This document shows positions 1 to 64,000 of a stretch of 64,000 nt of DNA, one piece after another. Location: positions 62,001 through 126,000 of the forward strand of contig JANQEE010000006.1 in assembly GCA_028278525.1 (NCBI GenBank), in the 5' to 3' direction. This stretch comes from Minwuiaceae bacterium. Lineage in GTDB: Bacteria > Pseudomonadota > Alphaproteobacteria > Minwuiales > Minwuiaceae. Every line of letters begins with the position of its first letter. Positions within the stretch are counted from its first letter, which is position 1. Under the pieces are notes generated by a model. That model worked only from the letters and a program-made list of their open reading frames with translations. It did no database searches and was not told the origin of the DNA. The position numbers and the translations under genes were made by a program.

Positions 1-694
1 CATCGATCAGACCGCGCTGTCGATCCTGGGCCAGCTTGCCGAGTTGGCTTTGCGCTTTCCCTGCTTCGCCCCGGGTCAGCTTATCGATGCGGGCGGCAAA
101 GGTCGCTTCGTCGATCACGCCGTTTTGCAGATCGAGTGCAAGCTTACCGACGGTGGATTGCGGCCGGCGCGTGGTCGCCCTCGGATCATTGACGACGCGG
201 CCGGATCGTGTGTTGCGTTGGCCGACCACGTTGCCCGCCGCGTCGGTCACTGCCTCGAACTGCTCCGGCGGATTGATCCGCGCACTGATCATCGCATTTA
301 GCGCCCCGTCGCCGCCGGCCGTCACAAGGTCGGCGAGTTGCCGATCTGGCGTCTGCCCGACGCGGCCCGAATTGAACGTCACGCCGCTGTTCGGATCGAA
401 GCCGCCGAATAAACGCGAGCGTGCCGCCTGCTGGTCCTGGACCTGCGCAAGCTGCGCTTCGGCCAACCGGTTCTTGATGTTGTTGGCCTTGATGGCGTTG
501 CCGACCTGGACACCCTGCAACGCGCCCCTGAAGATCCCGCCCAGCGGATTGACCGGTTGCACGGTCGGCGGCGAAAGCCCTTCCGCCAATATGCCGAGCC
601 CCGCCAGAGCGAGCGTGTTGCGGTCCTGCAAGAAACCGGTCGGCGCGTTCGGATCGCCTTGGAAGATGCCGAGACCGTCGAGGAAGCCGACCAT
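1..694 (-). CDS. Phage-like virion or tail protein, partial (3' end outside window)
   Basis: This is an open minus-strand frame with no stop from the ATG at 694 to the window edge (231 codons visible). It begins MVGFLDGLGIFQGDPN. The N-terminal half is Gly/Ala/Asn/Gln-rich. The C-terminal visible part carries a degenerate internal repeat of the form GKLAxDxQxGxID (two copies, the second at the window edge). I have seen such repeats in phage structural and ejection proteins, but I cannot name a family here. The start overlaps the stop of the upstream gene by one base (TGATG), so the two are translationally coupled. Both lie just beyond the 3' end of a tRNA, a classic integration site. The phage assignment is inference from style and context. 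Confidence 0.5.
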   Translation of the reverse strand, partial: MVGFLDGLGIFQGDPNAPTGFLQDRNTLALAGLGILAEGLSPPTVQPVNPLGGIFRGALQGVQVGNAIKANNIKNRLAEAQLAQVQDQQAARSRLFGGFDPNSGVTFNSGRVGQTPDRQLADLVTAGGDGALNAMISARINPPEQFEAVTDAAGNVVGQRNTRSGRVVNDPRATTRRPQSTVGKLALDLQNGVIDEATFAARIDKLTRGEAGKAQSQLGKLAQDRQRGLID

Positions 695-1413
695 CACGCG
701 ACACCCAGCAGTTCGGAGAACCTGGCGGGTTTTGGGTTGGTGAAAAGATTGGCGATGAAATGGAAGATGCCGCCGCCGAACTCGACGCTGTCGGTAACCG
801 CTGTCGGGAGGGCGCCGTAGAGATCGTAAGACCGGAACTGACCGTCATCGTTCGCGTAGATTGCGATATGGGTCGTTACCGCTCTCGCGTCTTTCGTCAC
901 GTTGCCAACGTCGACGAAAGCACCGCGCCAATCGTCTCGCTTCTGCAACCGCACGAAATTGGTATTGGCGCCGACGCCTACAGCACTGCTCGCACCTCCC
1001 GTGTAGACCAAAATCTGCTTGGTCAGGACGGCCAGGAGGTCGGCGGACGGGTCGACTGCCTCCAATTCGGCGACATCCTCTTCGTGGCTGAAATCGAGCG
1101 CCCGTGAAGAGCTCTGCGCTTCACCGATCAGCACGCGATCGATCCGCAGGCAAGGCAGGAAGGCGAAGTCGGCGACCACGTCTGGACCGCAAACCGCCGG
1201 CCTGCCGGATTTGATTGAGCCGGCGACCGCAAGGCACAGCAGAGCCGCGTGTTGGGGCGTTGCCATGGGCGGTCGATCACGGCGGCTTTTTGTGCCTGTT
1301 GGCAACATGTCTGCCTCTTGCAGGTAACGCACGACGCGACGCACCTTGCTCGGGGGCAGCAACCATTCGTAGGAGATTTCGTCGCTGAGTAAGGAGAGGG
1401 GGATTTGCTGCAT
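694..1413 (-). CDS. Hypothetical protein of probable prophage or genomic island
   Basis: A 239-aa protein begins MQQIPLSLLSDEISYEW. The frame is open up to 1476, but the only upstream starts are non-ATG, so the ATG at 1413 was chosen; no strong ribosome-binding site is seen. The N-terminal 40 residues look like a small helical segment. The middle has a hydrophobic stretch and short Cys-containing turns. The C-terminal half (residues about 120-239) is beta-rich and ends in IFHFIANLFTNPKPARF. I recognise no family. The stop overlaps the ATG of the next phage-like gene, which supports one operon. It is the first gene inside the presumed integrated element next to tRNA-Ala. Confidence 0.5.
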   Translation of the reverse strand: MQQIPLSLLSDEISYEWLLPPSKVRRVVRYLQEADMLPTGTKSRRDRPPMATPQHAALLCLAVAGSIKSGRPAVCGPDVVADFAFLPCLRIDRVLIGEAQSSSRALDFSHEEDVAELEAVDPSADLLAVLTKQILVYTGGASSAVGVGANTNFVRLQKRDDWRGAFVDVGNVTKDARAVTTHIAIYANDDGQFRSYDLYGALPTAVTDSVEFGGGIFHFIANLFTNPKPARFSELLGVA

Positions 1414-1483
1414 TTGGCGTGACCCGACACGGTAAGCAGATACCGCATAAATGCCAAAAGCCGGCGCGCACAGCAAGTAATTT

Positions 1484-1504
1484 GGTGACTTTAGGGTGAC
1501 TTTA
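1484..1504. repeat. Two tandem copies of GGTGACTTTA near a tRNA 3' end
   Basis: The 10-base word GGTGACTTTA occurs at 1484-1493 and 1495-1504, an 11-base period, close to one helical turn. It lies between the phage-like genes and the tRNA-Ala terminator. Such spacing would suit arm-type integrase sites or a small operator, but no partner sequence can be seen in this window. Confidence 0.4.
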
Positions 1505-1511
1505 ACGAAAT

Positions 1512-1541
1512 AGGGGCCTAGCCGTTTTCAGCTAAGCCCCT
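1512..1541 (-). terminator. Rho-independent terminator after tRNA-Ala
   Basis: The arms AGGGGCCTAGC and GCTAAGCCCCT (one mismatch) enclose an 8-base loop. On the minus strand the hairpin is followed by ATTTCGTT, a modest T-rich tail. It starts about 9 bases past the encoded CCA of the tRNA. Confidence 0.65.
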
Positions 1542-1549
1542 GATTTTAT

Positions 1550-1625
<76 letters not shown>

Positions 1626-1722
1626 GTGTTCTCAAAAAATGTCGGCACCCGCCGAACGGGTCGGGAACTTAGGGGGCGGCCGCCGACATTTCAAGCGTGA
1701 AGTGTTGCCGGATGGCGACAGT

Positions 1723-2100
1723 TCACGCTGATTTCTCTGCCCCTGCGTCATCGTCTGCCGGGATGTCGGTATCGTCGCCTCCGGGCAGGTCGTCGTCATC
1801 GTCCACGACAACGGCAATATCGTCGTCGTCATCGTCCAGCACGACATCGTCGTCGTTATCGTCGTCCAGGACGATATCGTCGTCTTCGGTGTCCGCTTCT
1901 TCCGCAACCGGCGCCTTGGCGACCGGGGCCTTCGGTGTCTTCTTGTCTTCCGAACTGCTGGAGCGCTTCGGCTTAAGAAGTACTTCCGGTTGGTTCTCCG
2001 CGCCGCATTTCGGGCATATAAGCGGGGATTTGTTGAAATCGTAGAACCGTGCCGCGCAGGATGTGCAGCGATGTTTGGTTCCCCATTCCGGCTTGGCCAT
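1723..2100 (-). CDS. TIGR02300 / FYDLN acid family protein
   Basis: This is a 125-aa protein of a family common in alphaproteobacteria and of unknown role. Residues 1-40 form a small zinc-ribbon-like module ([19 protein letters not shown], then CPKCG) with two CxxC pairs around an FYDFN motif. A Lys/Ser/Pro linker follows, then an extremely acidic tail (residues about 70-118, mostly Asp with Val/Ile). The start at 2100 is fixed by a strong AAGGAGG site 8 bases upstream and by the conserved MAKPEWG beginning. It is divergent from aroA. The Asp tract is encoded by GTC/ATC-like repeats on the plus strand, which create spurious Ser/Thr-rich frames. Confidence 0.9.
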
Positions 2101-2347
2101 GCCGGGTGCCTCCTTAATCGTGTCCCTAGATATACAAATCAGGTCCGCAGCGCCGGTCGCACCTAACCTCGAAACCTTGAATGCCGTTGCGTATCCGCAA
2201 CTTAATCCGCGTCTTCGGTCGCCGGGTCGGTTGGTTGGCAGCGGCGGCGCGATTGTGGTAAAGAAGCCGCCGCTGTCAACCGATAAAGACCGCGTCAGAC
2301 AACAAAATAATCGCGTCGTTAGATTGGCGCAAAACCCGGCACGAATA

Positions 2348-3691
2348 TTGAGATCTTTGCAGCCCGGCTCTTTGACTTCGCGTCCGACGAACGGCTTGGT
2401 CGGCGTCGCGCGCGTGCCCGGCGACAAGTCGATCTCGCACCGTGCGCTGATTATGGCGACGATGGCCGTCGGCGAATCGACGGTCTCCGGCTTGTTGGAG
2501 GGCGACGACGTTCTGCGGACGGCCGCTGCCCTGCGTCAACTCGGCGCCGGGATCGAACGCAGCGGCAACGGCATTTGGCATGTCGACGGCGTCGGGATCG
2601 GCGGTTTGCGCGAAGCCGGCGATGTGCTGGATTTCGGCAACTCGGGGACCGGCGTCAGGCTGTTGATGGGGCTTGTCGCCGGCCATCCGATCACGACCTT
2701 TCTGACCGGTGACGAATCGCTCAGGTCGCGGCCCATGAACAGGGTCGCGGATCCGCTACGGGATATCGGCGCCCGGATCTTCGGGCGGGAAGGCGGCAGG
2801 CTGCCGCTGGCCGTCTGCGGCGCGGCGACACCGATGCCGATCGAATACCGGCTGCCGGTCGCGTCGGCGCAGGTGAAATCGGCCATCCTCCTGGCCGGTT
2901 TGAACGCGCCCGGCGAAACCCGCGTCATCGAGCCTCGGCCGACGCGCGACCACACCGAACGGATGTTCCGCCATTTCGGCGCGGCGGTTACCGTCGACGA
3001 CAACGGCGAGAGGACGGTGTCCGTGGTCGGACAGCCGGAGCTTTCGCCCCGACATTTGGAGGTGCCGGGCGATCCGTCCTCGGCGGCATTCCCGATCGTC
3101 GCGGCGGCCATCGGCGCCAAATCCGACCTGACGATCGAGGCGGTCGGCGTGAATGTCCTGCGGGCCGGGCTGTTCGATTGCTTGAAAGAGATGGGCGCCG
3201 CGCTTTCGATGAGCGGCAGCCGGGAACTGAACGGAGAGCCGGTGGCCGATATCGTCGTGCGGCCAGCGGCGCTGAAGGGCATCACCGTCCCGCCGGAGCG
3301 GGCGCCGTCGATGATCGACGAATATCCGATACTCTGCATCGCGGCGGCTTTCGCCGAGGGCCGGACCGAAATGCGCGGCATCGGTGAGATGCGGGTTAAG
3401 GAAAGCGACCGGATCGCGGCCACGGCGGCCGGTTTGGCCGCCTGCGGTGTTGAGGTCGAGGAATTCGAAGACGGACTGGCAGTGCACGGCCGTGGCGGCG
3501 AGGCGCCGGCGGGCGGGGCCACGGTGGCGACGGAAATGGATCATCGCATCGCGATGTCGTTCCTGGCGCTCGGCACCGCCACGAAACAGCCGGTCACGGT
3601 CGATTCCGGCGACATGATCGCGACCAGCTTTCCGGGCTTCGTGGACCTCATGAACGAGCTCGGCGCCGATATCGGGTCATCGCGGCCGTGA
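2348..3691 (+). CDS. aroA: 3-phosphoshikimate 1-carboxyvinyltransferase (EPSP synthase)
   Basis: Transfers the enolpyruvyl group of PEP to shikimate-3-phosphate, the sixth step of the shikimate pathway, in the cytosol. Visible motifs are [10 protein letters not shown] near the start, [15 protein letters not shown] (signature 1 region), [32 protein letters not shown] and [15 protein letters not shown] (signature 2). The SAQVK and RDHTE forms resemble class II enzymes, but the glyphosate-contact position in NSGTG is Gly, not the Ala of the tolerant CP4 type. No ATG lies near the conserved N-terminus; the TTG at 2348 gives the usual length of about 447 aa. The start is therefore uncertain (another TTG at 2357, GTG further up). 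It overlaps cmk by 4 bases. Confidence 0.93.
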
Positions 3692-4320
3692 TCGTCGCGG
3701 TCGACGGCCCGGTCGCGGCCGGCAAGGGCACCCTGGCGCGGCGGCTGGCGGCGCATTTCGGATTTGCCTACCTGGATACCGGTTCGCTGTACCGGGCGAC
3801 GGCAAGGAAAGTGCTGCGCGCGGGCAGCGACCCGCATGACGTCGAGGCCGCCGTGGCGGCGGCGCGTTCGCTGACGCCGGAGGATCTGACCGATCCCGCA
3901 TTGCGTGACGAGGCGGTTGGCGAAGCATCCTCCGTGGTGGCGGTCGTGGCGGAGGTCCGCGAGGCTTTGCTTGGTTATCAGCGCCGTTTCGCGGCTGAGC
4001 CGCCGGAAAACGCGCCCGGCGCCGTGCTGGACGGTCGCGACATCGGCACCGTGGTATGCCCGGACGCCGATGTTAAGTTTTTCGTCTCGGCCGACGTCGA
4101 GGTGAGGGCACGCCGCCGGTTCGAGGAGCTGCGGGACCGTGGGGTTTCGGCGGATTACGAGGCTGTTCTGGCCGATCTTCGCCGCCGGGACGAGCGCGAT
4201 AAGGGGCGGGCCGCGGCACCCCTGAAACCGGCTTCGGACGCGCACTTGCTTGACTCGACAAATTTGGATATAGAAGCGGCCTTCCGTGCCGCCAAGGATA
4301 TCGTGGCGTCGCGCCTTTGA
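3688..4320 (+). CDS. cmk: Cytidylate kinase
   Basis: Phosphorylates CMP and dCMP with ATP, feeding nucleotide pools. The 210-aa protein starts with GTG overlapping the aroA stop (GTGA). It has the P-loop [13 protein letters not shown] at residues 6-18, the LDTGSLYRA substrate motif, [13 protein letters not shown], and the lid [15 protein letters not shown]. The C-terminal [11 protein letters not shown] is typical. The aroA-cmk-rpsA order is conserved in alphaproteobacteria. Confidence 0.95.
4246..4274 (+). promoter_or_regulatory. Possible sigma-70-type promoter for rpsA inside cmk
   Basis: TTGCTT, a 17-base spacer and TATAGA lie in a locally AT-rich stretch at the 3' end of cmk, about 195 bases before the rpsA ATG. 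The match is partial and the region is coding, so this is only a suggestion. Confidence 0.25.
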
Positions 4321-4469
4321 GCGAGCCTGCATTTTAAGGCTTTCTCGGCGAGTTTGCTTGATGCCATGATCGGGCCCGAAATATCGTGCCGTCGGGTGCG
4401 GGAGAGAGCCTGGAGCCAATCGACCTTCGGTCGCGCTCCCGGGCCGCACTGAAAGGAGAACGGACTTCT

Positions 4470-6242
4470 ATGTCGGATGTCACCGCGGCAGTGGATACAC
4501 TGCCCGAACCAGAGAATTTTGCCCAACTTCTAGATGAAGTCTACGGAACCGAGCCCAATTTGGAGGGTTCCGTCGTCAAGGGCACAATCATCGCGATCGA
4601 TAACGAGGTCGCGGTGGTGGATGTCGGCCTCAAATGCGAAGGCCGCGTCGCACTGAAGGAATTCAGCCCCCATGGCCAGCCGGCCGACCTGAAGGTCGGC
4701 GATACGGTTGAGGTCTACCTCGAACGGATCGAAAACGCGCGTCACGAAGCGGTCTTGAGCCGCGACAAGGCGCGCCGGGAAGAAGCCTGGGCGCTGCTGG
4801 AAAAAGCCTTCGACAAGAACGAAAGAGTCGAAGGCATTATTTTTGGCCGGGTCAAGGGCGGTTTCACCGTCGACCTGTCCGGCGCGGTGGCCTTCCTGCC
4901 GGGTAGCCAGGTGGACATCCGGCCGGTCCGGGACGTCACGCCGCTGATGGGCAACCCGCAGCCGTTCCAGATCCTCAAGATGGACCGTCGCCGCGGCAAC
5001 ATCGTGGTGTCGCGCCGGGCGGTGCTGGAAGAAACCCGGGCGGAGCAACGCTCCGAACTGGTCGCCAACCTGCACGAAGGCCAGGTGCTGGAGGGCGTGG
5101 TCAAGAACATCACCGATTACGGCGCGTTCGTGGACCTCGGCGGCATCGACGGCCTGCTGCACGTCACCGACATTTCGTGGCGCCGGATCAACCATCCGAC
5201 CGAAGCGCTGTCGATCGGCCAGACGCTGAAGGTCCAGGTGATCAAGGTCAACCAGGAGACCCAGCGCATCAGCCTCGGCATGAAACAGCTTGAGGCGGAC
5301 CCGTGGGACGGCGTGGAATCGAAGTACCCGATCGGCACCCGGTTTACCGGCCGCGTCACGAACATCACCGACTACGGCGCGTTCGTGGAGCTGGAGCCCG
5401 GTGTCGAGGGGCTGGTGCACGTTTCCGAGATGAGCTGGACCAAGAAGAACGTGCATCCGGGCAAGATCGTTTCGACCAGTCAGGAGGTCGAGGTGATGGT
5501 GCTGGAGGTCGATCCGCAGAAGCGCCGGATCAGCCTTGGCCTCAAGCAGACGATGTCCAACCCCTGGGAATCCTTCGCGGAGCAGTATCCGAAAGGATCC
5601 GAGGTCGAGGGCGACGTCAAGAACATCACCGAGTTCGGCCTGTTCGTCGGCCTGGACGGCGATGTCGACGGCATGGTGCATATGTCCGACCTGAACTGGG
5701 AACAGTCCGGCGACGACGCGATCAAGGAGTTCAAGAAGGGCGACCGGGTTCGTGCCGTCGTTCTGGACATCGATCCGGAGAAAGAGCGTATCAGCCTTGG
5801 TATCAAGCAACTGAGCGGCGATCCGTTCGCGGCCTCCAAGGAACTGCGTCGGGGCAACCGTGTGACCTGCACGGTCACGGCGGTCAACGACAACGGCCTG
5901 GAAGTCGCTCTTTCCAACGACCTGCCGGGCTTTATCCGCAAGTCCGATCTGTCTCGCGACCGCAGTGAGCAGCGGCCGGAGCGGTTTGCCGTCGGCGATA
6001 AGATCGACGCCAACATCCTCGGTTCCGACAACAAGAACCGGCGGATGAACCTCTCGATCAAGGCGCTCGAATTCGCCGAGGAGAAAGAGGCCGTGGCGGC
6101 CTACGGCTCCAGCGATTCGGGGGCCAGCCTGGGCGACATTCTGGGCGCCGCGTTGAAGGAGCGGGCCAAGCTCGGCGCCGACGACGCAGGCGGCGAAGGG
6201 GCCGATTCCGACGGTCAGGCGGACGAAAACAAGGACGGCTGA
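4470..6242 (+). CDS. rpsA: 30S ribosomal protein S1
   Basis: mRNA-binding protein of the small ribosomal subunit that helps recruit and unfold messages. The 590-aa protein carries six S1 RNA-binding modules. The repeated signature KNITDYGAFVDLGGIDGL / TNITDYGAFVELEPGVEGL / KNITEFGLFVGLDGDVDGM is seen in modules 3-5. The ATG at 4470 is preceded by AAAGGAG, 10 bases upstream. The frame is open further upstream, but those residues are not S1-like. The C-terminus is Asp/Glu/Gly-rich. A strong terminator follows. Confidence 0.97.
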   Translation: MSDVTAAVDTLPEPENFAQLLDEVYGTEPNLEGSVVKGTIIAIDNEVAVVDVGLKCEGRVALKEFSPHGQPADLKVGDTVEVYLERIENARHEAVLSRDKARREEAWALLEKAFDKNERVEGIIFGRVKGGFTVDLSGAVAFLPGSQVDIRPVRDVTPLMGNPQPFQILKMDRRRGNIVVSRRAVLEETRAEQRSELVANLHEGQVLEGVVKNITDYGAFVDLGGIDGLLHVTDISWRRINHPTEALSIGQTLKVQVIKVNQETQRISLGMKQLEADPWDGVESKYPIGTRFTGRVTNITDYGAFVELEPGVEGLVHVSEMSWTKKNVHPGKIVSTSQEVEVMVLEVDPQKRRISLGLKQTMSNPWESFAEQYPKGSEVEGDVKNITEFGLFVGLDGDVDGMVHMSDLNWEQSGDDAIKEFKKGDRVRAVVLDIDPEKERISLGIKQLSGDPFAASKELRRGNRVTCTVTAVNDNGLEVALSNDLPGFIRKSDLSRDRSEQRPERFAVGDKIDANILGSDNKNRRMNLSIKALEFAEEKEAVAAYGSSDSGASLGDILGAALKERAKLGADDAGGEGADSDGQADENKDG

Positions 6243-6271
6243 TAAACGCGGCTCGTCCCGCGAAGCAACAG

Positions 6272-6304
6272 CGGCGCCGGTGAAAACCGGCGCCGTTTTT
6301 CTTT
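6272..6304 (+). terminator. Strong rho-independent terminator of rpsA
   Basis: A perfect 10-bp GC-rich stem (CGGCGCCGGT / ACCGGCGCCG) is capped by a GAAA tetraloop and followed by TTTTTCTTTT. It begins about 30 bases after the rpsA stop. Confidence 0.93.
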
Positions 6305-6493
6305 TGTGTTACAGAAATCTGTTGTTCTTTAAAGACTTATGCGCCCTTCCGGCTTGACGCTGTCGATGGGGTTTGGCACCTTTGCTCTTGATGGTGGTGA
6401 TACTAAAGGTCGGTATGCCGATCATTGTTCCGGATAACTTGGCAAATCCATGTCAAGCGCCGGTATAGGGCGATGGTGTTGGGGCGACAGTAA

Positions 6494-6793
6494 ATGATTA
6501 AATCCGAATTGATTGCGCGTTTGGCCGAGCGTAATCCGCATCTCTATCAGCGCGATGTGGAGCGAATCGTGTCGACCGTGTTCGAAGAGATTTCGGCCGC
6601 GCTGGCGCGGGGCGACCGGGTCGAGCTTCGCGGTTTCGGTGCTTTCTCGGTAAAACGCCGTCCGGCGCGGATTGGGCGTAATCCGCGGACGGGCGCGACC
6701 GTTCAGGTAGCCGAGAAGTGCGTGCCTTTCTTCAAGACCGGCAAGGAACTGCGCGAGAGGCTGAACACGGATCTGTCCGCACGGCTTGGATGA
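6494..6793 (+). CDS. ihfB: Integration host factor subunit beta
   Basis: DNA-bending nucleoid protein that works as a heterodimer with IHF-alpha. The 99-aa protein has the full HU/IHF fold: N-terminal [17 protein letters not shown] helices, the [18 protein letters not shown] strand region, and the beta-arm [12 protein letters not shown] with the Arg-Asn-Pro that intercalates in the minor groove. It follows rpsA, as is usual in Proteobacteria, but after a terminator and about 190 bases, so it probably has its own promoter. Confidence 0.95.
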
Positions 6794-6850
6794 TCGGAGC
6801 GTTTCGGCCGGATTGGCACGCTACGCCGTAACCTATGTAGGGTCGCTCGC

Positions 6851-7171
6851 GTGAAGTTTTTGGCTTGGTTGATCTTCGTTGCGGTCGGGCTGCTGACCGT
6901 GGTTCTGGCGGTTGCCAACCGCGGGCCGGTGACGTTTAGCCTGGATCCGCTGCCGCTGGCCTTCGATCTGCCGCTCTATGCGGTGATCCTGGCGTCGGTC
7001 TTCGTTGGCCTGCTGATCGGTGCGGGCGCGATGTGGCTGCGCGACGGCAAGGTTCGCCGACTAGCGCGGCAGCGGCGGCGTGAAGCCGCCAAGCTGGAGA
7101 AAGAACTGCGCGCAGTGCGCGAAGAGCCGGCATTGCCGGCCCCGGCGAGCCGTACCGGCGCCGCCGGCTGA
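6851..7171 (+). CDS. LapA-domain (DUF1049) inner-membrane protein
   Basis: A 106-aa protein with GTG start. Two hydrophobic segments (about residues 3-20 and 41-61) are separated by NRGPVTFSLDPLPLAFDLPL, the usual DUF1049 pattern. A basic amphipathic tail (RRLARQRRREAAKLEKEL) follows, predicted cytoplasmic. In E. coli, LapA (with LapB) tunes LPS synthesis via LpxC turnover; that role is known for the family and only inferred here. The position just after ihfB matches the conserved rpsA-ihfB-lapA order. Confidence 0.85.
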   Translation: MKFLAWLIFVAVGLLTVVLAVANRGPVTFSLDPLPLAFDLPLYAVILASVFVGLLIGAGAMWLRDGKVRRLARQRRREAAKLEKELRAVREEPALPAPASRTGAAG

Positions 7172-7177
7172 GCGGCC

Positions 7178-8116
7178 ATGCAGTTCGTTACAGCCGAACA
7201 GGTCCACGACGCGCTCGACTACATAACGCTGACCGACCGCCTGGATGTTGGGTTCCGTGCCGGGTGCGAAGCGCCGCTTAGGCACCATCACGCGGTCGAG
7301 ACGCCCGGCGACAAGGCGGACGCCACCCTGCTGTTGATGCCGGCCTGGCAGGTCGGCAAGCATATCGGGGTCAAGCAGGTAACCATCTTTCCCGACAATT
7401 CGGCGCGCGGTTTGCCGTCGGTGATGGGCGTCTATTTCCTGCTCGACGCCAATACCGGACAGCCGTTATCTGTCATCGACGGCGTCAGCCTGACGGTGCG
7501 CCGGACCGCCTGCGCGTCGGCCTTGGCGGCACGGTATCTGGCGCGTGGGGACAGCGAACACCTGCTGATGGTGGGCACCGGCGCCATGGCCCCGCATCTG
7601 ATCGGCGCGCATGCCGCATCGCGCCCGATTCGCCGTGTCTCCGTCTGGAACCGCAACCCGGAGAAAGCGGCCCGCTTCGCCGAGAGCCTGAACGGGGCCG
7701 GCCTGGATGTCGGCGCGGCTGACGATCTGGAGGCTGCAGCCCGCGAGGCCGATATAATTTCCTGCGCGACCCTGTCGGATAAACCGTTGATCCGGGGCGA
7801 TTGGCTCAAGCCCGGCGCCCATCTGGATCTTGTCGGCGCGTTTCTGCCGACCATGCGGGAATCGGACGATACGGCGGTCCGCCGGGCAAGCCTGTTCGTC
7901 GATACCCGGACCGGCGCGCTGTCGGAGGGCGGTGACATTGTAGATCCGCTTAAGCGCGGCGTTATCGCCGAGACCGATATCCTGGCGGATCTCTACGATC
8001 TGACCCGCGGCGCCCATCCAGGCCGGGCGTCGGACGACGAGATCACTCTGTTCAAGTCGGTCGGCCACGCACTGGAAGACCTGACCGCGGCGGAATTGGT
8101 GGCCGAGCGCGTCTGA
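7178..8116 (+). CDS. Ornithine cyclodeaminase / mu-crystallin family protein
   Basis: A 312-aa NAD(P)-dependent family member. Some relatives deaminate ornithine to proline; others reduce cyclic imines or act as amino-acid dehydrogenases, so the substrate cannot be fixed. Seen: GVKQVTIFPDNSARGLP, the DGVSLTVRRTACASALAARYLA segment, the Rossmann motif MVGTGAMAPHL with partner NRNPEKA, and LVGAFLPTMRESDD near the active site. It lies 6 bases after lapA and 56 before pyrF, so it probably shares their operon. It is an unexpected insertion in this otherwise conserved housekeeping block. Confidence 0.88.
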   Translation: MQFVTAEQVHDALDYITLTDRLDVGFRAGCEAPLRHHHAVETPGDKADATLLLMPAWQVGKHIGVKQVTIFPDNSARGLPSVMGVYFLLDANTGQPLSVIDGVSLTVRRTACASALAARYLARGDSEHLLMVGTGAMAPHLIGAHAASRPIRRVSVWNRNPEKAARFAESLNGAGLDVGAADDLEAAAREADIISCATLSDKPLIRGDWLKPGAHLDLVGAFLPTMRESDDTAVRRASLFVDTRTGALSEGGDIVDPLKRGVIAETDILADLYDLTRGAHPGRASDDEITLFKSVGHALEDLTAAELVAERV

Positions 8117-8172
8117 TCCGGTCTGCGCGGATCGCTACTCCCCAAATGGGGGCGATCTGCTATAACCCGACC

Positions 8173-8904
8173 ATGATGAGGAATATCTCGGGAAACCCGG
8201 TTTTTTGCGCCCTGGACACGGTTGACCTCGCGGCAGCGGAGCGGCTCGCCGGAGAGGTTGCCGGTTCGGTCGGCGGCCTGAAGGTCGGCAAGGAATTCTT
8301 CACGGCGCATGGGCCTCAGGGGGTAAGCCAGGTTGTGGCCGGCCGGCTGCCCCTGTTCCTGGACCTGAAGTTCCACGACATCCCGAATACGGTGGCGGGT
8401 GGCGTGCGCGCGGCCATCGGCGCCGTCGCGCCGTTCATGATGACGGTGCATGCATCCGGCGGGCGCGCGATGCTGAGGGCCGCGGTGGACGCGGCCGCGA
8501 CGGCGGCGGGCGAGACCGGCACGCGGAAGCCACTGATCCTCGGCGTTACCGTCCTGACCAGCCTGGACCAGGACGACCTGCGGGATACCGGCGTTGCCGG
8601 CACGGTTACCGATCAGGTCCGGCGGCTGGCCGACCTGGCCCAGGCAAACGGCCTGGACGGCGTCATCTGCAGTCCGCACGAAATTAAGACGCTCCGCGCC
8701 GACCGTGGCCCCGCGTTCAAGCTGGTGGTTCCGGGCATCAGGCCGGCCAGTGCCATGGGCGACGACCAGAAGCGGGTTATGACCCCGGCCGACGCTGTCG
8801 CGCTAGGCGCTGATTACCTGGTGATCGGCCGCCCGATTACGGCAGCGGGCGACCCCGCGGCCGCGGCCCGGGCGATCGACGCGGAGATCGGGCGGGCGGC
8901 ATGA
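8173..8904 (+). CDS. pyrF: Orotidine 5'-phosphate decarboxylase
   Basis: Makes UMP from OMP, the last step of de novo pyrimidine synthesis. The 243-aa TIM-barrel protein has the first-strand Asp (FCALDTVDL), GGLKVGKEFF and the catalytic DLKFHDIPNTV (Asp-x-Lys-x2-Asp). VVPGIRP and the phosphate-binding VIGRPIT also fit. The frame is open to 8146, but the paired ATGs at 8173 and 8176 match the family N-terminus. It overlaps trpF by 4 bases (ATGA). Confidence 0.95.
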   Translation: MMRNISGNPVFCALDTVDLAAAERLAGEVAGSVGGLKVGKEFFTAHGPQGVSQVVAGRLPLFLDLKFHDIPNTVAGGVRAAIGAVAPFMMTVHASGGRAMLRAAVDAAATAAGETGTRKPLILGVTVLTSLDQDDLRDTGVAGTVTDQVRRLADLAQANGLDGVICSPHEIKTLRADRGPAFKLVVPGIRPASAMGDDQKRVMTPADAVALGADYLVIGRPITAAGDPAAAARAIDAEIGRAA

Positions 8905-9545
8905 GCGTTTCGGCCAAAATCTGCGGTCTGAACACACCGGAAACAGTCGCGGCGGCAGTCGCCGGCGGCGCCGGGGCCATCGGCCTGATGTTCTACGAAC
9001 CCTCGCCGCGCTACATCTCCATCGAAACGGCGGCCGAACTCGGCCGGGAAGCGGGCGGGGCCAAGAAAGTAGGCGTCTTCGTTGACCCGGACGACGCGGT
9101 CTTGGACCGCTCTGTCTCTGCTGCCGGCCTGGATATGATCCAGCTACATGGCCGTGAGACGCCGGAACGGATCCATGGGATCAAGGCCCGTTTCGGCCTT
9201 CCGGTGATGAAGGCGGTCCGCATTGCCGGGCCTGAGGATCTGGGCGCAGCCAAGGCCTATGAAGGCGTCGCCGACTGGTTGCTGTTCGATGCCAAAGCGC
9301 CTACAAACATGGCCGGTGCACTGCCCGGCGGCAACGGAATGCCCTTCGATTGGCGAATTCTGGCCGCGCGAAGCTGGCAGGGCCCGTGGATGTTGTCGGG
9401 CGGACTATCCGTGGACAATGTGGCGGAGGCGGTGTCTATCAGCGGCGCGCCTTGGGTGGATGTGTCGTCGGGCGTGGAGGACGCGCCTGGACGGAAGAGC
9501 GTCGCCCGCATCGCCGCATTCCTCGATACCGTGCGGCAGCTTTGA
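8901..9545 (+). CDS. trpF: Phosphoribosylanthranilate isomerase
   Basis: Isomerises N-(5'-phosphoribosyl)anthranilate in tryptophan synthesis. The 214-aa barrel begins with KICGLNTPE, which contains the catalytic Cys. GLMFYEPSPRYI and IQLHGRET follow. The catalytic Asp lies in LLFDAKAP, and the phosphate site in LSGGL and DVSSGVEDAPGRKS. It is translationally coupled to pyrF and followed by trpBA. Confidence 0.95.
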   Translation: MSVSAKICGLNTPETVAAAVAGGAGAIGLMFYEPSPRYISIETAAELGREAGGAKKVGVFVDPDDAVLDRSVSAAGLDMIQLHGRETPERIHGIKARFGLPVMKAVRIAGPEDLGAAKAYEGVADWLLFDAKAPTNMAGALPGGNGMPFDWRILAARSWQGPWMLSGGLSVDNVAEAVSISGAPWVDVSSGVEDAPGRKSVARIAAFLDTVRQL

Positions 9546-9567
9546 CGCCTGAGCTTCGAGCAGACGC

Positions 9568-10785
9568 ATGACGACACAGCCTCTTAACACCTATCGCAAC
9601 GGCCCTGACGAGCGCGGCCATTTCGGCATTTATGGCGGGCGCTACGTGGCCGAGACCCTGATGCCGCTGATCCTGTCGCTGGAGGATGCCTATCGGGCGG
9701 CCAAGGACGACCCGGAATTCGCGGCCGAGATGGACTACTTCCTGCGCGACTATGTCGGCCGTCCGAGCCCGCTCTATTTCGCGGAACGGCTGACCGAGCA
9801 TTACGGCGGCGCCAAGGTCTATTTCAAACGGGACGAGCTGAACCACACCGGCGCCCACAAGATCAACAACTGCATGGGCCAGATCCTGCTGGCCCGGCGC
9901 ATGGGCAAGAAACGTATCATCGCCGAGACCGGCGCCGGCCAGCATGGCGTGGCGACGGCGACGGTGGCGGCCCGCTTCGGCCTGGAATGCATCGTCTATA
10001 TGGGCGAGGTGGACATCGAGCGGCAGAAGCCGAACGTGTTCCGCATGAAGCTTCTGGGCGCCGAGGTCCGGCCTGTCACGTCAGGTTCGCGCACCCTCAA
10101 AGATGCGATGAACGAGGCGCTGCGCGACTGGGTGACCAACGTCGACGATACCTTCTACATCATCGGCACCGCGGCCGGCCCGCACCCCTATCCCGAGCTG
10201 GTGCGCGATTTCCAGTCGGTGATCGGCAAAGAAACCAAACGGCAGATGATGGAGCATGAGGGCCGGCTGCCGGACTCGCTGGTCGCCTGCATCGGCGGCG
10301 GGTCGAACGCGCTGGGTCTGTTCCATCCGTTTCTCGACGACAAGGGTGTGGCGATCTATGGCGTCGAAGCCGCCGGACACGGCATCGAGACCGGCGAGCA
10401 TGCGGCTTCGCTCACCGCCGGTGCGCCGGGCGTGCTGCACGGCAATCGCACCTATCTCCTGCAGGACGACGACGGGCAGATCACCGAAGCGCATTCGATT
10501 TCGGCGGGCCTCGACTATCCGGGGATCGGGCCGGAGCACGCGTGGCTGAACGATACGGGCCGGGTGAAATACGTCTCGGCCACCGACAAGGAAGCGCTGG
10601 AAGCGTTCACGCTCTGCTGCCGACAGGAGGGCATTATCCCGGCGCTGGAACCGGCGCATGCGCTGGCATTCGTCGGTACCCTGGCGCCGACCCTGCCAAA
10701 GGACCACCTGTTGGTCATGAACATGTGCGGGCGCGGCGACAAGGACGTCTTCACGGTCGCCGAGGCGCTGGGAGAATCCCTGTGA
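9568..10785 (+). CDS. trpB: Tryptophan synthase beta chain
   Basis: PLP enzyme joining indole and serine. The 405-aa protein shows the PLP lysine in [15 protein letters not shown], the substrate site [12 protein letters not shown], and the phosphate-cup [26 protein letters not shown] also fits TrpB1. It is coupled to trpA through GTGA. Confidence 0.97.
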
Positions 10786-11612
10786 GCGACACCCGTATCG
10801 ACAGCCGGTTCGCTGCCTTGCGGGCGGAAGGCAGGGCCGGTCTGGTGACTTTCCTGTCGGCCGGCGATCCGGATGCGGCGACGTCGCTTGAAATCGTCAA
10901 GGGCTTGCCGTCGGCCGGGGCGGACCTGATCGAACTCGGCATGCCGTTCACCGACCCGATGGCGGATGGGCCTTCCGTGCAGGCGGCGGGGCTGCGTGCG
11001 CTGCAGTCCGGCGCCACCATGCGGCATACGCTTCAGTTGGTCCGCGACTTCCGGGCAGAGGACGACGAAACGCCGGTCATCCTGATGGGATATTACAACC
11101 CGATCCATCATTACGGCGTCGAGCCGTTTTTAAAGGATGCCGTGGAAGCCGGTGTGGATGGCCTGATCGTCGTCGACCTGCCGCCGGAAGAAGACGAAGA
11201 GCTTTGCCTGCCGGCGCTGAACGCCGGCCTCAACTTCATTCGCCTGGCCACGCCGACCACCGACGACAAGCGGCTGCCGGCGGTGCTCGCCAATACCTCG
11301 GGCTTCGTCTACTACGTTTCGATTACTGGCATTACGGGCGCGGCGGCGGTGGATGTTGGGCCGGTAACGTTCGCCATCGAACGGTTGCGCCGCCATACCG
11401 ATCTGCCGATCGGTGTCGGCTTTGGCATTAAGAATGCGGTGGACGCCGCGGCCGTCGCCCGTGTCGCGGACGCCGCGGTTGTCGGTTCCGCGCTGGTCGA
11501 CAGGATCGAGGCGGCTGCGTCGCCGCGAGCCGCGGTCGACGGGGTGCTTTCCCTGGTGCGCGAACTGGCCGACGGCGTTCGCGGCGCGCGCAACGGATCC
11601 GGTGCTGATTAG
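10782..11612 (+). CDS. trpA: Tryptophan synthase alpha chain
   Basis: Cleaves indole-3-glycerol phosphate; the indole is channelled to TrpB. The 276-aa protein starts with GTG overlapping the trpB stop. The catalytic Glu is in [28 protein letters not shown], the catalytic Asp of [20 protein letters not shown] and the phosphate-binding GFGIKNA are all present. It is followed 12 bases later by accD. Confidence 0.96.
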
Positions 11613-11624
11613 GGACCTTCCTCA

Positions 11625-12623
11625 ATGAATTGGCTCACCAACAAGGTTCTCCCCAAGATCAATCTGTTCGGCGGCAAGAAAGACACGCCGGAAAATCTTT
11701 GGGAGAAATGCCCTGCCTGCAACCAGATGGTGTTCCACCGTGAGCTGGAAGAGAGCCAGCATGTCTGCCCGCACTGCGACCATCACATGCGGATCGGGCC
11801 GGAGAAACGCTTTGCCAGCCTGTTCGATGACGGGGCCTACACCAAAATAGAGTTGCCGGAAGTGCCGGCCGACCCGCTCAAATTCCGCGATTCCAAGCGC
11901 TACGTCGACAAGCTGAAGGAATATCGCAACAAGACCGGCGTGCGGGACGCCGTTGCCGTTGCCATCGGCACCATGGCCGGCACCAAGACCGTGATTGCCG
12001 CCCAGAATTTCGAGTTCATGGGCGGGTCCATGGGCACGGCGGCCGGCCAGGCGATCATCGTTGCGGCGGATCGGGCGCGGGCGGAGAACGCGGCCTTGAT
12101 CGCGATCTGTGCGTCCGGCGGCATGCGCATGCAGGAAGGCATCCTGTCGCTGATGCAGATGCCGCGCACCACCATCGCAGTGCAACGGCTGAACGAGGCG
12201 GGCCTGCCGTTCATCGTGGTGATGACCGATCCGACGACCGGCGGCGTTACCGCCTCTTTCGCCATGCTTGGCGATGTTTCCATCGCGGAACCCGGGGCGT
12301 TGATCGGTTTCGCCGGTCCGCGGGTGATCGAACAGACGATCCGGGAGCAATTGCCGGAAGGGTTTCAGCGGGCGGAATATTTGCTGGAACACGGCATGCT
12401 GGACATGGTTGTCCATCGCCGCGACCTGCGCGACACGCTGATCGGTGTGATCGATGTGCTGCTCACGCCCTATCGGCCCTTACAGCCGTGCGAGGCGGCC
12501 GAACCCGCCGAGCCGGAGCAGCCCGACGTCCCCGAGTTCCTTATTCCGTCGGCGCCATCGGTCGACGGCCTCGACCGAGATGGTGAAGATGGCACAGCCG
12601 AAGATAAGCCCAGCGAAAAGTGA
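11625..12623 (+). CDS. accD: Acetyl-CoA carboxylase carboxyltransferase subunit beta
   Basis: Beta half of the carboxyltransferase that makes malonyl-CoA, working with AccA and biotinylated AccB. The 332-aa protein has an N-terminal four-Cys zinc ribbon (CPACNQM at about residue 28, CPHCDHH at about 47). The crotonase-like CoA fold includes [17 protein letters not shown] and [17 protein letters not shown]. The C-terminal 40 residues are Pro/Glu-rich and variable. Confidence 0.96.
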
Positions 12624-13914
12624 CGTAATTCTGGAGCGCCTGATGGCGCTGCATCCGAAGTCCATCGACCTGTCGCTCGACCGGATGTGGGGCCTGTTGG
12701 AGCGCCTGGGTAATCCGCATCAACACCTGCCGCCAGTGATTCATGTCGCAGGCACCAACGGCAAGGGGTCGGTGCTTGCTTACCTGCGCGCCATGTTGGA
12801 AGCCGCCGGCAAGAGCGTCCATGTCTATACGTCGCCGCATCTGGTGCGCTTCGCCGAACGTGTGCGGCTGAACGGCGAAATCATCGACGAGGACGATTGG
12901 TCGGCGATCCTGGAGCGCTGCGAGGAGTTGAACGGCGATGCGCCGGTGACCTTCTTCGAGGTGACCACCGCCGCGGCGTTCCTGGCCTTTTCGGAAACGC
13001 CGGCCGACTTCCTGCTTCTGGAGACCGGTCTCGGCGGCCGGCTGGATGCGACCAATGTGGTCGACCGGCCGCTGCTCAACATCATCACGCCGATCGCCGT
13101 CGACCATGTTCAGTATCTCGGCGATACCATCTCCGAAATCGCGGGCGAGAAGGCGGGTATCATGCGAACCGGCGTGCCCTGCGTGCTGGCGCCCCAGGAC
13201 GGCGAACCGGAAACGGTATTCGTGACGAAGGCGGCCGAACTCGGCGTGCCGCTCAGCCGCGCTGGCGCGGATTGGCAGGCCGAGGCGCGAGGCCCGCATC
13301 TGGTCTGGCGCGACGCCACGGAGGAGCTGGTGCTGCCGCGGCCTGCGCTGGCGGGCCAGCATCAGATCGATAACGCCGCCACGGCGGTCGCCGCCATGCG
13401 CTTGCTCGGCGACAAAGTGGCGGACGAAGCGGCCATCGCTGCCGGTCTGACCAGGGTGGAATGGCCGGGCCGGCTTCAGCGGCTGACGGTCGGCCCGTTG
13501 ACCGCGCTGGCGCCCGACGGCGCTGAGATCTGGCTGGACGGCGGCCACAATGTCGCCGCGGGCGGAGCGGTTGCCGATACGTTGCGCGACTTCGCCACCC
13601 GCGATCCGGAGCGTCGCCCCCTGCATCTGATCGTCGGTATGCTGAACAGCAAGGATCCGGCCGGGTTTCTGGAAGCGTTCGTCGGCCTGGCCGACGGCGT
13701 CGACACGGTTGCTATTCCCGGCGAGCAGGCATCGTTAAGCGCCGAAGACGTTGCCGCCGCCGCCTCGGCTGTTGGGCTTTCCGCGTGCCCGCGCGCCAGC
13801 CTTACTGCCGCAATCACCGCCTTGCGCGAGGATGCCGACGGCGGTCCGCCGCCGCGCATTCTGGTTTGCGGCTCTCTTTACCTCGCTGGCGCGGTGTTGT
13901 CCGAAAACGCCTAG
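12580..13914 (+). CDS. folC: Bifunctional folylpolyglutamate / dihydrofolate synthase
   Basis: Mur-ligase-family enzyme adding glutamate to dihydropteroate or folates. The P-loop [15 protein letters not shown] lies near residue 52. [43 protein letters not shown] and LDGGHN are all conserved. It starts inside accD: ATG at 12580 or 12589, 44 or 35 bases overlapping; an in-frame ATG at 12643 would lose conserved residues. It is convergent with the next gene, whose 3' end lies 3 bases away. Confidence 0.94.
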
Positions 13915-13917
13915 AAG

Positions 13918-15471
13918 CTAAAGGTACCAGGCGTGTTCCAGGTCCGAGATATGGGCTTCGAATTTGGTCAGCTCGCCGCGTTTGCAGGTCGCGAACAGGT
14001 TACAGAAACGGTCTCCCAGATACTGCCGCAGCACGGTTGAACCGTCGAACAGGTCCAACGCGTCCGGCCATCGTGTCGGCAGGCTCGGTTCCAGTTGGTC
14101 GTAGGCGTTGCCGGTCATCGGTTCCGGCGGCTCGATCCGGTTGGCGATGCCGTGGTGCAGGCCGGCCAGGATCGCGGCGACGGTGAGATAAAGATTGGCG
14201 TCGGCGCCGGCCACCCGATGCTCGATCCGACGCGCGTTGCCGGGGCCGCCGGGGATGCGAAGCGCGACGGTCCGGTTATCGACCCCCCATGCCGGGCTGA
14301 GCGGCGCGTAGGAGCCTGGCCTGAGCCGCCGGTAGGAGTTGCCGTTCGGCGCGAAGATCGCCATGGCCTCGGCCATGGTTTCGCACAGGCCGCCGACCGC
14401 GTGGCGCAACCTGTCGCTGACCATCGCCGGCCCTTGCGTGCCGCCGCCGTCGAACAGGTTCTGTCCCTGGTTATCGATCAGGCTCAAATGGGCATGCAGG
14501 CCGCTGCCGGCGTGCTCGGCGTACGGCCGCGCCATGAAGGTGGCCTCCAGGCCGTTGGCCGCGGCAACGCCTTTGACCGTGCGTTTCAGCAGCAGCGCGT
14601 GATCGCAGGCGGTTAGCGGGTCGGGAACGTGATGCAGGTTGACCTCGTACTGCCCGGGCGCATATTCGGCGACCGCGGCGTCGGCCGGCACATTCTGCGC
14701 GGCACAGGCGTCGGTGATTTCGCCCAGCACCTTGCCGAACTGCTCCAGCGCCTCCAGGCCGTAGACCTGGGTCGCCGTATCGCGTCGGCCGCTGACCGGC
14801 GAGATCGGCGGTTGTGGCCGGCCGGTTTCGTCCCGCTTCGGGTCGATCAGGTAGAATTCCAGTTCCAGTGCGATGACCGGCGTTACGTCCAACTCACGCA
14901 CCTTGTCCGCCACCTGGGCCAGAATCGTGCGCGGCTCCGCCCAGAACGGGCCGCCGTCGTCGTCGCGCATGCTCATCAGCATCTGGGCGGTCGGCGGCCG
15001 GGTCCACGGGGACGGATGCAGCAGGCCGGTGGCGGGCACGACCGGCTGGTCCTTGTCGCCGACCGACCAGACCAGGCCGGTCCCGGCGGTGTTCTCCCCA
15101 GTCGAATCCAGCGAATAAACGGACCCGGCCAGGCGGATGCCGCCGTCGATCACCTTGGCCACCACGTCTCGCGGCACCCGCTTACCGCGCAGAATGCCGT
15201 TCAGGTCGGACAGGATCAGATCGACCGCTTCGATCTCCGGATAGGCCTCCAGCCAGCCGAGAGCGTCTTCCGGAGCTGCTGCTTCGGTGCCCAGCAGATC
15301 GTTCGCCTGGACCTTACCGCCCGTGGCGGCGGTGATACGTTGCAGGATCTGCTTGCGGGGTACCCGCTTGCCGGTGGCGTACCGGCTCATCGACGCCTCG
15401 CTTACGCCGACTTCGGCGGCAAACGCCGCCAGGCTCTGCCCGGATTGCCGTAGGTACTCGGCGAGTGTCAT
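13918..15471 (-). CDS. Glutamine synthetase family protein with N-terminal XRE-type HTH
   Basis: A 517-aa protein in two parts. Residues 1-62 form a Cro/CI-type helix-turn-helix: SLAAFAAEVGVSEASMSR (about 13-30), then YATGKRVPRKQILQRIT. Residues about 68-517 are a complete GS-fold enzyme of the GlnA3/PuuA-like group. Seen are LELEFYLID (metal Glu), EYAPGQYEVNL, HAGSGLHAHLSL, NGNSYRRLRPGSYAP and the Arg-rich RRIEHRVAGADANLYL. Such enzymes often gamma-glutamylate polyamines or amines rather than ammonia; the substrate here is not known. There is no stop or frameshift between the parts, and the ATG at 15471 starts the HTH. Immediately upstream are two operator-like repeats. A metabolic enzyme that regulates its own gene is an inference. 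Confidence 0.9.
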   Translation of the reverse strand: MTLAEYLRQSGQSLAAFAAEVGVSEASMSRYATGKRVPRKQILQRITAATGGKVQANDLLGTEAAAPEDALGWLEAYPEIEAVDLILSDLNGILRGKRVPRDVVAKVIDGGIRLAGSVYSLDSTGENTAGTGLVWSVGDKDQPVVPATGLLHPSPWTRPPTAQMLMSMRDDDGGPFWAEPRTILAQVADKVRELDVTPVIALELEFYLIDPKRDETGRPQPPISPVSGRRDTATQVYGLEALEQFGKVLGEITDACAAQNVPADAAVAEYAPGQYEVNLHHVPDPLTACDHALLLKRTVKGVAAANGLEATFMARPYAEHAGSGLHAHLSLIDNQGQNLFDGGGTQGPAMVSDRLRHAVGGLCETMAEAMAIFAPNGNSYRRLRPGSYAPLSPAWGVDNRTVALRIPGGPGNARRIEHRVAGADANLYLTVAAILAGLHHGIANRIEPPEPMTGNAYDQLEPSLPTRWPDALDLFDGSTVLRQYLGDRFCNLFATCKRGELTKFEAHISDLEHAWYL

Positions 15472-15482
15472 GCAGGCCTCGG

Positions 15483-15522
15483 CTTACCGTTATCGGTTCA
15501 GATTTCTTACCGAAACGGAAAG
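15483..15522 (-). promoter_or_regulatory. Tandem CTTACCG-n-CGG repeats, putative operator of the HTH-GS gene
   Basis: CTTACCG occurs at 15483 and 15506, a 23-base period. Each copy is followed by 3-4 bases and CGG (CTTACCGTTATCGGTT and CTTACCGAAACGGAA), making two small dyads CCG-N3/4-CGG. They sit 12-52 bases upstream of the HTH-GS start codon, where a promoter is expected. The arrangement suits binding by an XRE-type domain. Confidence 0.5.
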
Positions 15523-15532
15523 TCGAATGCAA

Positions 15533-15561
15533 TAGAAACGCCGCAGACTGGCTGCGGCGTT
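15533..15561 (-). terminator. Terminator downstream of trxA
   Basis: A perfect 10-bp stem AACGCCGCAG / CTGCGGCGTT with a 5-base loop. On the minus strand it is followed by TCTATT. It lies about 30 bases past the trxA stop and before the HTH-GS promoter. Confidence 0.7.
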
Positions 15562-15592
15562 GAAAAAACTGAAAGTTTTTACGGTTCGCGGT

Positions 15593-15913
15593 TCAGACGA
15601 CCGAATCAATCCATTCCTGGATTTTCCCTTTCGGTAAGGCGCCGACCTTGGTTGCGGCAACCTGCCCGTCCTTGAACAGCATCAGCGTCGGAATGCCGCG
15701 CACGCCGTACTTGGTCGGGATGTTCGGATTGTCGTCGATATTGACCTTGGCGACGGTCAGCTTTTCACCCATTTCAGATGAAATTTCCTCAAGCGAAGGG
15801 CCGATCTGCTTGCACGGGCCGCACCATTCCGCCCAGAAGTCGACCAATACCGGCTCGGATGAGCCCAACACATCGGCGTCGAAGCTGTCGTCGGTTACAG
15901 TTTTCGTGGTCAT
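15593..15913 (-). CDS. trxA: Thioredoxin
   Basis: General protein disulfide reductase, 106 aa from the ATG at 15913, preceded by GAGGA. The active site WCGPC is in [16 protein letters not shown]. The cis-Pro loop [11 protein letters not shown] and the Asp of VLVDFWAEW are intact. An ATG 21 bases further up adds MADNEDK, which is less likely. It lies downstream of addA, as in related genomes. Confidence 0.95.
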
Positions 15914-16079
15914 CTTGTCCTCGTTATCTGCCAAGTCTTTGAAATTCTACGGTTTTACCCGACGAACCTCGAGACCGATGCTGGCCTCCGGAGGCCGTTT
16001 CGGCACCTTCGGATCAGCATCAAACGAAACCTCTGTTAAGCAATGTATGGAGGGGCCGTTGGTCCGTCAAGCAGCCCGC

Positions 16080-19000
16080 TCAAAGCCCGGTCGCCTGCAA
16101 CAAATCGTCGGGAAGCGGCATCACGTGGGGGCCGTCGGTCCAGATCAGCATGCAGGCGATCGACCGGTCGGGATAGATCCCGGCCAGGATGGCCCGGTAA
16201 GCGGCCATCTGCGCCAGATACACCTGCGGCACGTCGGCGACGTCGCTGGGCGGCGGGCGGTGGGTCTTGTAGTCCGCCACCAGGATTGCCCGATCGCCGA
16301 TGGCCAGCCTGTCGATCTGGCCGCTGATTACCCGTTCTCCGATCTGGCCGGTGACCGGGACCTCGGCGCGGCTGTTCGGTCCGAACAGACCGGCGGTGGC
16401 CGGGTCCTCCAGCACGGCCAGGACCTCATCGGCGGTTCGTGCTTGTTCGGACGGATCCAGCCCATGCACCGGGTTGGCCAGCCAGCGCCGCGCGGCCTCT
16501 ATCCGCCGCTCGGGCGGCAGGTCCGGCAGCGTCTCCAACAGCCGGTGGATCAGCAGGCCGCGGCGGAACCGCCGGCCGGCATCGCCGCCAAGCGGCGACA
16601 ACGTTGCCGGCTCCGCGCTGTCGGGCCGGGAGGGGGCCAGCGGTTTCGGTGGGCGCGGTTCGGCCGGCGCGGGTTTGGCGATCCACGCCGGCGGGGGTGT
16701 GGGCGACGTCGTCGCGGATTGGGGCGGTTCGGTTTCGACGGCCGTGGCGTCGGCCGGTTGCACCCGCCATCCCGTCTCGCCGAACGGCAGCTCGATTTCC
16801 CGTGCCATGGCCTTGATCGGTTCGGCGACCAGGTCGTACCAGCAGTCGGGATGGCGCGCCTTTTTGCCGTCGAAGCCGCAGATATAGAGGCGGTCTTCGG
16901 CGCGGGACATGGCGACGTAAAGCAGGCGGCGGTATTCCCGCATCGCCTCGGCGCGCGCGGCCAGCCGCGCCGCCGCCGTATGGTCGTCGTCCAGGACGCG
17001 TTTCGCCGGCCATGCCAGCAGCGGCGCGTCCGCGTCGTCCAAGGTGGGATCGGGCAGGGACAGCAGACGCGGATCGTAGTGCCCGGCCGGCGCCGAACAG
17101 GTGTCCGGCAGGAAAACCACCGGCGCCTCCAGTCCCTTCGCGCCATGCACGGTCATCACCCGTACTTCGTCGCGGCCTTGTTCCAGGTCGCGTTTGATTT
17201 CGGCCCGTCCGGCTTCGATCCAATGCAGAAAACCTTGCAAAGACGGCGCGCGCACTCGTTCGTAGCCGAGGCAGAGGGTCAGGAACTCGTCGATCGGGTC
17301 GGCGGCGTCCGGTCCGAGCCTGGCCAGCAGCCGCCGCCGGCCGCCGCGCGCGCCCAGCAGTTCGCTGAAGAATTCGAACGGCGGTACGAAGTCGGCGCGG
17401 GCCAGCAGGGTTTCCAACTCGACGCAGGCGGCCTCGTAGCGGGGCCGGTCGCCGCGCCGTTCCCGCAGGGTCTGCCATAGGAAGCCCTTCCGCTCGTAAG
17501 CCAGGTCGAACAGGTCGTCCTCGTCGAAGCCGTAGAGCGGGCCTTTCAGCACGGTCGCCAATGTCAGGTCGTCGTCCGGCAGCAGCAGGAAGTTGCCGAG
17601 CGCGATCAGGTCCATCACCGCGATCTGTTCGGTCAGCACCATGCGGTCGGTGCCGGCGACGGGAATGCCGCGCTCCTTCAACTGGCGCACCATTTCCTCG
17701 ACGAAGGCGTCGCGGCGGCGCACCAGGATCATGATGTCGCCCGGCCTGATCTCACGGCCGCGGGCGGCGAGCGTCTCGCCCTCGTCCAGCCAGGCGGCGA
17801 CCCGGCCGGCGATTCGGTCGGCGAGTTGCGCGCGGGGGCTGTCCGCCGCCGGCATATCCAGCGGCAGGTCCCAGGGCGCCTGTTCCGGCTGTTCCTCCGG
17901 CTGTATCGGCGGCCACAGCTCCACCAGACCCGGCGCCGCGTCGCGCCAGGCCAGATGCTGGATCGGCCGGTCCGTCGCGGAGACGCCGTCGCGCGCTTCC
18001 GGCGTTTGGAACACCGCGTCCAGGGCGCCGAGCACGGCGCTGACCGAGCGGAACGAGAGCACCAGGTCGATCGGCCGCCAGGCCTGTTCGGCGGCCACGA
18101 CGCGGTCTTCGAAATGGCGCCGCATGGCATCGAACCGGCGCGGATCGGCGCCCTGGAAGCTGTAGACGGACTGCTTTTCGTCGCCGACCGCAAAGACGGT
18201 GCGAACCGGGCCGCCGCGGTCTTCGCGGGCGCCGCTGCCGGTGAAGAACTCGTTGGCGAGAGCCGCGATCACTTCCCATTGTTCCGGGCTGGTGTCCTGC
18301 GCCTCGTCGACCAGGATGTGGTCCAGTCCGCCGTCCAGTTTGAACAGCACCCAGGGGGCCACGTCGGGCCGGTGCAGCAGGGCGCGGGTGGCCAGGATCA
18401 GGTCGTCGTAGTCCAGCAGGGCGCGGCGTTTCTTCTCGGCCTGATAGGCGTCCAGCAGCACTTCGCCGAGGATCAGCAGAGCCGTCGTCCGGTCGGCGAT
18501 TGCCGCCGACCTGCAGCGCGCTTCCACCTCCAGGATACGCGCCTGTTCGTCAATCAGCGTCGGCAATGCCGTGGGGTCCGATTCCCGCGCCGCTTTGGTG
18601 ATCAGGTTCTTTTCGGCCGACGGCAGCCCTTTCTTTGTCAGGAAAACCTGCCGATACGACGGATAAAGGGATGTTCGCGCCGCGCCGGCATCGAGGAAGG
18701 CGTTGATCGCCAAGCTGCGCTCCCGGTCCTTCGCGCTGCCCAGCGCGAGGGCGGACGCGGCGCGGCGCAACCTGTTACCGTTGAACGCGGCATCGCCACA
18801 GGCAGCCTCCAGCAGGCTTTCGGCAGTGTCCTCACCTGCCAGCCCCAGTCGAGCGCGCAGCGCGTCGACCAGGCCGTTATGGCCGCCATACTGGATCAAC
18901 AGGCGGCGCACGCGGCCGCGCTTCGTCGCCAGTTCACCGACCAGGTCGGCGAAGCCTTGTTCGTCGACACGGCTGACCACATTTTCCAGCGCCGCCGTCA

Positions 19001-19529
19001 GCCGGGTTTCGGTCTGGGCTTGGCGCAACATCGCGTCGCGCGCGTCTTCCAGCAATTCGGCAGCGGTGCGTTCGTCGACCACCTCGAAATGCGGCGCAAC
19101 GTTGGCTTCCAACGGAAACCGGCGCAGCAGCGATTCGCTGAACGCATGAATTGTCTGGATTTTCAGCCCACCCGGCGTATCCAGGGCGCGGGCAAACAAT
19201 TGACGCGCCGCCGGCAGTTCCTCGGCGTCGACGGGACGGCCGAGCAAGCCCGATAGTTCGTTCCGAAGCGCGCTTGCCTCGGCGGTCGACCATGCGCCCA
19301 GGCGCTGGTGCAGCCGGTTCGCCATTTCCGCCGCCGCCGCCTTGGTGAAGGTCAGGCAGAGCAGCCGCGCCGGCGGCGTGCCGCCCAGCATCAGGCGGAT
19401 CACCCGCTCGGTCAGCACCCGTGTCTTGCCGGCGCCGGCATTGGCGGACACCCAGACCGATGCGGCCGGATCGGCCGCAGCCTGTTGCGCCGGTAGCGGG
19501 GCGGAGGCGGTTTTGGCGGCTTTATTCAT
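16080..19529 (-). CDS. addA: ATP-dependent helicase/nuclease subunit A
   Basis: Helicase-nuclease of the AddAB complex that processes double-strand ends for RecA. The protein is 1149 aa from the ATG at 19529; the frame extends upstream into addB but those residues are not conserved. Seen: UvrD-type Walker A SANAGAGKTRVL, motif Ia LTFTKAAAAEM, RALLDYDDLI, motif II LVDEAQDTSPEQW, VFAVGDEKQSVYSFQGA, motif V-VI VMTVHGAKGLEAPVV and RLLYVAMSRAEDRLY. The C-terminal PD-(D/E)xK nuclease motif is VADYKTHR. The start overlaps the addB stop by 4 bases (ATGA). Confidence 0.95.
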   Translation of the reverse strand: MNKAAKTASAPLPAQQAAADPAASVWVSANAGAGKTRVLTERVIRLMLGGTPPARLLCLTFTKAAAAEMANRLHQRLGAWSTAEASALRNELSGLLGRPVDAEELPAARQLFARALDTPGGLKIQTIHAFSESLLRRFPLEANVAPHFEVVDERTAAELLEDARDAMLRQAQTETRLTAALENVVSRVDEQGFADLVGELATKRGRVRRLLIQYGGHNGLVDALRARLGLAGEDTAESLLEAACGDAAFNGNRLRRAASALALGSAKDRERSLAINAFLDAGAARTSLYPSYRQVFLTKKGLPSAEKNLITKAARESDPTALPTLIDEQARILEVEARCRSAAIADRTTALLILGEVLLDAYQAEKKRRALLDYDDLILATRALLHRPDVAPWVLFKLDGGLDHILVDEAQDTSPEQWEVIAALANEFFTGSGAREDRGGPVRTVFAVGDEKQSVYSFQGADPRRFDAMRRHFEDRVVAAEQAWRPIDLVLSFRSVSAVLGALDAVFQTPEARDGVSATDRPIQHLAWRDAAPGLVELWPPIQPEEQPEQAPWDLPLDMPAADSPRAQLADRIAGRVAAWLDEGETLAARGREIRPGDIMILVRRRDAFVEEMVRQLKERGIPVAGTDRMVLTEQIAVMDLIALGNFLLLPDDDLTLATVLKGPLYGFDEDDLFDLAYERKGFLWQTLRERRGDRPRYEAACVELETLLARADFVPPFEFFSELLGARGGRRRLLARLGPDAADPIDEFLTLCLGYERVRAPSLQGFLHWIEAGRAEIKRDLEQGRDEVRVMTVHGAKGLEAPVVFLPDTCSAPAGHYDPRLLSLPDPTLDDADAPLLAWPAKRVLDDDHTAAARLAARAEAMREYRRLLYVAMSRAEDRLYICGFDGKKARHPDCWYDLVAEPIKAMAREIELPFGETGWRVQPADATAVETEPPQSATTSPTPPPAWIAKPAPAEPRPPKPLAPSRPDSAEPATLSPLGGDAGRRFRRGLLIHRLLETLPDLPPERRIEAARRWLANPVHGLDPSEQARTADEVLAVLEDPATAGLFGPNSRAEVPVTGQIGERVISGQIDRLAIGDRAILVADYKTHRPPPSDVADVPQVYLAQMAAYRAILAGIYPDRSIACMLIWTDGPHVMPLPDDLLQATGL

Positions 19530-22480
19530 GTTTCGCCGCCGCCTGACGCAGACCATTCCTTGACCCGTGCCAGGTGATCGTAGTCGCTGAACCGGGACGC
19601 CCACATCGGCCGTGGCCGGGAAAGATAGGGCGTGCTCTTGCGATTGTAGGATGCGATCAGCCGTTCCAGCTTGGCCCGGGCCTCCGCGCCAAGCTCTTCC
19701 GGATCGGCCTTGACCGACCTGACCTCGCCGGGCGGTTCGCCGCCGCCAAGCCGCATGAATGTGAGGGCGCCGACGGATGCGGCGTCGATCGATACGAAGG
19801 CGCCCGCCATCGCCATCGCGGCCTCCAGCGACAATTGTGGGCTCAGGCCGCTCTCGACTTGCTTGTCGCTCGGCAATCCGCCGGTCTTGTAGTCCAGGAT
19901 TTCGACCCGGCCGTCGGTCATCAGATCGATCCGATCCGCCTTGGCCTTCAGATCAAACGACGGATCGCCCGACATGACGGTCAGCGTGCCGTCGACTTCC
20001 ACATGGCTGGTGCGAATGCCGGCGCGGCGCGTTTGTTCTTGCTCCAGAAACCATCGCCCGGCGCGCAGGAAGCGTGGCCACCAAAAGGCTTGCACGGCCG
20101 GCCGGTCGATCACGCCGCTGAACGCGCGCTTACCGGCGTCGATCAGTCGCGCTTCGGCGTCGTCGGGCAACGGCCCGTCCGGCAGGCCGCCGACGAAGGT
20201 TTCCAGCGCCTGATGGATGATCGTGCCGCGATCCGCGGCGCCCGGGTCGGCGGCGACCGCCAGCAGCGGCTTCAGTTTCAGGACATGGCGCGCATAGATC
20301 GCGTAAGGGTCGCGGATCAGGGTTTCGATCTGGGTGACCGACAGCTCGCACGGTCTTGCCTTGACCGGTGGCCGCGGCTCCGGCGGTCGGGCCTGCCTGA
20401 CCTCTGGCGGGGTATCCAGCTGTTGCTGCCAGTCGAGATAGCGATCGGACTGCGGCGCTTCCAGCGACAGGCTCGCCCCTTTTAGCAGGCTTTCCAGGCG
20501 CAGCAGCCAGCGGGAGGCGACGGTCGGCGTCCCGTCGACCTTGGTCGCGCGGGTCAGCAGGACGTTCGGCGCCGCCGCCAGTTGTGCGAAGTCGTGCGCC
20601 GCCAGCCCGATGCGGCGCTCCGGTTGCGGCAGCCCGAAATCGGTCCGCATCGGCCGACTCATCCACGGATCGGTCTGGGCGGTCGGCGGCCAGGTCCCGT
20701 CGTTCAAACCACCCAGGACGACCAGGTCCGCGCGTTGCAGCCGTGCTTCGATCGGCCCCCACAGGTTCAGGCGCGGATGCAGAGGACCTACCGGCCGCAC
20801 CGCCTGACCGGTCATCAGGCCTTCCAACAGCGATGGCCAGGACCGGACAGCTATCGGCCCCAATACCGGCGCCGCCTCGTGCAGGGCGGACACGAAGGTG
20901 GCCGCTTTTTCGCCGGCCGGTTCGGCCCACAACGGCAGGCCATCCTCGGCATCGGTCGCGCTCAGCCATTCGGCGAAGGCGATATGCGCGGACAGCAGAT
21001 CGACCAGATCCGCCTGGCCGGCGGTCATCAGATCCATCAACGGCGCCGCGGCGGCCGCCAGACGGTCCATCCAGTCGATCAGGGTTTCGGGTGCATTGGC
21101 GGCCTCCAGTGCGGTCCGCAGCCCGGCGAAGCCAGGCGCCGGTCTCGGTCCCCGCAGCACGCGCCATTCCAGTTCGCGCACCCGCGCCCGGAAGCGGATC
21201 GGCGCCATGCCGCCCGCCGCCAGCGGATGCTTCAGCGCCGCCAGCAGCGCGACCGGCGCCAGATCCTCCGCAGCCATCGCGGCGGTCAGCGTCAGGAAGG
21301 TGCCGGGCGGCGTATGCGCCAGCGGCACGCCGCCGGAATCGTCGATTTCCAGTCCCCAGCGGCGCAGTTCCGCGGCGACGCGGCGGCCGAGGTCGCGGTC
21401 CGGCGTAATCAGGGCCGCCGTCCGGCCCGGCGTCTCCAGCACCTCGCGCAAGGCGAGGGCGATGGTTCCGGCTTCCTCATGCGGTCCGGGGCAGTCGATC
21501 CGGGTAAGACACTCGGTTGCGGCAGCGGCGGGCGCGGGCAGGTCGGGCCACCGGTCGGTGGTTGCCGCCGGGCGCAGGGCGTCGGCGATCAGGCGCACCC
21601 TCGTTTGCGCGGCGGGCTCGATACCGGGCGCCGGCCATTCTCTGACTTCGTCCCGGTCCACATCCAGCCGCGACAGTAACTGGTGCAGGCCGAACTGGCC
21701 GTGCGTCGGCGTCTCGCCGATCGCCGCCCAGTTATCGGCGTCGGTCTCCGTATCCAATCCCGGCAGGATAACGCCGCCTTCCGGGAAACCCGCGACCAGT
21801 CGCATCAATTCGGCGGTGGCGGGCAGACTGCCGGTGGAGCCCGCCAGATAGACCGGCCGGCCGGGCGGCGCACTGCGCCAGCGTTTGGCCTGGGCCGCGA
21901 TCAGGCGGTCGCGGCGGTCCGCCTGGTCGATCAAGCCGCGCTCCGCCAGGATCGCCGGCCAGTTCTCGGTAACGATGCGCAGGAAGTCCAGCGTGACCTG
22001 CCAATGCGCCGCGTAGTCGGCCGGCACCAGGTCGGCCAGATCGCTGAAACTCAGGCGTTCGGTATAGACCTGATCCAACAGACGGCCGAGTTCGGCCGCC
22101 AGTCGGGCGGCCTGCGCCGGCTCGTCGGTCGTGTCCGGGCGCGCCAGGATCAGCCGGGTCAGCAGCAATTGCCGGTGCAGCGGTTCGATCGCGGGCGGCA
22201 GGTCCAGTGCGTCCTCGCCCGACAGGCCGGTCAGCTCGAATTCCTCTTCGTCGACGTCGCCGATCGGGCGCATCGCCGGCAGCAGCATCGGACGGCCGCT
22301 TAAGCGCAGAAACGCCTCGCGCAAGCCCAGGATGGCGCGCCGCGTCGGCAGCAGGACAATGATATCGCTTAGTTCGAGAGGGTCGCCGCCATGGCGCGAA
22401 AACAGTCCGGCGGCGAGCGCGTCGACGAACGGCAGGGACGGAGGGATAGTGTAGATCGCGGGGCGTCTGCCCGGGGTCAC
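19526..22480 (-). CDS. addB: Double-strand break repair protein AddB
   Basis: Partner of AddA in the alphaproteobacterial-type AddAB, 984 aa. An inactive or degenerate helicase-like core begins with VLLPTRRAILGLREAFLRL. Inner motifs VVLGGLNDGTWPP and MSRPMRTDFGLP are seen. The C-terminal nuclease has VEILDYKTGGLPSDKQ with upstream RADRIDLM-type residues. It is coupled to addA and follows murU by 10 bases, in one long minus-strand operon. Confidence 0.94.
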   Translation of the reverse strand: MTPGRRPAIYTIPPSLPFVDALAAGLFSRHGGDPLELSDIIVLLPTRRAILGLREAFLRLSGRPMLLPAMRPIGDVDEEEFELTGLSGEDALDLPPAIEPLHRQLLLTRLILARPDTTDEPAQAARLAAELGRLLDQVYTERLSFSDLADLVPADYAAHWQVTLDFLRIVTENWPAILAERGLIDQADRRDRLIAAQAKRWRSAPPGRPVYLAGSTGSLPATAELMRLVAGFPEGGVILPGLDTETDADNWAAIGETPTHGQFGLHQLLSRLDVDRDEVREWPAPGIEPAAQTRVRLIADALRPAATTDRWPDLPAPAAAATECLTRIDCPGPHEEAGTIALALREVLETPGRTAALITPDRDLGRRVAAELRRWGLEIDDSGGVPLAHTPPGTFLTLTAAMAAEDLAPVALLAALKHPLAAGGMAPIRFRARVRELEWRVLRGPRPAPGFAGLRTALEAANAPETLIDWMDRLAAAAAPLMDLMTAGQADLVDLLSAHIAFAEWLSATDAEDGLPLWAEPAGEKAATFVSALHEAAPVLGPIAVRSWPSLLEGLMTGQAVRPVGPLHPRLNLWGPIEARLQRADLVVLGGLNDGTWPPTAQTDPWMSRPMRTDFGLPQPERRIGLAAHDFAQLAAAPNVLLTRATKVDGTPTVASRWLLRLESLLKGASLSLEAPQSDRYLDWQQQLDTPPEVRQARPPEPRPPVKARPCELSVTQIETLIRDPYAIYARHVLKLKPLLAVAADPGAADRGTIIHQALETFVGGLPDGPLPDDAEARLIDAGKRAFSGVIDRPAVQAFWWPRFLRAGRWFLEQEQTRRAGIRTSHVEVDGTLTVMSGDPSFDLKAKADRIDLMTDGRVEILDYKTGGLPSDKQVESGLSPQLSLEAAMAMAGAFVSIDAASVGALTFMRLGGGEPPGEVRSVKADPEELGAEARAKLERLIASYNRKSTPYLSRPRPMWASRFSDYDHLARVKEWSASGGGET

Positions 22481-22490
22481 GGTCGTCGGT

Positions 22491-23228
22491 TCACTCCTCG
22501 GTCAGTAACCGCTGCGCGGCCTCCAGCCCGCCCAGGGTGCCGACATCGATCCAGTCGCCCTCGTGGCGGACGCCGAACAGCCGGCCTTCTTCCTCGGCCT
22601 TGTCGAACAGCAAGTTGAGCGAGAACGGCCCTTTCGGGCAGTTGTCGAACAGGCGCGGATGGATGATCTGCACGCCGGCATAAAGGAACGGCGCGACCGC
22701 CTGATCCATGCGTCGGGTCAGGGCGCCGTCGGGCGCCATGTTGAAGTCGCCGCGTCCGTCGTAGCCGTGCGCCGTCACTGTCGGCTGGATCAGCAGCAGG
22801 GCGTCCATTTCGCCATCGTTCCAGCGGGCCGCCATCATCGCCATGGAATCGATCAGGGCGTCGCGCCAGATGAAATCGCTGTTGCAGACGACGAACGGGC
22901 CCTTGCCCAGCAGCGGCAGCGCCTTGGCGATACCGCCACCGGTTTCCATCAGTTGATCGGTTTCGTCGGAGAACACAATCTTCGGTGCCGTACGCTTCTC
23001 CCGTTTCTCCAGATGCGCCCGCAGCATTTCCGACTTGTGATGCAGGTTGACCACGGCGGTTTTCACACCGGCCTGGCCCAAGCGGTCCAGCACCCGGTCG
23101 ATCAGCGAGATGCCGGCGACCTGAACCAGCGGCTTCGGCAGTTGGTCGGTCAGTGGCCGCAGGCGCAGGCCCAAACCGGCCGCCAGCACCATGGCCGTTT
23201 CCGGCAGTTTGGCGTTCGCCGGGCTCAC
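22491..23228 (-). CDS. murU: Nucleotidyltransferase, MurU-like (MurNAc-1-P uridylyltransferase)
   Basis: A 245-aa sugar-nucleotide transferase. The N-terminal signature is MVLAAGLGLRLRPLTDQLPK, with the NTP-binding Gly-rich loop and Arg/Lys. CNSDFIW holds a metal-binding Asp, GDFNMAP follows, and the C-terminal GDWIDVGT is present. The start is GTG at 23228, overlapping the amgK stop (GTGA). In Pseudomonas, AmgK and MurU recycle MurNAc to UDP-MurNAc, bypassing fosfomycin-sensitive synthesis. The pairing here supports that over a mannose-1-P guanylyltransferase, but substrate remains an inference. Confidence 0.82.
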   Translation of the reverse strand: MSPANAKLPETAMVLAAGLGLRLRPLTDQLPKPLVQVAGISLIDRVLDRLGQAGVKTAVVNLHHKSEMLRAHLEKREKRTAPKIVFSDETDQLMETGGGIAKALPLLGKGPFVVCNSDFIWRDALIDSMAMMAARWNDGEMDALLLIQPTVTAHGYDGRGDFNMAPDGALTRRMDQAVAPFLYAGVQIIHPRLFDNCPKGPFSLNLLFDKAEEEGRLFGVRHEGDWIDVGTLGGLEAAQRLLTEE

Positions 23229-24223
23229 GACGGCGCCCCCGGCAGCGTTTCGCCGCGCCGTTCCAGCGGAACGTGCCGGTCGAACCACGCCGCGACCGGC
23301 GCCAGATGCGGATGCGTCAAGTCCATGGTCAACAAACTCCAGACACGCGGCATGAAGCGAAGATACTGTGGTTTCCCGTCGCGCACCCACAACCGCGGAA
23401 ACTGGCCGACCAGTCGCGCGTTGCGCTGGGCGCCAAGCAGGGCGTAAGCGGTTCGTACGGCATCTTCTTCCAGGCCCGTCGCGTCGATGTACCGCCGCAG
23501 CATGGATTCCGCAAGGTCTGGCGGAACATCCCGGCGCGCATCCTGCAGCAACGACACCAGATCGTAGACCGGCGACCCGGCCAGGGCATCCTGAAAGTCC
23601 AGCAACCCGACCCGGCGCAGCCCGTCCCGGTCCGGCAGCCACATCAGGTTATCGACGTGGTAGTCCAGCAGGACCAGCGCCGTCGGCAGTCGGTCGACCT
23701 CGCCGAGTGCTTGGCGCCAGCGGTCGCGGTAATCCTCCCGCATCTCCGGCGGCACCGCTCCCCCGGTCAGAACGGGCATGTACCAGTCCAGCACCCTCTC
23801 TACCTCCTCCAACAATCTGGCCTCGTTGTAGGGCGGTACGTTTTCGGGCAGGGGTCGGGCGGTCAGGTCGATCAGAATATCGACGGCGCTGGTGTAAAGT
23901 TCGGCCTCGTCGTCGCCCCGTTGCAGTTTCGCCGTGAAGCTGTCGTCGCCGAAATCCTCCAATAACAGCAGGCCGGCTTCTTCATCGTCGGCATAGATCT
24001 CGGGAACGCTGTAGCCGAGCCCATGCAGATGCCGCGCGATATGAACGAACGGGCGGACGTCTTCATTCGGCGGGGGCGCATCCATCAACAGGACCGTGCT
24101 GTGGTCGCGGTAAAGGCGTTCGTAGCGGCGAAACGAGGCGTCGCCGGCGAGGGGTGCGCGACGGGCGTCGCCCCAACCCGCGGCCACAAGAAAGTGTCGG
24201 ATTTCCTGTTCGCGGTCAGACAT
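23225..24223 (-). CDS. amgK: Aminoglycoside-phosphotransferase-fold sugar kinase, AmgK-like
   Basis: A 332-aa kinase predicted to phosphorylate the anomeric carbon of MurNAc/GlcNAc in peptidoglycan recycling. Seen: GDASFRRYERL (nucleotide loop), LLLEDFGDDSF (hinge), the catalytic LLDYHVDNLMW, and the metal Asp in VGLLDFQDALAG, characteristic of this group. The start overlaps tsaE by 8 bases; the end is coupled to murU. The tsaE-amgK-murU-addB order is common in alphaproteobacteria. Confidence 0.87.
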   Translation of the reverse strand: MSDREQEIRHFLVAAGWGDARRAPLAGDASFRRYERLYRDHSTVLLMDAPPPNEDVRPFVHIARHLHGLGYSVPEIYADDEEAGLLLLEDFGDDSFTAKLQRGDDEAELYTSAVDILIDLTARPLPENVPPYNEARLLEEVERVLDWYMPVLTGGAVPPEMREDYRDRWRQALGEVDRLPTALVLLDYHVDNLMWLPDRDGLRRVGLLDFQDALAGSPVYDLVSLLQDARRDVPPDLAESMLRRYIDATGLEEDAVRTAYALLGAQRNARLVGQFPRLWVRDGKPQYLRFMPRVWSLLTMDLTHPHLAPVAAWFDRHVPLERRGETLPGAPS

Positions 24224-24701
24224 CGCCGATCAACGATTTCAGGCGCGTCGGCCAATCGCCGAGGCCGGACATATCGATAACCCGGGAATCCGGCTCGTCG
24301 CCGGCCTTGAGCGACACCCGAAGGCTGTCCGCCGGCAGCATCGCGTCAAGCTTGTCCGGCCATTCGATCAGGCTGATGCCGGTAGCGAAAGCATCCTCGA
24401 TGCCCAGTTCGAAGGCGTCGTCTGGTCGTTCCAGCCGGTAGAGATCGAAATGCCACAGGAGCGTGTCGTCCAGCTCGTAGGTCAGCACCAGGTTGAAGGT
24501 CGGACTCGGAACATCGGTATCGGGACCGAGCAGGGCCTGGATCAGGCCGCGGGCGAACGCGGTTTTGCCGCTTCCCAGGTCTCCCGAAAGGGCGACCACG
24601 TCACCGGCGCGGAGCAAAGCGCCGAGACGGGCGGCGAGCGATTCGGTGTCCGCCAACGACGACACCTCGAACATCGCGGCCGCCTGCTTGGTCGCTAACA
24701 T
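24216..24701 (-). CDS. tsaE: tRNA t6A37 biosynthesis ATPase TsaE
   Basis: ATPase partner of TsaB/TsaD in making N6-threonylcarbamoyladenosine on tRNA. The 161-aa protein has Walker A GDLGSGKTAFARGL, SPTFNLVLTYE, HFDLYRLERPDD and ISLIEWPDKL. The ATG at 24701 was chosen; an internal ATG at 24674 is an alternative. It lies between divL and amgK. Confidence 0.92.
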   Translation of the reverse strand: MLATKQAAAMFEVSSLADTESLAARLGALLRAGDVVALSGDLGSGKTAFARGLIQALLGPDTDVPSPTFNLVLTYELDDTLLWHFDLYRLERPDDAFELGIEDAFATGISLIEWPDKLDAMLPADSLRVSLKAGDEPDSRVIDMSGLGDWPTRLKSLIGDV

Positions 24702-24747
24702 GGTGAATTCCGGGGCATCTGTCGGGGCCGGGCAATGCTTGCTTCGA

Positions 24748-26847
24748 TCAGTCCGCGCCGGCTGCTTCCGCGGGTTCGGCGACCACCGCTTCCGGCCCGG
24801 CCGGAAGATGACAGGTGACTTTGGTGCCCTTGCCGGGAACCGATTCCAGGTCCACCTCGCCGCCGTGCAGCTCAATGAAGCTCCGCACCAGCGATAGGCC
24901 CAACCCGGCGCCGCGTCGCGGCATGTCCTGGGCGCTCTTGTGGAATTTCTCGAACACCTGGTCCTGCTGGTCTTTCGGAATGCCGACGCCGTTGTCCGAC
25001 ACCCAAAGCTCGACTTCGCTGCCGCTGCGGCGCGCGCCGACGGTCACGTTGCCGCCGGCCGGTGTGAATTTCAGACTGTTGCTGACCAGATTGAACAGAA
25101 CCTGCTTGATGCGCCTTTCGTCGGCGCTGATCCAGCCGATATCGGCCGGGCAACTGGATTCGATGGTCAGGTTCTGTTTCAGGGCGCGGCCATTGGTCAG
25201 CTTCAGCACAGACGACACGGTTTCGTGTAGATCGAACGGTTCCGGCTCCAGCACCATGTGCCCGGCTTCGATGGAGGCAAGGTCAAGGATTGCGTTGATC
25301 AGCATCAGCAGTTGCTGCGACGAATCGAGGACGTCATCGACGTATTCCAGTTGCCGGTCGTTCAACCCGCCGAAGTACTGGTTCCTCAGGATCTCCGTGA
25401 AGCCGATGATGGTGTTGAGCGGCGTGCGCAGCTCGTAGGAGACGTTGGCGATGAATTCCGATTTAAGCTGGTCGGCGGCTTCTAACGCTTCGTTGCGTTC
25501 GCGCAGGGCCCGCTCGATCCGCGTCGAATCGGTGACGTCCAGGTAGGTGAACAAAGACTGCCCGTCCGGCAGCGGCACGGAAGCGAAGTCGATCACCATC
25601 CCGTCCGGCCGGTGCATGCGGCCGGTATTGCCTTCGCGGGCGGTCGCTTCGGCGATGATCTTGTCGCGCCTGGCGTTCCAACTCTGGTCGAAATCGAACT
25701 TCTCCAGAATATGGTCGACGATCTCGCCGACATGGGGTTCGCCGCGCAGGTACTCCTCGTCCAACTGCCAGAAATTCGCATAGCCCGAGTTAAACAGCTT
25801 GATCCGGCCGTCCGAACCGAACACGGCAATCGCTTCGTACAGGTTGTCCAGTGTCGCCCGCTGCACCGCGATCAACGTGTTGCGCGCCCGTTCCAGCACC
25901 AACTGGTCGGTCACGTCTTCGAACATGAACAGCAGGCCGCCGAACGGATGCGGCGTAATCAGGTTGCGCAGCATCGTCTCGTCGGGTAGCTGCACCAGCT
26001 CTTCCTGGGGCTCGATCACGCTGGTGAACAGCGCGTTGCGCGCGTCGCGGTAGGCTTTGAAATCGGCCTGTTCGGGCAGGCGCCGATTGGCGCGCTGGGC
26101 GTCCAGCACCTCGTTGATGTGGGGCGCCTGATTGAGAAACTCTTCGTCCAGCCGCCACAGACTGCTGTAGGCGCGGTTGTAAAACATCAGCCGCTTGTCC
26201 GGGCCGTAGATGGCGATCGCCGTCGCTAGGTTCTCCAGAACCTCGCCATGCGCCTCGATGTGGCGGGCGAGTGTCGCCTGGGACTCCTCCAGGTCGGTCA
26301 CGTCGAAGGCATAGCCGGCCAGCGCGCCGCCGGGCGCCAGCGGCGTTTCCATGATTTCCAGGGCACGGCGGTCGCCGTCGATCACGAAGTGCCGGCTTTC
26401 CCGTTTCAGCTCACCCGACTGCAAGGCGTCGTTCGCCAGTCGGCGCGGCTGGCCGGGATCGATCGACGTGCTGATTTCTTCCGTGACGGTGTCGTCGGCT
26501 CCGGACGACCGCTGGCCGACCATCGTCCGATAGGTGCGGTTGGTCCAGGTCAGCTTCAGGTCGCTGTCGCGCGACCAGGCCGCAAACGGCGCCGCGTCCA
26601 GCAGTTCCCGGTAAAGGTCGCGCTTCGCCGCGGCCGCTTGCGCTTCGGCCCTTATGGTCCTGTTTTCCGTGGCCGATGCATCCCGAAGGGCTTCCGCCTC
26701 GGACAGATCCTCGCGAAGCCGCTCTCCCTCGGCGGCAAGCCCGGCTATTCGCTTTGCATCGCGCCGGCCGCGCCACCACGCAAACAGAATTGTCCCGGCG
26801 ACGACAGCCAAACCCGCCCCACCGGCGACTGCCGTCGCGGTCACCAT
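24748..26847 (-). CDS. divL: DivL-like PAS sensor pseudo-histidine kinase (Tyr in the H-box)
   Basis: A 699-aa membrane protein. It has one N-terminal transmembrane segment (about 5-26), a coiled stretch rich in Ala/Glu/Arg, and three PAS-like repeats (about 80-185, 200-315 and 330-440). These precede a dimerisation domain and a HATPase domain. The H-box reads FIANVSYELRTPLN, with Tyr471 where the phospho-accepting His should be. The ATP lid motifs (NLVSNSLKFT, DNGVGIP, GAGLGLSLV) are intact. Caulobacter DivL has the same His-to-Tyr change and controls CckA-CtrA through DivK binding. Position next to tsaE and ahcY fits. Gene name is by these features; function is inferred. Confidence 0.85.
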   Translation of the reverse strand: MVTATAVAGGAGLAVVAGTILFAWWRGRRDAKRIAGLAAEGERLREDLSEAEALRDASATENRTIRAEAQAAAAKRDLYRELLDAAPFAAWSRDSDLKLTWTNRTYRTMVGQRSSGADDTVTEEISTSIDPGQPRRLANDALQSGELKRESRHFVIDGDRRALEIMETPLAPGGALAGYAFDVTDLEESQATLARHIEAHGEVLENLATAIAIYGPDKRLMFYNRAYSSLWRLDEEFLNQAPHINEVLDAQRANRRLPEQADFKAYRDARNALFTSVIEPQEELVQLPDETMLRNLITPHPFGGLLFMFEDVTDQLVLERARNTLIAVQRATLDNLYEAIAVFGSDGRIKLFNSGYANFWQLDEEYLRGEPHVGEIVDHILEKFDFDQSWNARRDKIIAEATAREGNTGRMHRPDGMVIDFASVPLPDGQSLFTYLDVTDSTRIERALRERNEALEAADQLKSEFIANVSYELRTPLNTIIGFTEILRNQYFGGLNDRQLEYVDDVLDSSQQLLMLINAILDLASIEAGHMVLEPEPFDLHETVSSVLKLTNGRALKQNLTIESSCPADIGWISADERRIKQVLFNLVSNSLKFTPAGGNVTVGARRSGSEVELWVSDNGVGIPKDQQDQVFEKFHKSAQDMPRRGAGLGLSLVRSFIELHGGEVDLESVPGKGTKVTCHLPAGPEAVVAEPAEAAGAD

Positions 26848-26935
26848 ATCCGGGTCTCGCGGTGGCGGCGTCCGTTTTGCGGCCTGTTGCCGTTGCGAAC
26901 GTTCCGCCGGCTGGGACTATGCGGGTCAGCGTTGT

Positions 26936-28231
26936 TCAATAGCGATAATGTTCCGGTTTATAGGGACCGTCTGCGGACATTCCCAGGTAAGTCGCCTGCT
27001 TTTCCGTCAGGGTCGTTAGCTTGACGCCAAGGCGCTCAAGATGAAGCGCCGCGACCTTTTCGTCCAGATGTTTGGGCAGCGTATAAACTTTGGTTTCGTA
27101 GTTGGCCGAGTTCTTCCAGAGCTCGATCTGCGCCAGCACCTGATTGGCGAACGACGCGCTCATGACAAAACTCGGATGGCCGGTGGCGCAGCCGAGATTG
27201 ACCAGCCGTCCCTCGGCCAGCAGCAAAAGCCGCTTACCGTCAGGGAATTCGATCTCGTCAACCTGCGGTTTGACATTGTGCCAGCGGAAATTACGCAACG
27301 CTTCGACCTGAATCTCCGAATCGAAATGGCCGATATTGCAGACAATAGCGCGATCTTTCATTTCGCGCATGTGGTCTACGGTGATCACGTCGCAGTTGCC
27401 CGTCGCCGTTACGAAAATGTCGCCCTTCGACGCGACATCCTCCATCGTGGTGACCTCGTAGCCTTCCATGGCCGCCTGCAGCGCACAGATCGGGTCGATT
27501 TCCGTGACCATGACCCGGGCGCCCTGGCCGCGGAGCGAGGCGGCCGACCCCTTGCCGACGTCGCCATAGCCGCAGATGACGGCCGTCTTGCCGGCCAGCA
27601 TCACGTCCGTCGCCCGTTTGATGCCGTCGACCAGGCTCTCGCGGCAACCATAGAGGTTGTCGAATTTCGATTTCGTCACCGAATCGTTAACATTGATCGC
27701 CGGCACCAGAAGAGTCCCGTCCTTCGCCATGTCGTAGAGCCGGTGCACGCCGGTCGTGGTTTCCTCCGACAGGCCACGCACGTCGGCCATCAGCTCTTTG
27801 TGCTTCTCGTGCATCACCTGAGTAAGGTCGCCACCGTCGTCCAGGATCAGGTTCGGGGTCCAGCCGTCCGGGCCGATAATCGTTTGATCGATGCACCACC
27901 AGAACTCTTCCTCGCTCTCGCCCTTCCAGGCGAAGACCGGGATCTTCGCGGCGGCCATCGCGGCGGCGGCGTGGTCCTGGGTGGAGAAGATGTTGCAGGA
28001 CGACCAGCGCACCTCGGCGCCCAGCGCCGTCAGCGTTTCCATCAGCACCGCGGTCTGGATGGTCATATGCAGACAGCCGGCGATGCGGGCGCCGGCCAGC
28101 GGCTTCGATGCCCCGAATTCGTCGCGCAGAGCCATCAGGCCGGGCATTTCAGTCTCGGCGATGTTGATCTCTTTGCGGCCCCACTCCGCCAACGAAATGT
28201 CGGCGACTTTGTAATCGGTAAATTCGGTCAT
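26936..28231 (-). CDS. ahcY: Adenosylhomocysteinase
   Basis: Hydrolyses S-adenosylhomocysteine to adenosine and homocysteine, keeping methylation reactions going. The 431-aa protein starts at the ATG preceded by GGAG. Seen: [52 protein letters not shown], the NAD-binding [13 protein letters not shown], and C-terminal KPEHYRY. The protein lacks the roughly 35-residue insertion of long-form bacterial enzymes judging by length. It is preceded by a putative promoter. Confidence 0.97.
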
Positions 28232-28305
28232 CAATAGCTCCATGGACGGGGTGATCGGCCCAACGCGGGACGGTTTGGCGACCGGATAGCGCGGAATGCG
28301 GCGCC

Positions 28306-28334
28306 GTTGTAGCAACCGCCCGTCCGCCCGGCAA
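28306..28334 (-). promoter_or_regulatory. Putative promoter of ahcY
   Basis: On the minus strand TTGCCG, 17 bases, TACAAC. The -10 would end about 75 bases before the ahcY ATG. Each hexamer matches the consensus at four of six positions. Confidence 0.4.
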
Positions 28335-28378
28335 GGCTTCCTTGGCATAGCAGGAATGAGTTAATCGGGGGTGTAATC

Positions 28379-28693
28379 CTATTCGCTTTCGCGACCGACG
28401 GTATCGGTCTCGTCGAACTTGTTCGCAATCAGCTCGGCCAAGGCCTCCAGGGCCTGCTCGGCGTCCGGCCCGGAGGCTCGCAATTCCATGGTGGAGCCCT
28501 GGGCGGCCGCCAGCATCAACAGTCCCATGATGGAGAGCGCCGGCACCGTGGCGCCGTCGCGTACCACTGTGATTTCGGCCGAAAACCGGCCCGCGCACTG
28601 GACGAATTTATGGGCGGCCCTGGCATGCAGTCCTTTCTTGTTGACGATCGTCACCGTCCGCGTGGCGGTGACCGGCCCGGCCTGTCCGGTCAT
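28379..28693 (-). CDS. HPr family phosphocarrier protein
   Basis: A 104-aa phosphocarrier with the phospho-His in KKGLHARAAHKF and the regulatory-Ser region SIMGLLMLAA, the target of HprK. It lies after EIIA-Man with a 4-base overlap. No sugar permease EIIB/EIIC is nearby, so the set is regulatory (PTS-Ntr-like), not transport. The C-terminus is acidic. Confidence 0.93.
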   Translation of the reverse strand: MTGQAGPVTATRTVTIVNKKGLHARAAHKFVQCAGRFSAEITVVRDGATVPALSIMGLLMLAAAQGSTMELRASGPDAEQALEALAELIANKFDETDTVGRESE

Positions 28694-29097
28694 TTTTTCT
28701 CGTTGGCCAGAAGGTGGGAGGCAACGGCAATGTATTTACGGCCGGACTCCTGCGCGGCGGCGACGGCGCCGGCCAGATCGTCCTTTTCGCGCACGCTGGC
28801 CAGCTTGATCAGCATCGGCAGGTTGATGCCGGCGATGACCTCGACATTGTCTTTGTCGATAATGGAGATCGCGAGGTTCGACGGGGTGCCGCCGAACATA
28901 TCGGTCAGCAGAATAACGCCAGTACCGGTGTCCACCGCGTCGACGGCTGCCAGAATATCCTTGCGGCGCTGTTCCATGTCGTCGTCGGGCCCGATGCAGA
29001 TGGTCTCGACATTGCTCTGCGGGCCGACCACATGCTCGGTGGCGGCGACGAATTCCTCGGCCAGCCGGCCGTGGGTGACGAGCACCAGTCCAATCAT
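28690..29097 (-). CDS. PTS mannose-type EIIA domain protein
   Basis: A 135-aa EIIA of the mannose/fructose family. The phospho-His is in MIGLVLVTHGRLAEEF (His9). LTDMFGGTPSN and IAGINLPMLIKLA are typical. The frame is open upstream, but the ATG at 29097 with GAGG before it matches the family start. It would accept phosphate from HPr as a regulatory output. Confidence 0.92.
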   Translation of the reverse strand: MIGLVLVTHGRLAEEFVAATEHVVGPQSNVETICIGPDDDMEQRRKDILAAVDAVDTGTGVILLTDMFGGTPSNLAISIIDKDNVEVIAGINLPMLIKLASVREKDDLAGAVAAAQESGRKYIAVASHLLANEKK

Positions 29098-29156
29098 CAG
29101 GCGTCCCTCGGCTGGATTATGTCTTTTGGCGGCGTCTTTTGCATTGGCCTTCAATC

Positions 29157-30080
29157 CTAGTCCGCGGCGCTTTCCACGTCGCGATGCCGCAAGGTAACGC
29201 GATGGCCCTCGCCGATCAGCATGCGCGCCGCGGTTTCCGTCGCGAAAACCGACCGGTGGCGGCCGCCGGTGCAGCCGAACGCAATGGTCAGATAGCTTTT
29301 GCCTTCCCGTTTGTAGTGCGGCAGCAGCGTGGCCAACAGGCCTTGCAGGGCATTCCTGAATTCCGGCCAGGCCGGGTCCTCCGCGATGAAGGCAGCCACG
29401 TCTTCGTCCTGGCCGGTGCGGGGTCTCAATTCGGGCTGGTAGAACGGGTTCCGCAGGAAGCGAACGTCGAACACCAGGTCGGCCTCCCGCGGCAGGCCGC
29501 GGCGGTAGGAGAAGGATGTGACCGATATATGCAGGCCCGGATCGTCGGCCAACATATAGTTGGCGGCAATGAACTGGCGCAGATCGGGAAGGGAAACCGC
29601 CGATGTATCAATGGTTTGGTCCGACCGGTCGCGCAATCCGGCCATCAGCCCCCGCTCCAGGTCGATCCCGTCGGTGACCGGCCGGTCGCCGGCCATCGGG
29701 TGCCGTCGCCGCGTCGCGGTGAAGCGCTTCTGCAGCACATCGCTGTCGCAATCGAAAAACAGCATCGTCAGGTCCAGATCCGCCCGTTCGCGCAGATGGC
29801 CGACCTCGGCGACCAGGGCATCGGCATTGAAGTTACGGGTCCGGCTGTCGATGCCGACCGCCAGCGCCTTCCGCTGATCGCCGCCGTCGCCCGCTTCCCC
29901 GCCCAGCAGGGCGTTCAACAGAAACAGCGGCAGGTTGTCGACGACCTCCCAGCCCAGGTCCTCCAGGATTTTCAACGCCGACGTCTTACCGGCGCCGGAC
30001 AGGCCGGTTACCAGCAAAACCCGCGCCGGGGGTGTCGGCCCGCCGTCGGAACCGGCGGTAGGATCGTCTGGTTCGGTCAT
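29157..30080 (-). CDS. rapZ: RNase adapter RapZ
   Basis: A 307-aa GTP-binding protein. Walker A VTGLSGAGKTSALK and DNLPLFLL lie near the N-terminus, with FRFLRNPFY-like VRFLRNPFYQPELR. The C-terminal sensing domain has IAFGCTGGRHRSV. In E. coli RapZ guides RNase E to GlmZ to control glucosamine-6-P synthesis; in alphaproteobacteria its RNA targets are unclear. It overlaps hprK by 4 bases. Confidence 0.94.
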   Translation of the reverse strand: MTEPDDPTAGSDGGPTPPARVLLVTGLSGAGKTSALKILEDLGWEVVDNLPLFLLNALLGGEAGDGGDQRKALAVGIDSRTRNFNADALVAEVGHLRERADLDLTMLFFDCDSDVLQKRFTATRRRHPMAGDRPVTDGIDLERGLMAGLRDRSDQTIDTSAVSLPDLRQFIAANYMLADDPGLHISVTSFSYRRGLPREADLVFDVRFLRNPFYQPELRPRTGQDEDVAAFIAEDPAWPEFRNALQGLLATLLPHYKREGKSYLTIAFGCTGGRHRSVFATETAARMLIGEGHRVTLRHRDVESAAD

Positions 30081-30511
30081 GGTGCGGATAGCATATCAAG
30101 TTTCGCGCGCTGTGCGGCCAATCGAACCTTATCGGGCGCCGACGCCTCGAACGGCGCGACGCGAAGCAGCGGCACCCGCACGTCTTCGTACGCCACGGTC
30201 GTGTCGGCCGGCAGTCGTTCGACGGCTTCGGACTCGACCAGGTCGTAGACTAGGCCAAGTTGCGCGGACGCGGCCGTCGCCACCGGAACCGGGCCCAGGC
30301 CGCGCACCTCCAGCAGGCCGGCGATGGCGGCCGGTGCGGTGGCGGACAGATGGCCGCCTGCCGGCTTAAGTTCGACCTGATCGTCGGCCACCAGCCGCGC
30401 GCCGCCGCCGATCAGCCGCAGCGCGAGGTCCGATTTGCCGCTACCCGAAGGACCGCGCAACAGAACGCCGACGCCAGCCACGTCGACACAGCTTCCATGC
30501 ACCAAAACCAT
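30077..30511 (-). CDS. hprK: Short HPr kinase/phosphorylase
   Basis: A 144-aa protein containing only the catalytic domain, the form typical of alphaproteobacteria. The P-loop is LLRGPSGSGKSDLALRLI, with VADDQVEL and a degenerate GLLEVRGLG signature. It phosphorylates the regulatory Ser of HPr. The ATG at 30511 fits the short family N-terminus; no good ribosome site is seen. It lies between chvG and rapZ in the conserved chvI-chvG-hprK order. Confidence 0.92.
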   Translation of the reverse strand: MVLVHGSCVDVAGVGVLLRGPSGSGKSDLALRLIGGGARLVADDQVELKPAGGHLSATAPAAIAGLLEVRGLGPVPVATAASAQLGLVYDLVESEAVERLPADTTVAYEDVRVPLLRVAPFEASAPDKVRLAAQRAKLDMLSAP

Positions 30512-30542
30512 GCGCGGAAAGTGGGCCGCGGTCGCCGTTCTG

Positions 30543-32204
30543 TCAATTGCGCGCGGGCAGCGTGATGAGAAATTTGGCGCCGACGACCGCACCGGTGGCA
30601 TCGTGCCGGTTTTCCGCCGTCAGCCGGCCGCCATGGGCTTCGACGATCTGCCGGGAGATGCTGAGCCCAAGCCCTGAATGGGTGCCGAACGTCTCGCCGC
30701 TCGGCCGTTCGGTGTAAAAGCGGTTGAAAACCGCTTCCAGCTTGTCCTCCGGCAGCCCGGGCCCATCGTCTTCGACGGCGATGGTCACGGTCTTGCCGGT
30801 GCGGCGTGCGGAAAGGCGCACCTCGCCGTCCCTCGGGCTGAACGACAGGGCGTTGTCGGTCAGATTGCGGATTACCTGACCCAACCGGTTCTCGTCCGCC
30901 GAAACGATCAGCGGCTCCCCGGCGGCGAGCTTGACGCTCACTCTCGGCATTCCATCCTTGCGGGTCGACGCGAGGATGTCGCCGAACGTTTCCAGCATCG
31001 CGTCAACCCGAACCGGCGCCAGCTCGGCCCGCGACATCTCGGCGTCGACCCGCGAAGCATCGGAAATATCGCTGATCAGCATATCCAGGCGCCGCACGTC
31101 GTCCTGGACGATTTCCAACAGCTTCTCGCGGTGGTTCGGGTCCGACGTTCGCGCCAGCGTTTCGACGGCGCTGCGCAGGCTGGTCAGCGGGTTCTTCAGT
31201 TCGTGCGCAACGTCGGCGGCAAACGTCTCGATGGCGTCCATCCGGCGGTACAGCGCCTCGGTCATGTCGTACAGCGCGTCGGCCAGTTCACCGATCTCGT
31301 CGCGGCGATTGCCCAGGTCAGGAATCTCGACCTTGCGGCCATGGACGGTGCGAACCCGGTCCGCCGCCGCAGCCAGGCGCCGGATCGGGCGCGCGATGGT
31401 GCCGGCCATCACCAGCGACATCAGCGCGGTCACGGCCAGCGTGAGCACGAAAACCTTCAAGGTGCTCAGTTGTTCGGCCCGGACCGCTTCCTCGATATCG
31501 CGCGAATCGACCGACAGCATCAACGCGCCCAACACCTGCTTGAACAGTTGCACCGGTACCGCGACGCTGATCACCAATCGGTTGCTGGTATCGGTTCGGA
31601 CCACGCCCGCAACGTCGCCTTGCAAGGCAACGACGACTTCCGGGTAGTCGCTGGCGCGCTGGTCCGGACGCTCCGTGTACAGCGCGTAGTCGCGGCGGCG
31701 CGGCAGCAGATCGATTATCCAGTCGAAGGCCGCCTCCAGCCACCGGACGGGGATCAGCCGCCTATCCGGCGGCGGCAGGGTCTCGAACTCCACTTGTCGG
31801 CCGGCCGCGACCAACTGCCGGCTGTCGGCGATCATTTCCTCGTCCTGCCCGAACAGCCGCGCCCGGGTCTCGGTGCCGGACATGACCCGGCGGATGATCT
31901 GGCGCGTCAGGGCGCCGTCCAGTTTGGGCTCGTCGAGGGCGCCGCCGATCGCGGCCTCGCCAAGGGCGCCGGCGATCAATTCGCCCTGAGTCGTCAGCGC
32001 CGCTACCCGGGCCTCCAACAGACCTTCGCGGAACGCGCCGATATAGAGGATGCCGCCGACGAAAATGGCCAGCGCCAATACATTGATGAACAGGATACGT
32101 CTGGTCAGGGAGCCGCGCGGGCCGACGCGTCGTCGAAGTCGATCCTGCTGCTTGACCGGCGTTTCCGGCCGTTCCGCCGCCGGCACCTTGTTATGTGTGC
32201 CCAT
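30543..32204 (-). CDS. chvG: Stimulus-sensing histidine kinase ChvG
   Basis: A 553-aa inner-membrane sensor. The first transmembrane helix lies at about residues 35-55 (RILFINVLALAIFVGGILY). A periplasmic domain of about 190 residues follows, then a second helix, HAMP, the H-box FAADVAHELKNPLTSLRSA and HATPase motifs NLTDNALSF, EDDGPGLP, SGLGLSISRQI. ChvG/ChvI (ExoS) responds to acid and envelope stress in Rhizobiales. The ATG at 32204 is 10 bases past the chvI stop. Confidence 0.93.
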   Translation of the reverse strand: MGTHNKVPAAERPETPVKQQDRLRRRVGPRGSLTRRILFINVLALAIFVGGILYIGAFREGLLEARVAALTTQGELIAGALGEAAIGGALDEPKLDGALTRQIIRRVMSGTETRARLFGQDEEMIADSRQLVAAGRQVEFETLPPPDRRLIPVRWLEAAFDWIIDLLPRRRDYALYTERPDQRASDYPEVVVALQGDVAGVVRTDTSNRLVISVAVPVQLFKQVLGALMLSVDSRDIEEAVRAEQLSTLKVFVLTLAVTALMSLVMAGTIARPIRRLAAAADRVRTVHGRKVEIPDLGNRRDEIGELADALYDMTEALYRRMDAIETFAADVAHELKNPLTSLRSAVETLARTSDPNHREKLLEIVQDDVRRLDMLISDISDASRVDAEMSRAELAPVRVDAMLETFGDILASTRKDGMPRVSVKLAAGEPLIVSADENRLGQVIRNLTDNALSFSPRDGEVRLSARRTGKTVTIAVEDDGPGLPEDKLEAVFNRFYTERPSGETFGTHSGLGLSISRQIVEAHGGRLTAENRHDATGAVVGAKFLITLPARN

Positions 32205-32214
32205 TGGCGCGGGA

Positions 32215-32916
32215 TCAGCGCTCGCGGAACCGATAACCGATACCGTAAAGCGTTTCGATGGCGTCGAATTCCGTGTCGGCGTTCTTGAACTTTTTGCGCA
32301 GCCGCTTGATGTGGCTGTCGATCGTCCGGTCGTCGACGTAGACGTTGTCCTCATAGGCCGCGTCCATCAACTGGTCGCGGTTCTTTACATGGCCCGGCCG
32401 CATCGCCAGGGACTGAAGGATCAGGAATTCGGTCACCGTCAGGGTGACCGGCTGGCCCTTCCAGGCGCACAAATGCCGGCTCGAATCCAGGGTCAGATCG
32501 CCGCGTTCGATGATCTTTGCGGTGTCGCTCTCGGGCGCGCCTTCCTTGACCGCTTCGGCGCGGCGCAGGACGGCGCGAATCCGCTCGATCAGCAGGCGTT
32601 GGGAGAACGGTTTGCGGATGTAGTCGTCCGCGCCCATTTTCAGGCCCAGCACCTCGTCGATCTCGTCGTCCTTGGAGGTCAGAAAGATCACCGGAACGTC
32701 GGAATTCCGGCGCAACCGGTTCAGCGTCTCCATGCCGTCCATGCGCGGCATTTTGATATCCAACACCACGAGGTCCGCGGGCTGCGCGCTCAGGCCGCGC
32801 AGCGCTTCCGCGCCGTCGGTGAAGCTGCGCACCTTGAACCCCTCGGCTTCCAGCGCGATTGCCACCGAGGTCAGGATATTTCGATCGTCATCGACCAGTG
32901 CGATGGTTGCCGTCAC
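32215..32916 (-). CDS. chvI: Response regulator ChvI (OmpR family)
   Basis: A 233-aa regulator. Receiver: [11 protein letters not shown] (acidic pocket), the phospho-Asp of [25 protein letters not shown] and the Lys of YIRKPFS. The winged-helix DNA-binding domain ends [17 protein letters not shown]. The GTG at 32916 has GAGGGG about 7 bases upstream; a GTG at 32922 is too close to that site. It forms an operon with chvG. Confidence 0.93.
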
Positions 32917-33056
32917 GTCCACCCCCTCAAGCGATCATGCGGACTGTAGAATGATGAACGTAAAATTACCATTCACCAGGGCCGAAATGTGGCCGCGGCG
33001 TGGCGGCATTGCGGCTGCGAACCCAGTTATTCCGCCCGTTTGAAGCCGGCTTCCAG

Positions 33057-34439
33057 CTATATCCGGGCCACGTCGCGCCGCGATATTACCTGAAATCTCA
33101 ACGCATGGCCGACGGCGGCGGCGACCACGCCGACGAAGATCCCACCCATCAGGCCGTTCGGGCCGTAGCCCAGGGTAAAGGCGAAATAGGCGCCGCAGGG
33201 CACGGCGATCAGCCAGGCCCAGCCGATCTGCCAAAGCGTCGGGACCCAGACGTCGCCGGCCCCGCGCAGGGCCTGCACCAGCACGGCCTGGGCGCCGTCG
33301 AAGACAACGAACAGGCCGGCGATGGCCAGCGCGCCGGCGGCCACGGCGATGACGGCCGGGTCGTGCGTGTAGACGGCCGCGAAAGTGCCCGGGAAGCTTA
33401 CGAACAGAATGCCGAAGCCCGCCATCAACACCATCACCATGCCGAGGCCCGTCCAGCCTGCGCGGCGCAGGCCGACCGGATCGGCGCGCCCGACCGCGTT
33501 GCCGACCCTGACGCTGGTCGCGGTCGCAATCCCGATCGCCGACATGAAGATCAGGGCGAGTATGTTGATTGAGATCTGATAGCCGGCCAGGGCGGTCGCG
33601 CCGAGATACCCGGCCATCATGGTCATGGCGGTGAAGGCCGACGTCTCAAGGCCATGCGCCACGGCGATCGGATAGCCCAGCCGGCGCAGTTTCTTGCCGA
33701 TCACCGCCGCCCCGCGAACCCGGGCGCGGACGCCGTATTTTTCGCCGTCGCGCATACCGTAGACGTAAGCCAGCAGGACGGCGAAGATCAGCCAGCGGGT
33801 GGCGGAGGTCGCCAGCATCGCCCCCTCGGCGCCCATGGCCGGAAAGCCCCAGTTGCCGTAGATCGTCAGCCAGTTGAAGCCGAAATTGACCGGATTGGCG
33901 CTCAGCATGACCACCATGCCAGGGACCGGCCGGCTGATTCCTTCCAGAAAGAAGATCGCCGGCATGGACAGCAGGATTGCCGGCATGCCCCAGCCGAAGG
34001 CGGCGATGACCCGGCCGCCGCCTTCCGCCAGGTCCGGGTCCTGGCCGATCGCCAGCAGGAACCACTCGCCGAACTGGCAGATCAGCAGAAAAACCAGGCC
34101 GAGCGCGGCGGCATGCCACATTCCGACCCGCCAGATCATGCCGCATTCGCTGTGCGCTTCGGCGCCGTCCGCCTGGGCGACCATGATCGAGACGCCCAGC
34201 AGCAGGCCCAGGCCGACCAGCATCAGCGATATGGTGGGTGCGATGCCGATGCCGATATAGGCCAGTTCCGTGCCGCTGCTGCGGCCGGTCATGGCGGTGT
34301 CCACGGCGGCCATGATCAACACGCCGGACCGCGCCAGGACCACGGGCACGGCCAGCGTCAGTGTGCGCTTGATATGCTCGGCGATAGTGTTGGCTGGTGG
34401 GCGCGCGGGAGCCTGAACGACGGAATCGGTTGGTGCCAT
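33057..34439 (-). CDS. MATE family efflux transporter
   Basis: A 460-aa protein with about twelve hydrophobic helices in two MatE repeats. The first has VVLARSGVLIMAAVDTAMTGRSSG, and the second IGIATATSVRVGNAVGRADP. It is predicted to export cationic drugs or metabolites with Na+ or H+. The ATG at 34439 follows the family start; an upstream extension is not conserved. It is unlinked to the chvI operon by about 140 bases and is divergent from pckA. Confidence 0.92.
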   Translation of the reverse strand: MAPTDSVVQAPARPPANTIAEHIKRTLTLAVPVVLARSGVLIMAAVDTAMTGRSSGTELAYIGIGIAPTISLMLVGLGLLLGVSIMVAQADGAEAHSECGMIWRVGMWHAAALGLVFLLICQFGEWFLLAIGQDPDLAEGGGRVIAAFGWGMPAILLSMPAIFFLEGISRPVPGMVVMLSANPVNFGFNWLTIYGNWGFPAMGAEGAMLATSATRWLIFAVLLAYVYGMRDGEKYGVRARVRGAAVIGKKLRRLGYPIAVAHGLETSAFTAMTMMAGYLGATALAGYQISINILALIFMSAIGIATATSVRVGNAVGRADPVGLRRAGWTGLGMVMVLMAGFGILFVSFPGTFAAVYTHDPAVIAVAAGALAIAGLFVVFDGAQAVLVQALRGAGDVWVPTLWQIGWAWLIAVPCGAYFAFTLGYGPNGLMGGIFVGVVAAAVGHALRFQVISRRDVARI

Positions 34440-34821
34440 GCATCCGACACTACAGGCGCCGGCCGATTGCACAAAACTTCCTGGGCCGGGCCTTGCACGA
34501 TCGGCCCGGGGCGGCGTAAATCATACCTGTGGCGGTCGTTGCGGAGCCGATCTCACGGCTGGAGCGACGCACCGGTTGCGAACGCCACAAGATGTGCCAG
34601 GCCGTCCTACTCATACTAGATGTGGTGTGATATCGAGGGGTAGCCACGACATCTGTTGCGACAAAATTAGGCAATAATTTGCTTGGTTTTCGTGATATTG
34701 AGTAGTTCAAATCGAATAGGAACGGCGGCCGGGCGTGATCTTGGGGGCGAGGGGCCTCTCCCGTTGGCAGTTTGCAAAATGCCACGTTCGTCCATGCAGC
34801 CAACTAGTGAGAGGAAGAACC
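34440..34821. other. Divergent intergenic region between MATE gene and pckA
   Basis: 380 bases without a gene. The part near the MATE gene is GC-rich, with a CCGGGCC / GGCCCGG dyad at about 34485-34510. The part at 34660-34715 is AT-rich and is the likely pckA promoter area, though no clean -35/-10 pair stands out. Confidence 0.5.
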
Positions 34822-36429
34822 TTGCAGCAAACCGGATCTCTCGTCAGCGCCTTTGGGCTGGACAAACAGGGTCTCGACGGCGTCGCGACCGCCCATTGGA
34901 ACCTCGGCGTACCCGCGCTTTATGAAGCGGCTCTGACCCGCGGCGAGGGGTTGATGGCGCAGGGCGGCCCGCTGGTGGTCCGGACCGGCGCGCATACCGG
35001 CCGGTCGCCCAACGACAAGTTCATCGTTCGGGAACCTTCCAGCGAGGGCAATATCTGGTGGGGGGCCGTCAATCGGCCGATCGAAGCCGCTCAGTTTGCC
35101 GGCCTGCACAGGCGCATGCTGGACTCCCTGAAGGGCAAGGAAGTTTTCGTTCAGGACTGCTGGGCCGGCGCGGCGCCGGACTACCGACTTGCCGTCCGGG
35201 TGATTACGGAGCGCGCGTGGCATAACCTCTTCGCGCGCAACATGTTCATCCAGCCGACCCCGGAAGAGCATCGCAATTTCGAGCCGGACTTCACGGTTTT
35301 GCAGGTGCCGAGTTTCCAGGCCGACCCGGCGGTAGACGGCACCAACTCCGAAGTCTTCATACTGGTGGATTTCGCCAAGCGCCTGATCCTGGTCGGCGGC
35401 ACGATCTATGCCGGCGAAATCAAGAAGTCTGTGTTTTCGATCCTCAATTACCTGCTGCCGGAACGCGACGTGATGCCGATGCATTGTTCGGTCAATGTTG
35501 GCGCGGACGGTCAGTCGGCGATTTTCTTCGGCCTTTCCGGTACCGGGAAAACCACCCTGTCGGCCGACAGCACACGCGTACTGGTCGGCGACGACGAGCA
35601 CGGCTGGTCGGACAAGGGCGTGTTCAATTTCGAAGGCGGCTGCTACGCCAAAGTCATCAACCTGTCGGCCGAGGCCGAGCCGGAGATTTTCGCGACCACG
35701 CAACGGTTCGGAACCGTACTGGAAAACGTGATGATGGATCCGGACACCCGGATATTGAACCTCGACGACGGGTCGCTGACCGAGAATACCCGGGCGTCCT
35801 ATCCGATCGACTTCATTCCCAACGCCTCGCCGTCGGGGACGGCCGGACACCCGAAAAACGTGGTCATGCTCACGGCGGATGCCTTCGGCGTGTTGCCGCC
35901 GATCGCCAAGTTGACGCCGGAACAGGCGATGTATCATTTTCTGTCCGGCTACACCGCCAAGGTCGCCGGGACCGAGAAGGGCCTGGGCAACGAGCCGCAG
36001 GCGACGTTCTCCACCTGTTTCGGCGCGCCGTTCATGCCGCGTCATCCTTCGGTCTATGCGCGGTTGCTGGGCGACAAGATCGCCCGCCACGACGTCACCT
36101 GCTGGCTGGTCAATACCGGCTGGACCGGCGGCACCTACGGCGTCGGGCACCGGATGCCGATCGGCTATACGCGTGCTCTGATAAACGCCGCCCTGGGCCA
36201 GAACCTGGACGCCGCGCCGACCTACAAGGACCCGAACTTCGGACTCGACGTGCCGAGCGAATGCCCGGGCGTTCCGGAAGATGTGCTTAGCCCCCGCACC
36301 ACCTGGTCTGACAAAGGCGCCTACGACGATAAGGCGCGCGAACTCGTCGGCCGCTTCCAGGACAACTTCGTTCAGTTCGAGGAATATGTCGACGACGACA
36401 TAAGAAAGGCGGCTCCGAAAGCCGCCTAA
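34822..36429 (+). CDS. pckA: Phosphoenolpyruvate carboxykinase (ATP)
   Basis: Gluconeogenic enzyme converting oxaloacetate to PEP. The protein is 535 aa, the usual length, when started at TTG 34822, which has AGAGGA 6 bases upstream; a GTG at 34807 would sit on that site. Seen: [14 protein letters not shown] (OAA-binding Arg), the kinase-1a motif [21 protein letters not shown] (kinase-2), ENTRASYP, and [15 protein letters not shown]. Placement near chvI/chvG is conserved in alphaproteobacteria, where ChvI affects pckA. Confidence 0.96.
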
Positions 36430-36435
36430 GGTGGT

Positions 36436-36458
36436 GGCCGCCGGTCTTACCGGTGGCC
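36436..36458. terminator. Possible bidirectional hairpin terminator
   Basis: GGCCGCCGG and CCGGTGGCC (one G-T pair) around a TCTTA loop lie between the convergent pckA and the next minus gene, overlapping the latter's last codons. There is no T tract, so efficiency is uncertain. Confidence 0.35.
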
Positions 36459-36968
36459 GAACCCTTTCTCGGGCCGGGCGACCTCGACGGGGTCAGCGGT
36501 CTCGGCGTGTTTGTACGGCCTGGACTGCTGCGGTGTGGCGTAGAACATCGGTTCGTCTTCGTCTTCCGACCGCTCGAACGGCTTGCCCATGCGGACGCCG
36601 CTGCCTTCCTGCTCCGCCTTCTGCTGCGCGCCGTGCAGTTGTCGCGCCGCCTCTTCGCTCCACGGTAGGACGTAAGCGCGCGGCGACGTGCTGCCTGGAT
36701 ATTTCAGCCAAAGGTAAATCGCTTCGCCTTCCTGCATGTCGGCGGCGACGACGTCGGCTTCCGCAACCTGCCGGGCCATCCATTCAAGCTCCACCGGCTT
36801 CGGCTTACTGAGCAGTTCGGAAAAACCGGCATAGGCCGCCGGCATCATCGCCGCGCTGACGGTCAGCGCCGCCAGTTTGACCCGCACTGTTCTCGGCGAC
36901 CAGATGCTGATGGTTGCCAGAATGGCGACCAGTACGGCGACAATCGTGTAGAGCGCGTAGGTAAGCAC
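36447..36968 (-). CDS. Hypothetical inner-membrane protein, third gene of ExbBD-like operon
   Basis: A 173-aa protein with GTG start. Two hydrophobic segments occur at residues 3-24 and about 31-48. A soluble domain (about 55-130) contains EAIYLWLKYPGSTSPRAYVLPWSEEAARQL. A polar tail ends in RPEKGFGHR. I recognise no family. It follows the ExbD-like gene by 5 bases, so its job is presumably tied to that energised complex. Confidence 0.7.
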   Translation of the reverse strand: MLTYALYTIVAVLVAILATISIWSPRTVRVKLAALTVSAAMMPAAYAGFSELLSKPKPVELEWMARQVAEADVVAADMQEGEAIYLWLKYPGSTSPRAYVLPWSEEAARQLHGAQQKAEQEGSGVRMGKPFERSEDEDEPMFYATPQQSRPYKHAETADPVEVARPEKGFGHR

Positions 36969-36973
36969 GATAA

Positions 36974-37582
36974 TCAGCTCTTGCTGCTGCTGCGGAGTTT
37001 GCGCGGCAGGTTGTGAACGCTGCCCGCTTCAAGCCGGCCGTTCTCGTCCAGTCGAAAGCGGAACGCGGTGATTTCTTCGCCGTCGCGGTTCAACATCAGC
37101 TCGGTCTTGACGATTTCCCGCGGCGAATGCTGCGCCGTCTTTTTGACGCTGGCGGTGATCGTGACGGGCACCGGATAGACCGACTGCCGGTTCCGGTACA
37201 GGTGAACGTTGGCGATGTATTCGCCGGCCGGTATGCCGCGGCTGTAGGAGACCTCATAGTTGAGTTCCGTCGAGTCCGAGCGCCGGCCGAGATCGTCGCG
37301 CAGCAGATTGAAGATCTTGCCGCCTTTGTTCGAATAACCGACCGGCTGGCCGTTGGGGGCGAGCACCCACAGATCGACGTCCACATCCATCTGGTCGGGC
37401 CAGCGCAGTTCGACGATCACGTTGCCCGGCGCGTCGATACCTTCCTTGGCGGTCGCGGGCGGATTGATGTGGGGCAGCAGCAGAATGACGATGGCGACGA
37501 AGCCGGCCAGCGCCAGCATGATGACGTCGCGGAAAACCGTGCCGCCCCCGTCGTCGTCGTCGAACAGATCAAGACCCTGCAC
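36974..37582 (-). CDS. ExbD/TolR-like single-pass membrane protein with atypical periplasmic domain
   Basis: A 202-aa protein, GTG start, overlapping the ExbB-like gene by 14 bases. A short acidic cytoplasmic head (DLFDDDDGGG) leads into one helix, FRDVIMLALAGFVAIVILLL, with Asp at residue 19 where ExbD/TolR have their proton-carrying Asp. The rest (about 45-202) is not the usual ExbD fold. It looks like a beta-sandwich: MDVDVDLWVLAPNGQPVGYS, then GEYIANVHLYR and a long tail. The role is inferred from topology and neighbour. Confidence 0.7.
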   Translation of the reverse strand: MQGLDLFDDDDGGGTVFRDVIMLALAGFVAIVILLLPHINPPATAKEGIDAPGNVIVELRWPDQMDVDVDLWVLAPNGQPVGYSNKGGKIFNLLRDDLGRRSDSTELNYEVSYSRGIPAGEYIANVHLYRNRQSVYPVPVTITASVKKTAQHSPREIVKTELMLNRDGEEITAFRFRLDENGRLEAGSVHNLPRKLRSSSKS

Positions 37583-38333
37583 GGCGCTCTCCCAACTCGA
37601 CGATACCGGTGATCAGGCTGATCGTGCCGGACGCCAGGATCTGGTAGTTGACCGTCATCCAAAGGCTCAGCACCGATCCGACGAGCGTGGTGTAAAGCGC
37701 GACGGACATGCCGGCGATCAGGGTCGAAACCATCGGGCTGATGCTATCGACATCGCCGGCGAGGGACGGATCAACGCCGGAAAGCGCGATGATGAAGCCA
37801 ATGACCGTTCCGATCAGGCCCAGCATGACCAGGCTATGACCGATCTGGCGAATAACGGCGACCCGCCCGCTCATTTTCAGTTTCAGCGCGGCGGCGGCCA
37901 GCGACCGGCTTTCGGCGGAGCGGCCGCGGATCTCGGCCAGATAACGGCTGGCTCGGCACGGTACCAGGGGATTGAAGTCCCGTACCTGGTTCAATTCCCA
38001 ACTGGTCTCGAACACTTTCCAGCCGGTCAGGCCCAGGCCGCCCAGAAAGACCAGGAAGATCGCGATGCAGAAGTTGCTGGGGTCGGCCGCGATGACCTTG
38101 TCGACATAGCCTTGGATGTAAGCGGCGCCGAGCAGCGCGGTTGCGAACAGGTTGACCACGGCGAACCGGAACATCAGGAGATAGCGGTACCGGTCAGGCT
38201 CGCCGGGCTTCACTTTGGACAACATCCAGGCGAGATGCTGTTCGCCGCTCTTTTCAACCGTACTATCAGCTTGATTGGCGGCGGGGCCGGAAGCGCCCTC
38301 ATTGACCGAGCCGTAGGGCAACGCGTGAGCCAT
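37569..38333 (-). CDS. MotA/TolQ/ExbB proton channel family protein
   Basis: A 254-aa membrane protein. Four hydrophobic stretches are visible: LMFRFAVVNLFATALLGAAY, FCIAIFLVFLGGLGLTGW, SLVMLGLIGTVIGFIIAL, and MVSTLIAGMSVALYTTLVGSV. The LIGTVIGF and GMSVALYTTL segments match the two pore helices of ExbB/TolQ. The ATG at 38333 is chosen; the upstream frame is not protein-like. It is the first gene of a three-gene operon whose second member supplies the Asp-bearing helix. It could drive an outer-membrane or envelope process by proton motive force. Confidence 0.85.
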   Translation of the reverse strand: MAHALPYGSVNEGASGPAANQADSTVEKSGEQHLAWMLSKVKPGEPDRYRYLLMFRFAVVNLFATALLGAAYIQGYVDKVIAADPSNFCIAIFLVFLGGLGLTGWKVFETSWELNQVRDFNPLVPCRASRYLAEIRGRSAESRSLAAAALKLKMSGRVAVIRQIGHSLVMLGLIGTVIGFIIALSGVDPSLAGDVDSISPMVSTLIAGMSVALYTTLVGSVLSLWMTVNYQILASGTISLITGIVELGERRAGS

Positions 38334-38358
38334 TTTTCGGAATCCAATGCCGGTTTTT

Positions 38359-38380
38359 ATGACTAACCCAAAGTAGTCAT
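38359..38380. promoter_or_regulatory. Palindrome upstream of the ExbB-like operon
   Basis: ATGACTA, 8 bases, TAGTCAT: perfect 7-base arms with centre about 36 bases before the start codon. It resembles a dimeric regulator operator. Confidence 0.45.
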
Positions 38381-38716
38381 TCTTAGTTGATGAAACCTTA
38401 ATCGGGCCTGGGCCGCGGCGTTGTCCCGGCCCCGGAAAATGTGGGATCGGGAGGGCAATCCGGGGGATCCGCCGATCGTTCCGCGGTTCGGCATACAGCG
38501 CTGAAAGATTGGAGAGATTCGGCGGGGCCGTATCGCCTGACCTTACCGCATCCGCGCCGTTTCGGCTGGCCGTGGCCGGTCGGCACAACCGTCAGGCGAA
38601 AGCACCCGAAAGAGGATTTGTCCGGTAATAGTCGTTTTGTCGATAGCTCGTTGCCCGGATGCAACAGTCGCCGGGGTTCGCTTACCCGATGGCTGCGGGC
38701 CGGGCGATTGAGCGCA
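38381..38716. other. Intergenic stretch without recognised features
   Basis: About 340 bases between the promoter area of the ExbB-like operon and the terminator of the thiolase operon. Possible reading frames here are short and lack ribosome sites. I see no RNA gene or repeat. Confidence 0.5.
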
Positions 38717-38752
38717 ACAAAAAAACCGCCCGCAGTTTAGCCGCGGGCGGTT
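38717..38752 (-). terminator. Strong terminator of the thiolase operon
   Basis: A perfect 10-bp stem AACCGCCCGC / GCGGGCGGTT with a 9-base loop. It is followed on the minus strand by seven Ts and GTT. It lies about 80 bases past the thiolase stop. Confidence 0.92.
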
Positions 38753-38831
38753 GGGATCTGCGTTGGCATCGGGCGGGTGAAACGGCGACTAGAGCGCCGC
38801 CGTCAGTCCCCTGGCCCGTGGCCGGTGCCGT

Positions 38832-40034
38832 TCAGCCGTCGTAACGGCCGACGATGGAAACGCTCGACACGTTCTGGTGTGGGAATCCGCCCAGATTGTG
38901 GGTCATGCCGTGGACCGGGTTGTCCAACTGCCGTTCCCCGGCCCGGCCGAGGATCTGCAGGTACATTTCGTACAGCATGCGCAGGCCCGACGCGCCGATC
39001 GGATGGCCAAAACACTTCAGGCCGCCGTCGATCTGGCATGGGATCTGGCCGTCGGCGTTATAGAAGCCGTCGAGAACGTCCTTCCAGGCCTCGCCTTCCT
39101 TGGAAAGGTAAAGGTCCTCCATGGTGACCAGTTCTGTAACCGAGAAGCAGTCGTGGCATTCGAACATCGAGATCTGTTCGCGCGGCTTGTCGATGCCGGC
39201 TTCCTTGTAGGCCCGCTCCGACGCTTTGCGCGTGGTCATGAAGTAACTGCCGTCCCAGGAATTGTGGGAGGCTTCGGTGCCGTTGGAGACCGCAAGCTGC
39301 AAAGCCTTGACGCTGACCAGGTCCTTCTTGCCGAGCGACCGGGCGATTTCCGGCGTGGTCACGATTGCGGCCGCTGAACCGTCGGAAACGCCGCAGCAAT
39401 CGAACAGGCCAAGCGGTTCGGCGATCATTGGCGCGTTGAGCACCGTGTCGATGTCGATCGGCTTGCGTAGATGCGCCTTCGGGTTCTTGGCGCCGTTGTC
39501 GTGGCTCTTGACCGAGATCTGCGCCATGGCGCGTTTCAGGTCGGCCGCATCGACGCCGTGCTTGGTGCTGTAGGCCGTTGCAAGCTGCGCGAAGCTGCCC
39601 GGCGCCGAGGCGTTGGCCCAGTACATCGACTGCAGCACGCCGCGGTTGCGTTGCGGCAGGCCGCCGTAGCCGGTGTCCTTCAGCTTCTCGACGCCGACCG
39701 CCAGCGCGATGTCGGCCGCGCCGGACGCGACGGCGTAGACCGCGCCGCGGAACGCCTCGGTGCCGCTGGCGCAATAGTTCTCGACCCGGGTGACCGGGAT
39801 ATAGGGTAGGCGCAGCGCGACGGAGAGCGGCACGCCGGATTTGCCGACATGCACTTCCTCGATCGCGGTGGAGAACCAGGCCGCGTCAATCTGGTTGCGT
39901 TCGATACCGGCGTCGGTCAGGCATTCCTCGACCGCTTCGACCATCAGGTCGTCGGCCTCCGAGTCCCACCGTTCGCCGAATTTCGAGCAACCCATGCCGA
40001 GGATCGCTACCTTGTCCTTAATGCCGTTAGCCAT
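38832..40034 (-). CDS. Thiolase / acetyl-CoA acetyltransferase family (SCP-x type)
   Basis: A 400-aa thiolase-fold protein. The nucleophile is Cys88 in VENYCASGTEAFRGAV. The second site is the His of KCFGHPIGASGLRM, and the ECHDCFSVTEL motif is in place. SCP-x-type thiolases in bacteria and archaea often work with DUF35 zinc-ribbon proteins and an HMG-CoA-synthase-like partner, and exactly such a gene is upstream (36 bases). The substrate is unknown; acyl-CoA chain modification or degradation is likely. Confidence 0.88.
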   Translation of the reverse strand: MANGIKDKVAILGMGCSKFGERWDSEADDLMVEAVEECLTDAGIERNQIDAAWFSTAIEEVHVGKSGVPLSVALRLPYIPVTRVENYCASGTEAFRGAVYAVASGAADIALAVGVEKLKDTGYGGLPQRNRGVLQSMYWANASAPGSFAQLATAYSTKHGVDAADLKRAMAQISVKSHDNGAKNPKAHLRKPIDIDTVLNAPMIAEPLGLFDCCGVSDGSAAAIVTTPEIARSLGKKDLVSVKALQLAVSNGTEASHNSWDGSYFMTTRKASERAYKEAGIDKPREQISMFECHDCFSVTELVTMEDLYLSKEGEAWKDVLDGFYNADGQIPCQIDGGLKCFGHPIGASGLRMLYEMYLQILGRAGERQLDNPVHGMTHNLGGFPHQNVSSVSIVGRYDG

Positions 40035-40070
40035 TCCCTAGATCTCCTTCAATGTTTGCCGCTGCCGCGT

Positions 40071-41525
40071 TTAAGCGCCGGCCTGGTCCGGCGCCGCTTT
40101 CCAGAAGTATTTGGTGAATCCGCGTTGGTCGTCGTGCTCCTTGACGCGGAATACCATCCGCATCGGCATCCCCACCTCGACGCCGCCGACATCGACATCA
40201 GTCAAGTCTGCCATAAGGCGACCGCCCTCTTCAAACACCACCATGCCGAAATGCTGTGGCGGATCGGGCGTAAAGGTAAGGTTATCAGCGGTCCAGCTCT
40301 GCACCTTCGCCGGGATTTCGGCAAACGGATGATCGTCCTGGCTGTGGAACTCGCCGCAGTTCGGATTGACGCAGACGTTGGATTTCGGGAACTGGACGGT
40401 GCCGCACTTGCGGCACTTGCCGCCGACGAATCCGGTCAGCATCTCCTTCTTGCGGTATAGCGCGCTCAAGGCCGTTTGTTTGTCGACCTCGCTGCGCAGG
40501 CCCATGTCCTGGGTCACCAGGTTGTTGAAGGCGAGGTATTTGTTGTAGTTGGTTTCCTCGCGCCGCCTGGCCAGCGAGCCCTTGATGCCGCGCCGGGACG
40601 AAAGAGCCTTCAGCGCGTCGGTGGTGCGGAACAGCAGCGCGTCGCAGCCCTGGCCCCAGCCGATCAGCAAGACGGTTTGGCCCGGCTCTGCATCCTGCAG
40701 CGCGTCGACCAGCATCACCAGAGAATGGGCGGTACCGCTTTCGCCCATGTTGGCATGCAGGTTGTCGCGCACCGCGTCCTCGCGGATGCCGGCCATCTTG
40801 GCGATGCGTTTCGGCACGGCGCCCATCACGGTCGGCATGACCAGATGGTCGACATCTTCCGGCTTCACGTCGACTTTGGCGAACAGCCCTTCCAGGGTGC
40901 GTGGCACGATCTTGAAGTAGCCCTCGTCGCGGATCCAGCGCTCTTCCCAGGAATAGTCGAAGTCTTCGTTCTGGCCCCGGTAGTGGTCGATGAAGTCGAC
41001 CGCCGTCTGGTGGGCGCCGAGGAACTCGGCGATCACGTTCTCGGTGCCGAGCATCAGCGCGGCCGCGCCGTCGCCGTACAGCAGTTCGTGCGGACCGGCC
41101 GCTTTGGTGCGGCGCTTTTCGGCCGCGACGTAAAGCGCCGGTCCGTCCTGGCCGGCCACCGCGTTCAGCGCGTTGATCAGGCCCGAGGTGCCGGCGCGCT
41201 GGGACGAGGTGACGTCCATCGTCATCATGTTCTCGCCGAAGTTCAGCGCTGTGGCCAGGACGCCGGCGTTTTGGCGGTCGTCGAACGGCAGGCTGGTGGA
41301 GGCGAGGTAGACGGCGCCCACGTTGTCGGGCCGGTCGCCGGCCAGGCAGTCGCGCCCGGCTTCCACTGCCATGGTCAGGGAGTCCTCATCCCAGTTGCAC
41401 ATCGCCCGTTCGCCCTTGGCCTTCGTTTTCAGGCCTGGGTTGAACCAGGAATTGGCCTCGACCATCGATTTGCGTTGCAGCCTGAGCCGCGGGACGTACC
41501 CTCCGTACGCCACAATGCCTCGCAT
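40071..41525 (-). CDS. HMG-CoA synthase / KAS III-like protein fused to DUF35 zinc-ribbon OB domain
   Basis: A 484-aa fusion. Residues 1-340 have the thiolase-superfamily fold of HMG-CoA synthase and KAS III (MRGIVAYGGYVPRLRL, then GDGAAALML). Residues about 355-470 are a rubredoxin-like zinc ribbon with C-x2-C pairs (CRKCGTVQFPKSNVC) and an OB fold, usually a separate acyl-CoA-binding partner (DUF35). The nucleophile region reads VTSSQRAGTSGL where archaeal HMG-CoA synthases have ACKAGT, so the catalytic Cys position appears to be Gln109. It may be a decarboxylase, or a structural partner of the thiolase next door. Confidence 0.82.
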   Translation of the reverse strand: MRGIVAYGGYVPRLRLQRKSMVEANSWFNPGLKTKAKGERAMCNWDEDSLTMAVEAGRDCLAGDRPDNVGAVYLASTSLPFDDRQNAGVLATALNFGENMMTMDVTSSQRAGTSGLINALNAVAGQDGPALYVAAEKRRTKAAGPHELLYGDGAAALMLGTENVIAEFLGAHQTAVDFIDHYRGQNEDFDYSWEERWIRDEGYFKIVPRTLEGLFAKVDVKPEDVDHLVMPTVMGAVPKRIAKMAGIREDAVRDNLHANMGESGTAHSLVMLVDALQDAEPGQTVLLIGWGQGCDALLFRTTDALKALSSRRGIKGSLARRREETNYNKYLAFNNLVTQDMGLRSEVDKQTALSALYRKKEMLTGFVGGKCRKCGTVQFPKSNVCVNPNCGEFHSQDDHPFAEIPAKVQSWTADNLTFTPDPPQHFGMVVFEEGGRLMADLTDVDVGGVEVGMPMRMVFRVKEHDDQRGFTKYFWKAAPDQAGA

Positions 41526-41632
41526 GCGCTCTCTTCCTCCCTCTATTCTTCGGCGATCATATTAAAGCCGAGCCGGGCCGCGGCGGCAATCTACGCCCCG
41601 CGCATGCCCGGTCTGCACAGAATGCGTGGTCT

Positions 41633-42169
41633 TCAGCCGTCGACGTCGGCGGCCACGCTCATTTTAACGATGGTGTCTGGGATCCGCGGCGGCTCGCCCG
41701 GCGCGATCTGGTCGACGAACTCCATGCCTTCCACCACCTGGCCCCAGACGGTGTACTGGCCGTTCAGGTGCGGTGCGGCCTCGAAGCAGATGAAGAACTG
41801 GCTGTCGCCGCTGTCCGGGTTCGCCGAGCGGGCCATGCCGACAGTGCCGCGCGTGAACGGTGCGTCGGAGAATTCAGCCTTGAGCTTTTGACCGGACCCG
41901 CCGGTGCCGCGGCCGTCCGGGTCGCCGGTTTGGGCCATGAAGCCGGGGATCACGCGGTGGAACAGCAGCCCGTCGTAGAAGCCCTGGCGGGTCAGCTCCT
42001 TGATCCGCGCGACGTGGTTCGGGGCGACGTCGGGCCGAAGCTGGATAACCACGCGGCCGGCGTCGACGTCCAGATAGATCGTGTTTTCCGGGTCTTGGGC
42101 GCCGGCCCCTCCGGTCAGTGTTGTCATGACGAGGACGATGCTCCCTAGCAGTGAGATGAGACGGTTCAT
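41633..42169 (-). CDS. Periplasmic cyclophilin-type peptidyl-prolyl isomerase
   Basis: A 178-aa protein with a signal peptide (residues 1-24, cleavage after GGAGA). The cyclophilin core is complete: LLFHRVIPGFMAQTGDPDG (catalytic Arg), GTVGMARSANPDSGDSQFF, NGQYTVWGQVVEGM. It is predicted to speed proline isomerisation of exported proteins. Confidence 0.94.
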   Translation of the reverse strand: MNRLISLLGSIVLVMTTLTGGAGAQDPENTIYLDVDAGRVVIQLRPDVAPNHVARIKELTRQGFYDGLLFHRVIPGFMAQTGDPDGRGTGGSGQKLKAEFSDAPFTRGTVGMARSANPDSGDSQFFICFEAAPHLNGQYTVWGQVVEGMEFVDQIAPGEPPRIPDTIVKMSVAADVDG

Positions 42170-42255
42170 TGATCGTGGCTCCAGGTTCGATGAGGCCGCA
42201 ATTGACTGGTTCCGGCTGTTATAGCGATTTGGCCGGGCGGGTCAGGCTATTTATT

Positions 42256-42585
42256 TCAGCCCCCGGCGCAATCGACGCAGGTCGGCGTCGCCGGGTCGAG
42301 TTCCAGGCGCTTATCGCCGATGGTCTCGCCGCAGGTCAGGCAATAGCCGTATTCGCCGTCCGCGACCCGCCGCAGAGCGGCGTCGATGCGGCGGAGTTCG
42401 TTGGCGCGGCGGCGTTCGGTCTCCAGCGCCATCGCCTGGCCCTGCAGCGCGTCCATGCGTGACAGGCGGCCGACGCGGGACTGGTCCAGCTCGACCGGGC
42501 GGCGGCCTTCCGCGGCGCTGTCGGCGAGAGCGGTGAGCTCGGCGCGGCGCTGTTCCAGCCGCTCGCGGGCGCGGTCGGGCTTCAC
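42256..42585 (-). CDS. TraR/DksA-type C4 zinc-finger protein
   Basis: A 109-aa protein with GTG start overlapping the stop of the upstream oxidoreductase (GTGA). The N-terminal half is a helical hairpin rich in Arg/Glu/Leu. The C-terminal finger is YGYCLTCGETIGDKRL...TCVDCAGG, with four Cys. DksA-type proteins act in the RNA polymerase secondary channel. The short coiled coil resembles TraR-like members, so the regulatory role is only inferred. A very long open frame spans it and the next gene on the same strand, but the conserved part is only here. Confidence 0.85.
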   Translation of the reverse strand: MKPDRARERLEQRRAELTALADSAAEGRRPVELDQSRVGRLSRMDALQGQAMALETERRRANELRRIDAALRRVADGEYGYCLTCGETIGDKRLELDPATPTCVDCAGG

Positions 42586-43592
42586 AGGCTGATGCAGACC
42601 TTGCCGAAATGCCGGCCGGCGCTCATGTACTCGATCGCGTCGCGGACCTCGGCCAGGGGGTAGACTTTGTCCACGGCAGGTTCGACCCCATGCACCCCGA
42701 CGGCGCGGAGCATCGCCGACAATTGCGCGGTGCTGCCGACGGTTACGCCTTGCATACGGATGTTCTGGGTAACCACCAGCGGTAGCCGGAAGGTGTGGTT
42801 CGGCCCGGACAGGACGCCGATCAGGCTGATCGCGCCGCCGACGCGGACCGCCTTGATCGACTGCTCCAGGGTGCCGGCGCCGCCGACCTCGACCACATGG
42901 TCGACGCCACGCCCGCCGGTGATCTCCCGCGCCGCGCGCGCCCATTCCGGCACCGACTTGTAGTTGATCAGGTGATCGGCGCCGAGCGCCCTGGCCTTCT
43001 CCAACTTCTCGTCCGACGACGAGGTGGCGATAACGGACGCGCCGGCCAGCTTGGCGAACTGCAAGGCGAACAGCGAGACGCCGCCGGTCCCCTGGGTCAG
43101 CACCACGTCGCCCGGACCGACCCCGCCCTGGGTGATCACCGCGCTCCAGGCGGTCACGGCCGCGCAGGGCAGCGCCGCCGCCTGCACGTCGGTGAGGTTG
43201 GCCGGCGTCGGCACCAGCGCGTCGGCCGGCAGCACCCGCTGCTCGCAGAGCACGCCGTCCGCCTGGCCGCCCAGCGCACCGGCCAGTTTCTCGGCGGTCG
43301 GCGGGCCGTCCCGCCAGTTGGGAAAGAAGCTCGGGACCACCCGGTCGCCGGGTTTGAAGGCCGAGACGCCGTCGCCGACCGAGATCACCTCGCCCGCACC
43401 GTCCGACAGCGGGATCAGGTCCGCCTGCTTCTGGCGCGAGCCGTAGCCGCCCTGGAAGGTGAGCAGATCGCGGTAGTTCAGCGAGGCGGCGTTGATCCGT
43501 ACCAAGACCTCGCCGGGCCCGGGCGTCGGCTCGGGCAGGTCGACGATCTCCAGGTTGTCGAGGCCTGCGGCTTTGAGGACGGCGGCTTTCAT
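42582..43592 (-). CDS. Zinc-type/quinone oxidoreductase-like MDR protein
   Basis: A 336-aa medium-chain dehydrogenase/reductase: MKAAVLKAAGLDNLEIV start, LNYRDLLTFQGGYG (catalytic-domain motif of the QOR branch, without structural-zinc Cys), and the cofactor-binding VLTQGTGGVSLFALQFAKL. The ATG at 43592 fits the family. It reduces an unknown alkene or quinone with NAD(P)H. It is coupled to the DksA-like gene. Confidence 0.9.
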   Translation of the reverse strand: MKAAVLKAAGLDNLEIVDLPEPTPGPGEVLVRINAASLNYRDLLTFQGGYGSRQKQADLIPLSDGAGEVISVGDGVSAFKPGDRVVPSFFPNWRDGPPTAEKLAGALGGQADGVLCEQRVLPADALVPTPANLTDVQAAALPCAAVTAWSAVITQGGVGPGDVVLTQGTGGVSLFALQFAKLAGASVIATSSSDEKLEKARALGADHLINYKSVPEWARAAREITGGRGVDHVVEVGGAGTLEQSIKAVRVGGAISLIGVLSGPNHTFRLPLVVTQNIRMQGVTVGSTAQLSAMLRAVGVHGVEPAVDKVYPLAEVRDAIEYMSAGRHFGKVCISL

Positions 43593-43701
43593 GTCTTCGT
43601 TCCTTAACTGTCGGTCGCGCGGCCGTCGATGGTAGCGCCGGCCGCCGCCGGCCCACAAGTCCGCCCCTCGGGGCCGGACCGGATTGTGTTATAGGCATGG
43701 T

Positions 43702-45210
43702 ATGGCGAAGGGACGGAAGAACAAGGGGGTGGTCGCGGCCGGCCACCCGACGACCGCGGCAGCGGCGGCGTCGATCCTGGCCGACGGCGGCAACGCGTTC
43801 GACGCGGCGCTGGCGGCGCTCGCCACCGCCTGCGTGGTCGAACCGGCCCTGGCGAGCCTGGGCGGCGGCGGCTTCCTGCTGGCGCATCGCCCGGAGGCCG
43901 AGCCGCTGCTGATCGACTTCTTCGCCCAAACGCCGAAGCGGCGGCATAAAGTCGGCGACGTCGCGTTCGAGCCGATCCTGGCGGACTTCGGCACCGCGAC
44001 GCAGGAATTCCATGTGGGGCTCGGCGCCGCCGCGGCGCCGGGCGTGATCCCCGGCCTGTTCCACATCCATGGCCGGCTGGGCCGGCTGCCGCTCGCTCGG
44101 ATCGTCGAGCCCGCCATCGCGGCGGCGCGCGACGGCGTCACGGTCAACCGCCTGCAGGCCTACCTGTTCGATATCCTCAGGCCGATCTTTACCTATTCGG
44201 CGGGCACGCGGGCGGCCTTCGAGGATGGGCCGGGCGAGGGCGCCGCGCTCCATAACCGCGATCTGGCCGACACGCTGGAGGCGCTGGCCCGCGAGGGCGA
44301 GGCGCTCTATCGCGCGGGCGAGATCGGCCGCGCCGTCGTGGACCTGTCCCAGGACCAGGGCGGCCACCTGACGATGGATGATATCGCCGACTACCGGGTC
44401 GTCGAGCGGCAGCCGCTTACGCTCGACTACCATGGCCACCGTCTGCTGACCAATCCGCCGCCATCGGCCGGCGGCATCCTGATCGCCTTCGCGCTACGCC
44501 TGCTGGAGCAGCGGCCGCCGCCGGACGATCCGGCGGGCCGGCTGGACCATCTGGCCCGGGCGATGCACCAGACCAACAAGGCGCGGGTCGACAGCGCCAT
44601 GGCGGCGGACCGGCTGCTCGACCCGGCATTCCTGAAAGCTTATGAAGAGGGCGTCGCCGACCGGCCGCACACCGCCCGCGGCACCACCCATATCAGCGTG
44701 ATCGACGGCGCCGGCGACGCGGCGGCGCTGACCGTCTCCAACGGCGAGGGCTGCGGCCACGTTGTGCCGGGCACCGGCATCATGCTGAACAACATGCTGG
44801 GCGAGGAGGACCTGCATCCACAGGGCTTCGACGCCTGGCCGGCGGACAGCCGGATTTCATCGATGATGGCGCCGAGCGTGGTGCTGGATGCGGGCGGCGC
44901 GGCAACGGCGCTCGGCAGCGGCGGCTCCAACCGGTTGCGGACGGCGATCCTGCAGGTGCTGCTCAACATGATCGATCTCGGCTTGGCGCCGGCGCCGGCG
45001 GTGACCGCGCCGCGCATCCACTTCGAACGCGGGCTGTTGAACATCGAGGGCGGGTTCGACGACGCGGCGGTCGAGGCGCTGACCGCCGCCTACCCGAACC
45101 ACCAGCTTTGGCCGCGGCACAACCTGTTCTTCGGCGGCACCCACGTCGCGACCTGCAGCGGCGGCGGGGCCGGCGACCCCCGGCGGGGCGGCGTGTCGGT
45201 CGCCGTGTAG
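43702..45210 (+). CDS. Gamma-glutamyltransferase family protein
   Basis: A 502-aa Ntn-hydrolase-type enzyme acting on gamma-glutamyl bonds such as glutathione. The autoprocessing/nucleophile Thr is at about 328 in ARGTTHISVIDGAGDA. NPPPSAGGIL, the NNMLGEEDLHP oxyanion region and SSMMAPSVVLD are seen. There is no signal peptide, unlike periplasmic GGTs, so it may be cytosolic and part of the cephalosporin-acylase-like clade. Start by ATG at 43702; a TTG 18 bases upstream is less likely. Confidence 0.92.
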   Translation: MAKGRKNKGVVAAGHPTTAAAAASILADGGNAFDAALAALATACVVEPALASLGGGGFLLAHRPEAEPLLIDFFAQTPKRRHKVGDVAFEPILADFGTATQEFHVGLGAAAAPGVIPGLFHIHGRLGRLPLARIVEPAIAAARDGVTVNRLQAYLFDILRPIFTYSAGTRAAFEDGPGEGAALHNRDLADTLEALAREGEALYRAGEIGRAVVDLSQDQGGHLTMDDIADYRVVERQPLTLDYHGHRLLTNPPPSAGGILIAFALRLLEQRPPPDDPAGRLDHLARAMHQTNKARVDSAMAADRLLDPAFLKAYEEGVADRPHTARGTTHISVIDGAGDAAALTVSNGEGCGHVVPGTGIMLNNMLGEEDLHPQGFDAWPADSRISSMMAPSVVLDAGGAATALGSGGSNRLRTAILQVLLNMIDLGLAPAPAVTAPRIHFERGLLNIEGGFDDAAVEALTAAYPNHQLWPRHNLFFGGTHVATCSGGGAGDPRRGGVSVAV

Positions 45211-45233
45211 ATACGCGGGCGGTGTCGGACACA

Positions 45234-45276
45234 TAGCCCTCTCCCCCTACAAGGGGGAGAGGGTTGGGTGAGGGGG
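45234..45276 (+). repeat. Dispersed palindromic repeat, copy A
   Basis: A perfect 12-bp stem CCCTCTCCCCCT / AGGGGGAGAGGG with ACA loop, followed by TTGGGTGAGGGGG. Three related copies occur in this window (45375, 63754, 63890). It may also stop transcription from the gamma-glutamyltransferase gene. Confidence 0.8.
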
Positions 45277-45374
45277 TGATTGGCGCCGGTGTAGAAGATG
45301 TTGACGTGAACTAGGGCGCGGCGTTTGGCTTAGCCTTTATGTCCGTTCGGTAGGGGCGACGCCCGGCATTGACG

Positions 45375-45420
45375 CCCCCCTCACCCTGACCTCTCCCCCC
45401 GCAAGCGGGGGGAGAGGGGT
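45375..45420 (-). repeat. Dispersed palindromic repeat, copy B (inverted to copy A)
   Basis: CCCCCTCACCCTGA precedes a perfect 13-bp stem CCTCTCCCCCCGC / GCGGGGGGAGAGG with an AA loop. It is oriented opposite to copy A, about 110 bases away, so the pair forms a larger inverted unit. Confidence 0.8.
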
Positions 45421-45450
45421 TTCGAGAACGGCTCGCGCATGCGGCGCGTA

Positions 45451-46143
45451 TCACTCGCTCGCCGCCACCGCCACGCCGCGGATCTCGCGGATCAATTTCA
45501 GGCGGATGGCGCGGGCGAAGTCGGGGTAGCCGTCGGCGACCAACAGGAAGGAGCCGGGCCCGCCGACGACGTGGTTCTGGTAGTATGCGTCGAGGTCGTG
45601 GTGGTAGGGGCTTAGGATCGCCAGGCCGTTGACGGTGACGCCGCTGTCGACAACGGCGTCGCGGGTGGCTTGCGGCTCCAGGCCCTGGTTGACCGGGCCG
45701 TCGCCGGAGACGTCGATCACCTGCCGATCGCCGATGAATTGGTTCTCGTGCAGCAGGCGGGCGGCTTCGGCCATCAGGTTGCCGATTGCCGTGCAGTGGC
45801 CGAGCACCAGCCGGTCGGTGTTTTCGATCCGCGCCGCCAGGGCGGCGGCCGACGCGGCGTCGCGGACCACCGTCCAGTCGACGACCATGCGCTGCATGTC
45901 GTGGCAGGCCCATTCGACCAGGCCAATGGCGACGCCGCCGGGGCCGGCGCCCTGGATGGCGCGGACAACGTCCGGATTGCGGAGCGCGTCGGCCAGTCCC
46001 TTCATCTGCAGGTCGAATTCGTCCTCGTCGACGCTGGCGGAAGAATCAACCGCCAGAACGATCTCCAGCGTCACCCGCTCCGCGGCGGACGCGGCCGCCG
46101 GCGCGATGGCGAAGAGTATGAGAGAAAGGACGATACGGAACAT
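45451..46143 (-). CDS. DUF1194 (von Willebrand factor A-like) secreted protein
   Basis: A 230-aa protein with a signal peptide (FRIVLSLILFAIAPAAASAA). The MIDAS metal site is seen in IVLAVDSSASVDEDEF (Asp-x-Ser-x-Ser), with DVSGDGPVNQG later. Family members are secreted, of unknown role. The first in-frame ATG is 46143. It is flanked by dispersed repeats downstream. Confidence 0.88.
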   Translation of the reverse strand: MFRIVLSLILFAIAPAAASAAERVTLEIVLAVDSSASVDEDEFDLQMKGLADALRNPDVVRAIQGAGPGGVAIGLVEWACHDMQRMVVDWTVVRDAASAAALAARIENTDRLVLGHCTAIGNLMAEAARLLHENQFIGDRQVIDVSGDGPVNQGLEPQATRDAVVDSGVTVNGLAILSPYHHDLDAYYQNHVVGGPGSFLLVADGYPDFARAIRLKLIREIRGVAVAASE

Positions 46144-46454
46144 GTGCAACGCGAGCCTCGCTCTGTTTCCGTCGCCTGGACGATACCACGGGCGGAAGCG
46201 ATTCGCGGTAACCCTTGCACTAGATTCTACGTCTTGAGACCTATCATCTGACCGGCCTACCGAAGTGCAGGCCGGTCATTCGGGTCAATTCCTTCTTGAA
46301 GATACTGACTGTCCTGTCCGGGGAGATCTCCAGCGACACCAAGATGTTGGTTTATGTGTCAATGTTGCCACAACCCAAACCCATCGAAATTGCGCCGCAC
46401 ACTTATTGGAGGCAGCAATCGCCACGAGGAACGATCATCAATGCCTATGCCTGT
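46144..46454. other. Intergenic region with a short perfect inverted repeat
   Basis: About 310 bases. GACCGGCCT and AGGCCGGTC around a 10-base loop lie at 46250-46277, without a T tract on either side. It could be a terminator-like or RNA structure for the convergent or adjacent units. No gene is seen. Confidence 0.5.
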
Positions 46455-48248
46455 TTACGAGGCGCCTAAACGCAATTGGCCGGCTTCCGCTTTCAGCGCG
46501 TCCAGACGACCCTGCAAGATACCGGCTTCGGCTTCGAGATCAGCGAGCTTTTTCCGAGCTTCTTGCAGTTTCGCCTTTGCCTTGTCTTCCCTGCCTTTTG
46601 CGGAGTCGGCATTTGCTCGGGTAATCTTACTCTCTTCCAACATCGCGTCGTATTCCGACTTGGCAGCCACTGCTTTCTCCGCCGCTTCAGTGGCATCTTT
46701 TTCCGACTGTTCAGCTATCTCCTTGAGCTTATCTTCGCCCTTCTCATCCGCAGCTTTCTTGTCTTTCTTTGCTTTTTTTCTCGCTAATTTTTCAGCTTTT
46801 TCCGCAGCCTCGTAGCGTGATCTCAGCAAGTCTGCGTCCTTTGCTTTCATGATCGCGGCGACTTCGAGTTCTCTCCAAATATGCTTTAGGTCGTCAAGCG
46901 CAGTTTGGCTGAGTTCGACTACCATCTTCTGTTTCGCGATTTCTGCTTTCAGCGCCTCATGCTGTTCCTTCGCCGATTGGCGCTCCTTCGGGAGCGCGGC
47001 GCGGCGTTCCTGCAGGCCGATAAGCGAGAGTTCGCGAACCTTTTGGTTGTCAAGCAGGTCGTAAACGGCGTCCATGTGTTGCTGCAGCGCCAATGATGCG
47101 CTTCTCGCTTCCATGAACTGCTTCTCTGCGCGCGATTTCGCAAGTATGTGTTCCAAGACCATCGTGTTGTGTTTGGCTACTGCGGGAAGTACGTCGTTGT
47201 AACAGTAAATGGCCAAAGGAGACTTCAACTGTTTCAAGGCTGCAGAGTCATAATGCGCATTTGCGGTCTCGTACCGCACCTTATTGATCGAGCTGGGGGC
47301 GAGCCGATACGTTTCCTTCGCCTGATCCCGTTCTTTTGCGAAATCAATAAGGTCTTTATCGATCCTTCCCGTGTCCAGTGCGGTTACGCAAGCGACGACC
47401 ATCGAGTCGAGGTTGATGTTTTCGATGTACTTGCGCTGCATCGTGACTAAGTTTTCGGCGATCTTCGGATCTTGCCTAAAACCGGTGTTCTCTGATGGGA
47501 CCAACAACAAAGTGTTTGCAACAGTCTGGGCAGACGACCTCTTGCTGGCGTTTCGTGCTGTTTCCGATTGCTGATCGGGTATTTCACTGGTTTGTTGATC
47601 TGTATTGTCTTGAGGTTGCGGCGTGTCAGCGCCCGACGCGTCGGCGAGTTGATTCGAGAATCGCACCAGGCGTCGCGCATCTTCGCTGAGTTCAGCACTC
47701 GCGCTGCCGCCCGCGCCTGTGCCGATCGCCGCCTGTCGGCCGGAGAAGTTGCCGGCGGCCAGTTCTCCCAACAGCATCGTGACCATCGTATCGTCCAGGC
47801 GGCTTAAGAGGATCGCATAGGCCGTATCCGATATCGCTCCGTTGGCGAATGCCTCGCAGGCCCGGTACAGGCCGTCGCGCAGCAGCTGGATCGTCGCGAG
47901 GCGCTGGGTCAGTTGCGCCATCCCTTCCGCGCGGGCCAGCGAGATCGCCGCGGCGGCTTCCGGCTTGATGTTCGACGGTAGTCCGCCGAGTCCAAAGCTG
48001 CCTGCCAGATCGAAGCTGGCTGATACCGCTTTGGCGATATCTGGGCTCGGCTCTGCGCAGGTGATTGTAGTCGGCCGAAAGCGGCCGCCGACGTAATTGT
48101 CTGCGTTTATCTTGTGTACGACCCGCAGATCAGCGGACGTGACCAAGCTTTGGTCCGATGAGAAGCGCTGGGTCTTATGGATCATCGAGGATTCGCAGGC
48201 GGCGGTCAGGACCGCCACTGCGGACAGGCACAAAGATACAAAGCGCAT
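46455..48248 (-). CDS. Coiled-coil lipoprotein of unknown function
   Basis: A 597-aa protein. A lipoprotein signal peptide ends in LTAAC (Cys18). The N-terminal domain carries RPTTITCAEPSPDIAKAVS and a region rich in Ala/Gly/Ser helices. A Gln/Asp/Ser-rich low-complexity linker follows at about residues 200-245. Residues about 380-590 form a long Lys/Glu/Ala coiled coil (KAEKLARKKAKKDKKAADEK). GGGAGG precedes the ATG. Base composition is lower in GC than the neighbours. It is divergent from the membrane patatin, sharing a 210-base AT-rich region. I do not recognise the family; CAEPSPD is the best search handle. Confidence 0.75.
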   Translation of the reverse strand: MRFVSLCLSAVAVLTAACESSMIHKTQRFSSDQSLVTSADLRVVHKINADNYVGGRFRPTTITCAEPSPDIAKAVSASFDLAGSFGLGGLPSNIKPEAAAAISLARAEGMAQLTQRLATIQLLRDGLYRACEAFANGAISDTAYAILLSRLDDTMVTMLLGELAAGNFSGRQAAIGTGAGGSASAELSEDARRLVRFSNQLADASGADTPQPQDNTDQQTSEIPDQQSETARNASKRSSAQTVANTLLLVPSENTGFRQDPKIAENLVTMQRKYIENINLDSMVVACVTALDTGRIDKDLIDFAKERDQAKETYRLAPSSINKVRYETANAHYDSAALKQLKSPLAIYCYNDVLPAVAKHNTMVLEHILAKSRAEKQFMEARSASLALQQHMDAVYDLLDNQKVRELSLIGLQERRAALPKERQSAKEQHEALKAEIAKQKMVVELSQTALDDLKHIWRELEVAAIMKAKDADLLRSRYEAAEKAEKLARKKAKKDKKAADEKGEDKLKEIAEQSEKDATEAAEKAVAAKSEYDAMLEESKITRANADSAKGREDKAKAKLQEARKKLADLEAEAGILQGRLDALKAEAGQLRLGAS

Positions 48249-48269
48249 AGATGGCCTCCCCTGACACGT

Positions 48270-48275
48270 ATTATA
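48270..48275 (-). promoter_or_regulatory. -10 element TATAAT for the lipoprotein gene
   Basis: A perfect TATAAT on the minus strand, 22 bases before the ATG. No good -35 is seen at 16-18 bases, so this may be an activator-dependent promoter or chance. Confidence 0.35.
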
Positions 48276-48281
48276 AGTCAT

Positions 48282-48311
48282 TTGACTCAACCTGATTGCG
48301 AAAAATACAAT
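48282..48311 (+). promoter_or_regulatory. Promoter of the membrane patatin gene
   Basis: TTGACT, 18 bases, TACAAT on the plus strand: five of six matches in each hexamer. It lies in a strongly AT-rich stretch about 150 bases before the start codon. It is back to back with the -10 element of the divergent lipoprotein gene. Confidence 0.65.
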
Positions 48312-48458
48312 CATAAATATTAAATCAGATCAAATATAAACTTATTAGTCTAAGGAGTTTGGTTTAAGGGCGAACCGCCCGCAACGGGCGACGGACGAAA
48401 CAGGAGGGTCGGTTGGCCCGGTGGATTCGCCGAAGACCGATCCCGATGTGGGGGACAG

Positions 48459-50975
48459 ATGTGGTGGCGATCGAATAAAGAACCGAAGAATAAGCCAGAC
48501 GATCTGATCGAGGGGGTTAAGGCGCGAGGGGGCGCTCGGGATGGGTACATAACCGCCCAAGACATCCTGGAGAAGTCGAAGACTCTGGTAGATATCGAGT
48601 TTAGGGGGATCAAGAAGCGCCGCGAAATCACCGGACATGGCGAGAACACGTTGATGGGACTGGCGCTTTCTGGCGGGGGCATCCGCTCTGCCACATTCTC
48701 CCTTGGCGTGATGCAGGCGTTGGCGGAGAAAGATGTCCTCAGGAAGATGGATTATCTCTCGACGGTCTCAGGCGGCGGCTATATCGGGTCATCGTTGACT
48801 TGGTGGTTGCATCAGGGCCCCAACTTTGGGGTCGGACGCGACAACTTCCCGTTCGGGTGTGACCGGGTGTCCGACCATGCGACGGACACGGACGAGCAAA
48901 AACGGCTCCGCCATCTAAGCCAACACGGCAAGTACCTGACGCCGGGTAAGGGCATTACGCTGCTTTCCGGCATCGCCATCGTTCTGCGCGCAATGCTGCT
49001 CAACCTGGTGGTCTGGCTGCCGGTCCTGATCGTAATCATGATGCTGTTGGTTTGGGGATCTGCAGAACTACAATGCGTTCTCGGAGGGCACCGTCCATCC
49101 TGGATGCCATCGCTGCTGCCAAAGGAGCTTCCTGTCTGGGATAAAACAGCCTTTATCTTTCGCAACCTGTTGCGTCTGGCGATTTTATTCGCTGCTTTCT
49201 TCGCTCTTTGTTGTGTCCTCTATTCGCTGGTAACGGGTCTCAAGCGGAAATTGGGTCCAAAGGGAATGGATCAGGGAGGCAAGCGGGCCCGTTTTCGTTC
49301 AGGCAGTTACAAATTGCGCCGCTGGTTCGAGCAGGGCGCCGGACTCATTCTGGCCGTTGTCGCCGTGCTTGTCGTGCTTGGCTCGTTGCCCATCGCAGTC
49401 GGCGAGCTGAAGGGAAATGAAGCCGCCGTTGCGCCTGGAGCAGTGCTCGTCGGGCTGGCTTCGGCAATCTGGTCGTTCTTTAAAGCCGGTCAGAAGTACG
49501 CTGGACGGATTCCGCTTGCAGTGCAAGCCTCGATCGGTGGCGCCGTCCTGATATATGGTCTTCTGCTGACCGCTTACATTGTGGGCGACTGGTTCTACGT
49601 CGAGTACGTTAACGACACACTTTCGCAAGGCGTGTTTGCAACACCGTATGATAGGATTAGTAGCCTAGCCAGCTACATCGCGTCGTGGCCAGTTGTCGAT
49701 GTTGTAGTTGAGTGGGTGAACAGTACTCTGGACCCGTTTCTTTGGTGGCCTGCCAGTTTGGCTCTCTCAGTGCTCCTGTTTGGCCGGTTCGCGAACATCA
49801 ACCACGTTTCCATGCATCGATTCTATCGGGACCGGCTGATGGAAACATTTCTACCAAATGAAGAAAACGCACGAGACAATGTGACAGGCCCCGCACGCGA
49901 TGCAGACTCGGTGAGGCTTTCCGAGGTCGACAATGCGGGCGGCAGCGGTCGTGGACCGTACCACATTATCAACACGAACGTACTGCTGGTCGATTCGAAG
50001 CGGAGGCGCTGGCGCATTCGCGGCGGCGACAATTTCATCTTGTCGCCCCTCTATTGCGGCAGTAACGCCACGGGCTGGCGTCGTACCGAGTCGTACATGC
50101 TCAACAACATGACCCTTCCGACCGCGATGGCGATATCGGGCGCCGCCGCTAACCCCAACACTGGCGTCGGCGGCGTCGGGCTGACGCGTAATCCGATCGT
50201 GTCGATCATCATGGCGCTGCTGAACTTGAGGTTGGGCTATTGGGCGGACAATCCACGGTCGCGGCCGACGCGCTTCCGCCATCCGCACCACTTTCGGCCT
50301 GGTATGTACGAGGTTATCGGCCTCGTGGGAATCAAAGGGATGCAGGAGAAATGCGCATTCGTACAGTTGAGCGACGGCGGGCATTTCGAAAACCTGGCTC
50401 TCTACGAGTTGATCCGGCGCAAGCTGCGGCTGATCATCGTTTGCGACGGCGGCGCGGACGGCGAGTTCAAATTCGCCGATCTGCAGACGGCGCTGCGGCG
50501 GATCGAAGAAGACTTCGGCGCCAAAGTGACGTTCCCGGATGGCCAGAAGCCGGCTGTGCTGGTGCCATCGTCCGACGCCGGCTATCCGATGGGCGCCAAA
50601 CAGGCGGAGCGTGGCTACATCGTTGGTGACATCGCCTATTCCGGTGGCGCCTGGGGCAAACTGATCCTGATGAAGACGACGATGGTTAAGGGCGCGAGCA
50701 CCGCGGTTCGTGGCTACAAAGGCAAGCACAAGGACTTCCCCGACCAATCCACCGCCGATCAGTTCTTTAGCGAAGAACAGTTCGAGGCCTATCGCGAACT
50801 GGGCCAATGCATCGCGGAACAAATGGTCAAGGAACTGCATCTGCCTCGGTTCATTGCTGCAATCGAAACGGCAACCGGTGGTCCCGTACCGACGCCCCGA
50901 CCGCCGAACATACCCCGCCAACGACATAGCCATAGGATGCGATATCTCCGTAAGTTCCGTGTGCGACGGACATAG
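48459..50975 (+). CDS. Membrane-integral patatin-like phospholipase
   Basis: An 838-aa protein. The N-terminal patatin half-site is GLALSGGGIRSATFSLGV (oxyanion loop, residues 71-77) and the nucleophile region LSTVSGGGYIGSS (Ser104). Then comes an unusually long insert with about six hydrophobic helices (about 165-200, 232-260, 293-315, 324-342, 353-382, 425-446). The catalytic Asp is in VQLSDGGHFENLALYELIRR (Asp639). A polar C-terminus follows. GGGGG precedes the ATG. It is predicted to cut phospholipids with the catalytic face at the membrane. The divergent coiled-coil lipoprotein is the only obvious partner. Confidence 0.88.
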   Translation: MWWRSNKEPKNKPDDLIEGVKARGGARDGYITAQDILEKSKTLVDIEFRGIKKRREITGHGENTLMGLALSGGGIRSATFSLGVMQALAEKDVLRKMDYLSTVSGGGYIGSSLTWWLHQGPNFGVGRDNFPFGCDRVSDHATDTDEQKRLRHLSQHGKYLTPGKGITLLSGIAIVLRAMLLNLVVWLPVLIVIMMLLVWGSAELQCVLGGHRPSWMPSLLPKELPVWDKTAFIFRNLLRLAILFAAFFALCCVLYSLVTGLKRKLGPKGMDQGGKRARFRSGSYKLRRWFEQGAGLILAVVAVLVVLGSLPIAVGELKGNEAAVAPGAVLVGLASAIWSFFKAGQKYAGRIPLAVQASIGGAVLIYGLLLTAYIVGDWFYVEYVNDTLSQGVFATPYDRISSLASYIASWPVVDVVVEWVNSTLDPFLWWPASLALSVLLFGRFANINHVSMHRFYRDRLMETFLPNEENARDNVTGPARDADSVRLSEVDNAGGSGRGPYHIINTNVLLVDSKRRRWRIRGGDNFILSPLYCGSNATGWRRTESYMLNNMTLPTAMAISGAAANPNTGVGGVGLTRNPIVSIIMALLNLRLGYWADNPRSRPTRFRHPHHFRPGMYEVIGLVGIKGMQEKCAFVQLSDGGHFENLALYELIRRKLRLIIVCDGGADGEFKFADLQTALRRIEEDFGAKVTFPDGQKPAVLVPSSDAGYPMGAKQAERGYIVGDIAYSGGAWGKLILMKTTMVKGASTAVRGYKGKHKDFPDQSTADQFFSEEQFEAYRELGQCIAEQMVKELHLPRFIAAIETATGGPVPTPRPPNIPRQRHSHRMRYLRKFRVRRT

Positions 50976-51005
50976 CGTCGCGTTGATCGGGGCGAAGCAA
51001 GCTGG

Positions 51006-51046
51006 AGAGTGTGAGCCGCGTCTGGAGGCGGCACGCTCTTGTTATG
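51006..51046 (+). terminator. Probable terminator of the patatin gene
   Basis: GAGTGTG(AG)CCGC pairs with GCGGCACGCTC, giving an 11-bp stem with a 2-base bulge. It is followed by TTGTTATG, a weak T-rich tail. It starts 30 bases after the stop. Confidence 0.4.
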
Positions 51047-51242
51047 CTGTCACGTCGCATTTGGCAGGCGCCATCGGCCACAGTTATCAATCATCTTCAC
51101 CTCGAAGTTATTCGCATCGTGCTTTCCCATGGTTTCGATTTTTGCTCCCTGGACCGGTTAATACTGAGTCGATTACGCAAGTCGGCTCCGAGCACGGTAA
51201 CCATTCCGCGAGTGGTGTTCATTCTGACAGGATCGCTGCCGG

Positions 51243-52445
51243 TCAATCCCGCTCGAATACGAAAGCTTCCAGAAACGCCGAGGCGACCGGCGAATAGACG
51301 ACGCGGCCGCGACCGAGGCGGAAACCGCGGCTGAGGGCGTCGCTGTTGGCGAAGGCGAGGAAGGTGAGGTCGCGGCCCGGCACCATCACGACCAGCGACG
51401 AAACCGAATCCCAATATCCGTAATGCCAGACGACCTTGGTTCCTTCGACGGTCTCGACAAACCAGCCGAGGCCATAAGGCAGGTCGCCACCCGCGTTGGA
51501 CTTGGTCGGCGTGAAGGCGATGGCCTGTGTTTCGGGTCGCAGGAAACGGTTTTCCTTCAGGGCGACAATATATTTGGCGTAGTCGGCGACGGAGGCGACC
51601 AGGCCGGCGGAACTGCCGAAGTACGTGGGATAGGCGCCCGGCACCAAGTCGCCGGTGTCATTCAGGATGTAGGGCGATGCGAGCCGCGCCTGGAGCGCGT
51701 CGCCCATCCGGCCGGTGTTCTTCAGGCCAAGCGGGCGGATGACGATCGCATTGAGATTGGCCATGAAGCTGCGGCCGGTAATCTGCTCGATGACGCGGTC
51801 GAGCTTACCGAACCGCGAGCCGTCGTATTGGTAGCGCTCGCCGGGCTCGCCGCCTGAAGTGTGGGAAAAGATGTGCCGCACGGTGACGGTGCCATCGCTC
51901 TCCAGATCGATTCCGAACGTTTCGGCGGGTGTATCGAGGTCGAGCCTGCCTTGCTCGACCAGTTGCATGAGCAATGTGGAGGCAAAGGTCTTCGTCAACG
52001 AGGCCAGGTGGAAGGGCGTGTCCCGCTTCACCGGCGTTTTTTCGGCCAGGTCGGCATAGCCGTAGCCTTTGAACCACCAGAGCTCACGCCCGCGCAGAAT
52101 GCCGGCCGCCAACCCGGGTATGCGCAGGTAATCATGCATTAAGGCGATTTCCGCTTCGAACTTTGTCAGCTTGGTCCGTTCGGTTTCTGTTTCGGCATCC
52201 ATGGACGCCGCCGCCGCAAACGCCGGTACGTCAAATCCAGGGCCGATAATTCCGAACAGCAAGATAATCGCTGCGAACGACGAAGGGCGGCGGTCAACCC
52301 GGCGCGCGGCAGTTTTGCCTTGCGCTCGGCGGCATCCATTCGCGCCACGTAAAGCGGCGGAAGTTCTCCATTTCTGTGCCTTTTTCGCCGTCCGGGCTGG
52401 TTCAAGGGCCCACATTTTTTGCTGCTCGGTCGTCAGGTGTCTCAT
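51243..52445 (-). CDS. Serine hydrolase (beta-lactamase / penicillin-binding-protein family), exported
   Basis: A 400-aa protein with SxxK in FHLASLTKTFASTLL, typical for class C beta-lactamase-like esterases and D-aminopeptidases. The second motif region is GERYQYDGSRFGKL. A hydrophobic segment (SFAAIILLFGIIGPGFDVPAFAAAAS) after about 50 basic residues looks like a signal, so the true start may be downstream of the ATG at 52445. Function in hydrolysis of esters or peptides is not resolved. Confidence 0.8.
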   Translation of the reverse strand: MRHLTTEQQKMWALEPARTAKKAQKWRTSAALRGANGCRRAQGKTAARRVDRRPSSFAAIILLFGIIGPGFDVPAFAAAASMDAETETERTKLTKFEAEIALMHDYLRIPGLAAGILRGRELWWFKGYGYADLAEKTPVKRDTPFHLASLTKTFASTLLMQLVEQGRLDLDTPAETFGIDLESDGTVTVRHIFSHTSGGEPGERYQYDGSRFGKLDRVIEQITGRSFMANLNAIVIRPLGLKNTGRMGDALQARLASPYILNDTGDLVPGAYPTYFGSSAGLVASVADYAKYIVALKENRFLRPETQAIAFTPTKSNAGGDLPYGLGWFVETVEGTKVVWHYGYWDSVSSLVVMVPGRDLTFLAFANSDALSRGFRLGRGRVVYSPVASAFLEAFVFERD

Positions 52446-52984
52446 GTCGGAACGCTGCGGTTTGCGATCCGGATAGGATCAAAGACGCCATTTCCGCCGG
52501 GACCTGTCAACGCCGCCGCCCGGCGCCCGGTCGCCGCGTTGCCGCCGGCCTGGCGCCATGCCGAACCCGCCGAACACCGGCTGGCCATTCATGCATGTGC
52601 GGTAATTTTCTCCTCGGTCGGCCGCGCAGGCATGGAGCGGCGGCGGTAGGGCCGCGCACTTCGGCTGGGCCTCACCCCCCGCATCAAGAGTTTCTATAGG
52701 AAAAAACTCGAAATTGTTCTCGCATTGGGCGTACAATATTTTTGACGAATGGGATCAAGGTGGCTCGTTCAGGAGCGTTTGACCCCAAGAAGATGCGTGG
52801 GCCTTGAGTAAATTGTCGGCAGGCGCCCAAGTCCGAGTGACGGCGTGCTGCCGTTCGGCGATGAACGAACGCAGTAGGCGTCGCGGTCGAAACGGCGGAG
52901 ACTGCAAGTTGTTGGCTGATGCTCTAGGCAACATTTGGCGTAGCGTTAAGGGGGCGCGACAACAACGCGGCAAAGGAGGAAGCC
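52446..52984. other. Intergenic region before the PEP-CTERM gene
   Basis: About 540 bases. GC-rich and Pro/Arg-like frames without ribosome sites fill the first half. An AT-rich patch occurs at about 52695-52745. I see no RNA gene, repeat or clear promoter; the 3' part presumably carries the promoter of the PEP-CTERM gene. Confidence 0.5.
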
Positions 52985-53773
52985 ATGAGGTCTGCCGTCA
53001 AGTATTGTGCCGCAGCAATAGCGGCTATCGTTTTTGCAGGGGGCGCGCTGGCGAACAAAGCCGCCCATGCCACTGCGTTGTATTTCGGAGCGGCGGAGGC
53101 GACGCTTACGATTACCGACATCCGAAATACAACGGTTAGCGCGGACACTTCCTTTTCGGGGCTGTCCATCTTGGGGGTCACCAAAATATTTGACGCGGAT
53201 ACGCTCGAAGTCGGTAATGCATCCGCAATTTTCGTCGCAAACGAGAGCGTGGTGGATGCTGGCGGCGGCTCCCTCGGCTCCGGCCCAATCCCGGTTTCCG
53301 TGGGCCAGGGGCTGGAACTTTTTTCGGCTTCGACCGGATTTGCAGACCGAGTCGGTACTGCGGCGTCGTTTAGTCTGCTGGACGGTTTGATCGGGCTCTT
53401 CAACGAAAGCGAGACGGACTTCTTCGAAATCGACTTCGCGCTCGAATTCGCTCTGTCCGCCGTTGCGGTAGCGGATGCACTGGCGAACGAAATCGCCGGT
53501 GCGACTGCGTCTTTCTCGATTGACGCGACGCCGTTCGGCGGCGAAGTCGTTTACGATGTACTCGCCGATTCGGAGCTTGGCGCCGATCCCGCGATCGACG
53601 AGTCGCTCTTCTTTACGGTGTCGCTGGACCCGCTCTCCCAAGACAGCGTATTCATAGTCACCTCCACAAACGGCTTCGCCGCCGCTGTTCCAGAGCCGGA
53701 GGCTTTGCCGGTCTTGCTTCTGGGACTGACGATACTTGGCTTGCGCGTTCGCCGCCGGCGGGTCGTGAGTTGA
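52985..53773 (+). CDS. PEP-CTERM-type secreted protein
   Basis: A 262-aa protein with a signal peptide (CAAAIAAIVFAGGALANKAAHA). The mature part is beta-rich, acidic and Ala/Ser/Asp-heavy (surface-type). The C-terminus is AVPEPEALPVLLLGLTILG followed by RVRRRR: the VPEP motif, a transmembrane helix and an Arg cluster, which is the exosortase sorting signal. No exosortase gene is in this window. AAAGGAGGAAG precedes the ATG. Confidence 0.85.
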   Translation: MRSAVKYCAAAIAAIVFAGGALANKAAHATALYFGAAEATLTITDIRNTTVSADTSFSGLSILGVTKIFDADTLEVGNASAIFVANESVVDAGGGSLGSGPIPVSVGQGLELFSASTGFADRVGTAASFSLLDGLIGLFNESETDFFEIDFALEFALSAVAVADALANEIAGATASFSIDATPFGGEVVYDVLADSELGADPAIDESLFFTVSLDPLSQDSVFIVTSTNGFAAAVPEPEALPVLLLGLTILGLRVRRRRVVS

Positions 53774-53786
53774 GGGTGGTGGCATA

Positions 53787-53829
53787 GATCGGAAAAGAGC
53801 TGGGATCGGAAAAGAGCTGGGATCGGAAA
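53787..53829 (+). repeat. 17-base tandem repeat after the PEP-CTERM gene
   Basis: GATCGGAAAAGAGCTGG occurs twice in a row (53787-53803, 53804-53820), then a partial third copy (GATCGGAAA). The unit resembles the Illumina adapter core with two extra A's, which is probably chance. About 260 further bases lead to the selenoprotein gene without other features. Confidence 0.7.
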
Positions 53830-54091
53830 CAAAGTCGGCGGGATAAGCGTCAACTGCCGCCTTCCTCGCCACGGATGAATGTCCACTGACCCCGGAGCAT
53901 CGTCCGATCAAACGGAATCGCTTTTGCGATCCGATTGATCGGATATTGCTTCAGCAGGCTGCCTGCGCTCGACGCGTGGGTTGGGACAAAGCGCGGACGC
54001 CGATATTTCGTTTGAGTTTGCCGCGGGCCGGTGGTGGAATCGTGCGGGCTGTCCGAAGACGGCGACACGCCAGAGCATAATGGAGGGTTGG

Positions 54092-54976
54092 ATGGCGTAC
54101 GTGCGATATATCGATCGAACGACGGAGGACTACCTTCGCCAGGGGTACGAGACCCCATACAAATGGGCGCATCACGAGACGGCGCCGTTTACGAAACTGA
54201 AAAAGCCGCTTGCCGAAAGCAAGGTGGGGCTGATCGGCACCAGCGAGGTCGCCGTTCGGTTCGACACCGAGACGGAAGAAAATCCGATCGTCGAGGAGGA
54301 TTTCCGCGGCATCTATACGATTCCGGCCGATACGCCGACGGAAAAGCTGTACAGCCGCACCGCGTCGTTCGACCGGCACGCGACGCATCTGGATGACCCC
54401 AATGCCTACTATCCGATCGACCGGCTGCGCGAGGCGGTCGCCGACGGGCGCGTCGGCGGGATGCCGGACCGGGTGCTGGGCGCTTACAACAACTACAGTC
54501 AGCGCAAAGTGCTGGAGCAGGAAGCGCCGAAAGCGCTGCAATTCTGCCGCGAGGAGGGGGTCGACGCGCTGATCATGGTCCCCGTTTGACCGGTTTGCCA
54601 TCAGACCGTGAGTCTGATCAGCCGGTATATCGAGGAGCATGGCATTCCGACCGTCGTGATCGGCGCGGCCCGGGACATCGTCGAGCATTGCGGCGTCGCC
54701 AGGTTCCTGTTCGTCGACTTTCCGCTCGGCAGTCCCTGCGGCGAGCCGTGGGACGTCGGCCAGCAGCGCGCCATCTTTCAGCAGGCGCTGGACCTGCTGG
54801 AGACCGCGCCCGGCCCGATGACCACCCGGGAGGCGGGCTATGCCTGGAGCCGGGGCGACGACTGGAAGCGCACGGTGTTCACCGAGGAGCAGCCCTGGCA
54901 GGACGAAGCGACGAAGGCCAAGTGGAACGCGCGGAAAGAGGAGTATCGGCGGCTGAAGGCGGAAGGGAAGGTGTGA
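54092..54976 (+). CDS. Selenoprotein of the glycine/sarcosine/betaine or D-proline reductase (GrdB/PrdB-like) family, with in-frame UGA
   Basis: A 294-aa selenoprotein read through the TGA at 54587-54589 as Sec166. Both halves are in one frame and read continuously as VPVUPVCHQTVSLISRY, so Sec and Cys169 form a U-x2-C redox motif. The first half (MAYVRYIDRTTEDYLRQG...) has ETAPFTKLKKPLAESKVGLIGTSE, and the second has IPTVVIGAARDIVEHCGVARF and FPLGSPCGEPWD, typical of PrdB-type subunits. The ATG at 54092 has GGAGG 6 bases upstream. A hairpin follows the UGA directly. No sel genes are in this window. The reductase partner and substrate are unknown. Confidence 0.85.
54589..54626 (+). promoter_or_regulatory. 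SECIS element for selenocysteine insertion
   Basis: An RNA hairpin starting at the last base of the UGA. The outer 5-bp stem is ACCGG / CCGGT and the inner 7-bp stem ATCAGAC / GTCTGAT, separated by a 6/3 internal loop. The apical loop is CGTGA at 54607-54611, about 18-22 bases after the UGA. This matches the placement of bacterial SECIS elements recognised by SelB. Confidence 0.8.
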
Positions 54977-54986
54977 GGGCCCCGTT

Positions 54987-55057
54987 GTCGTCACCCCGGC
55001 GGAGGCCGGGGTCCAGGTCCGGCGGTTGGTCTGGATTCCGGCCTTCGCCGGAATGAC
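54987..55057. repeat. Dispersed intergenic repeat with inverted ends
   Basis: GTCGTCACCCCGGCGGAGG... at 54987 and CTGGATTCCGGCCTTCGCC...GAATGAC at 55031-55057 make an inverted-end unit of a type often scattered in alphaproteobacterial genomes (GTCATCCCGG...CTGGATTCCGG). It lies directly after the selenoprotein stop. Confidence 0.6.
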
Positions 55058-55073
55058 TAAGAGGGGCCGGGCT

Positions 55074-55158
55074 GTCATTGCGAGCGAAGCGACGCAATCT
55101 CGTCACGCCGTGCTCCGTGTTTTCCAGATCGCCGCGGCCCTTTGGGCCTCGCGATGAC
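55074..55158. repeat. GTCATTGCGAGCGAAGCG-type repeat, copy 1
   Basis: Starts GTCATTGCGAGCGAAGCGA and ends GATGAC, with a GGGCC/GGCCC-like hairpin between. A related copy begins at 59208. The rest of the stretch 55159-55322 is a leader for the transporter operon with GGGGAGG just before the ATG. Confidence 0.55.
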
Positions 55159-55322
55159 AGCCGGACTCGGCCATCGTGTGGGCAGGCTGCTCAAATCGTG
55201 GGCTGCTTTTCGAACGGAAAGCCTTACTATGCCGGGCAATCGGGGCGTTTGCCGGTGGCACGGGGATTGCGTTGTCGTGGCATCATCGGCCCGATCAACG
55301 ATAACGGGGAGGTATCGAGACA

Positions 55323-56345
55323 ATGTTTGAATTCAAGGCCCTGCGGGCCGCCGCGCTGGCGTCGTCGGTCGCGCTGGTTTCCGGCCCGGCGCTGGCCGAC
55401 GTGGACATCAAGTTCACCCTGGACTGGAAGTTCCAGGGGCCGACGGCGGCGTTCCTGGTCGCCGCCGACAAGGGCTATTACGCCGAGGAAGGGCTGGACG
55501 TTGCGATCGACAGCGGCAACGGGTCGGCCGGCGCCGTGACGCGGGTGGCGAGCGGCGCCTACCAGATGGGCTTCGCCGACATCAACGCGCTGGTCGATTT
55601 CAACGTGAAGAACCCCGGCCAGTCGGTAAAGGCGGTGATGATGGCCTACGACGCGCCGCCGTTCTCGCTGTTCACGCTCCGCGCCAACGGCATCGAGAGC
55701 GCGAAGGACATGATCGGCCGCAAGCTGGGGGCGCCGGTCTTCGACGCCTCCTACAAACTGTTCCCCGCGTTTGCGAGCGAAGCCGGCATCGACGAGGCCA
55801 AGGTCGAGCGGGTCAACATGGACCCGGCTTTGCGCGAGACCATGCTGGTCCGCGGCCAGGTCGACTTCATCTCCGGCCACTATTTCTCGTCGATGCTGGA
55901 CCTGAAGTCGAAGGGCGTGGCGGAAGCGGACATCAAATACTTCCTGTACGCCGACTACGGCATGGACTTCTACGGCAATGCGGTGATCGCCTCGGGCGGC
56001 TTCATCGAGAGCAATCCGGAGGCGGTGGCGGGCTTCATCCGCGCCACCATCCGCGGCTGGAAGGACGTGATCGCCGACCCGCAAGGCGCGGTCGAGATCG
56101 TCGCCAAGTCCGACCCGCTGATCGACAAGGCGCTGGAGGTCGAGCGGCTGAACCTGGCGCTGGACGTCAACGTGCTGACGCCGCATGTGAAAGAGAACGG
56201 CATCGGCGATGTCGACGAGGCGCGCCTGCGCAACGCCATCGCGCAGCTTGCCATCGCCTACAAGCTGGCGTCGACGCCGGAACCGGTGGATGTCTGGACC
56301 TCCGAATTCCTGCCACCGGCGGAAGACCGCATGCTGTCTCGCTGA
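55323..56345 (+). CDS. ABC transporter substrate-binding protein (NMT1/THI5-like)
   Basis: A 340-aa periplasmic protein with signal peptide ending ALADVDIK. Seen: FTLDWKFQGPTAAFLVAADKGYYAEEGLDV (SsuA/THI5 start), a two-lobe fold and a C-terminal EPVDVWT. The family binds sulfonates, nitrate, thiamine-precursor pyrimidines or aromatic acids; the ligand here is not clear. It heads a three-gene operon with ATPase and permease 21 and 0 bases apart. Confidence 0.9.
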   Translation: MFEFKALRAAALASSVALVSGPALADVDIKFTLDWKFQGPTAAFLVAADKGYYAEEGLDVAIDSGNGSAGAVTRVASGAYQMGFADINALVDFNVKNPGQSVKAVMMAYDAPPFSLFTLRANGIESAKDMIGRKLGAPVFDASYKLFPAFASEAGIDEAKVERVNMDPALRETMLVRGQVDFISGHYFSSMLDLKSKGVAEADIKYFLYADYGMDFYGNAVIASGGFIESNPEAVAGFIRATIRGWKDVIADPQGAVEIVAKSDPLIDKALEVERLNLALDVNVLTPHVKENGIGDVDEARLRNAIAQLAIAYKLASTPEPVDVWTSEFLPPAEDRMLSR

Positions 56346-56366
56346 CGCGCTAAGACCGCAGCCGGC

Positions 56367-57155
56367 GTGACGCCCTTCGTCGAACTCGACCGGGTCACCA
56401 TGACATATGGCGGCCCGGACGCAGGCACGCCCGCGGTCGCCGATGCGTCGCTGACCATCGGCCGCGGCGAATTCGTTGCCGTGGTCGGGCCATCCGGTTG
56501 CGGCAAGTCTTCGCTGCTGAAGATCGTCTCCGGCCTGATGCCCACCGACTCCGGCACGGCGCGGGTGGACGGCGAAACCGTGTCGGGGCCGCTGACCATG
56601 GTGGGCATGGCGTTCCAGAACGCCACCTTGCTGCCGTGGCGGACCACGCTGGAAAACGTCCTGCTGCCGTTGGAGGTGAGCCGCGCTCACCGCCGGTCGT
56701 TTCGCCGCAAGCGGGCGGAACACGAGGCCGCGGCGCGGTCGCTGCTGAAGACCGTCGGGCTGGACGGCTACGAGGACCATGCGCCGCACGAACTGTCCGG
56801 CGGCATGCAGCAGCGGGCCTCGCTCTGCCGGGCCTTGATTCACAGCCCCGACCTTTTGTTGCTGGACGAGCCGTTCGCGGCGCTGGACGCCTTCACCCGG
56901 GAAGAATTGTGGGGCGTGCTGCAGGATCTCTGGCGGGAGCGCCAGTTCACGGTGATCCTGGTGACCCACGATCTGCGCGAAGCGGTCTATCTGGCGGACC
57001 GGGTCTATGTGGTGAGCAAGCGGCCCGGCCGCATCGTCTACGAGCGCCCGGTGCCGTTGCCCCGGCCGCGCACACTGGAGTCCACGTTCGAGCAGGATTT
57101 CGTCGACCTGGTGCATCGCCTCCGCGATCATATCGGCGAGGTCAGGGCCGCATGA
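56367..57155 (+). CDS. ABC transporter ATP-binding protein
   Basis: A 262-aa ATPase of the nitrate/sulfonate/taurine class, GTG start. Walker A GPSGCGKSSLLK, Q-loop GMAFQNATLLPWRTT, signature LSGGMQQRASLCRAL, Walker B LLLLDEPFAALD, and H-loop VTHDLREAVYLADR. It energises the importer encoded around it. The TGA overlaps the permease ATG. Confidence 0.95.
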   Translation: MTPFVELDRVTMTYGGPDAGTPAVADASLTIGRGEFVAVVGPSGCGKSSLLKIVSGLMPTDSGTARVDGETVSGPLTMVGMAFQNATLLPWRTTLENVLLPLEVSRAHRRSFRRKRAEHEAAARSLLKTVGLDGYEDHAPHELSGGMQQRASLCRALIHSPDLLLLDEPFAALDAFTREELWGVLQDLWRERQFTVILVTHDLREAVYLADRVYVVSKRPGRIVYERPVPLPRPRTLESTFEQDFVDLVHRLRDHIGEVRAA

Positions 57156-57913
57156 CGACGCGTCTCAAGCTCGCTCCGTGGATCGCCACCATCGGCCTGT
57201 TCGTGTTCTGGGAACTGGTCTGCCGGCTGTTTTCCATCCCCGAGTTCGTGTTGCCGGCGCCGAGCCAGGCGATGGCCGCGCTGATCGAATTCTGGCCGGC
57301 GATCTGGCAGAACGCCTTCTACACCTTCTGGGTGACGATGGTCGGCTTCGCCATGGCGGTCGTGTTCGGGCTGGTCCTGGGGCTGGTGACCGGCGCGTCG
57401 GCGCTGGTCTATTCGGCGATCTATCCGTTGCTGGTCGGCTTCAACAGCATCCCGAAAGTGGCGATCGTGCCGGTGCTGGTGGTCTGGTTCGGCATCGGCA
57501 CGATTCCAGCCGTGCTGACCGCCTTCACCATCTCGTTCTTTCCGATCGTCGTGAACGTCGCCACCGGCCTCGCGACCCTGGAGCCGGAGCTTCGCGACGT
57601 GTTGCGCTCGCTCGGCGCGCGCAAGGTCGACATCCTGCTGAAGGTCGGGCTGCCGCGGTCGATGCCCTATTTCTTCGCGTCGCTGAAGGTGGCGATCACG
57701 CTTGCCTTCGTCGGCACGGTGATTTCCGAGACGGTTGCCGGCAACGCCGGCATGGGGCACTTGATGCTGAGCGCGTCGTCGAGTTTCCGCGTGCCGCTGG
57801 TGTTCGCCGGCCTGCTGGTGATCGCGGTCATGGGCGTCGGCATGTACGCGATCTTCGCGCTGGCGGAACGCCGTTTCGTCGGTTGGGCGTTCCGCGGGGC
57901 CGACGCGGCATAG
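57152..57913 (+). CDS. ABC transporter permease
   Basis: A 253-aa membrane protein of the SsuC/TauC type, about six helices. It starts MTTRLKLAPWIATIGLFVFW. The EAA loop is ELRDVLRSLGARKVDILLKVGLPRSMP, before VAITLAFVGTVISETVAG. Translationally coupled to the ATPase (ATGA). It ends 5 bases from the convergent sulfotransferase gene. Confidence 0.94.
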   Translation: MTTRLKLAPWIATIGLFVFWELVCRLFSIPEFVLPAPSQAMAALIEFWPAIWQNAFYTFWVTMVGFAMAVVFGLVLGLVTGASALVYSAIYPLLVGFNSIPKVAIVPVLVVWFGIGTIPAVLTAFTISFFPIVVNVATGLATLEPELRDVLRSLGARKVDILLKVGLPRSMPYFFASLKVAITLAFVGTVISETVAGNAGMGHLMLSASSSFRVPLVFAGLLVIAVMGVGMYAIFALAERRFVGWAFRGADAA

Positions 57914-57918
57914 AGGGG

Positions 57919-58674
57919 CTAGGCCGTAAAGCGGTAGCCGAACTTTTCCGCGGTGCCTTCAACCATGGACCAGACGTTCTTCGCTTGTTCCAACGTCAGG
58001 TTTTCCCGCCATCGCCCTACCCGAACCGCGTGGTCGGGACGGGAGTAGCTGCGCGAGGTCTTGGCCTCGACAAAGCGTTCGTTGTTGGAATCCTGGACTC
58101 TGTCCGACCACGCGGCGACCGCCTCCACGGCGTCCGCCACCGGCAGGCCGATGGTTCGGCAGACCTTCTCGGCGAAGGCGGCGGGGTTGGCGATCATCTC
58201 CTCGAAGCGGACCAGGGTTGCGCGGCCTTCGACCTGGCGGAAACCGTGCCGGTTTATGTAAGTCCAGTGATGCGCGCACCGTTCGAGAAGCGGGCGTTGC
58301 AGCCAGTCCCGCCAATCCGGCGGGCGCGGATGGTGCCCCCAGGCCTTTGCGATTCCGATTCGAAGCGAGCAAACGGTGTCCAGTGGGTGACGAACGATCC
58401 AGAACAAAGCCGTATTCGGCTTTGCCTGAAGGAACGCGTCCAAAGGGAACGACAGGCCGGGTGTGGGTGGGAATCCGTCGCTTTCGCGCGGGACTTTGAA
58501 AGCTGCCGGGCTCGAGAAATCTGTTGCGACGACGTCGCTGAACGGCGGTTCGCTGGCGTACGTGTAGTGAGGCAGATGCTCGAACAGCTCGCCGAAGATC
58601 GACGTGCCGCTCCGGCCGCAGCCCAGGATCATGGCATCGGGAAGGGACTCGGCCGGTAGCGCGCGCTCCGCCAT
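57919..58674 (-). CDS. Sulfotransferase family protein
   Basis: A 251-aa protein with the 5'-phosphosulfate loop ILGCGRSGTSIFGELF near residue 17 and the 3'-phosphate site FWIVRHPLDTVCSLR. A PAPS-dependent transfer of sulfate to an unknown acceptor is predicted. The start follows the GNAT stop directly (TGA then ATG), so the two form one transcript. Confidence 0.87.
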   Translation of the reverse strand: MAERALPAESLPDAMILGCGRSGTSIFGELFEHLPHYTYASEPPFSDVVATDFSSPAAFKVPRESDGFPPTPGLSFPLDAFLQAKPNTALFWIVRHPLDTVCSLRIGIAKAWGHHPRPPDWRDWLQRPLLERCAHHWTYINRHGFRQVEGRATLVRFEEMIANPAAFAEKVCRTIGLPVADAVEAVAAWSDRVQDSNNERFVEAKTSRSYSRPDHAVRVGRWRENLTLEQAKNVWSMVEGTAEKFGYRFTA

Positions 58675-59151
58675 TCAGGCGAGGTCCTTCTCGAAGCGCC
58701 AGACCTGCAGGGCGTACGGACCCTCGGACGTTTCCACCATTTCGTCGATGGCCCCCACGTTGTGCCAGCCCGACTTCTCGTAGAATCGGGCGGCCCGGTC
58801 GTTGCCGATGACGCAGGTGAGGAACGCACGGTTATAGCCAGCGGCGGCGAGACGGGCTTCGCCGTCGGCCAGCAGTTTCGCCGCGACGCCGTGCCCGCGC
58901 GCCTCCGGCGCGACGAATAGTTGATAAAGCTCGTCGTGCTTGATGGCGCAGAACCCAATCGGTTGCCCCACCGGGCCCGCCGTCGTCGTGTCGGGCAGCA
59001 GCGGCGCGAGACGGTCTGCGAAACTCTGCAAGGTCCGCAGCTGCACCAGGGTATCGGGTGACAGCGGAGCATGGGTCTCGTGCCAGGCGGCGTGCCAAAG
59101 CCGAGCCAGGGCGTGCAGGTCTAACATTTCGGCGGGGCGTAACGCAGGCAT
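58675..59151 (-). CDS. GNAT family N-acetyltransferase
   Basis: A 158-aa acetyltransferase. Acetyl-CoA-binding motif ELYQLFVAPEARGHGVAAKLL (R-x2-G-x-A type), then CVIGNDRAARFYEKSGW. Start at the ATG 59151 (MPALRPAEMLDLHALARLW). It lies directly upstream of the sulfotransferase. Substrate is unknown. Confidence 0.9.
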   Translation of the reverse strand: MPALRPAEMLDLHALARLWHAAWHETHAPLSPDTLVQLRTLQSFADRLAPLLPDTTTAGPVGQPIGFCAIKHDELYQLFVAPEARGHGVAAKLLADGEARLAAAGYNRAFLTCVIGNDRAARFYEKSGWHNVGAIDEMVETSEGPYALQVWRFEKDLA

Positions 59152-59207
59152 GGATGACCGATTCCCAAAAGGTGTGTGCTCGGAAGCGACCCTATACCGG
59201 CACAGGC

Positions 59208-59240
59208 CGTTATTGCGAGCGGAGCGAAGCAATCTTGTGA
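59208..59240. repeat. GTCATTGCGAGCGAAGCG-type repeat, copy 2
   Basis: GTTATTGCGAGCGGAGCGA followed by AGCAATC, near-identical to the unit at 55074. The rest of 59152-59415 carries no gene; the last 20 bases hold the ribosome site of the TAXI gene. Confidence 0.5.
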
Positions 59241-59415
59241 GTTTGCGCGTTTTGTGTCCGGGATCACTGCAGGCCCATGGATTGCCTGCGCCGCGCATCC
59301 CGGCGGTTTCGGTGTTTCGCAGCCCGGACCGGTGTGTAGTATAAAGCTGTGGGGGTAGACGTACGGGCGCGCTGCCGGCCAAACGGCCTGTGGGCCGACG
59401 ACTGGGAGAGGTGCG

Positions 59416-60363
59416 ATGGGAGTCATGAGATTGGCCCTTGGCGCAGCCTTTATGCTGCTGGCGGGGCAGGTGCAGGCGCAAACGGTCACACTCGGCGCGG
59501 CGGCGAGCGGCGGGACCGACCAGATCGGCAAAGCGCTGGCGGCGGTCGTGTCGGCGTACTCGGCGCTGGAGATGCAGCGCCGGGAAATGGCCGACACCGC
59601 GGATTACATGCCGCTGGTCGACAGCGGAGAGATCGAGTTCGGCATCGCCGATATCGTCCAGACCTGGTTCGCGTTTCAAGGCAAGGGCATTTCGAACGGA
59701 CGGCCGATGCTGGACCTGCGGCTGGCGGCGGTGCTGATGCCGTTCCGCGCCGGTTTCGTGGTGCCCGAGGAATCCGACGTCAGAACGGTGGCGGACCTGG
59801 CGGGCCGGAACGTTCCGGCCTTCGGCGAAGGCGTGCTGGGCGATCACATGGTGCGCGCCTTTCTCGCCAATGCCGGTATGACGATGGTCGATGTGAAGGC
59901 CGTGCCCGTGTCGGACTTCGTTGGCATGTGGGACAGCTTCAAACAGGGCAGGATCGACGTGACCATCGTAGCGGTCGGGTCCGGCTGGAACATGGGGATC
60001 GACCGCCCGAAAGGCGGCCTGCGGCTGCTGTCGTTCGAGGATACGCCGGACAAGCTGCAGGCGATGCAGCGCCTGCTGCCGCAGATGTCCCTGACGACGG
60101 CGGCGCCGAGCCCGGCGCTGTCCGCCACGACCGTGCCGGTCACCGTGATGTCCTACCCGCACACCCTGTTCGTCAACAAGAAGGTGCCGGACGAAACCGT
60201 GTACGAGGCGGTTAGGGCGCTGCACGAGAACGAAAAGCTGTTGCTGGAGAGCGGGCCGTTCTGGAGGGACTTCGAGAACGGGCACATGGCCGACGACGTC
60301 GACGTGCCGTTCCACCCCGGCGCGATCAAGTTCTACGAGGAGGCCGGCGTCTGGAAGCGCTGA
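59416..60363 (+). CDS. TAXI family TRAP transporter solute-binding protein
   Basis: A 315-aa periplasmic protein. Signal peptide ends VQAQTVT; GAAASGGTDQIGKALAAV and GEIEFGIADIVQTWFAFQG match TAXI-type binding proteins, and the C-terminus HPGAIKFYEEAGVWK is characteristic. The ligand is unknown. GAGAGG precedes the ATG. No permease is directly adjacent; one may lie past the right edge with the second binding protein. Confidence 0.9.
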   Translation: MGVMRLALGAAFMLLAGQVQAQTVTLGAAASGGTDQIGKALAAVVSAYSALEMQRREMADTADYMPLVDSGEIEFGIADIVQTWFAFQGKGISNGRPMLDLRLAAVLMPFRAGFVVPEESDVRTVADLAGRNVPAFGEGVLGDHMVRAFLANAGMTMVDVKAVPVSDFVGMWDSFKQGRIDVTIVAVGSGWNMGIDRPKGGLRLLSFEDTPDKLQAMQRLLPQMSLTTAAPSPALSATTVPVTVMSYPHTLFVNKKVPDETVYEAVRALHENEKLLLESGPFWRDFENGHMADDVDVPFHPGAIKFYEEAGVWKR

Positions 60364-60384
60364 GCCCCGGTTTGGAAAGTGCTT

Positions 60385-61266
60385 ATGCTTGAAGGGTTCG
60401 AACGGCGGCGGGTCGCCGTGGACGGCGCGGAAATTCATCTCGCGACCGGCGGTGACGGCCCGCCGCTGTTGCTGTTGCACGGATATCCGCAGAACCATCT
60501 GATCTGGCACGCGGTCGCGCCGCGCCTGGCCGCGCGTTTCACGCTGGTGATGCCGGACCTGCGCGGCTACGGCGAGAGTGTGGGGCCGGCGCCGGACGCG
60601 GAGAACGTCCTCTATTCGAAGCGGACGATGGCCGCGGACATGGTCGCGGCGATGAGTGCGCTGGGCCACGAGCGGTTCGGGTTGGCCGGACACGACCGCG
60701 GCGGCCGCGTCGCCTACAGGCTGACCTTGGACCACCCCGAACGGGTGACGCGTCTCGCGGCGCTGGACATCGTGCCGACCCTGGACGTCTGGACCGAGAT
60801 GACCTGGAAAGGCGCGCTCGCCGGCTTTCACTGGCCGTTCCTGGCGCAGCCGGCGCCGCTGCCGGAACGCATGATCGGGGCCGATCCGGACCTGTTCATC
60901 GGCCACCTGATCGAGCGCTGGGCCGGCGATCCCGCCAAGCTGGCGCCGGCGGCGATGGCCGCCTATCTGAAACAGTTTCATAATCCGGACGTGATCGCGG
61001 CGACCTGCGCCGACTATCGCGCCGGCGCCACGGTCGACATGGATCACGACCGGGCCGACCGCGAGGCAGGGAGGAAGATCGGCTGCCCGGTACTGCTGGT
61101 CTGGGCGCGCGGCTACCTCACCGCCAAGACCGGATCACCGATCGATGCGTGGCGCCACTGGGCCGACGACGTGCGGGAAGCGCCGCTCGACTGCGGCCAC
61201 TTCGTCGCCGAAGAAGAACCGGACGCCTGCGCCGCGGCGCTGATCGATTTCTTCGGCGACGATTAA
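60385..61266 (+). CDS. Alpha/beta hydrolase, haloacetate (fluoroacetate) dehalogenase-like
   Basis: A 293-aa hydrolase. Nucleophile Asp104 in AGHDRGGRVAYRL, with Arg105 and Arg108 that would bind carboxylate. ALDIVPT supplies the catalytic Asp128. FHWPFLAQPAPLPE gives His149 and Trp150 and CADYRAGA gives Tyr211, the halide/fluoride-binding trio of fluoroacetate dehalogenase. GHFVAEE holds the catalytic His272. The ATG at 60385 has GGAAAG upstream; a GTG at 60379 is less likely. Activity on fluoroacetate or other 2-haloacids is inferred from these residues only. It lies 21 bases after a TAXI gene. Confidence 0.85.
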   Translation: MLEGFERRRVAVDGAEIHLATGGDGPPLLLLHGYPQNHLIWHAVAPRLAARFTLVMPDLRGYGESVGPAPDAENVLYSKRTMAADMVAAMSALGHERFGLAGHDRGGRVAYRLTLDHPERVTRLAALDIVPTLDVWTEMTWKGALAGFHWPFLAQPAPLPERMIGADPDLFIGHLIERWAGDPAKLAPAAMAAYLKQFHNPDVIAATCADYRAGATVDMDHDRADREAGRKIGCPVLLVWARGYLTAKTGSPIDAWRHWADDVREAPLDCGHFVAEEEPDACAAALIDFFGDD

Positions 61267-61280
61267 GTGGCGAACCGGCC

Positions 61281-62453
61281 TCAGGCCAAGCTGTCGTAGA
61301 CGCGTTTCTCAAAGTCGAGGAACAGCGGCAGCGACTTCTCGTCGGCGAACGGCAGGACCTGGGTGGCGTAGACGCCGCCGATGCCGTTCTTCGGATCGAT
61401 CCAGTAGTAGGAATTGGCGAGCCCGGCCCAGGCGAGGCTGCCGGCGGGTCGCCCGGTCGGCGCCGTTTCCTCGTTGATCATGAACGACAGGCCCCAGCTC
61501 TTTTCGAGGCCGGGGAAGAACTCGGCGTCGTTCGAAAGATCCGGCGCGGCGGTCTTCAGGACCGAGACGCGGCAGTCGCCCATCTGGTTTTGCGACATCA
61601 TCGCCACCGTCTCGGGCTTCAGCACCTGGTGGCCGTTCGCCCGGCCCTGGTTCAGGATCATGCGGACGAATTTGGCGTAGTCGCGGACCGTGGAATAGAG
61701 GCCGCCGCCGCCCATCTCGAATTCCGGGTTCTGCTCGATCTCCAGATCTTCCAGCACGTCGAACTGCTGGTTGTCGCCGCGCGCGTGGATCTTCGCGAGA
61801 CGGCTGCGCATGTCGGACGTGATCCTGAACGCGGTGTCGGCCATGCCGAGCGGGGCGAAGATGTTCTCCTGCATGTAGGCGCCGAGCTTTTGGCCGCTCA
61901 CCTGCTCGACCATCTTGCCGGCCCAGTCGATGTTGATGCCGTATTCCCAGCGCTCGCCCGGATCGAACAGCAGCGGGGTCTTAAGCGCGGCGTCCTCGCA
62001 GGTGGTGATGCCGGGCAGGTCCGCCGCCTCCTGATACTTCGCGATCGGATCCTGCCAGATCTCGTACGCGAAGCCCGCCGTATGCGTGAGCAGGTGGCGC
62101 AGTGTGATCGGCCGTTTCGCGCCGCGGGTAATCGGGTGTCCGTCCTTATCGAAGCCTTCCAGCACCGGTACGTCGGCCAGGTAGGGGATGACGTCGCTGG
62201 CCGGCGCGTCGAGGTCGAGTTTGCCCTGCTCGACCAACTGCATCGCCGCAGCGCCGGTGACCGCCTTGGTCATGGACGCGATCCAGACCACGGTGTCGGG
62301 TGTCATGGTCTCGCCGGCGCCGAGTACGCGCTCGCCGAACCCGCCTTCGTAGATGGTCTCGTCGCCGTTGGTCGCCAGCGCGACGACGCCGGGGACGCCG
62401 CCGTCGGCAACGGATGCCTGCAGCAACGTGTCGACTGATTGCTGTAAGGACAT
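61281..62453 (-). CDS. Serine hydrolase (beta-lactamase-related esterase)
   Basis: A 390-aa protein with SxxK in WIASMTKAVTGAAAMQL and YxN in WEYGINIDWAGK, as in EstB-type class C-like hydrolases. No signal peptide is visible. Predicted cytosolic esterase or amidase, convergent with the dehalogenase-like gene. Confidence 0.9.
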   Translation of the reverse strand: MSLQQSVDTLLQASVADGGVPGVVALATNGDETIYEGGFGERVLGAGETMTPDTVVWIASMTKAVTGAAAMQLVEQGKLDLDAPASDVIPYLADVPVLEGFDKDGHPITRGAKRPITLRHLLTHTAGFAYEIWQDPIAKYQEAADLPGITTCEDAALKTPLLFDPGERWEYGINIDWAGKMVEQVSGQKLGAYMQENIFAPLGMADTAFRITSDMRSRLAKIHARGDNQQFDVLEDLEIEQNPEFEMGGGGLYSTVRDYAKFVRMILNQGRANGHQVLKPETVAMMSQNQMGDCRVSVLKTAAPDLSNDAEFFPGLEKSWGLSFMINEETAPTGRPAGSLAWAGLANSYYWIDPKNGIGGVYATQVLPFADEKSLPLFLDFEKRVYDSLA

Positions 62454-62710
62454 GATCGGGGTTCCTCCAAAGATCTGTTCTTTTATCGAAATCGCCAGAT
62501 TGGCGACAATGGCACAGTTTCGTGCAACCGGCAGCCATTTTTAGGGCAAATGAGATATGTCGAATGAGCTATCTCTCTGCGCCGAACCGTCTTACTTGCG
62601 GTGGGCGCGGCGGGATGCAACTCTTGCCCTAATCCGGCTTTGAAGCTGGAAGTTGAATTGCCGCGAACCACCGGTTCACAGGCGGCTAGGGATTGAAAGG
62701 GAGGAAGCGC

Positions 62711-63682
62711 ATGAAAACCGTATCCAAGATATTGTCGTTCGCCGCGCCGCTGGCGCTTGGCGTAACACTCGCCGCGTCGGCCCAGGCCGACACGTTCGTC
62801 CGTATGGTCTCGGGGCCGGCCGGCGGGAGCTGGTATCCGCTTGGCGCGAAGATCTCGGAAGTGCTCGGCAAGACGGTGCCGGGCATCGCCACGTCGAACG
62901 GGCCGGGCGGCGGCGTGTCCAATGTGCAGGACGTGAACAAGGGCGAGGCCGAGATCGGCTGGTCCTATGCGCACACCGCTTACAACGGCTTCAACGGCCA
63001 GGGCAAGTTCACCAAGCCGCAGAAGAACATCCGCTATTTCGCGACACTCTACCCGGCGGCCCTGCAGACGGTGGTGCCGAAGGATTCGAAGGTCGAGTCC
63101 TACGCCGAACTGAAAGACAAGAACATCAGCCCGGGCAAGGCGAAATGGTCCGGCTATGCGGCGACCGAACGCCTGCTGACCTACTACGGCTATTCAGTGG
63201 AGGACGTGCGCAAGAACGGCGGCACGGTGCACAACGTGTCGTACAGCGATTCCGTGGCGCTGATGAAGGACGGGCATATCGAGGCTTTCATGGCGCTGAC
63301 CAGCGTGCCGCAGGCGTCTCTGATCGACCTGAACTTCAATCCGGGCGTCCGGTTCCTGGGTGTGGACGACGATGTGCGCAAGAAGTTCCTGGCCGACAAC
63401 CCGGGTTACATCGACACGGTGATCCCGCAGTCCGCTTACGAAAATCTACCGGGCGATGTGCCGACGCTCGGCGTCGTCACCGTGCTGCTGGTCAACAAGG
63501 ACCTGCCGGACGACATCGTCTATCAGATGGCCAAATCGCTCTGGGATAACCACGGCGAGTTCGTCAAGGTCAAGGACATCTGGAACAGCGTGAAGATGGA
63601 AGACGGCCTGCTCGGCGCGTCCGTGCCGATCCATCCCGGCGCGAAGAAGTTCTACGACGAGGTCGGCGTTCAGCAGAAGTAG
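62711..63682 (+). CDS. TAXI family TRAP transporter solute-binding protein
   Basis: A 323-aa periplasmic protein from the ATG at 62711 with GGGAGGAAG upstream. Signal peptide ends ASAQADTF; FVRMVSGPAGGSWYPLG and EIGWSYAHTAYNGFNG match TAXI binding proteins, and HPGAKKFYDEVG ends it. The second such protein in 4 kb, and distinct in sequence from the first. Confidence 0.92.
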   Translation: MKTVSKILSFAAPLALGVTLAASAQADTFVRMVSGPAGGSWYPLGAKISEVLGKTVPGIATSNGPGGGVSNVQDVNKGEAEIGWSYAHTAYNGFNGQGKFTKPQKNIRYFATLYPAALQTVVPKDSKVESYAELKDKNISPGKAKWSGYAATERLLTYYGYSVEDVRKNGGTVHNVSYSDSVALMKDGHIEAFMALTSVPQASLIDLNFNPGVRFLGVDDDVRKKFLADNPGYIDTVIPQSAYENLPGDVPTLGVVTVLLVNKDLPDDIVYQMAKSLWDNHGEFVKVKDIWNSVKMEDGLLGASVPIHPGAKKFYDEVGVQQK

Positions 63683-63753
63683 GCTGGCGGTGCCGGTTGC
63701 CGCCCTTCGAGACGGCCCTTCGGGCCTCCTCAGGACGAGGCCTGTGCCTGGTT

Positions 63754-63796
63754 CCCTCTCCCTCCGCTTGCGGGGGAGAGGGTAGGGTGAGGGGGG
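63754..63796 (+). repeat. Dispersed palindromic repeat, copy C
   Basis: CCCTCTCCCTCCGC / GCGGGGGAGAGGG around TT, then TAGGGTGAGGGGGG. Same family as copies A, B and D. Confidence 0.75.
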
Positions 63797-63889
63797 CGTC
63801 GACGTAGATTGCTGGCGGTGGCGAGTTGTCGTAGAGCCGGGACAGGTGTTGTTTCAATTGCGGCTTCCCGTTTCGCGTTGAGGGGCTTC

Positions 63890-63929
63890 ACCCCCTCACC
63901 CAACCCTCTCCCCCTCTAGGGGGCGAGGG
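63890..63929 (-). repeat. Dispersed palindromic repeat, copy D (inverted to copy C)
   Basis: CCCCCTCACCCAA followed by CCCTCTCCCCCT / AGGGGGCGAGGG with a CT loop. The C/D pair repeats the head-to-head layout of A/B. Confidence 0.75.
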
Positions 63930-63956
63930 CTTTCTCTGACCTCAGTGCGGGTGTTC

Positions 63957-64000
63957 ATGAGCGAAACAACGCAACGCATCGAATACGAGGAGACGAAGAG
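63957..64000 (+). CDS. Start of a gene cut by the right edge, possibly TRAP permease
   Basis: An ATG at 63957 opens MSETTQRIEYEETK, with no stop to the window end. A TRAP permease fusion gene often follows a TAXI binding protein, so that is the likely identity; only 14 residues are visible and no ribosome site is clear. Confidence 0.35.
   Translation, partial: MSETTQRIEYEETK

Follow-up and report, generated by a model that had tools for sequence, protein, structure and literature searches.

The window, which is the whole stretch of 64,000 nucleotides analysed here, comes from a Minwuiaceae bacterium (Alphaproteobacteria; contig JANQEE010000006.1) and carries on its forward strand, between positions 54092 and 54976, a predicted gene for a PrdB-like selenoprotein. 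The gene forms one frame of 294 codons that runs from an ATG at 54092 to a final TGA at 54974-54976, the sole interruption being the TGA of codon 166 (54587-54589). An earlier note on this DNA had described two separately called frames that are continuous across a single TGA, with a junction VPVUPVCHQT containing a U-x2-C motif; its coordinates and its reading of the peptide are both correct, and the frames form a single gene for 294 amino acids, in which the predicted selenocysteine (Sec166) lies in the UPVC motif of the segment LIMVPV-U-PVCHQTVSL. Full-length relatives are 33-83% identical to this protein. A putative ribosome-binding site, read from the sequence, is formed by GGAGG at 54082-54086 (forward strand), 5 nt upstream of the ATG, and relatives have AGGAGG at about the same position. 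A mechanical list of open reading frames began the upstream half at TTG 53981; this start was rejected in favour of ATG 54092, which is the one conserved among relatives.

The 3' intergenic stretch (54984-55100) is occupied by dispersed palindromic repeats of the CGGCGGAGGCCGGGGTCCAG and CATTGCGAGCGAAGCGACGCAATC types, at 54997-55050 and 55076-55099, and is the site at which relatives of the same clade have a glutaredoxin-like gene. A degenerate further copy of the CATTGCGAGCGAAGCGACGCAATC-type repeat is present at 59211-59234. Downstream of the repeats, an ABC transporter is encoded on the forward strand (55323-57913) by genes for an NMT1-type binding protein (55323-56345), an ATPase (56367-57155) and a permease (57128-57913). 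We considered the transporter as a functional context for the selenoprotein and rejected it, because 346 nt, with the repeats, separate it from the gene and because it is not conserved beside the gene in relatives; it is probably a separate unit. No neighbour resembles the prd operon. The gene at 52985-53773 encodes a secreted protein without a Pfam match, whose C-terminus has a sorting-like tail (VPEPEALPVLLLGL...RRR) that looks PEP-CTERM/VPLPA-like.

Relatives of the gene were sought in 385 sampled genomes of the class Alphaproteobacteria and the family was found in 51 of them, most of these relatives having exactly one internal TGA. Two more, from named metagenome-assembled genomes, are 81-82% identical to the window protein and contain the same TGA. 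In all complete genes checked the TGA is confined to one column of the alignment, in which other members have TGC or TGT; the in-frame UGA is thereby aligned with the cysteine of homologues, as expected of a bacterial selenoprotein, and the search for cysteine homologues across Sec166 that the earlier note had proposed gives a positive answer. Both halves of the gene are under purifying selection, as the dN/dS values on the two sides of the UGA lie between 0.07 and 0.28. The family tree divides into clades and contains 7 changes between selenocysteine and cysteine, at least 4 of which are forced by well-supported branches; the clade of the window gene has ten members, all with selenocysteine. 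One cysteine form (L046) carries an unrelated TAG.

Downstream of the UGA and within the coding sequence, a perfect stem of 7 bp (54600-54606 paired with 54612-54618, forward strand) closes a CGUGA loop located 17 nt past the UGA, in agreement with the two-part hairpin and perfect inner stem of the first description. Folding of a 41-nt piece starting at the UGA gave a minimum free energy of -17.5 kcal/mol (z = -3.6), and 1 of 200 shuffled sequences folded as well. The published model of the bacterial SECIS (PMC13188914) calls for a loop of 3-9 nt, an upper stem of 4-16 bp, a G among the first two loop positions, a spacing of 16-37 nt between UGA and loop, and a free energy of at most -7.5 kcal/mol; the hairpin of the window, with its 5-nt loop, 7 bp, G at the second position, 17 nt and -17.5 kcal/mol, agrees with this model in every respect. 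Conservation of a hairpin situated inside a coding region proves little by itself, and it is the contrast with the cysteine forms that is conclusive. In 35 distinct selenocysteine sequences, 93.5% of the stem is paired and 30 cells show changes on both sides; 0 of 500 shuffles were paired as highly. In 10 cysteine sequences, whose encoded peptide is almost identical, pairing falls to 55.7% and equals that of their shuffles. The folding z-scores also differ (-2.04 in the selenocysteine forms against 0.03 in the cysteine forms), with p = 5e-5, a value computed on related sequences and to be taken as a guide only. The selenocysteine forms thus keep the hairpin by compensatory changes and the cysteine forms tested have lost it. 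Pairs of this kind let the constraint imposed by the SECIS be seen in a clean natural experiment, as almost the same peptide occurs in genes that have the hairpin and in genes that lack it. At gathering thresholds Rfam reported one tRNA only in the window, which is no evidence against the SECIS.

The selenocysteine machinery, for which a search had been suggested, is complete in the host genome: selA, selB, selC for the tRNA-Sec (anticodon UCA) and selD lie within 10 kb on another contig (C34), whose composition fits that of the window (r = 0.867, compared with 0.80-0.84 for the window's own pieces). Of the 51 alphaproteobacterial genomes in which the family occurs, 38 have a selenocysteine form and selA was found in 35 of them; it was found in 0 of the 13 that lack such a form (Fisher p = 1e-9). 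The three remaining genomes (G264, G314 and G011) have a TGA-containing PrdB-like gene and no selA was found in them; they may be incomplete assemblies, hold decaying genes or use another route to selenocysteine. The host has two further PrdB-like genes with selenocysteine, one on C34 directly after selD and before a 2-hydroxyacid dehydrogenase (L056:13181-14251), the other on contig C3 between genes for an LLM oxidoreductase and a VOC protein (L055:9170-10033).

Taken together, these data indicate that the frame at 54092-54976 is almost certainly a genuine selenoprotein gene, in which UGA166 is translated as selenocysteine. The opposite reading takes the UGA for a normal stop or for a fault of the assembly, and the two halves for pseudogene fragments. 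It has nothing in its favour beyond the standard-code stop and is refuted by the same TGA in many independent genomes, the purifying selection past the TGA, the covarying hairpin and the sel genes. A sequencing error, which the earlier note had named as something that would refute its reading, is ruled out because many independent assemblies share the TGA, and the signal at codon 166 goes beyond chance because the TGA/cysteine column, the covariation and the dN/dS values all rest on other genomes. The nature of the product demands a finer distinction. The resemblance to PrdB and GrdB-type reductase subunits noticed at the outset is real: the protein matches the PrdB model of NCBIfam (TIGR04483) with E = 3e-29 and the GrdB-type families, next best, with E values of 1e-7 to 1e-9, and the same models are matched by 38 of 38 aligned relatives, TIGR04483 with E below the cut-off of 0.001. 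The 38 sequences have 17 invariant columns, including Sec166 and H170, which places the protein in the broad PrdB-like/selenoprotein B family. Homology to PrdB extends over 208 residues (32-239), and in an alignment with Terrisporobacter PrdB the selenocysteine columns coincide, so that Sec or Cys stands at the catalytic position. On these grounds the protein could be a true PrdB that reduces D-proline or a similar amino acid together with an undetected pyruvoyl subunit of the PrdA/GrdE type. This is very unlikely, as the match to TIGR04483 scores 102 bits where the equivalog cut-off is 300, the identity to clostridial PrdB is 26-30%, UPVCHQ replaces the (U/C)GTCHR of PrdB, about 50 extra residues are present at the C-terminus and the neighbours are not those of a prd operon. 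Furthermore, neither PrdA (TIGR04480) nor GrdE (PF09338) was found in the 98%-complete host genome, by searches that detected such genes in three plasmids known to carry them, and for this reason we describe the protein as PrdB-like without its partner. The selenoprotein B subunits GrdB, GrdF and GrdH are homologous to the window protein in the C-terminal part, the Sec region included, but the window protein is about 140 residues shorter, has no GrdE partner and reaches 17.3 bits against the gathering cut-off of 22 of Pfam PF07355. The window protein is therefore PrdB-like and PrdA-less, and is not a subunit of D-proline reductase.

A further reading regards the protein mainly as a general thiol-redox or peroxide-handling protein, comparable to the thioredoxin-like selenoproteins with UxxC and devoid of a specific metabolic substrate. 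The UxxC motif itself is compatible with such a role, as is the glutaredoxin-like gene (about 76-86 codons, CxPC, mostly CAPC) that is found directly downstream in 6 of the 10 members of the clade; the window copy has no such gene adjoining, its 3' flank consisting of the repeats followed by the ABC transporter. However, the protein has no match to thioredoxin-type families in Pfam and NCBIfam, and in one subgroup (L089:4074-4886, L090:12567-13379 and L091:15001-15813) the motif is UPLDHQ, with the selenocysteine kept and the resolving cysteine replaced by Asp. The resolving cysteine is thus not universal and only the Sec/Cys position itself never changes, which fits a catalytic nucleophile and not merely one half of a disulfide pair. 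Substrate chemistry is also suggested by the genes that adjoin relatives, namely those of the LLM oxidoreductase and the VOC protein beside a paralogue, and those of family III CoA-transferases in the sister clade. The latter lie directly downstream, at -4 to +173 nt, in nine loci (L059, L058, L063, L064, L089, L090, L091, L092 and L093; four confirmed by Pfam), with selenocysteine and cysteine forms alike. We consequently judge a general thiol-redox function rather unlikely. The PDB contributed no relative of the window protein in sequence and profile searches; a structure predicted from a three-row alignment had a mean pLDDT of 58.7 and retrieved nothing below E = 0.017 in a fold search, and with so poor a model and an empty search no claim on the fold is made.

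Proteins of this type have precedents. UxxC selenoproteins called 'PrdB' ranked third by abundance in the Sargasso Sea data, with 42 genes (PMC1088965, 2005), and the family comprised 235 selenocysteine and 110 cysteine members in the GOS data (PMC2398784, 2008). As far as the available text of these two catalogues goes, the marine proteins share with ours the UxxC motif, the kinship to PrdB and PF07355 and the mixture of selenocysteine and cysteine members; that text gives no operon context or partner for them, and we liken them by motif and kinship. Plasmid-borne cysteine relatives in the alphaproteobacteria Haematobacter and Roseomonas are labelled 'glycine/sarcosine/betaine reductase selenoprotein B family protein' in RefSeq. 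The window gene belongs to an alphaproteobacterial family of stand-alone PrdB relatives already known from marine metagenomes; catalogues have listed PrdB-type UxxC selenoproteins from 2005 onwards, so that the gene adds one member to a known group. A PrdB form in an alphaproteobacterium, which had been thought noteworthy, is accordingly less surprising given the marine catalogues and its occurrence in 51 of 385 genomes of the class. PrdB-type UxxC proteins thus rank with the most abundant selenoproteins in marine metagenomes, but their name still derives from a clostridial enzyme, the partner subunit of which was not found in the host.

At the level of sequence, the data show that the decoding of UGA166 as selenocysteine is directed by the in-frame bacterial SECIS together with the SelA, SelB, tRNA-Sec and SelD of the host. 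We propose that the product is most likely a PrdA-independent, PrdB-like selenol enzyme. Sec166, at the predicted N-terminus of a helix, would act as the nucleophile by attacking the substrate or by taking up reducing equivalents, and in the clade of the window Cys169 may resolve the resulting selenenyl-sulfide. A small dithiol protein would then re-reduce the enzyme; the CAPC glutaredoxin-like protein encoded beside most clade members is a candidate electron donor for this clade. The CoA-transferase of the sister clade points to CoA-linked catabolism rather than to Stickland fermentation of amino acids. We consider this account as a whole, with its redox scheme and the CoA-linked pointer, to be probable, with moderate confidence. 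More tentatively, the alphaproteobacterial PrdB-like proteins might constitute a separate class of PrdA-independent selenoenzymes, receiving electrons from a dedicated glutaredoxin-like protein in one clade and coupled to CoA-transferases in another, and catalysing a reductive step of a non-Stickland, CoA-linked catabolism; this generalisation is possible rather than probable.

The linkages to the glutaredoxin-like and CoA-transferase genes provide testable handles on function and are the part worth following; a full-text search of the open-licence literature with a few terms found no paper on either. In the host itself, a close glutaredoxin-like gene (L068:9510-9749) is found on contig C24 beside a prdB-like remnant of 77 codons without the Sec region, the two together spanning L068:9253-9749. 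The composition of C24 correlates with that of the window at r = 0.675, which makes its binning less certain. The arrangement of the remnant and the intact glutaredoxin-like gene looks like an internal deletion that has left the partner behind.
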